DNA of 32,979 nucleotides. Source: an uncultured Bacteroidota bacterium (GTDB taxonomy: Bacteria > Bacteroidota > Bacteroidia > Flavobacteriales_D > Crocinitomicaceae). The stretch is taken from the NCBI GenBank assembly GCA_937899625.1, contig CALCCB010000077.1:1-32979 (forward strand), given 5' to 3'. The notes beneath the pieces were generated by a model. The model worked only from the letters and a program-made list of their open reading frames with translations, had not been told where the DNA came from and ran no database searches. Every line of letters begins with the position of its first letter. Within the stretch, counting starts at the first letter, position 1. Position numbers and translations under genes: made by a program. This document shows positions 1-32,979 of this stretch, one piece after another.

Positions 1-2147
1 ATATTGTACACTTTGTTGTTGGTTCTGGAAAGATGGAAATCATACAGATTCTGAATCGTTCTCAATTTGGCACCGTGATAACCTCCCAGAGATTTATGGA
101 AATAAGAAGCTTTTGCACTTGAGAAACCTCCCGAAAGATCAAATACTTTATAGTTTGAATTCTCATTCAATGCCATGAATTTCTGAGCTGTAATGATCCT
201 TCTTTTCGCTTCGCCCTCAGCTCCCAGATCTTCTACTTTTCTTTTACCTTCTGACTCTGCCTGATTAATGATCCCTGCAAGTTTTGGATTTGCTGCAAGT
301 TCCATTTGCAGGATCTGCTCATCCGCTTCATCGGCAACGTATGGATATTTTTTAAGAAGGGCGTCCTCCCAATACTTATCATCTGAATCAAGATAATTGA
401 CTGATACTCCCATAAGATCGATCAAAGTCAATAACCCAAAACCAGCAATGATCGCTGCTGATGGAATAGTTGTCTGAATCAAAAGCACCACCAATCCTAT
501 TCCCAGGAATAAAAAGATCAATGATCGATTCATACTTGAATCATAAACAATTGCTCTTGCTTCCTTCACATTTTCCAGATTCTCCTCATATCCTTTCATT
601 TGCTCTGTAACGAACATCTCTCTTTGTTTCGGGTCTCTCAGGTCAACTCCGTACTGTTGCTGAATTTGAGCTGGATCAATTCCATCCAATTGCTGATTGA
701 TCTGAACTTCGATTCTGTCGAGCTGTGCCTGATCAAATGATTGAGACGTATAATTATCTCCCAATCCGGAAAATTTCACGATAAGCATGAACAGGAAAAA
801 CACTCCAGAAGTGATATACAATTTTCTACTGTTCTCTTTGATCGTTTCGCGTTCCTCGATCAGCTTGTTCAAGAACAACATCGCTATGACAGGCACGATC
901 AATTCGATCAACACCAGGATGATCGTTACTGTTCTGAATTTGTTATAGCCTGGAACATTCTCAATAAAAAATTCGGTTAATCCCATGTAGTTCTTACCCC
1001 ATGATAGTGCAAGCGCAAGCACTCCTACTGCCAGCAATGCCCATTTGGAAGGTTCTTTCAAATACACCATTCCTAATAACGCAAGGAAGATCATGATTAT
1101 CCCAATGTAAACAGGACCTGACGTAAATGGTTGTTCACCCCAGTAAACAGGATATCCTTCCAACATCCTTCTCTCTTCACCGGAAATATCCATATTATCC
1201 AAAACATCGGCATTCGGACTATCGGCGAACACGACTGTTCCTCCACCCTTTACATAAGGAGAAACAAGCGTGAATGACTCTCCTATGCCATATGACCACT
1301 GCGTGATATAATCTTTATCCAGACCTCCATCCGTATTCACCACGTTGGGTTCTCCTTTAAGATCAAGGGTAAGGTCATTACCTCCTCGTATAGTCGACTT
1401 TGCATATTCATTGGTCATGGAAACATTTCCATAATTGACCGCAACCGCCAACCCATAGGCGACGACCAAACCAGCTGAAACAAAAATGAACTTCTTCACC
1501 TCCTTGTTCATGATCGAACGAACAAATTCAGCGACTCCCATTGCTCCTAATAGGAATGCCAGATAATAGGTTACCTGAAGGTGATTACAGGATATTTCCA
1601 ACACCATAAAAAAGGCGGAAAGTCCCACTCCAAGCCAGGGTTTATGTCGATAAGCCATGTAAAGTGCTCCCACCACAGGCGCCATAAAGGCAACTGCTAA
1701 TGACTTTGAATTATGACCAGCCTGTAAAATAATGATCTCGTAAGATGCAAAAGCGAAGGCAAAAGCTCCAATTACTGCCACCCATCGATTTACTCTCAAG
1801 AACAGCGCCATGATATAAAAACAGATCAAATGCAACAGTACCATTCCCCCGGGAGATGGGAACCAATTCACAAAGTTCATGATCGCTCTACCAAGGAAGT
1901 TTCCGGGATGGATCAAAGAGATTTGAGTAGTCGGCATACCTCCGAACATAGAGTTGGTCCATAATTGCTCTTCACCTGTCTTATCCTTGAAATGATAAGC
2001 CTCATGTGACATTCCAATGTACTGCTCAACATCGTGCTGTTTGATGGCCATCCCATTGAATTGAGGTGAAAAATAGATCATCACCACTGCAATGAAAATT
2101 CCTAATGCAGCAAAGTGTTGCCAGTTGTTCTTAAGTATCTCTTTCAT
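1..2147 (-). CDS. YfhO-family multi-spanning membrane protein, C-terminus missing
   Basis: The reading frame is open from an ATG at 2147 to the left edge (about 715 codons), so the C-terminus lies outside the window. The product begins MKEILKNNWQHFAALGIF and has many hydrophobic segments separated by loops. An early loop contains KQHDVEQYIGMSHEAYHF, and a long extracytoplasmic part follows the last helices. This matches the large YfhO-like membrane proteins common in Bacteroidota, which resemble GT-C glycosyltransferases; their substrate is generally unknown. The gene lies 38 nt downstream of the DUF4834 gene and follows carB on the same strand, so it is probably the last gene of that transcription unit. 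The family call rests on overall pattern and is fairly confident; no reaction can be assigned. Confidence 0.75.
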   Translation of the reverse strand, partial: MKEILKNNWQHFAALGIFIAVVMIYFSPQFNGMAIKQHDVEQYIGMSHEAYHFKDKTGEEQLWTNSMFGGMPTTQISLIHPGNFLGRAIMNFVNWFPSPGGMVLLHLICFYIMALFLRVNRWVAVIGAFAFAFASYEIIILQAGHNSKSLAVAFMAPVVGALYMAYRHKPWLGVGLSAFFMVLEISCNHLQVTYYLAFLLGAMGVAEFVRSIMNKEVKKFIFVSAGLVVAYGLAVAVNYGNVSMTNEYAKSTIRGGNDLTLDLKGEPNVVNTDGGLDKDYITQWSYGIGESFTLVSPYVKGGGTVVFADSPNADVLDNMDISGEERRMLEGYPVYWGEQPFTSGPVYIGIIMIFLALLGMVYLKEPSKWALLAVGVLALALSWGKNYMGLTEFFIENVPGYNKFRTVTIILVLIELIVPVIAMLFLNKLIEERETIKENSRKLYITSGVFFLFMLIVKFSGLGDNYTSQSFDQAQLDRIEVQINQQLDGIDPAQIQQQYGVDLRDPKQREMFVTEQMKGYEENLENVKEARAIVYDSSMNRSLIFLFLGIGLVVLLIQTTIPSAAIIAGFGLLTLIDLMGVSVNYLDSDDKYWEDALLKKYPYVADEADEQILQMELAANPKLAGIINQAESEGKRKVEDLGAEGEAKRRIITAQKFMALNENSNYKVFDLSGGFSSAKASYFHKSLGGYHGAKLRTIQNLYDFHLSRTNNKVYN

Positions 2148-2185
2148 AAATAACGATATTGGAATAAAAGTAAGAATATTATGGG

Positions 2186-2455
2186 TTAATCGATCTCTTC
2201 AAAATCCACTTCCTCTGCATTATAATTTGCAGAAGAACCTTGTTTAGTCTTTCCAAGAATGTTAACCTTTCCAAAGTTTTTAAGTTTCTCGTTCCGCTGT
2301 CGATCAGCCTCTTTCTGCTGACGATTCAACTTCCTTTCTTCTTCAATGTTTCGTTTCGCGATCATTAACTGACCAACAAATCGTAAAACGACAAAGACCC
2401 CGATCAAAATGAACAGGGTCTTAAATAAACCGGTTATACTGCCGTATACGATCAC
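2186..2455 (-). CDS. DUF4834-family small membrane protein
   Basis: This 89-residue protein has one N-terminal transmembrane helix (about residues 8-30, ending FVVLRFVGQLM). A highly charged Lys/Arg/Glu/Gln-rich cytoplasmic segment follows (NIEEERKLNRQQKEADRQ), then an acidic end. The arrangement fits DUF4834, a Bacteroidota family of unknown function. The start is a GTG one nucleotide after the carB stop (TAA-A-GTG). The next in-frame ATG, at residue 32, would remove the helix, so GTG is the better choice. Translation is probably coupled to carB. No function can be assigned. Confidence 0.75.
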   Translation of the reverse strand: MIVYGSITGLFKTLFILIGVFVVLRFVGQLMIAKRNIEEERKLNRQQKEADRQRNEKLKNFGKVNILGKTKQGSSANYNAEEVDFEEID

Positions 2456-2456
2456 T

Positions 2457-5273
2457 TTATCTTGATAAGTGCATGTTACGTTCAGAATAGATCTTTGTAA
2501 AGAATGGGTCCTTCAGATCTTTAATAAATCTGATCGCCTCTCCTGTTGATTTCATCTCAGGTCCCAATTCCTTCTTAACATCAGGGAATTTCTCGTAAGA
2601 GAAGACAGGGATCTTGATTGCATATCCTTCCTTCTTCGGATTGAATTTGAAATCTGTCACTTTCTTTTCTCCCAACATCACTTTAGTCGCATAGTTGACA
2701 TATGGCTCGTCGTAAGCTTTTGCTATAAAAGGAACTGTTCTGGATGCTCTAGGGTTAGCCTCGATCACATACACCTTGTCATCTTTGATCGCAAACTGGA
2801 TGTTAATCAAACCTACAGTCTTCAACTCGATAGCAACTTTTTTAGTGATGTCTTCGATCTGAGTCATCACGAAATCACCCAAGTTATAAGGAGGTAACAA
2901 TGCATACGAATCACCGGAGTGAATTCCAGCAGGTTCAATGTGCTGCATTATTCCAATGATGTAAACATTTTCACCATCACAGATCGCATCCGCTTCAGCT
3001 TCAATGGCACCTCCCAGGAAGTGATCCAAAAGGATCTGATTATTGCCCATCTCATTGATGATGTCAACCACATGATGCTCCAGCTCTTCTTTATTGATCA
3101 CGATCTTCATCTTTTGTCCACCAAGAACGTATGAAGGCCTAACCAACAATGGGAAACCTAATTCGTCAGAAAGCTCAAGTGCTTGTTCTGCACTTTCCAC
3201 AACGCCGTACTTAGGGAAAGGAATATTGTTCTTTTCAAGGAGTTTTGAGAATCTTCCTCTGTCTTCTGCAAGATCCAAGGCCTCATAACTTGTTCCCATG
3301 ATACGAATTCCGTAACGATCCAGCTTCTCCGCTAACTTAAGCGCAGTCTGACCACCCAGCTGAACGATCACACCCACTGGATTTTCGTGACGAATGATAT
3401 CGTAGATATGTTCCCAGAAAACTGGTTCAAAATAAAGTTTGTCTGCAGTATCGAAATCCGTAGATACAGTCTCGGGATTACAGTTGATCATGATCGTCTC
3501 ATAACCACATTCTTTTGCAGCAAGTACACCATGAACACAGCTGTAGTCGAATTCAATTCCCTGACCAATACGGTTAGGACCTGATCCAAGTACAACGATC
3601 TTTTTCTTGTCGCTTACTTTACTTTCATTTTCATATTCAAATGTCGAGTAATAATATGGTGTCTGAGCTTCGAATTCTGCGGCACAGGTATCTACCAATT
3701 TATAGACCCTATTGATATTAAACTCTTCTCGTTTTTTGTGAACCTCTGATTCAAGACAACGCAACAAATGAGCGATCTGTCTATCAGCGTAGCCTTTCTG
3801 CTTTGCCTCAAACAATAATTCTTTTGGCAAATTCTCCAAATGATATTTCTCGATCTTTCTTTCCAGCTTGATCAAGTCTTCGATTTGCTTCAAGAACCAA
3901 ATATCGATCTTTGTTTTTTCAACGATCGTCTTAAACGGAATACCTAATTTGATCGCATCGTAAATATGGAATAATCTGTTCCAGCTAGGATGCTCAAGAC
4001 TGTAAAGAATATCGACTTGATTCGTTAACTCTTTACCATCCGCTCCAAGACCGTTTCGATTGATCTCCAATGACTGACATGCCTTTTGCAAAGCTTCCTG
4101 GAAAGAACGACCAATCCCCATTACTTCTCCAACAGACTTCATCTGAAGCCCAAGTTGTCTGTTTGTTCCAGGGAATTTATTGAAGTTCCAACGTGGGATC
4201 TTAACGATCACATAGTCAAGCGTCGGCTCAAATAATGCCGAAGTCGTCTTAGTGATCTGGTTACTCAATTCATCCAAATGGTATCCAATGGCAAGTTTCG
4301 AAGCGATCTTAGCGATCGGATAGCCCGTTGCTTTTGAAGCAAGTGCAGATGATCTTGAAACTCTAGGATTAATTTCGATCGCGATAATATCCTCATTGTT
4401 ATCCGGAGATACAGCAAACTGAACATTACAACCTCCAGCAAAATTTCCGATAGAACGCATCATTTTGATGGCCATATCTCTCATCTTCTGGAATGTAGTA
4501 TCAGAAAGTGTCATTGCCGGAGCCACAGTAATTGAATCACCAGTATGTACTCCCATAGGATCGAAATTTTCGATCGAACAGATGATCACTACATTATCGT
4601 TGGCATCTCTCAATAACTCAAGCTCAAATTCTTTCCATCCCAACAATGCCTTGTCGATCATCACTTCATGGATCGGTGAAAGCTGAAGCCCTCTCTCCAA
4701 TAAATTATCGAACTCTTTTGGCTCATACAGGATCGATGCTCCTGATCCTCCCAGCGTATAAGACGGTCGAATACAAAGAGGGAACCCAAACTCCTGAGCG
4801 ATTTCTTTTCCTTCAAGGAAAGACTTGGCAGTTTTCTGAGGTGCCATTGGAATATCGATCTGTTCCATTAGATCTCTGAAAGCCTCACGATTCTCAGTAA
4901 TTTCGATTGCATTGATATCAACTCCAATGATTCTAACACTATATTCTTCCCAGATCCCCATTTCATCACACTTGATGCAAAGGTTCAATGCTGTCTGTCC
5001 ACCCATTGTAGGTAATACAGCGTCAATCTTGTGTTCTTTCAGGATATCTACAATACTCTCAGGCTCAAGAGGCCTTAGATAAACATTATCTGCCACCACC
5101 TTATCCGTCATGATAGTCGCTGGATTGCTGTTAATGAGGGTTACCTCAATTCCTTCTTCTCTTAACGATCTGGCTGCTTGGGATCCTGAATAATCAAATT
5201 CACATGCCTGTCCGATTACGATGGGTCCACTTCCGATGATGAGGACAGACTTAATAGAGTTGTCTTTTGGCAT
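2457..5273 (-). CDS. carB: carbamoyl-phosphate synthase large subunit
   Basis: CarB makes carbamoyl phosphate from bicarbonate, glutamine-derived ammonia and two ATP, for pyrimidine and arginine synthesis. The 938-residue protein shows the two homologous halves. The first opens with SVLIIGSGPIVIGQACEFDY and has NPATIMTD and INPRVSRSSALASKATGYP. The second opens near residue 560 with VLGSGPNRIGQGIEFDYSC and has NCNPETVSTD and EANPRASRTVPFIAKA. Each half holds a pre-ATP-grasp and an ATP-grasp domain, with an oligomerisation region between them. The protein ends shortly after the second ATP-grasp domain (KIYSERNMHLSR). It therefore lacks the roughly 130-residue MGS-like allosteric domain of the 1073-residue E. 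coli enzyme; short forms are known in Flavobacteriia. No carA is present in the window. The ATG at 5273 directly precedes the conserved N-terminus. Confidence 0.96.
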   Translation of the reverse strand: MPKDNSIKSVLIIGSGPIVIGQACEFDYSGSQAARSLREEGIEVTLINSNPATIMTDKVVADNVYLRPLEPESIVDILKEHKIDAVLPTMGGQTALNLCIKCDEMGIWEEYSVRIIGVDINAIEITENREAFRDLMEQIDIPMAPQKTAKSFLEGKEIAQEFGFPLCIRPSYTLGGSGASILYEPKEFDNLLERGLQLSPIHEVMIDKALLGWKEFELELLRDANDNVVIICSIENFDPMGVHTGDSITVAPAMTLSDTTFQKMRDMAIKMMRSIGNFAGGCNVQFAVSPDNNEDIIAIEINPRVSRSSALASKATGYPIAKIASKLAIGYHLDELSNQITKTTSALFEPTLDYVIVKIPRWNFNKFPGTNRQLGLQMKSVGEVMGIGRSFQEALQKACQSLEINRNGLGADGKELTNQVDILYSLEHPSWNRLFHIYDAIKLGIPFKTIVEKTKIDIWFLKQIEDLIKLERKIEKYHLENLPKELLFEAKQKGYADRQIAHLLRCLESEVHKKREEFNINRVYKLVDTCAAEFEAQTPYYYSTFEYENESKVSDKKKIVVLGSGPNRIGQGIEFDYSCVHGVLAAKECGYETIMINCNPETVSTDFDTADKLYFEPVFWEHIYDIIRHENPVGVIVQLGGQTALKLAEKLDRYGIRIMGTSYEALDLAEDRGRFSKLLEKNNIPFPKYGVVESAEQALELSDELGFPLLVRPSYVLGGQKMKIVINKEELEHHVVDIINEMGNNQILLDHFLGGAIEAEADAICDGENVYIIGIMQHIEPAGIHSGDSYALLPPYNLGDFVMTQIEDITKKVAIELKTVGLINIQFAIKDDKVYVIEANPRASRTVPFIAKAYDEPYVNYATKVMLGEKKVTDFKFNPKKEGYAIKIPVFSYEKFPDVKKELGPEMKSTGEAIRFIKDLKDPFFTKIYSERNMHLSR

Positions 5274-5320
5274 TTTTTTATGCGCTTATGGGGTTCAAAA
5301 TGTATTCAACAAATTGAGCG

Positions 5321-5328
5321 CAAATTTA
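5321..5328 (-). promoter_or_regulatory. candidate -7 box for carB
   Basis: On the minus strand these bases read TAAATTTG, an exact match to the Bacteroidetes TAnnTTTG -7 element, about 48 nt before the carB ATG. A TTG lies 15 nt upstream (5344-5346), a little closer than the usual 17-23. The assignment rests on motif and position only. Confidence 0.45.
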
Positions 5329-5424
5329 ATTAAATCAACGGAGCAATAAAACCTTTTAGGGTCTTCTTTTGAACATAGTTCGTGAATAACTTAAATGTTC
5401 ATCATGCTAATTTACGTCCGTAAT

Positions 5425-5460
5425 ATTCGCTTAGCTATGATTATTTTTGCATTAGCGAAT
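5425..5460. repeat. 7-bp inverted repeat flanking a promoter box
   Basis: ATTCGCT (5425-5431) and AGCGAAT (5454-5460) are perfect inverted arms 22 nt apart. They bracket a TAnnTTTG-like box that probably drives the plus-strand hydrolase-pyrR-murQ genes. The pair could be an operator or an mRNA-end structure, or it could be chance; seven base pairs is weak evidence. Confidence 0.25.
5442..5449 (+). promoter_or_regulatory. candidate -7 box for the hydrolase-pyrR-murQ genes
   Basis: TATTTTTG matches the Bacteroidetes TAnnTTTG element and lies in the divergent carB/hydrolase spacer, about 80 nt before the TTG start. No TTG sits at the ideal -33 distance, so this is a moderate call. Confidence 0.35.
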
Positions 5461-5530
5461 TGTTTGATCATCGTTTTAAGGTAATTAGATACCATCTCAA
5501 AATGTTGATAAACTTTTTATCCGTACAAAA

Positions 5531-6352
5531 TTGACGAACGAAAAAATCCTTGAATACCGAAACTTCACCTTGCAATACTTTATCCATGGTGAAGGACACG
5601 AGATCGTAATCTGCTTGCACGGCCATGGTCGTTCAGCTCAAGACTTCGATTTTATCAAAAAGAAAGGGTTAAAAGTTATCGCACTGAATCTTTTCTTTCA
5701 CGGAAAATCAGAATACCCAGAAGACAGAATAGAAAACGATCCAATAACATCAAAAGAATTCAAGGGTCTATTTCTGGAATTACTACGAATTGAAAATATT
5801 TCCGACTTTCATTTATTCGCTTTCAGTCAGGGAGGCAGATTTACCCTCTGTACCCTTCCCTATATTGCGAAAAGAGTAAAAACACTTACACTTATCTCGC
5901 CTGATGGAATGGACAACAACAGTTTTTACAACTGGTCATCCAGACAAGGCTGGGCACGTGCACTTTTCAGGAGATGGGAAAAGGATCCTTCTAGATTACG
6001 ACACATAAGTACACTTGCTCACAAGTTCGGCATCATGAGACCCAAGGTCCGAACTTTTGTCAACCAATTCACATCCAGTAAAAAGGATTTTTTAAGAGCA
6101 TCAAGAACCTGGAGAGGATTTAGAATGCTTAAGCCCGATCCAATAAATATCGGTAATGTAATACGGAAAAATAAAATCCCTTTTGTGATCATTATGGGAT
6201 CCTACGATCAAGTGATCCGACCAAAACAAGCATATCGTTTCGAAGAAAAATGTGGATTGAAAGACGTTGTCAGAGAAATTCCCAACGGACACAATTTCTT
6301 CAAAGAATCATCGATAAATAAGTTTATTCACCTATTACCGTTCCTTCATTAA
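5531..6352 (+). CDS. alpha/beta-fold hydrolase
   Basis: This 273-residue protein is predicted to be a cytoplasmic serine hydrolase of unknown substrate; it has no signal peptide. It shows the alpha/beta-hydrolase layout: an oxyanion-hole loop CLHGHGRSAQDF (residues 28-39), a nucleophile elbow AFSQGG with Ser99 (first elbow residue Ala instead of Gly), the acid in MGSYDQVIRP (Asp226) and the base in PNGHNFF (His254). The frame starts at TTG (5531). The first in-frame ATG comes after the catalytic elbow, and the nearby ATG at 5503 is out of frame and soon stops, so TTG is the best start. It is followed after 28 nt by a PyrR-like gene and then murQ. No specific reaction can be inferred. Confidence 0.8.
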   Translation: MTNEKILEYRNFTLQYFIHGEGHEIVICLHGHGRSAQDFDFIKKKGLKVIALNLFFHGKSEYPEDRIENDPITSKEFKGLFLELLRIENISDFHLFAFSQGGRFTLCTLPYIAKRVKTLTLISPDGMDNNSFYNWSSRQGWARALFRRWEKDPSRLRHISTLAHKFGIMRPKVRTFVNQFTSSKKDFLRASRTWRGFRMLKPDPINIGNVIRKNKIPFVIIMGSYDQVIRPKQAYRFEEKCGLKDVVREIPNGHNFFKESSINKFIHLLPFLH

Positions 6353-6355
6353 TTC

Positions 6356-6363
6356 TATATTTG
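6356..6363 (+). promoter_or_regulatory. candidate -7 box for the PyrR-like gene
   Basis: TATATTTG is an exact TAnnTTTG match starting 4 nt after the hydrolase stop codon and ending 17 nt before the PyrR-like ATG. It could give pyrR-murQ their own transcript inside the unit. No clear TTG element is seen upstream. Confidence 0.4.
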
Positions 6364-6380
6364 TTCAAACAACGACGTCT

Positions 6381-6875
6381 ATGCAAAGCATTCTTTCACA
6401 TCAGGAAATTCAACAAAAGATCACTCGTTTAGGATACGAAGTCCTCGAAAATTGTTTTGAAGAACCCACTATTTTTTTGGGGGGTATTTGTGGAAATGGG
6501 ATTGTTCTTGCCGAAAAACTGAAAAAAGTAATTCAGCAAGAGTCAGATCAAAATGTCGTTTTATTTGAGATCAAGGTGAACAAAGATGAACCATGGAAGG
6601 ATCCTGTTCAACTCTCTATTCCTCAATCCGATCTGAAACACGGATATATAATTCTTATCGATGACGTATTGAACTCTGGAAAAACAATGCAATACAGCCT
6701 TGTGAAGATCCTTGAAGAACCAACAAAAGCAATTAAAACTGTAGCACTTGTAGATCGTACACATCGCCGATATCCTATTAAAGCAGATTTTGTTGGACTC
6801 AGTCTTTCTACAACTTTAAAAGAAAGGGTGGAGATTAACCTTAATGACACTAATTCTGAAGCTTATCTTTTATGA
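6381..6875 (+). CDS. PyrR-like phosphoribosyltransferase
   Basis: This is a 164-residue type I phosphoribosyltransferase. The PRPP-binding signature is IILIDDVLNSGKTM (residues 90-103). The segment after it, LVDRTHRRYPIKADFVG, closely resembles the PyrR sequence in which a basic patch is followed by PI.ADFVG. PyrR proteins are uracil phosphoribosyltransferases and, in some bacteria, RNA-binding attenuation proteins. In Bacteroidota the regulatory role is not established, and no pyr attenuator is visible here, so I leave the symbol blank. carB, a pyrimidine gene, lies divergently about 1.1 kb away. The stop overlaps the murQ start by 4 nt (ATGA), indicating translational coupling. Confidence 0.8.
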   Translation: MQSILSHQEIQQKITRLGYEVLENCFEEPTIFLGGICGNGIVLAEKLKKVIQQESDQNVVLFEIKVNKDEPWKDPVQLSIPQSDLKHGYIILIDDVLNSGKTMQYSLVKILEEPTKAIKTVALVDRTHRRYPIKADFVGLSLSTTLKERVEINLNDTNSEAYLL

Positions 6876-7677
6876 AAAAGGTAACAGAATCAAGCTCTAA
6901 GTACGATCATCTTGAAAAAATGTTGACCAGCGAGCTTTTGGTCAATATCAACAACGAAGACAAAACTGTAGCCTTTGCTGTCGAAAAGGAACTTCCTGCT
7001 ATATCAGCCTTTGTAGATGCTTGTTTTGAACGAATGAAGAAAGGTGGGCGATTATTCTATATGGGAGCAGGAACCAGCGGTAGACTCGGTGTAGTTGATG
7101 CCAGCGAGTGTCCCCCTACCTTTGGTGTAGATCATGGAATTGTTGTCGGACTTATTGCGGGTGGAGACAAAGCCATCCGTAAGGCAGTTGAATTTGCAGA
7201 AGACGACACCGAGCAAGGCTGGAAAGATCTTACCGAATATGACATCAACATCAATGACACAGTGATCGGAATAGCAGCTACCGGCACCACGCCATATGTC
7301 ATGGGAGCACTCAGAACTTGTAAGGAGAATGGAATTCTAACCGGTGGTATTACCTGTAATCCCGGATCCCCTTTAGCAGTTGAAAGTGACTTCTCGATGG
7401 TCCCTGAAGTTGGTCCAGAATTCGTAACAGGCAGCACGCGCATGAAATCCGGTACAGCTCAAAAACTTGTGCTGAATATGATTTCAACCTCTCTAATGAT
7501 CAAGTTGGGTAGAGTGAAAGGAAATAAAATGTCGATATGCAGCTTTCCAATAACAAACTTGTTGACAGAGGCGTAAAAATGATTCAAGAGGCTCTTGGAT
7601 TAGATTACAAATCTGCCGAAAAATTACTGACTGAAATTGGTTCAGTGAGAAAAGTCATTGAAAATTATAAAAAATGA
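6872..7677 (+). CDS. murQ: N-acetylmuramic acid 6-phosphate etherase, interrupted by a one-base frameshift
   Basis: MurQ cleaves the lactyl ether of MurNAc-6-phosphate to give GlcNAc-6-phosphate and D-lactate in cell-wall recycling. The SIS-fold core is intact: GAGTSGRLGVVDASECPPTF (the Glu of ASEC matches the catalytic acid), IAATGTTPYVMGAL, and GPEFVTGSTRMKSGTAQK. In the first frame the protein continues to residue 220 (GRVKGNKM), then turns into unrelated sequence and stops at 7576. Adding one G at about 7531 (ATGTCGAT becoming ATGGTCGAT) restores VDMQLSNNKLVDRGVKMIQE and the normal C-terminus ending at TGA 7675-7677. That gives 268 codons, the usual family length. The lesion is either a sequencing or assembly error or a recent mutation. 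As read, the last about 48 residues are lost and replaced by a short unrelated tail. Confidence 0.9.
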
Positions 7678-7704
7678 GCCCCGTAAAATCAGGGCTCATT
7701 GTTT
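7673..7704 (+). terminator. intrinsic terminator after murQ
   Basis: A 9-bp perfect stem, AATGAGCCC (7673-7681) and GGGCTCATT (7692-7700), has a 10-nt loop and is followed by GTTTT. It overlaps the restored murQ stop codon. The multicopper oxidase gene converges on it from the other side, so it may act in both directions. Confidence 0.8.
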
Positions 7705-7710
7705 TGATAA

Positions 7711-10176
7711 TTATTTCGATATCATCACTCTCCTAATCTCGTTGAAATTTGGCGTAATGAATTTAAGAATGTATGGCCCATTGCTTAGGGTCGGAACGTT
7801 CCATGTATAAGAATTTTTTCCAGCTTTACAATATCCAATGGACACATCGAGAACTTCTGCGCCCAACAAATCAAATAATTTAATCTCAACGTTAGCGTCT
7901 GAATTTAAAACAAATTCAATAGTAGCTATATTATCGAAAGGGTTAGGGAATATTCCTAGCAAAAGATCCGAGTTGATCGATTCTGTTTCGATTAAATTTT
8001 TTGCACTATAGCCTCCTTCACAGCCAACATTCACTGTGTTATCATTAGAATTATAGGTCATTCCAGTGACTGAAACATTTGTAACTTGAAAACACCAATC
8101 ACCGGAAGGGTTTTTCTTTGGACTAGTTCCTAGAACTGCAAAACCATCTGATCCAGTAGTTGAATTTGTGCTACCTGAATTAGGTCCAGAATAACTGCAC
8201 GTAACGGTGGCATTAGGTATTGCATTTCCGAATTGATCCGTTACAAGAATCGATGCGACTCCTCGTGCTCTGCCTGCATTCAAATTCTCTCTGGAAACAA
8301 TAATTTCTTCCACATGAGCGGCTGGAGAACCTCCAGGATTGTCAGGATTAGTTGTTGCAGAACCTTGCGAATATGATGACGTACCTACAGCATTATATGA
8401 ATAAATACGATAATAATAGGTCGTTGCTGGAGAAAGACCTTGATCTGAATATGAAGTGGTATTAGCAGAAAGATTTGCTTCAAAACTGAAATTTAGTCCA
8501 TCCAAGGAACTCTCAATGGTAAAGCCATCTTCGTTGTCTGAATTATCGATCCATGTTAAATCAATACTTGATGTAGAAAGTGAAGTAGCATTTAATGAAG
8601 ATGGCGCTGCAGGAAGTGTTGGAGGTGGTGGCGGTGGTGCATCCAAGACATAATACTCTGTATAAGGAGACGTGAGATTTCCATCTGATGGATAGGTAGG
8701 AGCGCTAATACCACCTGTCACATTCATCCATCCCATTGCACCTCTATCTTCATGACCTAAAATGTGGCAATGCATAATAGTCCTTCCAGCGTAAACAGAG
8801 GATGTGTTTTGATTTAGATCAAACCGAATTGGAACATTTGTAGAAACCACATCATAGTACTCACCTTCTTCAAACATTCCATTTGTTGATTGAGCTTGTA
8901 CATGATAAACGTGTAAATGAAAAGGATGCATTGTAGCTCCAGACAGACTCCATTGCTGAACTTGGTTCGGAGGCAAAGTTATATTTGCCATCATGTGGTC
9001 GTATTTAGTGCCATTTATTGTTCTTGCACCCATATTTATTGTTTCAGTATGAACATTCACTTCATTTCTCAAATCACGCAAATAAGAGGGACGAGTTGCT
9101 GACCACATAGAAATTCCGTCGGAAGCAAAAGGATGAGGAGATGCATTCTGAGTTCCACCGACTGTAATATTTGCCACAATTGCACCGTCAACTTTGATCC
9201 AAGAATTAGAATTGGTTCGAATGGCAAAATCCGCTCTGGAAGCTCCTGTTAATCCAATCATATTTGACGCTAAATCCATTGGAGCCATTGTTCTCCAAAC
9301 ACCGTCTCTAGCTAAAAGCATAACTTCACATTCTGGACCGAAGGACAAATCTTTCATCATTGCATCTCTGTCTGCTAATAATACTCGCCAATGTTGCCAA
9401 GTACCAGAAGGAATGCAAATGTCACCTCCAATTTTACCATTAACTGTCCATGTTGGATTTAATGTTCCCCCCATTAAAACATCACCTCCAGTGCCGCTAG
9501 CACCTCTATCCAAAAATCCTATTACCAACTCTTTTTCTTCCATTGACGCTACAGAAGCAGGAATATTGTCTTGACTATCATCGACAACTATCATCCCGAA
9601 CAATCCTCCGGAAACCTGTAAAAAAGACGATCCATGATGATGTGCATGGTACCAATATGTCCCTCCCATGTGATCGGCGGGGATATCCCAAACAAAATCT
9701 CCACCAGTACCACCTTCGAAAGTTCGTTCTACATCATCCCCTGGTGACTCCCCGCTAATATGAAGACCATGCGTATGTATATTGCTTGCATTGGGATCTT
9801 TGAACACATTGTGACTGGTACTTAATGGTTCGTAAGGAAGTAAATTGTGAAATCTCATGATGTACTTATTTCCCGGAATTAAATGAATTGTTGGTCCGGG
9901 AATGGAATAGTTTCCTCCTTCTTGACGGTATGCACGAGTTGTAAACGTGTTCCCATTAAAAATAAAAGTTTCCTGACCCACCTCTATTGTTCCCGAATAG
10001 TATGCTTCAGGGTTATTATCAGATACTGGATGATAAGTCCAATTGAAAGCTTCAGGATTCGATATAGGATTGCTTGAGTTGCATTGGGCCTTAAGCGAAT
10101 TTTGGATTAGCAGAACTATTCCCAACAAAAGTATTGTTAATTTTCTGTTGATTGAATTGAAATAAAATGATAGCAT
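7711..10176 (-). CDS. secreted multicopper oxidase with fibronectin III domain and T9SS sorting tail
   Basis: This 821-residue protein has a signal peptide (about residues 1-31, ending NSLKAQ). All four copper motifs are present: HTHG (134-137), HAHHHG (177-182), HPFHLH (417-422) and HCHILGHEDRGAM (469-481, including an axial Met). They supply the type 1 site and the trinuclear type 2/3 cluster, so a laccase-like oxidase that reduces O2 is expected. A proline-rich linker (DAPPPPPPTLP) leads to an Fn3 domain (about 520-610), an Ig-like segment with paired Cys, and a T9SS tail starting IFPNPFDN and ending RRVMISK. The last feature implies export across the outer membrane by T9SS. The substrate (phenolics, metal ions or bilirubin-like compounds) cannot be told. 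The gene is 137 nt downstream of a DUF4476 gene on the same strand. Confidence 0.93.
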   Translation of the reverse strand: MLSFYFNSINRKLTILLLGIVLLIQNSLKAQCNSSNPISNPEAFNWTYHPVSDNNPEAYYSGTIEVGQETFIFNGNTFTTRAYRQEGGNYSIPGPTIHLIPGNKYIMRFHNLLPYEPLSTSHNVFKDPNASNIHTHGLHISGESPGDDVERTFEGGTGGDFVWDIPADHMGGTYWYHAHHHGSSFLQVSGGLFGMIVVDDSQDNIPASVASMEEKELVIGFLDRGASGTGGDVLMGGTLNPTWTVNGKIGGDICIPSGTWQHWRVLLADRDAMMKDLSFGPECEVMLLARDGVWRTMAPMDLASNMIGLTGASRADFAIRTNSNSWIKVDGAIVANITVGGTQNASPHPFASDGISMWSATRPSYLRDLRNEVNVHTETINMGARTINGTKYDHMMANITLPPNQVQQWSLSGATMHPFHLHVYHVQAQSTNGMFEEGEYYDVVSTNVPIRFDLNQNTSSVYAGRTIMHCHILGHEDRGAMGWMNVTGGISAPTYPSDGNLTSPYTEYYVLDAPPPPPPTLPAAPSSLNATSLSTSSIDLTWIDNSDNEDGFTIESSLDGLNFSFEANLSANTTSYSDQGLSPATTYYYRIYSYNAVGTSSYSQGSATTNPDNPGGSPAAHVEEIIVSRENLNAGRARGVASILVTDQFGNAIPNATVTCSYSGPNSGSTNSTTGSDGFAVLGTSPKKNPSGDWCFQVTNVSVTGMTYNSNDNTVNVGCEGGYSAKNLIETESINSDLLLGIFPNPFDNIATIEFVLNSDANVEIKLFDLLGAEVLDVSIGYCKAGKNSYTWNVPTLSNGPYILKFITPNFNEIRRVMISK

Positions 10177-10313
10177 CAGTTTAAATATTTATGTAGTATT
10201 AGTATAAATTACTAAAACTTCAATAACCGAGCCAAAGGAGTCAAGCCCTTTAGTATCTTGACTATGATTAATTCTTGATTCCTATTTTGGGATATGTTTT
10301 TAATATTTTAGGC

Positions 10314-11441
10314 TCATTCAGGTGATTCAAGATATTCTCTGAATTCGAGTTTTGTAGAATCAAATGTGAAAAGTTTCATTAGACTTTTCGAGTTCTCTTT
10401 ATCGATTATACGTTGATGCATATATTTAGAAAGCTCCAATCGATCGACTTCAAAAGTAAACACTTCAATAATTTCGTAAGCTTGAGATGCTGTTAGACAT
10501 TTTCCTTTGAAATCTTTAATAACTAACTCCTTTTTGTCCTCGTCAAATGTGAATTCATTCAGGTCAGCTATATAGCTTTTGGAATCTCCCAAAATGTCAA
10601 AACATGTTACAACAGAATTATTCGTTTGATTCGAATTCGGCTTAACTACCTGTCCTTGTCCATTAACCGAAACTACATTCGTCTGAGTTATTGTCGTTTG
10701 AGTAGTCTGGGTTGTTTGCTGATTTTGCAGTTCTGATCCTGACATATTAACGTTCATGTCAATATTCTCAGATCCACTTGGCATACTATTTTCAGTTACA
10801 TTGATCGACACATTCATTCCCATGTTTTCTCCATTTTCAGAACCATTGATATTTACAGACATATTAACAGTTTCTGAAGCGGAATTTTCAGTATTCTCTC
10901 CAGAGGCATTCACATTCATGTTAAAATTGACATTTTCAGACGAATTCCCATTTCCAATTTCCGTGGACTGATTAACCTGAGCATTTTCGTTAGAATTATT
11001 TTGGCTAGACTGTGTAACGGAGGCATTGGTTGTTAAAGTCTCTGTCCTTGTAACCACAGCATCAGAATAAATTGCTGAATTATTTGGTCGATAAACAACA
11101 TTATTCTCATTCTGCTGTCCGGATGCAGGCTCCATTCCAATCAATTGTAACTTTCCTTTCCCTTTCTTGAATACCACTCGAGTAGTAATGTATGACGGCT
11201 CTTCAATAAAGAAATTCTTATCAATATCCATTGTTTTTCCATCAGGGAAAATCAATTTCATACTGTATGATCCATTTGTAATTCCGGACACTGCAACATT
11301 CGTCTGAGGTACAGAATTCTGTTTGATTCCGTTAAGTATCACATAAAACTGTTGACCACCATTATTAAAAACAGTAATTGTGCTTTGCGAAAAAACAACT
11401 GAGACTAGGATCAATTGCGAAAGGGTAAGAATAAATTTCAT
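10314..11441 (-). CDS. secreted DUF4476 protein with Asn/Ser-rich repetitive centre
   Basis: This 375-residue protein has a signal peptide (MKFILTLSQLILVSVVFSQ). An N-terminal beta-rich part (about 20-105) resembles the small domain often found with DUF4476. A low-complexity centre (about 125-275) is rich in Asn, Ser, Gln, Thr and Glu, with recurring MNVN/MSVN/INV and SENxEN words. The C-terminal DUF4476 domain (about 280-370) has the repeated motif FTFDEDKKEL / FTFEVDRLEL / FTFDSTKLEF. DUF4476 is a Bacteroidota domain of unknown function. No promoter box is clear. The gene lies upstream of the multicopper oxidase on the same strand, and a shared transcript is possible but unproven. Confidence 0.8.
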   Translation of the reverse strand: MKFILTLSQLILVSVVFSQSTITVFNNGGQQFYVILNGIKQNSVPQTNVAVSGITNGSYSMKLIFPDGKTMDIDKNFFIEEPSYITTRVVFKKGKGKLQLIGMEPASGQQNENNVVYRPNNSAIYSDAVVTRTETLTTNASVTQSSQNNSNENAQVNQSTEIGNGNSSENVNFNMNVNASGENTENSASETVNMSVNINGSENGENMGMNVSINVTENSMPSGSENIDMNVNMSGSELQNQQTTQTTQTTITQTNVVSVNGQGQVVKPNSNQTNNSVVTCFDILGDSKSYIADLNEFTFDEDKKELVIKDFKGKCLTASQAYEIIEVFTFEVDRLELSKYMHQRIIDKENSKSLMKLFTFDSTKLEFREYLESPE

Positions 11442-11571
11442 TTTTTAACTTTTTTACCTTGTAATTATCAACATGCCAAGTTACTGATTTCTTGTTATTC
11501 ATATCGTCTTCGTTTAACATTTTGTCAGTACCATGATTAAATTACAATCTTTCGGATTAAATTTACCTTTC

Positions 11572-12942
11572 ATGCGTTTTGCAATTGTAGACATAGAAAC
11601 AACAGGAGGGAGCCCAAAAAATTCCAAGATCACGGAAATTGCTGTGTATGTTCATGATGGAAAAGAAATTGTGGACGAGTTTGTTTCTTTGGTCAATCCG
11701 GAAATGAAGATTCCTGAATTTATCACGAAATTGACTGGTATCAGTGATCAAATGGTATCCGAAGCACCTAAATTCTATGAGATAGCGAAAAAGGTAATTG
11801 AGATAACGGAGAACTGCATTTTTGTGGCACACAATGTTGGTTTTGACTACAACATTCTTCGAAACGAATACAAAACACTTGGCTTTGACTACCGAAGACC
11901 ACATTTATGTACGGTAAGGGCATCGAGGTTTGTAATCCCAGGAATGGCATCTTACAGCCTCGGGAAACTGACTGCAGAGCTCGGAATTAAAATAAAAGGA
12001 CGCCATAGAGCAGGTGGAGATGCACTTGCAACAGCGCATCTTTTCACTCTATTGATTGAAAAAGACCCATCGAATCTTGAAACCTTCATTCAAAAAGAGG
12101 TGAACCCAAAGATCCTACATCCAAATCTTGATCTCGAAATTCTCGAAGAACTCCCATTGAAAACAGGAGTCTACAAGTTTTTTAACGAATTCAACCAACT
12201 CATTTATATTGGCAAAAGTAATCAGATCAAAAAAAGGGTTGAACAACATCTTAGGAATACACAAACAAAAAAAGGAATTCAGATGAGATCTGAGATTGCT
12301 AGGATTGAATATGTCTTAACCGGATCAGAGCTAATTGCACTTTTATTAGAATCAGATCTGATCAAACAGCATCAACCTATTTATAATCGCTCATTGCGAA
12401 AAAATAGATTCCCATACGGTCTCTATGATTACACCGATGATAATGGTTATCGCAGATTGTTCGTCGGCAAACAACAAGGAGCCAATCAAATTCCATTAAC
12501 CAGCTTTACCACAAAAGCAGAATGTCAAAAATACCTGGAGTATACATGTGAAAGGCTGGAGTTATGCCAAAAACTTTGCGACCTCTACCCTACCAAATCA
12601 GCATGCTTTCACCATTCCATCAAAAAATGTAAGGGTGCTTGTATACAACAAGAAAGCCGGGAGGATTACAATCCGAGAGTTGATGAATTCATTAATGAAC
12701 TTTTATTAAATGAACGTAGTTTTTACATCATGGACAAAGGCAGACATCGTTCTGAAAAAAGTCTAGTACTCGTCGAAAGGGGAATCTTATGTGGCTATGG
12801 TTACGCGCCTTATCATTTCAACTCAATGCCAATGTATAGGTGGAAACACTTTATAGAATTGCACGAAGAGAATAAGGACTCCAAAATGATACTTAATACT
12901 TACCTCAGGAAAAATCCAGAATTGAATTTGATCAGCTGTTAA
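11572..12942 (+). CDS. DEDDh exonuclease / GIY-YIG nuclease fusion protein
   Basis: The N-terminal half is a DnaQ-type 3'-5' exonuclease: FAIVDIETTGG (Asp and Glu of motif I), FVAHNVGFDYNIL (motif II) and GRHRAGGDALAT (motif III, His and Asp). A GIY-YIG endonuclease domain follows, with TGVYKF, LIYIGKS, the catalytic-type Arg in IKKRVEQHL and the acidic LLLESDLIKQ, as in the UvrC N-terminus. The C-terminal region has seven cysteines between about residues 318 and 357 (CERLELCQKLC and ACFHHSIKKCKGAC), perhaps a metal site. UvrC's second nuclease domain and HhH motifs are absent. Similar exonuclease/UvrC-N fusions are known in several phyla and are presumed to act in DNA repair. An upstream in-frame ATG at 11533 would add 13 residues; I prefer 11572 because families start at the first beta strand. 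Confidence 0.85.
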   Translation: MRFAIVDIETTGGSPKNSKITEIAVYVHDGKEIVDEFVSLVNPEMKIPEFITKLTGISDQMVSEAPKFYEIAKKVIEITENCIFVAHNVGFDYNILRNEYKTLGFDYRRPHLCTVRASRFVIPGMASYSLGKLTAELGIKIKGRHRAGGDALATAHLFTLLIEKDPSNLETFIQKEVNPKILHPNLDLEILEELPLKTGVYKFFNEFNQLIYIGKSNQIKKRVEQHLRNTQTKKGIQMRSEIARIEYVLTGSELIALLLESDLIKQHQPIYNRSLRKNRFPYGLYDYTDDNGYRRLFVGKQQGANQIPLTSFTTKAECQKYLEYTCERLELCQKLCDLYPTKSACFHHSIKKCKGACIQQESREDYNPRVDEFINELLLNERSFYIMDKGRHRSEKSLVLVERGILCGYGYAPYHFNSMPMYRWKHFIELHEENKDSKMILNTYLRKNPELNLISC

Positions 12943-13060
12943 TGGATCACACCGTCCACCACTTTATGCAATACTAGCATCGTAATTATTAGTCCGAAAA
13001 AGACGATCATAACTCACGTTTAAAAATATGACGTAGCCAAAGCGAAAACGGTTGGCATAA

Positions 13061-13096
13061 AAAAAGGGGAAGATAAATCTTCCCCTTTTTATTTTG
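13061..13096. terminator. bidirectional intrinsic terminator
   Basis: AAAAAGGGGAAGAT (13061-13074) pairs with ATCTTCCCCTTTTT (13077-13090). This is a 14-bp perfect inverted repeat with A-rich and T-rich edges. It sits between the converging exonuclease fusion and secDF genes and can end transcripts from both sides. Confidence 0.9.
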
Positions 13097-13106
13097 AACG
13101 TTTTAA

Positions 13107-16082
13107 TTATGCTTTGATCTTTCTTGATAGATCTATTAACAACGGTGTTGCAATACATAGTGATGAGTATGTTCCAACTCCAACACCGATCATCAAAGCA
13201 AAAATAAATCCTTTGATCGCAGCTCCACCAAGAATAAAGATGATCAACAATACGATAAATGTCGTCATCGATGTATTGATCGTTCTTGAAAGTGTTGAGT
13301 TCAACGAGTTGTTGATCTGCTCACCGTGAGACAAATGCTTATGTAGATTCAAGTTCTCACGAATACGGTCATACACGATCACCGTATCGTTGATCGAATA
13401 TCCTATCACGGTAAGGATAGCAGCGATAAATGCCTGATCAACGTCCATATTGAACGGTAAGATACCATGGAAAATTGCAAAAGCAGATAGCACCAAGATT
13501 ACGTCGTGCATCATCGCAAGAATCGCTCCCATTGAATACTGCCACTTACCGAATCTCATCAAGATATATGCAAAGATGATGATCAATGATAAGATGATCG
13601 CGATCATCGACCCCGAGATCAACTCATCAGAAACAGAAGCAGATACACTTCTTGATTCCTGGATTTCATAGGCCCCAAGCTTATCTTTAGCCTTATTCAA
13701 CCCTTCCTTCAACTTCTCAGTAACTTCATTACCTGCTGTTTCATCAGCCAATTTGTAGTTTGTAATGATCTCAACGAAGTAATTATTTGATTTCGTTTTA
13801 GCATCGATCGAAGCAATTTTACCATTCTCAACAAAAACTGTTGACAATTGGTCTTTCAAATAATTCAATTCACTACCCGCAGCATTTTCGAATTTAACTC
13901 CGAATGTACGACCACCAGAGAATTCAACACTTGGATTAAGTCCTTTTGTCAACAATGAGATCAATCCTCCAGCTACAAGCACACCTGAAATTACATAGTA
14001 CAACTTTCTTTTTCCAACCCAATCAAAGGTGAAACCTTTGAATGCATTTTGAGTCATTTTGTTTCCGAAGTCAATGTTCATCCCTTTTGACAACATCCAT
14101 TCCATGATCAATCTAGAGATCACAAGAGCAGCGAAAACTGATGTAAAAATACCAATGATCAATGTGGTAGCGAATGACTCGATTGGCCCAGAACCAAAAA
14201 TCTTAAGTACGATCGCCGTTAATAAAGTGGTAACGTTCGCATCGATGATGGAAGATAGGGCCTTACTGAATCCTTCAGAAACTGCAGATGCAACATCCTT
14301 CCCAGCAGCCTGTTCTTCACGAATCCTTTCAAAAACAAGTACGTTCGCATCAACCGCCATACCGATCGTTAACACGATACCCGCAATACCTGCCAAAGTA
14401 AGAACCGCTCCGAAAGAAGCAAGTGATCCAAAAATGAATAGAATGTTTGCAAAAAGAGCAATATCCGCAATGATACCTGCCTTCCCATAATAAAAGAACA
14501 TGTAAAGGAAAACTACAATAAATGCAATAGCAAATGAGATTAATCCAGCACGGATATTCTCCGCTCCGATGGTAGGACCAACTTTAGTCTGCTCTTTGAT
14601 CACACACGGTGCAGGAAGTGCTCCACCGTTCAATAGACCTGCAAGGTCTTTTGCATCATCGATCGTGAATGAACCTGAGATTTGAGTGTTTCCTCCTGTT
14701 ATGGCATTGATCACTCTTGGAGCACTATATACAACATCATCCATTGTAATTGCAACGATACGATCAACATTATCAGAAGTCATCATTGCCCATTTATCAG
14801 CACCTTCTTCAGTCATTGAAAGATCAACAGTGATCTTTCCATTAGTCTGATCATAACCTGTAGAAGCAGTTTTAATGTCCTTACCTCCTACTTTTGCTTT
14901 ACCAGTTTCAGGAACTCTTACCGCATACAGCATGTACGCTTTTTCCTTCGATTTCGTATCGATATTCTCTAGGTCAGCAGACCACATAAACTTAAGGTCT
15001 TCTGGGAAAATTGGTATAATATCAGATCTGTTCAGAATTGCATCAACAGCACTTTTGTCCTCAGGAGAAACAAATCCTAAAGCATAATTACCAGCACTCT
15101 TCACGTAATCAGCTAATCCTTTTTGAGAACCTCCAAGGTCAGATAAAGCAGAAAGAGAAGCCGGCTTCAAAGTATCAGTAGAGTCTGCAGGAGCCAAATC
15201 TTCTGATTTAACCTCTTTTTGTCTTGAAGTCATTGTAGCTTGTTGCCACTGATTAGCGATCTCAGTTGGGAAATACGTTTCAAAGAACTGAAGATTCGCA
15301 GTCGACTGCAATTTAGCAGCAACCGTTGCCTCATCCTGAACACCAGGAAGTTCAATATAAAGTCTGTTATTCGCAGGGTCTTTCTGAATATTAGGCTGAG
15401 CAACACCGAACTGGTTGATACGACGATTCATGATCTGTTCAACACCATCCATTGATGAAGAAGCGATCTTTCTCAAGAAATCTTCTACATCGTCATCTGA
15501 TGACTTCATTCCAAGTCCTTCGATTTCTGTTGTTGACAACAATCTCACCAATGGCTCCCCATTGTTCATTTTCTTGTTCTCTTCTCTGAACAATGTAATG
15601 AAGTCTCCTCCCTTCGAAGTATAAATGCTATATGCGCTTTCAAATGGCTTCTTGAATTGAAGATCTCTCGGATTTCTTGCAAAACTCTTCACCAATTCAG
15701 GAATAGAGATTTCCAATGTTACACTCATCCCTCCAACAAGGTCAAGACCAAACGCCAAACTTCTCTTTTTCACTTCAGAGAATGTCGAACCGAAGATTGG
15801 GTAAACCTTTGTTTCTGATTTCTCCTTTAAGATCTGATTAACGAAAGCAGCCTTCGCCAATTCTTCCGCCTCAGGTTGAGAGAAATCTACAGTTGTGTTA
15901 TTTGGCAAATAACCAATATTATCATTAGCCTCAGCTTCTTTTTTCAACTCGGCTACTCTTTCATTCGCCTCCTTGGAAGCCTTGTCTTCTACAGAGCTAG
16001 AGAACCACGTGAACGACAACTGATAAATACATACTACCGTCAGTAAGATCGTTAAAAACCAAAAAAATCCTTTATTACGCAT
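13107..16082 (-). CDS. secDF: protein translocase SecDF, single fused subunit
   Basis: SecD and SecF use the proton-motive force to help pull preproteins through SecYEG. Here both are one 991-residue inner-membrane protein, as is usual in Bacteroidota. The SecD half has an N-terminal helix, the signature GLDLVGGMSVTLEI (about 112-125), a large periplasmic region with NRRINQFGVAQP, and a helix bundle with GMAVDANVLVFERIREE. The SecF half starts near residue 690 (FTFDWVGKRKLYYVISG). It has a smaller periplasmic domain with EFSGGRTFGVKF and a second bundle with GYSINDTVIVYDRIREN. Twelve membrane helices are expected. The ATG at 16082 fits the first helix (MRNKGFFWFLTILLTVV). A good promoter lies 35 nt upstream and the strong terminator at 13061 lies just beyond the stop. 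Confidence 0.96.
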   Translation of the reverse strand: MRNKGFFWFLTILLTVVCIYQLSFTWFSSSVEDKASKEANERVAELKKEAEANDNIGYLPNNTTVDFSQPEAEELAKAAFVNQILKEKSETKVYPIFGSTFSEVKKRSLAFGLDLVGGMSVTLEISIPELVKSFARNPRDLQFKKPFESAYSIYTSKGGDFITLFREENKKMNNGEPLVRLLSTTEIEGLGMKSSDDDVEDFLRKIASSSMDGVEQIMNRRINQFGVAQPNIQKDPANNRLYIELPGVQDEATVAAKLQSTANLQFFETYFPTEIANQWQQATMTSRQKEVKSEDLAPADSTDTLKPASLSALSDLGGSQKGLADYVKSAGNYALGFVSPEDKSAVDAILNRSDIIPIFPEDLKFMWSADLENIDTKSKEKAYMLYAVRVPETGKAKVGGKDIKTASTGYDQTNGKITVDLSMTEEGADKWAMMTSDNVDRIVAITMDDVVYSAPRVINAITGGNTQISGSFTIDDAKDLAGLLNGGALPAPCVIKEQTKVGPTIGAENIRAGLISFAIAFIVVFLYMFFYYGKAGIIADIALFANILFIFGSLASFGAVLTLAGIAGIVLTIGMAVDANVLVFERIREEQAAGKDVASAVSEGFSKALSSIIDANVTTLLTAIVLKIFGSGPIESFATTLIIGIFTSVFAALVISRLIMEWMLSKGMNIDFGNKMTQNAFKGFTFDWVGKRKLYYVISGVLVAGGLISLLTKGLNPSVEFSGGRTFGVKFENAAGSELNYLKDQLSTVFVENGKIASIDAKTKSNNYFVEIITNYKLADETAGNEVTEKLKEGLNKAKDKLGAYEIQESRSVSASVSDELISGSMIAIILSLIIIFAYILMRFGKWQYSMGAILAMMHDVILVLSAFAIFHGILPFNMDVDQAFIAAILTVIGYSINDTVIVYDRIRENLNLHKHLSHGEQINNSLNSTLSRTINTSMTTFIVLLIIFILGGAAIKGFIFALMIGVGVGTYSSLCIATPLLIDLSRKIKA

Positions 16083-16116
16083 TTGGTTACAAAAGTTAGT
16101 TTATGAATTAAGCCCG

Positions 16117-16147
16117 CAAATATAGAATTTACCTTCGTTAAAGTCAA
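16117..16147 (-). promoter_or_regulatory. promoter of secDF
   Basis: On the minus strand TTG (16147-16145), a 20-nt spacer and TATATTTG (16124-16117) form an exact match to the Bacteroidetes sigma-ABfr/RpoD consensus TTG-N17-23-TAnnTTTG. The -7 box ends 34 nt before the ATG. The TTG lies in a perfect palindrome, TCAACT-A-AGTTGA (16144-16156). Confidence 0.75.
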
Positions 16148-16219
16148 CTAAGTTGATATCAATTTGGACGAATATCTTCCCTCGACTGTAGAATCTGATT
16201 CGAAAGTGTACATAGGAAT

Positions 16220-17334
16220 CTATAAAAGTTCAATAAAATCAGTCAACTGAGCGGCAAAATGATCCCAGGAATAGTTCGCTTTCGTAGCTTCGATATTCTT
16301 TTTGAAATGAGTCGTTCCTTTTGAAAAAAGCTGATCAATGGCTTGACTAATCCCTTCGGGCGAAATATTGTCAGCAACAATCCCTCCGCCTGATTCCTGT
16401 ACTATTTTCGGGATTGCTCCAACTGGAGTAACAACAACTGGAACGTTAAGAAAAAATGAGACTGCGGTTACGCCGCTTTGCGTTGCAGAGCGATAAGGCA
16501 AGACACAAATATCCGTAGCTGAAAAGTACAGCGATACTTCACTGTCCTTGATGTATCTGTTGAAAAAATGAATATCCTCCTTTCTTTTGCAAGCGGTGAT
16601 TTTATTTATAAGCTCATTTTCGTTACCATATACTTCACCGCAATAACCAATTGATAATCTTCTCCTAAAAGTTCAAAGGCATCAATTAGTAAGTCCAAAC
16701 CTTTATAATTCCTGATCAATCCAAAAAAAAGAAGTGTTTTCTTGTTTTTATCCAGACCCAATTCAATTCGTGCCTCTTCCTGATCTTTCAATGTTCCAAA
16801 ATGATCATACCATGGATGTTCGAGCTGCAGGATCTTGGCCTCAGGAATAAACTGTTTGATCTCCTCACTGATCTTCTCTGACATCACCACATAACCATCA
16901 TATTGACCTATGAATTTATTGATCATCCACTTGTCAAAGAATCGCTTTTCATGCGGAAAGAGATTATGCACCAAAAGAACCTTTTTCGTATGCTTCCCTG
17001 CTGCTTTCGCAAGAGATCTGTTCAACCATCCAAAGAAGCTCATCCAATGATTTACGATCAACACTTCAGGTTGAAACTTTTTTATTTTCCGAACCCCGTT
17101 GGTATATGTAAAAGCATTCAATCCATCCAATATTCTATCGGCTTTAACATCTTCGACGGCATCGCCATCCTCTACCATCTGGGTTTTACCCGGAAATAAA
17201 AGCTTTGGATATTGATTTCTAAAAGTAAACGCTTTAACCTCAGCCGTTGACTGCAGTGCTCGAAATAATCTTGAACTGAATTGTGCAATTCCTCCTCTGA
17301 AAGGGTAAAAAGAAGAAAAAATGGCAATTTTCAT
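16220..17334 (-). CDS. GT4-type glycosyltransferase, interrupted by a one-base frameshift
   Basis: The two adjacent frames together make one GT-B glycosyltransferase of family 4 type. The N-terminal half starts MKIAIFSSFYPFRGGIAQFS and has LLVHNLFPHEKRFFDKWMI and the sugar-nucleotide strand LLFFGLIRNYKGLDLLIDAF. It runs to YQLVIA, then loses frame at about 16638. Adding one G there (GCGGTGAAG becoming GCGGGTGAAG) gives LVIAGEVYGNENELINK and continues without a break through the donor-binding LPYRSATQSGVTAVSFFLNV to the stop at 16220, for 371 residues. A longer in-frame start at 17373 exists, but M14 (17334) is the conserved start. It is the last gene of a five-gene minus-strand cluster and probably adds sugar to an envelope glycan. 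If the frameshift is real, the enzyme is dead because the donor-binding domain is lost. Confidence 0.85.
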
Positions 17335-17353
17335 GAGCGAATTGTTGTCAGAA

Positions 17354-18064
17354 TTATTCGAAGCCATAGTCAATCGCTTCCATCATCAATTCGTCGCCAT
17401 TCGACACATTTATTGTATCAAAACCATTAATGTAAAGGTCTTTCTGATATTTCCAGATCAAACCAACACCTTTCGCATAAGTTTCATGTTTCGACTTAAA
17501 CCTCACAAGATTCAATTCATAATCTTGTTCAACTCGAACTGTTGAATCAAACGACATTCCTTGAATGGAGTATGGTTCATCTATCCATCCATAATAGCAC
17601 ATGATCGGATCTTCAGTATTGAACGCATTGATATCCCACTCCTTATAAATGGTTGGCGAAAACACCAATTTGATCTTTCTTTGATTCTCCTCTACAAGCT
17701 CTGCTCTGCGATCTGTAATGATCGTCGTCCAAATATCTTTTAAGGTCCATGGTAAAAATGAATTATCTCTGACATACCGGAGATATTTCCGTGCTATCCT
17801 TCCCTCATTGTCAATTACAGTGTCTCCGATAACAGCTTTTAATTCGTATCGCAGCGTATCGTGCAAAATACTACCTCCAGCATCATGTCTTACCTCCATG
17901 ACCTTATAGGTAATATAACGACCAGGAGTTAGATCAAAGTAATCATAATTGAAATCAACTACAGGTGTTTCCTTCTTGCAAGAAGGAAGAAATAGAATTG
18001 TAAGAAGCGATAATATGTAGATGAACCTGATTTTCACAAGACTAAGATACGGAAAATCACTCAT
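17354..18064 (-). CDS. predicted lipoprotein, family not recognised
   Basis: This 236-residue protein has a lipoprotein signal: the hydrophobic stretch FIYILSLLTILFLPSCKKE ends in the lipobox LPSC, with the lipidated Cys at about residue 29. The mature part is rich in beta strands and aromatic residues (for example LTPGRYITYKVMEVRHD and GVGLIWKYQKDLYING), suggesting a beta-sheet periplasmic or outer-membrane-attached protein. I do not recognise a specific domain. The start overlaps the end of the upstream YwqK-like gene by 8 nt, and the GT4 start follows 19 nt after the stop, so it belongs to the same operon. A GTG at residue 10 is an alternative start. Confidence 0.7.
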   Translation of the reverse strand: MSDFPYLSLVKIRFIYILSLLTILFLPSCKKETPVVDFNYDYFDLTPGRYITYKVMEVRHDAGGSILHDTLRYELKAVIGDTVIDNEGRIARKYLRYVRDNSFLPWTLKDIWTTIITDRRAELVEENQRKIKLVFSPTIYKEWDINAFNTEDPIMCYYGWIDEPYSIQGMSFDSTVRVEQDYELNLVRFKSKHETYAKGVGLIWKYQKDLYINGFDTINVSNGDELMMEAIDYGFE

Positions 18065-18812
18065 TCGGATTAATTCCTTTTTCTTTCATCTGTTTCATCT
18101 TTTCTTCGAGTTCTTTTCCTTCAAGTTTACGTCCGTAATAATAGTAGGCTTTGCCGGTTTCTTTTCCCGTTTCATCATAGGCGAAACACCAGCCATGTCG
18201 AACTCCATTCTTATATCGTTCAAGCATCATTTTCTTTCCACTCAGATGATAGTATTCCCAAACCCCAACTTTCTTGTCATTTTGATAGGTCCCCTTCATT
18301 TTTACTCCACCAATATCAAAATAGTCTATCGTTTCGCCATGTAGCTTTCCTTCAGAATAATTAAAAATGGTAGCGATCATTCTGGATTTATCGTTTATAT
18401 CATCTGGAACATAATAAACTACTTTTTTTCCATCGAGCAGATCATTCTTGTACGTTTCTGTATTACTCAACCTCCCTGAAGGAAGAAAATTCAGCCAAAT
18501 AGAATCCTTTTTCATGTCTCGATAAATACCGTGACTCATCAAGTTTCCGTTCTCATGGTAATAGTAAGCGACGGATCTAGTCGAATTCGCATCGTGTTTT
18601 ATAACCGCTTTTACTTTGGTTGACTCATAGAAATAGGTAAATGTTCCAACCGGTTTATCATCTTTGAATTGTCCTTTATATTGATAAACCCTGCTATTCG
18701 GATAGGTTTTTGCCCACGCACCCTGTTTTCTGCCTTTGGCATCAACCTGATTCACCTCCTGTCCGGACGCAACGAATGACAACAACAGAAAACCAATTAA
18801 AAACCTTATCAT
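18057..18812 (-). CDS. secreted YwqK/MORN-like repeat protein
   Basis: This 251-residue protein has a signal peptide (MIRFLIGFLLLSFVASGQ). It is built of repeated units of about 22-25 residues of the MORN/YwqK type: Gly-x-Trp or Gly-x-x-x-Tyr/Phe-Tyr near G and K residues, for example GQFKDDKPVGTFTYFYESTK, YYHENGNLMSHGIYRD and GTYQNDKKVGVWEYYHLSGK. Databases often name such proteins 'toxin-antitoxin system YwqK family antitoxin', but nothing here suggests a toxin partner; a structural or binding role at the envelope is more likely. The C-terminus is a charged helix (EGKELEEKMKQMKEKG). The start overlaps the HAD gene by 4 nt (ATGA), which indicates translational coupling. Confidence 0.8.
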   Translation of the reverse strand: MIRFLIGFLLLSFVASGQEVNQVDAKGRKQGAWAKTYPNSRVYQYKGQFKDDKPVGTFTYFYESTKVKAVIKHDANSTRSVAYYYHENGNLMSHGIYRDMKKDSIWLNFLPSGRLSNTETYKNDLLDGKKVVYYVPDDINDKSRMIATIFNYSEGKLHGETIDYFDIGGVKMKGTYQNDKKVGVWEYYHLSGKKMMLERYKNGVRHGWCFAYDETGKETGKAYYYYGRKLEGKELEEKMKQMKEKGINPNE

Positions 18813-19345
18813 ATCAATAAATCTGAAAATTCCTTTAAACTCTTTACATACAAGTCGGCATTGCTTGTATCCGATTCTTCATTTGTAACCTTGACCGTCC
18901 TCATTCCAAGATTCTTGCCAAATTCGATATCAGAATCAGAATCACCCACCATCACTGATCTTGAGAAATCAATTTCCGGAAAATCTAGTTTCGCCTTCAG
19001 GGCCATACCTGATCCTGGCTTTCTCATGTTAGAATTCTCAATCGCAAGCTGCGGAGCAAAATAACAATGATCAATTTTTCCACCCACCATCCGAACGCCA
19101 TCGAGCATATAACTATGTACATCCAATAGGTTACTCTCAGTCATAACCCCTTTCCCAATTCCTTGCTGATTGGTCACAACAAATATTCTTGAAAAGATAT
19201 TATTGAACTGTACAATTGCCTCGGGAACACCCGAGATAAAGCTGAATTCTTCACGGTTCTTCACATAATCCCCCATCAACCTTACATTGATGACGCCGTC
19301 ACGATCCAGAAATAAGGTCCAGGAATGATCTATACCCCAAAGCAT
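18809..19345 (-). CDS. HAD-IIIA family phosphatase, GmhB/HisB-N-like
   Basis: This 178-residue HAD phosphatase has motif I FLDRDGVIN (residues 12-20), motif II VTNQQGIGKG, the Lys motif RKPGSGM and motif III VGDSDSDI, all in place. The order and spacing match the histidinol-phosphatase/GmhB group, whose GmhB members remove the 7-phosphate from heptose bisphosphate. The zinc loop of canonical GmhB (Cys-x-His ... Cys-x-Cys before RKP) is not seen: only one Cys remains in CYFAPQLAIENSNMRKP. Its substrate may therefore differ. The start overlaps the GT2 stop by one base (TAATG), and the cluster context suggests a sugar-phosphate role. The exact substrate is unknown. Confidence 0.82.
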   Translation of the reverse strand: MLWGIDHSWTLFLDRDGVINVRLMGDYVKNREEFSFISGVPEAIVQFNNIFSRIFVVTNQQGIGKGVMTESNLLDVHSYMLDGVRMVGGKIDHCYFAPQLAIENSNMRKPGSGMALKAKLDFPEIDFSRSVMVGDSDSDIEFGKNLGMRTVKVTNEESDTSNADLYVKSLKEFSDLLI

Positions 19346-20304
19346 TAATCCAATGTTTTCTCAATAAGATAAACGTTTCTGGTCGAAGAATTTCTGCCTA
19401 TCAATTCGGCAATGAAACCAGCCAGAAAAAACTGAACCCCCATGATCATTGCAGATAATGCAATGTAAAATTCTGTGCGCTGAGCGATCAATTTTGCCGA
19501 ACGATCAAAAAAGAGCTTATCGATCCCAATGTAGAAACTGAATCCGAAACCTACAATGAACATTAAAGTTCCAATGGCACCAAATAGATGCATAGGTTTC
19601 TTCCCAAATTTCCCCATAAAAACAACTGTCAAAAGATCAAGAGGGCCATTTAAAAATCTGTTCAGACCAAATTTGGTCTTTCCATATTTTCTCGCCTGAT
19701 GGATTACCACCTTCTCTCCGATCTTGTTGAACCCTGCAAACTTGGCAAGAGGTGGAATATATCTATGCATATCTCCATAAATCTCAATACTCTTGACCAC
19801 CACGTTTTTATAGGCCTTCAATCCGCAATTAAAATCATGCAGATGAATCCCTGTCAGCCTTCTCGCCGCCCAATTGTATAGTTTTGTTGGAATTGTCTTA
19901 GTGATCGGATCATAACGTTTCTTTTTCCATCCGGAAACCACATCGTAATCCTTTTCCATGATCATTCGATACAATTCAGGTATTTCATCAGGCGAATCTT
20001 GCAAGTCAGCGTCCATCGTGATCACCACGTCTCCATTTGCTATCTCGAATCCTTTTTGCAAAGCAGCTGATTTCCCGTAATTGCGTTGGAATTTGATCCC
20101 TTTCACATTATGATCACCCTCATGTAGCTCTTGGATCACTCCCCAAGATCCATCCTTACTTCCGTCATCAATGAACACAACTTCATAAGAAAATGAGTTT
20201 TCATCCATAACCCTTTTGATCCATGCATGAAGTTCAGGAAGTGACTCCACTTCATTAAACAAAGGGACAACAACAGATATGTCTACTTTTTTTGAAATAC
20301 TCAT
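19345..20304 (-). CDS. GT2 family glycosyltransferase, polyprenyl-phosphate sugar transferase type
   Basis: The GT-A domain has ISVVVPLFNEVESLPELHAW, FIDDGSKDGSW, FQRNYGKSAALQKGF and the metal-binding MDADLQDSPDEIPEL. The acceptor-side segment HDFNCGLKAYK follows, then two C-terminal membrane helices (about residues 226-245 and 280-305). This layout (DPM1/GtrB-like, 319 residues) transfers a sugar from a nucleotide donor to a polyprenyl phosphate at the inner face of the cytoplasmic membrane. I chose the ATG at 20304 (MSISKKVDISVVV) over an in-frame ATG at 20328, because a TAnnTTTG box ends 4 nt before 20304 and the family starts close to the first strand. It is the first gene of the five-gene cluster; the sugar and lipid are unknown. 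Confidence 0.88.
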   Translation of the reverse strand: MSISKKVDISVVVPLFNEVESLPELHAWIKRVMDENSFSYEVVFIDDGSKDGSWGVIQELHEGDHNVKGIKFQRNYGKSAALQKGFEIANGDVVITMDADLQDSPDEIPELYRMIMEKDYDVVSGWKKKRYDPITKTIPTKLYNWAARRLTGIHLHDFNCGLKAYKNVVVKSIEIYGDMHRYIPPLAKFAGFNKIGEKVVIHQARKYGKTKFGLNRFLNGPLDLLTVVFMGKFGKKPMHLFGAIGTLMFIVGFGFSFYIGIDKLFFDRSAKLIAQRTEFYIALSAMIMGVQFFLAGFIAELIGRNSSTRNVYLIEKTLD

Positions 20305-20308
20305 TGAA

Positions 20309-20316
20309 CAAAGATA
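20309..20316 (-). promoter_or_regulatory. candidate -7 box of the GT2-HAD-YwqK-lipoprotein-GT4 cluster
   Basis: On the minus strand TATCTTTG matches TAnnTTTG and lies 4 nt before the GT2 ATG, so the transcript would be nearly leaderless. The 12-mer TTTGTTCAATGA occurs twice in tandem around it. No TTG is found at the ideal distance upstream. Confidence 0.4.
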
Positions 20317-20356
20317 ATCATTGAACAAAACTGATTACGGCTGATTCAAGAAAGAG

Positions 20357-22690
20357 TTACTCTCGGATGATCTTAAACACCTCTTCCCCTATTTTCAAGA
20401 GATAAATACCTGCATTAAGATGACCTAGATCTAGCTTAATTGAACTGGACTCAAACAGATAATTATTGAGGATCTTTCCATTGAGATCCATCAGTATCCC
20501 TTGATTGCTTTGGACATTTTCTATGTACAGTGAATTACCGAACGGATTGGGGTACAACTTAATCTCCTCCTTCGCATCATCTGTAAGATCAAGCACTGAA
20601 GCATTGGAAATGAAGAAGTGATCAATTCCAGCCTCTGTTATATTCACATCAGGATCCAAATCAGATGTTCTGAAAATCACTTGCATGCTGGAAGTGATAG
20701 GCAAATAATCACTTAGTCGAATACTATGCGTGATCCACTGACCCCATTCATCCATATTATTCCCAAGGATTAGAATGGGTGCTGCTACAAAACCATTCGT
20801 AACAATGACTTTTAATGAATCCATCGAAGGTGTCCCATGAAAACAATAAAACCATCGTGCAAAATTCAGATAGGGATCTGAATATCCGGTAAGATCCATC
20901 GCTGGTGAGATCAGTGATACATATCCTCCATCTACATCATCTGCATCCGGATTTGGGTTTGGGTCGTTTCCAGTAACGTAGGCATTTTCTCCACAATCAT
21001 ATGCCGCATCCCATCCAGGAGCCGAACCACTGGAGCTCGCATTTGGAATTCCACGCTCCCAATTACCTGTATTGGCACTCCCTGTTGATATCCATGAAAA
21101 ATCAAATTCGAAATCATCATAATACCCTTTCGTTAGTTCAACTGTGATTGAACCTGAAGTATTATCAATGTTTTGAGTAAAACAAGACGTTACATACCCC
21201 CATTTACCAATCAATACCTTATAATCTTCCTGATAGTAAAGGATGAAATCTTCGACGCCAATTCCATTCGTTACACCATTATGATCAAGGAGATCAGCTT
21301 GCACTAAAATTTGCGCATCACTTATAGGCGTTAGAGTCCCGGCATCGACAACGTTCACTGTGAAATTGAATGGCGGAATGGGTGTCATTTGAACATCCTG
21401 GATCACGATGTTACCGTTTGTTAGGGTCACCGGAATTGTTTGAGGGTAATATCCAACTTTAGAGTATGTTACATTGTAATTACCACCATTGACATATCCT
21501 GTAGCATAATCGCCGATAGAATTGGAAAGATCGATCTGATTATTTCCTGAAATCTGCACATTTACTGCATTTATTGCGGTTCCTGACCCCACTTCAGTGA
21601 TATTTCCTTCAAGGTATGCCGCTTGAACATAAGTAGGCTGAAGTACAAAAAAACCTTCCGATATATCTGTCGCCAATATCAATCCTGAAGGAAGAAAAGG
21701 ATAAGCACCCCAACAACCATCATAGCTCGTTGTCTGGAGAGGATATGTATCATATGATCCTACTTCAATAATATTGTGCGGATGGGTAATGTCATGTACG
21801 GTTACACCATCAGAATAATAACTTGTAATTAGATAGTTCCCATAAACATGAGCATTATGAGGTATTACACCTTGTCCAGGCGAACTTTGAATGCGATCAA
21901 CCTCAACGATATTTAGAGGGTCCGAAATATCGTAGGCTGCTAAAAAAGCACCTGAAACTTCATCCGTAGTATATACGAACTGACCATTATCCGAAGGCCA
22001 AATGTTATGGGTAAAGTTATTTGGTGTTGTCTTGGTTCCTAAAAGAACCGGATTGGCTTTATCTGCAACATCGACTACAGACAAAAATCCTGCTTCGATA
22101 TGTGCCAGATACATGGTATCATTTCTTACAAAACCATCATGTACATACCAATTGTCAAAAACACCCACTTCAATCGGAGCAGTAGGGCTGGAAGCTACAT
22201 CAAGGATGATCACTCCTCCATTCCCTCTGTTTGCACCAAAAATATAGACATAACCGTTTTCGTCGATCCAAAGATTATGAGCACTTTGCCATTCTTGTCC
22301 TGTCGGACCGGTGTAGTAATAGGTTGAAAGAGCAGTTGAAGACGGAAGAGGCGAAAGATCGATAATTAAAAGTCCGTTTTCGGCCTCTGTCGTAACATAT
22401 GCATAATCACCGAATGTTTTCAGATCTCTCCATATCGATTCCATTCCTGGCTCCCAAAACACCTCAACAGGCGCTGAAGGATCAGTCAGATCGACAACCG
22501 AAGTTCCTTTTGACGTTCCGACAAGTCCATACTCATTTCCAAGCTCATCGACGTAACCCCAGACGTCATTATTTTCCACCCCATGCAGAGCACCATAATC
22601 AAGGTATCCAACCTGCTGCATATTCAACTGAGCATAACTCAATCCAAGATTAAGAGCGAATATTATAAGGGGTAACAGCTTCTTTAGCAT
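20357..22690 (-). CDS. choice-of-anchor B family secreted protein with T9SS sorting tail
   Basis: This 777-residue exported protein starts MLKKLLPLIIFALNLGLSYA, a clear signal peptide. The frame extends 42 codons further upstream, but that stretch overlaps a separate micro-ORF and hides the signal peptide, so 22690 is the better start. The first 370 or so residues form a beta-propeller-like set of LVIVD-type repeats (GTSVVDLTDPSAPVEVF, YVTTEAENGLLIIDLS, MYLAHIEAGFLSVVDVADKA, HDITHPHNIIEVGSYD), matching the 'choice-of-anchor B' domain. A carboxypeptidase-regulatory-like beta sandwich and a jelly-roll-like region follow. A T9SS tail starts IKLYPNPFGN and ends VFKIIRE. Its function is unknown; it should be at the cell surface or released. 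Confidence 0.88.
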   Translation of the reverse strand: MLKKLLPLIIFALNLGLSYAQLNMQQVGYLDYGALHGVENNDVWGYVDELGNEYGLVGTSKGTSVVDLTDPSAPVEVFWEPGMESIWRDLKTFGDYAYVTTEAENGLLIIDLSPLPSSTALSTYYYTGPTGQEWQSAHNLWIDENGYVYIFGANRGNGGVIILDVASSPTAPIEVGVFDNWYVHDGFVRNDTMYLAHIEAGFLSVVDVADKANPVLLGTKTTPNNFTHNIWPSDNGQFVYTTDEVSGAFLAAYDISDPLNIVEVDRIQSSPGQGVIPHNAHVYGNYLITSYYSDGVTVHDITHPHNIIEVGSYDTYPLQTTSYDGCWGAYPFLPSGLILATDISEGFFVLQPTYVQAAYLEGNITEVGSGTAINAVNVQISGNNQIDLSNSIGDYATGYVNGGNYNVTYSKVGYYPQTIPVTLTNGNIVIQDVQMTPIPPFNFTVNVVDAGTLTPISDAQILVQADLLDHNGVTNGIGVEDFILYYQEDYKVLIGKWGYVTSCFTQNIDNTSGSITVELTKGYYDDFEFDFSWISTGSANTGNWERGIPNASSSGSAPGWDAAYDCGENAYVTGNDPNPNPDADDVDGGYVSLISPAMDLTGYSDPYLNFARWFYCFHGTPSMDSLKVIVTNGFVAAPILILGNNMDEWGQWITHSIRLSDYLPITSSMQVIFRTSDLDPDVNITEAGIDHFFISNASVLDLTDDAKEEIKLYPNPFGNSLYIENVQSNQGILMDLNGKILNNYLFESSSIKLDLGHLNAGIYLLKIGEEVFKIIRE

Positions 22691-22701
22691 GTCAAAATAA
22701 T

Positions 22702-22803
22702 TTACAAAATGAATAGAGCTGCGAGAATAAAAATCAGAATGAGGGCAAGATACTGCCATACATCCACAAAATAGGGATAGTACCTCTTGTAAATTTCCTT
22801 CAT
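22702..22803 (-). CDS. micro-ORF, 33-residue single-helix membrane protein
   Basis: On the minus strand an ATG at 22803 opens a 33-codon frame ending at TAA 22704-22702. The product begins MKEIYKRYYPYFVDVWQY and ends in a clean hydrophobic helix (LALILIFILAALFIL). A charged and aromatic N-terminal head followed by one C-terminal helix is typical of real small membrane proteins. A TACATTTG promoter box ends 10 nt before the ATG, and the choice-of-anchor B gene starts 11 nt after the stop. It uses a different frame from the 5' extension of that gene. I do not recognise a family. It could instead be a leader ORF for the downstream gene or a chance frame. Confidence 0.5.
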   Translation of the reverse strand: MKEIYKRYYPYFVDVWQYLALILIFILAALFIL

Positions 22804-22813
22804 GCTCATAGCT

Positions 22814-22821
22814 CAAATGTA
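22814..22821 (-). promoter_or_regulatory. candidate -7 box for the micro-ORF and choice-of-anchor B gene
   Basis: On the minus strand TACATTTG is an exact TAnnTTTG match ending 10 nt before the micro-ORF ATG and about 123 nt before the downstream ATG. No clear TTG lies at the standard distance. Confidence 0.4.
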
Positions 22822-22870
22822 CAATTAATAATCGTTTTTAAATAGCTTCAGGTTGGGTGATATGGCTCAA

Positions 22871-22897
22871 TTTGAGAGCTTTTTATTATTATCTTTG
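22871..22897 (+). promoter_or_regulatory. candidate promoter of the fused E1 dehydrogenase
   Basis: TATCTTTG (22890-22897) is an exact -7 match, 20 nt before the ATG. A TTTG (22871-22874) lies 15 nt upstream, slightly closer than the usual 17-23. Confidence 0.55.
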
Positions 22898-22917
22898 CAC
22901 ACATCTAATTTACAGGC

Positions 22918-25362
22918 ATGGCAAAAGAGCAAGTAGCGGAATCAACTCAAGTTCTTGATTTTGAAACATTCAGAAATGAAGTTCTTGAAGATTTTCGATT
23001 GGCAAACATTTCAAGGGAGGCCTCTTTACTGGGAAGAAAAGAAGTTTTAACCGGTAAAGCAAAGTTTGGAATTTTCGGCGATGGTAAAGAGCTTGCACAG
23101 ATCGCGTTAGCAAAACAGTTTCGTGATGGAGATTTCAGATCAGGTTATTACCGTGATCAAACGATCATGATGGCTATCGACCAACTCAATGTTCAACAAT
23201 ATTTTGCTGGATTGTATGCTCATACGGATGTTGAAGTTGAACCTCAGTCAGCCGGTAGACAAATGGGCGGACACTATTCTACTCGTAACCTTGATGAAAA
23301 AGGTGAATGGAAGAATTTGATGGCTCAAAAGAATAGTTCAGCAGACATCTCTCCTACTGCAGGACAGATGCCTCGTTTACTTGGACTCGCTCAGGCCTCC
23401 AAATATTATAGAAACAACAAAGCCATACAGGAAATAGAAGAATTTAAAAAATTCTCGAATAAAGGAAATGAAGTAGCATTTGGTACGATTGGAGATGCGT
23501 CAACCTCTGAAGGACCTTTCTGGGAAACGATCAATGCTGCTGGAGTACTTCAGGTTCCTATGGTAATGTCTGTTTGGGATGATGGATACGGGATTTCTGT
23601 TCCAAGAGAATTCCAGACAACAAAAGGAAGTATATCAGAAGCGCTTGCAGGGATGCAACGCACCAAGGACAAGCCTGGATACGAAATATTCGTAACGAAG
23701 GGATGGGATTATGCTCATTTGTGCGAAACATTCGAGAAAGCAGTTAAAGTTGCCAGAGAAGAACATGTCCCTGTACTGGTTCACGTTAAAGAAGTGAATC
23801 AGCCGCAAGGTCACTCTACCTCAGGATCACACGAAAGATATAAATCAGTGGAGCGTATACAATGGGAAACAGACTATGATTGTATCAACAAGTTCAAAGA
23901 ATGGATCCTCAACTTCAACGCAGACGGAAATGTAATCGCTACGCAAGACGAATTAGACAAAATTCAGAAGGATGCCAAAACATTCGTAAGAGATCAGAAA
24001 AATGCTGCTTGGAAGTCATTCACTGATAACCTGAGCACAGAATTGTCTGAAGCTATTGCTCTCATGAAGGCAGTTGCCAAGGATAGTCCTAATGGTGTCT
24101 TCATTGATAAAGAGGCAGAAGCACTTGAGAAGGCGTTTGAACCTATTCGCAAAGACATCCTAGGAGCTGCACGAAAAGTTCTTCGAATGGTGAGAGAAGA
24201 GAATTCTGCTTCGAAAGCTGCGCTATCTGCATGGATCAAAAAACAAATAAATAACAACTTTGATCGATATAGCTCTTACCTATATTCCGAATCAGAAAGA
24301 TCTGCATTGAACATTGCACCCGTAGCTCCGGAGTACGATGGTACGGGAAAAATGGATGATGGAAGGATCATTCTTCGAGATAATTACAGAAGCATCCTTG
24401 AAAAATATCCAAACGCATTGGTGTTTGGAGAAGATGCGGGTAAGATCGGAGGTGTAAATCAGACACTTGAAGGGTTGCAGGCTGAATTCGGTGAACTACG
24501 TGTTTCTGATACGGGAATCCGTGAATGTACTATCGTTGGTCAGGGTATTGGAATGGCAATGCGCGGACTTCGTCCAATAGCCGAAATTCAGTACCTCGAT
24601 TATTTACTTTATGCAATTCAGGTCATGTCTGATGATCTTGCAACAGTTCAGTATCGAACTAAAGGAGGACAGAAGGCTCCATTGATCGTTAGTACAAGAG
24701 GACACCGACTTGAGGGCATCTGGCACAGTGGTTCTCCAATGGGGATGATCATCAATTCATTGAGAGGTATTCACGTATGTGTGCCACGAAATATGACCAA
24801 AGCTGCAGGATTCTACAATACGCTTTTAAAATCAGATGACCCCGCGTTGGTCATTGAGCCATTAAATGGTTACAGATCAAAGGAGCTTGTTCCAACGAAT
24901 ACCGGAGAGTTTTGTGAACCACTTGGAATTCCTGAAATCGTAAAAGAAGGAAAGGACATTACGGTTGTTTCATACGGATCAACATTTAACATGATCCAGG
25001 CGGCAATCCCACAATTAAATGAACTCGAAATTGATATCGAGTTGATCGATGTGCAAACATTGCTTCCTTTTGATATTCATCATGCGATCCGTAAATCTAT
25101 TGAGAAGACCAATAGATTATTGATCATTGATGAAGATGTGAGCAGTGGTGCAACTGCATTCATTCTGGATAAAGTACTTGTGGAACAGAAAGGGTATTAT
25201 TTCCTTGATTCTGCTCCAGAAACTTTAAGCGCAAAGGATCATCGTCCGGCATATGGTAGTGATGGTGATTATTTCTCAAAACCAAACACGGATGATATTG
25301 TCGAAAAGATCTACTCTATCATGCATGAAGCAGATCCGGACAGCTATCCGTCAATCTATTAA
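22918..25362 (+). CDS. fused E1 alpha/beta 2-oxoacid dehydrogenase (thiamine-diphosphate dependent)
   Basis: This 814-residue protein joins the alpha and beta subunits of a branched-chain 2-oxoacid or pyruvate dehydrogenase E1. It decarboxylates the 2-oxoacid and passes the acyl group to the lipoyl arm of E2. The alpha half has SGYYRDQTIMMAI, SAGRQMGGHYSTRN and the ThDP/Mg motif GTIGDASTSEGPFWETINAA (residues 189-208; a variant of the GDG...N motif). It also has the VKEVNQPQGHSTSGSHERYK loop. A linker (about 340-470) leads to the beta half: ALVFGEDAGKIGGVNQTLEG, FGELRVSDTGIRECTIVGQG, RPIAEIQYLDYLLYAIQ and LIDVQTLLPFDIH. Such fusions are common in Bacteroidota, usually annotated as 2-oxoisovalerate dehydrogenase. 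The substrate cannot be fixed from sequence. No E2 or E3 gene is nearby, and a terminator follows directly. Confidence 0.9.
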   Translation: MAKEQVAESTQVLDFETFRNEVLEDFRLANISREASLLGRKEVLTGKAKFGIFGDGKELAQIALAKQFRDGDFRSGYYRDQTIMMAIDQLNVQQYFAGLYAHTDVEVEPQSAGRQMGGHYSTRNLDEKGEWKNLMAQKNSSADISPTAGQMPRLLGLAQASKYYRNNKAIQEIEEFKKFSNKGNEVAFGTIGDASTSEGPFWETINAAGVLQVPMVMSVWDDGYGISVPREFQTTKGSISEALAGMQRTKDKPGYEIFVTKGWDYAHLCETFEKAVKVAREEHVPVLVHVKEVNQPQGHSTSGSHERYKSVERIQWETDYDCINKFKEWILNFNADGNVIATQDELDKIQKDAKTFVRDQKNAAWKSFTDNLSTELSEAIALMKAVAKDSPNGVFIDKEAEALEKAFEPIRKDILGAARKVLRMVREENSASKAALSAWIKKQINNNFDRYSSYLYSESERSALNIAPVAPEYDGTGKMDDGRIILRDNYRSILEKYPNALVFGEDAGKIGGVNQTLEGLQAEFGELRVSDTGIRECTIVGQGIGMAMRGLRPIAEIQYLDYLLYAIQVMSDDLATVQYRTKGGQKAPLIVSTRGHRLEGIWHSGSPMGMIINSLRGIHVCVPRNMTKAAGFYNTLLKSDDPALVIEPLNGYRSKELVPTNTGEFCEPLGIPEIVKEGKDITVVSYGSTFNMIQAAIPQLNELEIDIELIDVQTLLPFDIHHAIRKSIEKTNRLLIIDEDVSSGATAFILDKVLVEQKGYYFLDSAPETLSAKDHRPAYGSDGDYFSKPNTDDIVEKIYSIMHEADPDSYPSIY

Positions 25363-25365
25363 TAG

Positions 25366-25389
25366 AAAGCCCGTAATCGGGCTTTTTTT
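25366..25389 (+). terminator. intrinsic terminator after the E1 gene
   Basis: AAAGCCCG (25366-25373), a TAAT loop and CGGGCTTT (25378-25385) form an 8-bp perfect stem followed by a T run. It lies 4 nt after the E1 stop and ends 13 nt before the thioredoxin-fold gene, so that gene needs its own promoter or read-through. Confidence 0.9.
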
Positions 25390-25401
25390 ACATCCTTTTG
25401 T

Positions 25402-25938
25402 ATGACTTTTGAAACTTATCTGGAACTCTTTAACTCAACTGATCTGGACTATCCAGAGCATCGATTGGCCTTTGTTCCAATTAACCATTCAAGAATGAAC
25501 AGATGGCTGAAAAAGGGCCAAATTCATCCTGAAATGAAGGATCGACTTGAGCAGGTGAATGAAAAGCTGAATTGGATTTTGATTACTGAACCCTGGTGTG
25601 GAGACGCTGCACAGGCGTCACCGTTCATTTATTTGATGAGTAAATTAAATTCAAGGTTTACTTTGGAAATCCAATTGAGAGATTCTAATTCTGAGATCGA
25701 AAAATATCCTACCAATGGAAATCTTTCAATTCCTAAATTGATCATCAGAAATGAGAATAATAAAGATATCTTCATCTGGGGAGCTCGACCACAAAAGCTC
25801 GAAGACTATCGAAAATCACTATTAGAATCTGGGATCGATGCTCAAGAACTAAAGATCAAGGAGCAGCAATGGTATAATGAGGACAAAGGCGATAGCATCG
25901 TCAAGGAGATCGTTGAAGGCATTCTTTCAGGCTTATAA
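25402..25938 (+). CDS. thioredoxin-fold family protein with a single active-site Cys
   Basis: This 178-residue cytoplasmic protein resembles the Thioredoxin_9-type group: an N-terminal helical region, then ILITEPWCGDAAQASPFIYL at about residues 56-75, a strand-helix-strand core and the cis-Pro loop NLSIPKLIIR. The motif is C-G-D-A instead of C-x-x-C, so it keeps only the nucleophilic Cys and cannot act as a classic dithiol oxidoreductase. This is usual for the group. The C-terminal part is charged and helical. Its partner is unknown. It follows the E1 terminator and overlaps the end of the converging trmN gene by 6 nt. Confidence 0.82.
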   Translation: MTFETYLELFNSTDLDYPEHRLAFVPINHSRMNRWLKKGQIHPEMKDRLEQVNEKLNWILITEPWCGDAAQASPFIYLMSKLNSRFTLEIQLRDSNSEIEKYPTNGNLSIPKLIIRNENNKDIFIWGARPQKLEDYRKSLLESGIDAQELKIKEQQWYNEDKGDSIVKEIVEGILSGL

Positions 25939-26628
25939 AGCCTTTCCATGAAACTCTTTCGTGAGTGTTTTATAATCTTCCGTATACGTACCGTCGGAAT
26001 TCCTTAACGTAATTATACTTTCCTGAATAGTTGATCCTTCTTTTTTAAAGCACATCACAGACCTGCTCTTAATGTTTTTTTTTGAATTGACTGAGTAGTC
26101 AATCGAAAGGCTAAAATCCTGATTAACGGCTACTTTCAGGATCTCCTGACGGTTTTCGAAAGGATAAATGCACCAAAATTCTCCGTCCTGACACAAATGG
26201 TATTTAACATAAGAAAATAGCTCAGCTACAAACGCAACATCACTATGCTTGGCCTGGTTGATTTTATCGTTATCTGAAATCAGACCATTCAGATAAAAAG
26301 GTGGATTACAAAAGATGAGATCGTATTCACCCTGTACCTCCTTATAATCTCCTTGTATTGACTTTAAACGATCATTGAATGGTGACCTTTCAAAATTCTC
26401 TTTACAGTCCGCGTAGCTATCCGCATCAATTTCGACACCAGTCATATGAATTGTTGGAGACATCTGAGCAACCATTAGAGAAAGTACTCCTGTTCCTGCA
26501 CCAATATCGAGGGCTTTCCCTTTTACATTTCGAGTGATCAACGAACCAAGGATCATTGCGTCCGTCCCAACCTTCAGAGCTGAGCGATCCTGTCTAACAA
26601 TAAATTCTTTGAATTTAAAAACGGACAT
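25933..26628 (-). CDS. trmN: tRNA1(Val) (adenine(37)-N6)-methyltransferase
   Basis: This 231-residue class I SAM methyltransferase has the N-terminal FRFKQF-like strand (VFKFKEFIVRQD), KVGTDAMILGS, the SAM-binding loop ALDIGAGTGVLSL (residues 39-51), the acidic VEIDAD, and the catalytic LIFCNPPFY (NPPF at 108-111) that binds the exocyclic adenine amine. The TD.M.LG segment and the NPPF motif together are typical of YfiC/TrmN6, which makes m6A37 in tRNA1(Val). It overlaps the rimM stop by one base (TAATG) and is third in the rpsP-rimM-trmN unit. Some members of this family are of uncertain substrate, so the exact target is a strong inference. Confidence 0.87.
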   Translation of the reverse strand: MSVFKFKEFIVRQDRSALKVGTDAMILGSLITRNVKGKALDIGAGTGVLSLMVAQMSPTIHMTGVEIDADSYADCKENFERSPFNDRLKSIQGDYKEVQGEYDLIFCNPPFYLNGLISDNDKINQAKHSDVAFVAELFSYVKYHLCQDGEFWCIYPFENRQEILKVAVNQDFSLSIDYSVNSKKNIKSRSVMCFKKEGSTIQESIITLRNSDGTYTEDYKTLTKEFHGKAL

Positions 26629-27155
26629 TATCCGAGGTACATTTCGATCAAACCTTCTGGTGCTTTGATCGTCATCTTTTTCCCTTTTCGATCAAGATCC
26701 TGAACAAGTCCATCAATCAGTGGAATCAGAACCTCTTTCTGGTCTTTCATGATCTGTAATAGTGGATTTGCTTGAAGATCAATGACCTCAACGATTTCCC
26801 CAACTTCACCGTAATTGACATCAACTACGCTATAGCCCAATACTTCATGATCGTAAAATTCTGTACCCTTTAGTTCCGGAAGGACTTCACTAGGAAGAAA
26901 GAGACTTTTTCTTAATAATAATCTGGCGTCATTTTCACTATCTACCCCTTCAAATTTAACCGCAGCATATCCGCGATTCTTCAATTTAAAAGTCTCAACA
27001 AAAAATGGGGTTAGCTGACCACCTAATTCGATAAAGACGGCATCGAGTCCGGCATAATCCTCCGGATTCGTAACGTCTAAAAACAGCGAAACTTCACCTT
27101 TAAATCCGTGAAGTTTCGCTACATATCCTAAATGAAAGCAATCTGCTTTATTCAT
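26628..27155 (-). CDS. rimM: 16S rRNA maturation factor RimM
   Basis: RimM binds ribosomal protein S19 in the 30S head and helps late 16S rRNA maturation. The 175-residue protein has the RimM N-terminal beta barrel (LGYVAKLHGFKGEVSLFLDV, then the pair KLKNRGYAAVKFEGVDSEND and ARLLLRKSLFLP) and a C-terminal PRC-barrel (FYDHEVLGYSVVDVNYGEVG, LIDGLVQDLDRKGKKMTIKA). Ten nucleotides separate it from the rpsP stop, the classical rpsP-rimM pairing. In many bacteria trmD and rplS come next; here trmN does. Confidence 0.95.
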   Translation of the reverse strand: MNKADCFHLGYVAKLHGFKGEVSLFLDVTNPEDYAGLDAVFIELGGQLTPFFVETFKLKNRGYAAVKFEGVDSENDARLLLRKSLFLPSEVLPELKGTEFYDHEVLGYSVVDVNYGEVGEIVEVIDLQANPLLQIMKDQKEVLIPLIDGLVQDLDRKGKKMTIKAPEGLIEMYLG

Positions 27156-27165
27156 TCAAGTAAAA

Positions 27166-27777
27166 TTATTCTGCAGAAGTTTCCTCCTCTCCTTCAACTG
27201 CAGGAGCCTCTTCTGATGCTGCCTCTTCTGCATGAGCTTCAGTTGCTTCCTCTGCTGCCGCCTCAACTGTTTCTTCAGTCGCTGCTTCAACTTCCGGAGC
27301 TACTTCTTCCTCCACTACTGGATTATTTTTCGCTTCTACTGCCGCTGCTTTCGCATCCTTAGCATCTGCTTCAGCTTTCAAACGAGCTGCTTTATCTGCT
27401 GCTGCATTCTTTGCCAAACCATCTTTTTTACCAGTGATCTTAGTATCCTTCTCAGCTAACCATGCATTGAACTTAGCCTCAACTTGCTCTGCAGTTAAAG
27501 CACCCTTCTTTACACCATTCAACAAGTGGTTCTTATAAAGAACACCCTTATATGAAAGGATAGCACGTGCCGTGTCAGACATTTCAGCACCATTCTGAAC
27601 CCACTTAAGTGTGTTCTCAAAATTAATGTCGATTGTCGCTGGATTTGTGTTGGGATTATAAACCCCTAATTTTTCGATGAATTTACCATCTCTCTTAGCT
27701 CTGCTGTCTGCAGCCACTAAATGGAAGAAAGCTTTTCCTTTCTTTCCGTGTCTTTGCAATCTGATTCGAGTTGCCAT
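27166..27777 (-). CDS. rpsP: 30S ribosomal protein S16 with long acidic C-terminal tail
   Basis: The first about 80 residues are a normal S16: MATRIRLQRHGKKGKAFFHL, VAADSRAKRDGKFIEKLGVY, NPNTNPATI and KWVQNGAEMSDTARAILS. The protein then continues to 203 residues, against 80-90 in most bacteria. It has a Lys/Ala-rich helical stretch (about 105-150, KDGLAKNAAADKAARLKAEA) and an Ala/Glu-rich acidic tail (about 153-203). Long S16 tails occur widely in Bacteroidota, and their role is not known. It is the first gene of the rpsP-rimM-trmN operon, behind a consensus promoter and a 5' leader that can form a GC hairpin. Confidence 0.95.
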   Translation of the reverse strand: MATRIRLQRHGKKGKAFFHLVAADSRAKRDGKFIEKLGVYNPNTNPATIDINFENTLKWVQNGAEMSDTARAILSYKGVLYKNHLLNGVKKGALTAEQVEAKFNAWLAEKDTKITGKKDGLAKNAAADKAARLKAEADAKDAKAAAVEAKNNPVVEEEVAPEVEAATEETVEAAAEEATEAHAEEAASEEAPAVEGEEETSAE

Positions 27778-27794
27778 AATTTACTTTACAATAT

Positions 27795-27809
27795 GGGGTG
27801 CGAAACCCC
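27795..27809 (-). promoter_or_regulatory. leader hairpin in the rpsP 5' UTR
   Basis: On the minus strand GGGGT-TTCGC-ACCCC forms a five-pair hairpin between the promoter and the rpsP ATG, about 17 nt before the start. An upstream CCCC could compete with ACCCC for the GGGG. It may tune translation or mRNA stability, and autoregulation by a ribosomal protein is possible but not shown. Confidence 0.35.
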
Positions 27810-27834
27810 GGTTTATAAAAATTTAATTGGGGTG

Positions 27835-27862
27835 CAAAGATAGCTATATTTTTGAAATACAA
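27835..27862 (-). promoter_or_regulatory. promoter of the rpsP-rimM-trmN operon
   Basis: On the minus strand TTG (27862-27860), 17 nt and TATCTTTG (27842-27835) match the Bacteroidetes consensus exactly. The leader to the ATG would be about 50-55 nt. Confidence 0.72.
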
Positions 27863-27912
27863 TTCCTTTCGGCAAATTTAATATTGAATCAAGAAATAGT
27901 AATTTTAGCGCT

Positions 27913-30252
27913 ATGAAAAATTTAACGGTTTTCCTCCTTACGCTTGCCTATTCAATCTTTGGTTCAAATCAACTAAATGCTCAGGAACCTTTGCGTCTAA
28001 CTGAGATCATGAAAGGCAATGATTTTGTCGGATATTCACCTGAGAATGTATCCTGGAATGTAATGGCTGACGCCATATTGTTCGACTGGAATCCTTATTC
28101 AGAACCTGGATATTCACCCTACAAAGTATATCCGACTTCCAAGGACAGAAATACTCTGGAGGTCAAAATAAATGAAGAGATCTCGTTCGACAGAAAACAA
28201 CAAAAATATGCAACTCAATACAGCATTCTGGATCAAGCACTGATCGCCTTCAATAAAAAAGAGGGAAAATATAAATTGGTTTACATGGGGAATGGAAGGA
28301 TCAGTGAAATTCAGCGGGTAGCTGATCCAAATAGCGTGTATTTCGTTCAGTCATCGAATTTGTTCCGATACAACGCTGATGGTTCAATTAAGCAGATCAG
28401 TAATTTTTTGAGTGGTGATGCCAAAAATTCATCCACTGATTCAACCTTTCTGATGAAACAATCCACTGAGCTCTTTGAATACATTAGGGATAAGAATGAA
28501 AGAGCCGATTGGAGAAATGATCAAAAAAACCCGATCTTCAACTTGCCAAATGCGCATTATTACGGGAAGAAATCGATCGACAATATTCAGGTTTCACCGA
28601 ACGAAAACTTCATCACTTTCAGATTGACACAATCCCCGAAAGGGAAAGAAACAGAAATTGAATATTACATTTCAGCGGACGGACACAGCTACCATCAATC
28701 GGCAAGAGAAAAAGTTACGAATCAGGATGCAGAACATTGGCTGGGAATCCTCGATATAAAAAACGATACAGTTTACTATGTCGACTTTGCCTCTCTCCCA
28801 GACATCAGAAAACGACCTGAATATCTTTCTGATAGTTCCCCTTATGACAAGGACAGAAATATAATTATGCACAGCATCCACTTCTCTCCTAACTCCACTA
28901 TTGGAGTTTGTGATGTTAGAGCCTATGACAACAAAGACCGCTGGATCGTTCTTGTCGATTTGACGACTGGCAAGATCGAGATAGTTGATCATCAGCATGA
29001 TGAAGCATGGATCGGTGGTCCGGGAATATCGAGCTGGAATATGGTTGAAGGAACACTGGGATGGACAAACGATGCGGGCTCAATCTATTTTCAATCGGAG
29101 AAAACAGGTTTTTCTCACCTATACCTTTATTCACTCAAAACAAAAGAAATCTCTGCGCTTACATCGGGAGAATGGGAAGTTCATGAGGTACTACCTTCGT
29201 CAGATGGTAAGAAGTTTTACATTACTGCCAATAAAACACATCCGGGAAACAGAGATTTTTATCACTTGAATATTTCGGATAAAAAGTTAATCCCGATCCT
29301 TGTGAAGGATGGATATCATGAAGTTGTAGTATCACCCGATGAGACCAAACTTGCAGTAAGCTACTCCTACAAAAATAAACCGTGGGAATTGTATTATTGC
29401 TTGAACAAGCCCAATGCTGAGCTGATCCAGCTAACAACTTCCACTAAGAAAGAATTCAACTCATATAACTGGAGAGCACCAGAGGTTATTCAGATCAAAG
29501 CATCTGATGGAAAAATGATCTATGCTCGTCTATACAGACCTGTTAAAGAAGTTGCCAATGGTGCTGCTGTCCTCTTTGTTCATGGCGCAGGATATTTGCA
29601 GAATGCGCATAATTACTGGAGTACGTATCACAGAGAATACATGTTCCATAACCTTTTAGCCGATGAAGGTTTTATGGTTCTTGACGTTGACTACAGAGCA
29701 AGCGAAGGATATGGTAGAGATTACCGAACAGCCATATACCGACATATGGGAGGAAGAGATCTTCAAGACTACATCGACGCGAAGAATTATCTTGTAAACA
29801 CACATGGCATAGATCCTATGCGAACTGGAATCTATGGCGGCTCTTATGGTGGCTTCATCACCTTAATGGCGATGTTAACTGAGCCTGAGGTCTTCAAGGC
29901 TGGAGCTGCTCTTCGTTCAGTTACAGATTGGGCACATTACAACCATGAATACACGAGTAACATTCTTAATTACCCAGAAACAGATCCGGAAGCCTACAGA
30001 AAAAGTTCTCCGATCTATTTCGCAGATCAACTGAAAGGACGATTGGTCATGTTGCATGGAATGGTTGATGACAACGTACAATTTCAGGATGTTGTTCGAC
30101 TAAGTCAACGATTTATAGAACTTGGAAAAACAAACTGGGACATGGCGATTTATCCTGTTGAAGCACATGGATTCAGGGAAACCTATTCATGGGTTGACGA
30201 ATACAGAAGAATTTTAGAATTATTCACTAAAGAACTACTTTTCATACGATGA
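27913..30252 (+). CDS. exported S9 family prolyl oligopeptidase (dipeptidyl peptidase IV type)
   Basis: This 779-residue protein has a signal peptide (MKNLTVFLLTLAYSIFGSNQLNAQ). An N-terminal beta-propeller region (about 30-540) has recurring strands such as VSWNVMADAILFDWNPYSEP and YFQSEKTGFSHLYLYSLKTK. A C-terminal alpha/beta-hydrolase domain follows. The catalytic triad is visible: Ser644 in GIYGGSYGGFITL, Asp719 in GMVDDNVQF and His752 in VEAHGF. This is the S9 family of DPP4-like serine peptidases, which cut short peptides after Pro or Ala in the periplasm. Cleavage specificity cannot be read from the sequence. It overlaps the GNAT gene by 4 nt (ATGA). The 5' spacer is shared with the divergent rpsP promoter. 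Confidence 0.93.
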   Translation: MKNLTVFLLTLAYSIFGSNQLNAQEPLRLTEIMKGNDFVGYSPENVSWNVMADAILFDWNPYSEPGYSPYKVYPTSKDRNTLEVKINEEISFDRKQQKYATQYSILDQALIAFNKKEGKYKLVYMGNGRISEIQRVADPNSVYFVQSSNLFRYNADGSIKQISNFLSGDAKNSSTDSTFLMKQSTELFEYIRDKNERADWRNDQKNPIFNLPNAHYYGKKSIDNIQVSPNENFITFRLTQSPKGKETEIEYYISADGHSYHQSAREKVTNQDAEHWLGILDIKNDTVYYVDFASLPDIRKRPEYLSDSSPYDKDRNIIMHSIHFSPNSTIGVCDVRAYDNKDRWIVLVDLTTGKIEIVDHQHDEAWIGGPGISSWNMVEGTLGWTNDAGSIYFQSEKTGFSHLYLYSLKTKEISALTSGEWEVHEVLPSSDGKKFYITANKTHPGNRDFYHLNISDKKLIPILVKDGYHEVVVSPDETKLAVSYSYKNKPWELYYCLNKPNAELIQLTTSTKKEFNSYNWRAPEVIQIKASDGKMIYARLYRPVKEVANGAAVLFVHGAGYLQNAHNYWSTYHREYMFHNLLADEGFMVLDVDYRASEGYGRDYRTAIYRHMGGRDLQDYIDAKNYLVNTHGIDPMRTGIYGGSYGGFITLMAMLTEPEVFKAGAALRSVTDWAHYNHEYTSNILNYPETDPEAYRKSSPIYFADQLKGRLVMLHGMVDDNVQFQDVVRLSQRFIELGKTNWDMAIYPVEAHGFRETYSWVDEYRRILELFTKELLFIR

Positions 30253-30692
30253 GTCTCGTTGTTAAAGAATTAAAGACCCTTGAGGAAATGCTCGAGCATA
30301 TTGATGTTTTGAATGAGCTCTATCCAACCCTCACAATGGATGAATACATAAAGGATCTCACCGATATGCTCCCCCACAATTATGGTCAGGTGGCGGTCTT
30401 TGAAGATGGAGTATGTCTGGGCCTCAGTGGTTTCTGGATAGGTAAAAAACTATGGTGCGGAAAGTACCTTGAACTAGACAATATTATTGTAAGATCAGCT
30501 GCAAGATCCAAAGGTATTGGTCAGATCATCTTTGATCATTTGTCTCAAAAGGCCAAGGAAAACGATTGCAATATGATGGCCCTCGACAGTTACACAACCA
30601 ATTATAAAGCGCATAAATTTTTCTACAACAATGAATTCGCGCCAAAAGGATTTCATTTTATTCGAATTCTGAAAAAAGATCAGATCCGTTAA
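30249..30692 (+). CDS. GNAT family N-acetyltransferase
   Basis: This 147-residue protein has the GNAT fold: the strand YLELDNIIVRSAARSKGIGQ holds the acetyl-CoA motif R-S-K-G-I-G (R/Q-x-x-G-x-G/A), followed by helix IIFDHLSQKAKENDCN, strand MMALDSYTTN and the C-terminal FFYNNEFAPKGFHFIRILKK. It should transfer an acetyl group to an amine; the substrate is unknown. It starts within the peptidase stop (ATGA), so translation is probably coupled. Its TAA stop shares bases with the TAA of the converging DtxR-type gene (30689-30692). Confidence 0.87.
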   Translation: MSLVVKELKTLEEMLEHIDVLNELYPTLTMDEYIKDLTDMLPHNYGQVAVFEDGVCLGLSGFWIGKKLWCGKYLELDNIIVRSAARSKGIGQIIFDHLSQKAKENDCNMMALDSYTTNYKAHKFFYNNEFAPKGFHFIRILKKDQIR

Positions 30693-31396
30693 AAAGAACA
30701 GTCGTTTTTGGAACAATCCTTACCCAATTTACAGGTAGGACAAACGACATGAATATTCATGCAGAATTTATCAGAAACGGTATGGTCCTTATTTTCTACC
30801 CGTAAGGTTGTTTGACCATCATAGGATTCTCTTCCTGCAACCTCGATCATTCCACCTATTCGTACTCCTATTTTGTCTGCGTATTGAAGAAAAGAATTTG
30901 AATTATCCTTCACGGAAACCACCTTTCCGCTCTTACCGATCGAAACTTCGCTTAATAACCGCTGATATGGAATCAGAATTCTACCTTCTCTATCCGGAAT
31001 TGCATCTCCGTGTGGATCAAATTTGGGATTCTGCAGAAAGTCATCCAGACTATTGACTAATTTTTTTGACTTGATATGTTCCAGCTGTTCAGCTACTTCA
31101 TGCACTTCATCCCATGCGAAATCCAATTTTTCGACAAGAAACGTCTCCCACAGCCGGTGCTTTCTCACCACATCCATCCCCGCTTTTTGACCCTCTACTG
31201 TAAGACTAATCTTACCATACTTCACATAGCTCACAAGTGACTTTTCCCTCAACTTTTTTAGCATGTCATTTGCCGTCGCCGGCTTAACATTCAAATACAA
31301 AGCAAGTTCATTGGTACCTACTTCATTTCCCTGATCCCTAAAGTGAATTAGTTGGACTAGAGCCTTCAGATAATTTTCCTCTGCCTGTGAGAACAT
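30689..31396 (-). CDS. DtxR/MntR-type metal-dependent transcriptional regulator
   Basis: The protein has about 235 residues. The N-terminal winged helix opens MFSQAEENYLKALVQLIHF and continues with VGTNELALYLNVKPATANDM and LTVEGQKAGMDVVRKHRLWE, which matches DtxR/MntR. A dimerisation and metal-binding segment follows: FAWDEVHEVAEQLEHI and PKFDPHGDAIPDREG, with the conserved acidic and His ligands. A C-terminal FeoA/SH3-like domain comes after it (about 150-215). The extreme C-terminus is a Cys-rich tail, C-x2-C-x5-C-x4-C, not typical of the family. Iron or manganese is the likely signal; which one is unclear. The frame can be read from a TTG at 31402, but the ATG at 31396 is the family start. 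It is divergent from a TonB-dependent receptor, with a palindrome in between. Confidence 0.9.
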   Translation of the reverse strand: MFSQAEENYLKALVQLIHFRDQGNEVGTNELALYLNVKPATANDMLKKLREKSLVSYVKYGKISLTVEGQKAGMDVVRKHRLWETFLVEKLDFAWDEVHEVAEQLEHIKSKKLVNSLDDFLQNPKFDPHGDAIPDREGRILIPYQRLLSEVSIGKSGKVVSVKDNSNSFLQYADKIGVRIGGMIEVAGRESYDGQTTLRVENKDHTVSDKFCMNIHVVCPTCKLGKDCSKNDCSF

Positions 31397-31399
31397 ATT

Positions 31400-31407
31400 C
31401 AAAGGTA
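31400..31407 (-). promoter_or_regulatory. candidate -7 box of the DtxR-type gene
   Basis: On the minus strand TACCTTTG is a TAnnTTTG match ending 3 nt before the ATG at 31396, giving a nearly leaderless transcript. No TTG sits at the ideal distance; the DtxR-like palindrome lies 23 nt upstream. Confidence 0.35.
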
Positions 31408-31428
31408 TAGAAAAGTTTGAAACATTTT

Positions 31429-31459
31429 TTGTTAGGTCTACCTAACTTTATTATTTTTA
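31429..31459 (+). promoter_or_regulatory. promoter of the TonB-dependent receptor
   Basis: TTG (31429-31431), 20 nt and TATTTTTA (31452-31459) match the Bacteroidetes consensus except for the last base. The box ends 13 nt before the ATG at 31473. Its spacer contains the palindrome at 31431-31446, so a bound repressor would block the promoter. Confidence 0.6.
31431..31446. promoter_or_regulatory. candidate operator of the DtxR-type regulator
   Basis: GTTAGGT-CT-ACCTAAC is a perfect palindrome with 7-bp arms. The half-site TTAGGT matches the DtxR half-site core (TTAGGTTAG...CTAACCTAA is the known DtxR consensus), here in a shorter form. It lies between the divergent DtxR-type gene and the TonB receptor and overlaps the receptor promoter. 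Binding by this regulator is inferred. Confidence 0.65.
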
Positions 31460-31472
31460 CACTCCAAACTAT

Positions 31473-32979
31473 ATGAAATACTTCCTTCAACTCATTTTAG
31501 TACTGTCCTGTTTCGTTTCAACAGGTCAAAATGAATTTACTTTTTATATCAAAGGATCTATAGGCCCAATTGAAGGAGCAACCATTCAAATAAAAGGTAA
31601 AAGTGAGATCTACTATTCGGATGCATCAGGTAAAATAAGCATACTAACAAGCACTGACAGCATACAATTCAGAGTTTATTTTTTTGGATACAAGCGACAA
31701 GACCACCTTATTTCTACAAAAGAGAAAAAGGAAATGACTCTATTTTTGACTCCCGAACTTCAAGAGATGGAAGAGGTAGTGATCAGTGGAACCTTGAATG
31801 AAATAAGTCGCTTAAAAACCTTAACTCCCATTGAAGTTTACAATAACTCCTTCATTGAAAAATCGAGGTCTCCTACAATTTTTGAGGCTCTTGGAAAAAT
31901 TAGTGGTATTCGACCTCAGGTTAATTGTAATATCTGTAATACTGGAGATATACACATCAATGGTTTAGAAGGTCCATACACTATGATCCTGATCAACGGC
32001 ATGCCGATTGTTGGTAGTCTTTCAAGCGTATATGGATTGCAAGGAATTCCGAATGGAATGATCGAAAGAATCGAAGTCATTCGAGGACCTTCTTCTGTTC
32101 TATACGGTAGTGAAGCTATCGGAGGTATTATCAACGTGATCACAAAAACTTCGTTACCCGGAAATAGAGTTTACGTTGAATCTTTCCTTTCTAGTATGCT
32201 TGAGAGCAATACTGACCTCGGGATACAATATGGAAAGAAAAAAAATGCGCTGTTGGGCCTGAATATTTTCCATTATAATTTTCCGATCGATCAGAACAAT
32301 GACGGTTTCACAGACCTGTCTATTCAAAAAAGAATTTCACTTTTTCAATCCTTTAATTTTCAAAAGGTCAAGTTGATGGCACGATATGCCTACGAAGATC
32401 GTTGGGGAGGGCAAATGAACTGGACTCCAGAATTTCGGGGCGGCGACTCTATCTATGGTGAAAGCATTTACACCAGTCGTTTCGAATTGATTGGTCAGTA
32501 TAAAATTTCGACTAAATTCAACTATCAACTTTCATACACCGATCATTCTCAAGACAGTTACTACGGTACAAATCCCTTTAAAGCGAATCAAAGGGTATTT
32601 TTCAATCAACTTGTGCATCATCTGAAAGTTGGAAAGCTTTCTTCGGTTTCAGGCGTTACTGCCCGAGTAACGTATTACAACGATGGAACAGTAGCGACCA
32701 GTGAAGAAATGGGATATCAACCAATCACTTTGCTTCCAGGCATATTTTCTCAAGGTGAAATTTCATTGAAAGAAAAGACCGCCCTTTTATTAGGCGCTCG
32801 AATTGATCATTCAAATATACATGGCATTATATTCTCACCACGTGCTGGATTCAAGTACGACATCAGCAGATTTCACTTATTGAGACTGAACGCCGGAACG
32901 GGATACCGAGTGGTAAATGTATTCTCGGAAGACCATGCTGCACTAACTGGTGCACGAACAACAATAATTGAAGGAGATA
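31473..32979 (+). CDS. TonB-dependent outer-membrane receptor, C-terminus missing
   Basis: The frame is open from an ATG at 31473 to the right edge (about 502 codons). A signal peptide (MKYFLQLILVLSCFVSTGQ) is followed by a carboxypeptidase-regulatory-like beta domain (about 20-100, FYIKGSIGPIEGATIQIKGK) and a TonB plug. The plug contains VNCNICNTGDIHINGLEG, the segment TMILINGMPIVG, and the signature IERIEVIRGPSSVLYGSEAI followed by GGIINVITK. Beta-barrel strands follow up to the edge. Such receptors use TonB-ExbBD energy to import siderophores, metal complexes or other ligands. A Cys pair (C-x2-C) lies in the plug loop. The DtxR-like operator in its promoter suggests a metal-linked ligand, but the ligand is not known. 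Confidence 0.92.
   Translation, partial: MKYFLQLILVLSCFVSTGQNEFTFYIKGSIGPIEGATIQIKGKSEIYYSDASGKISILTSTDSIQFRVYFFGYKRQDHLISTKEKKEMTLFLTPELQEMEEVVISGTLNEISRLKTLTPIEVYNNSFIEKSRSPTIFEALGKISGIRPQVNCNICNTGDIHINGLEGPYTMILINGMPIVGSLSSVYGLQGIPNGMIERIEVIRGPSSVLYGSEAIGGIINVITKTSLPGNRVYVESFLSSMLESNTDLGIQYGKKKNALLGLNIFHYNFPIDQNNDGFTDLSIQKRISLFQSFNFQKVKLMARYAYEDRWGGQMNWTPEFRGGDSIYGESIYTSRFELIGQYKISTKFNYQLSYTDHSQDSYYGTNPFKANQRVFFNQLVHHLKVGKLSSVSGVTARVTYYNDGTVATSEEMGYQPITLLPGIFSQGEISLKEKTALLLGARIDHSNIHGIIFSPRAGFKYDISRFHLLRLNAGTGYRVVNVFSEDHAALTGARTTIIEGD

Follow-up and report, generated by a model that had tools for sequence, protein, structure and literature searches.

The DtxR/IdeR operator of Actinomycetota has the form TTAGGTTAG-S-CTAACCTAA. 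The regulator described here resembles DtxR and IdeR in protein family and domain plan, but the spacing and half-site of its putative operator differ, so that it is not a 19-bp TTAGGT-type operator, its primary metal site has Glu in place of Cys, and its predicted targets are of the manganese type. With Bacillus subtilis MntR and the streptococcal ScaR and SloR it shares, by alignment, Glu/Glu/His metal ligands, and these proteins likewise control Nramp or ABC manganese importers. It departs from B. subtilis MntR in having Asn at the place of Asp8 and Lys at that of Glu11, and from all three in its operator and in the outer-membrane receptor that the system would control.

Within the Bacteroidota, PgMntR of Porphyromonas gingivalis is, according to the text of the paper on it (PMC4805248), also a DtxR-family regulator with FeoA domain(s); it belongs to an autoregulated unit with a metal transporter, and Mn(II) strengthens its DNA binding. 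The same text reports that it binds the promoter of the manganese transporter FB2 better with manganese and that the promoter of the iron transporter FB1 is not bound; FB2, a FeoB protein, is given there as the only known manganese transporter of the species (PMC4805248). PgMntR has two FeoA domains, Asp19 and Cys108 (PMC4805248), whereas the protein described here has one FeoA domain, Asn8 and Glu103, and a term search of that paper's text found neither an operator motif nor a TonB receptor. In Stenotrophomonas maltophilia, a 2026 paper (PMC13217887) describes an MntR-controlled TonB receptor with CQNC in its plug, encoded beside a thioredoxin-fold protein. The likeness to the present locus lies in a TonB receptor under an MntR and bearing a plug CxxC; this is however another phylum, the present receptor has CNIC, and the words 'Bacteroid' and 'Flavobacter' are absent from the main text of that paper (PMC13217887). 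In the open-access literature, we found no description of the operator reported below or of a Bacteroidota manganese receptor.

Layout of the locus

The window, that is the whole stretch of 32,979 nucleotides that was analysed, is one entire contig (C77) of a draft genome of 2.93 Mb in 171 contigs. Towards its end, a regulator gene and a receptor gene diverge from a short spacer, and the perfect palindrome that the first-pass annotation had reported there was confirmed on the sequence. The features are as follows.

30689..31396, minus strand: DtxR/MntR-family regulator, 235 aa from its ATG (ORF list; Pfam PF01325, PF02742, PF04023)
31397..31472, unstranded: divergent spacer of 76 nt, between the regulator ATG at 31396 (minus) and the receptor ATG at 31473 (plus)
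31400..31407, minus strand: -7-like element of the regulator, TACCTTTG, abutting the regulator start (promoter element predicted from sequence)
31429..31431, plus strand: -33-like TTG of the putative receptor promoter (of 24 G-type sites next to a divergent receptor, 17 have TTG at their edge)
31431..31446, unstranded: putative operator, perfect 16-nt palindrome GTTAGGTCTACCTAAC (sequence; conservation of KTTAGN6CTAAM)
31452..31459, plus strand: -7-like element of the putative receptor promoter, TATTTTTA (exact TAnnTTTG 20 nt after TTG in 14 of 24 such sites)
31473..32978, plus strand: TonB-dependent receptor, first 502 aa, the gene being cut by the contig end (PF13715, PF07715, PF00593)
31926..31937, plus strand: codons for CNIC of the receptor plug, residues 152-155 (sole CxxC among the ORFs at 18 plug-domain places of the genome)

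The first G of the palindrome doubles as the G of the TTG at 31429-31431, which is followed after 20 nt by TATTTTTA, one base off TAnnTTTG. On the regulator strand, TTG is absent from the expected -33 place, near which the palindrome sits. In the near-identical genome G125, the receptor frame is open over 750 aa. Elsewhere in the window, positions 7711-10176 encode a protein resembling multicopper oxidases, with a fibronectin domain and a Por secretion tail.

Conservation of the palindrome

Counts in the genome itself were uninformative. In the window, exact TTAGGTN2ACCTAA occurs once, and sites with up to 3 mismatches number 11, for 11.95 expected. Over the whole genome, TTAGGTN2ACCTAA was found twice and GTTAGN6CTAAC three times, compared to 4 and 6 for the reversed controls, and sites with 2 mismatches were 71 against 354. 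These counts not being above the reversed controls, a single genome proves nothing about the motif. The second exact TTAGGTN2ACCTAA, on contig C60, and the third GTTAGN6CTAAC, on C104, were discarded as targets, as both fall inside ORFs, which we take from their sequence to be PurK-like and FolC-like respectively.

Comparison among loci gave a different picture. In most of 30 loci of the same family, with regulators 52-100% identical, GTTAG-N6-CTAAC lies about 43 nt before the regulator. Of 81 Bacteroidota loci (80 named loci plus the window), 60 had KTTAGN6CTAAM no more than 200 nt upstream of the regulator, while 100 dinucleotide shuffles of the same upstream regions gave a mean of 0.15 and at most 2. 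Because the K and M ends had been picked after inspection of the named loci, a second sample was used, consisting of the best 29 regulator loci besides that of the window, from a phylum draw of 296 genomes of which 207 had a match. The motif was found in 14 of these 29 loci, which may overlap the 80 named ones (200 shuffles: mean 0.06, largest 2). The prediction that the palindrome is conserved in related spacers was thus borne out, far above shuffles in both sets. G140, with a 97%-identical regulator, has retained the arms, with a changed centre and different neighbouring DNA.

The consensus reads K-TTAG-R-Y-W-W-R-Y-CTAA-M, with conserved arms and a variable centre. The annotation had taken TTAGGT as a half-site resembling the DtxR core and proposed searching related genomes for TTAGGT-N2-ACCTAA. 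The search did uncover conserved arms upstream of regulators, but the exact TTAGGT form was present in just one of the 81 upstream regions, which rules out TTAGGT as a meaningful half-site; that version also occurs in the near-identical G125 and before a regulator near a split FeoB (L337). As the conserved part is (G/T)TTAG-N6-CTAA(C/A), the likeness of the palindrome to the DtxR box is largely coincidental.

The strict motif was absent from 21 of the 81 and 15 of the 29 regulator upstream regions, some of which carry one-base variants. Upstream of the regulator, 11 of the 15 motif-less loci of the second sample have an Nramp gene, and in three of these (G241, G245 and G276) the site is in front of Nramp. 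We conclude, from its conservation, that the palindrome is a conserved operator, to which the regulator would bind.

Overlap with promoters

Bacteroidota promoters have the form TTG-N20-TAnnTTTG. G-type sites with a divergent receptor numbered 24, that of the window included; in 17 of them TTG stands at the edge, and in 14 TAnnTTTG follows at exactly 20 nt (at 19 nt in one more). The 31 sites without a divergent receptor had an edge TTG in 2 and TAnnTTTG in 2. In the five T-type sites with a receptor, no edge TTG was seen, and TAnnTTTG lay at 23 in 2. Since the pattern tracks divergent receptors, the G of GTTAG belongs in part to the promoter. This agrees with the earlier suggestion that the palindrome lies in the receptor promoter, and given the overlap, a dimer bound there would mask the -33 element and the stretch between the promoter elements.

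In 31 of the 60 sites, the motif adjoins a regulator without a divergent receptor. As the site thus stays with the regulator, autoregulation is the natural reading.

Other genes preceded by the motif

In the window's own genome, a second copy, at C35:1477-1492, stops 9 nt short of the start codon of a ZIP-family transporter gene (PF02535), so that two of the three GTTAGN6CTAAC sites of the genome are the window site and the ZIP site. A search of this genome for Nramp genes found none. The regulator had been proposed to be dedicated to its receptor; it is not, as a ZIP gene elsewhere in the genome has the same site.

Twenty-one genomes, chosen from among the named loci, were then scanned with KTTAGRYWWRYCTAAM, yielding 33 places in 18 genomes, compared to 13 for the reversed control. 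Fourteen were at regulators of the family, 8 of them with a divergent receptor; three were at receptors alone, two at ZIP and two at Nramp genes; of the rest, 8 fell within ORFs and 4 preceded unrelated genes. Counting the regulator places involves some circularity; the seven at receptor, ZIP and Nramp genes are free of it. Among the best 30 Nramp loci of a 148-genome draw, the motif heads Nramp (7) or a regulator-Nramp unit (9) in 16. At locus L295, the site precedes a regulator-headed unit that also encodes ABC-3 permeases and a ZnuA-type binding protein, and at L296 the region of a second family member likewise carries the motif. The annotation's suggestion that the palindrome might be found at other metal genes therefore held, for ZIP, Nramp and receptor genes. 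ZIP, Nramp and ZnuA/ABC-3 transporters may also carry iron or zinc.

Two arrangements were seen on the way. At L295:1431-2708, and at comparable positions elsewhere in the family, an ABC-3 permease is fused C-terminally to a DtxR-like metal-binding domain, giving a transporter that bears its own sensor-like domain. L297:917-4866 is one run of genes, for the regulator, another DtxR-FeoA protein, and a FeoB divided between a GTPase gene and a membrane gene; other genomes show a similar spacing.

Co-occurrence within the genus

Among the 26 genomes of the window's genus, the regulator was found in 6; one weak match (G098, E 8.9e-5) was scored as lacking it. The receptor (E up to 1e-40) was present in 5 of the 6 regulator-bearing genomes and in none of the 20 others, and a ZIP gene in 24 of the 26. 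The ZIP site was detected in 3 of 3 genomes with a regulator of the window type; none of the 3 whose regulator is 58% identical had it, and none of the 18 lacking a regulator. In G146, the ZIP gene is in two pieces, so that its upstream region was poorly read. Receptor and ZIP site therefore occurred in regulator-bearing genomes only, not in all of them: G140 (85% complete) has the regulator and the ZIP site, with no receptor match. The three ZIP sites may represent a single evolutionary gain, since their regulators are 97-100% identical to that of the window.

The regulator and its metal site

The regulator scored above the Pfam cut-offs for PF01325 (helix-turn-helix, 42.6 bits, cut-off 26), PF02742 (metal-binding and dimerisation domain, 99.9 bits, cut-off 27) and PF04023 (C-terminal FeoA domain, 39.3 bits, cut-off 23). 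Its nearest solved chains include 5zr4, ScaR, SloR and MntR. The best NCBIfam MntR/DtxR equivalog, NF047407, gave 142.6 bits, under its curated cut-off of 350.

By our reading of the alignment, Glu103, Glu106 and His107 correspond to Glu99, Glu102 and His103 of B. subtilis MntR (numbering as in the text of PMC4805248). All 29 second-sample regulators retain them, as do 79-80 of the 80 named relatives. Asn8 and Lys11 stand where B. subtilis MntR has Asp8 and Glu11, a departure from the MntR subgroup at these two places. Asn8 is found in 26 of the 29 second-sample regulators (Asp in 3) and in 78 of the 80 named relatives, a set partly seeded with EENYLK. As judged from these residues, the protein belongs to the DtxR/MntR family and has a B. 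subtilis MntR-type site only in part; its metal site is MntR-like rather than DtxR-like, yet a copy of neither.

Beyond the FeoA domain, the regulator ends in a Cys-rich tail (CPTCKLGKDCSKNDC; window 30689-30760). At least 4 Cys in the last 26 residues were counted in 5 of the 80 named relatives and in many loci of the same family. This tail is a possible extra metal or redox site.

The receptor and its plug

Above Pfam cut-offs, the receptor fragment matched CarbopepD_reg_2, the plug and the beginning of the barrel. Among the 18 plug-domain places of the genome (2 of the 18 ORFs being short), it is the sole one with a CxxC. We collected 52 distinct receptors, picked by similarity to that of the window, whose starts lie no more than 160 nt from a site. 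A CxxC was found at the same place of the plug in 48: 31 CNIC, 8 CNVC, 5 CQNC, 2 CGVC and 2 CQTC. The other 4 resemble another receptor class. An earlier count, with both cysteines invariant in 23 receptors, was dropped as evidence, its rows having been chosen by the CxxC pattern. The window receptor aligns with CQNC receptors of other Bacteroidota, the comparison being made among these. At L045, L058, L064 and L132, divergent receptors lack the CxxC and have the plug motif GPNISKPFIHGLGYNRVLTLYDG, with the same operator.

Directly after 7 of 30 CxxC receptors examined (one genome being included twice, as L054 and L324) comes a gene for a secreted WCxxC thioredoxin-like protein. Such genes are found at L050:5142-5624, L102:5115-5588, L096:5193-5696 and L323:1404-1886. 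One of the WCxxC proteins meets the Pfam thioredoxin cut-offs and one falls short; two have no Pfam match, yet align in a chain. In G125, there is no thioredoxin gene within 150 nt after the receptor. For the related L050 receptor, rather than that of the window, a structure model had CirA, FepA and BtuB, ordinary TonB receptors, as its closest folds.

Discussion

Taken from the DNA itself, the conservation and position of the motif, its overlap with the promoter, the genes it precedes and its co-occurrence with the regulator lead us to propose that an MntR-type repressor, most likely responding to Mn(II), probably acts through the palindrome on its own gene, on the receptor and on the ZIP transporter. 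When the metal is plentiful, a metal-loaded dimer of the regulator would bind the palindrome and occlude the receptor promoter at its -33 element and spacer, together with the upstream edge of the regulator promoter, switching off transcription of both genes; repression is the direction of control that we infer. By the second operator copy, before the ZIP start, import across the inner membrane would be shut off as well. When the metal is scarce, receptor and ZIP would be produced together, providing an uptake route through outer and inner membranes.

The same operator and layout could instead serve an iron switch of the DtxR/IdeR kind, with Fe(II)-dependent repression of iron uptake. The FeoA domain of the regulator, the ability of ZIP and Nramp to import Fe(II), and CirA, FepA and BtuB as nearest solved relatives of the receptor would all fit. 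So would the position of the regulator in at least 15 sampled genomes (read by eye), where an FeoB_C gene, in most cases a split FeoB, is within about 3.5 kb of it; the motif heads 3 of these 15 units (L216, L297 and L337) and is absent upstream of the regulator in the other 12. However, the best 30 FeoB_C loci, each covering no more than about 1.5 kb around the domain, contain no motif, and 20 longer upstream regions have none directly before feoB, the one site seen being about 2 kb off and inside another ORF. Moreover, Glu, as in MntR, aligns with DtxR Cys102, and the operator differs from the DtxR 19-mer. Since FB2 of Porphyromonas, a FeoB protein, is called a manganese transporter in the text of that report (PMC4805248), proximity to FeoB is not decisive. 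We consider manganese more likely than iron as the sensed metal, and an iron switch rather unlikely.

Zinc uptake, with ZIP and a cysteine-bearing receptor under a zinc-sensing DtxR-type regulator, seems quite improbable. It would agree with the naming of the ZIP Pfam family for zinc, with CxxC being a usual zinc ligand, and with the 4 site-linked receptors lacking it being of another class by their look; but Nramp genes, for manganese or iron importers, are frequent targets of the motif, and to our knowledge the DtxR-family sensors characterised so far sense manganese or iron. That the palindrome belongs to another transcription factor, or arose by chance, is hardly credible: its being no commoner in the genome than the reversed control and the 21 loci without it could be so explained, but the motif tracks the regulator gene whether the divergent neighbour differs or is missing, and G140 keeps the arms in altered surroundings.

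With the manganese-responsive repressor as the preferred reading, we tentatively extend the proposal to a Bacteroidota manganese regulon marked by KTTAG-N6-CTAAM, which might comprise a redox-gated TonB importer with a CxxC plug, of the kind seen with CQNC in Stenotrophomonas, in some cases a secreted thioredoxin, and ZIP or MntH inside. The passage of manganese across the outer membrane of Gram-negative bacteria is poorly known, and a conserved operator offers a handle by which regulator, receptor and inner transporter can be found together across a major phylum. The CxxC plug, common to an MntR-controlled receptor of another phylum as described in the main text of PMC13217887, would make a class of manganese receptors a testable proposal.
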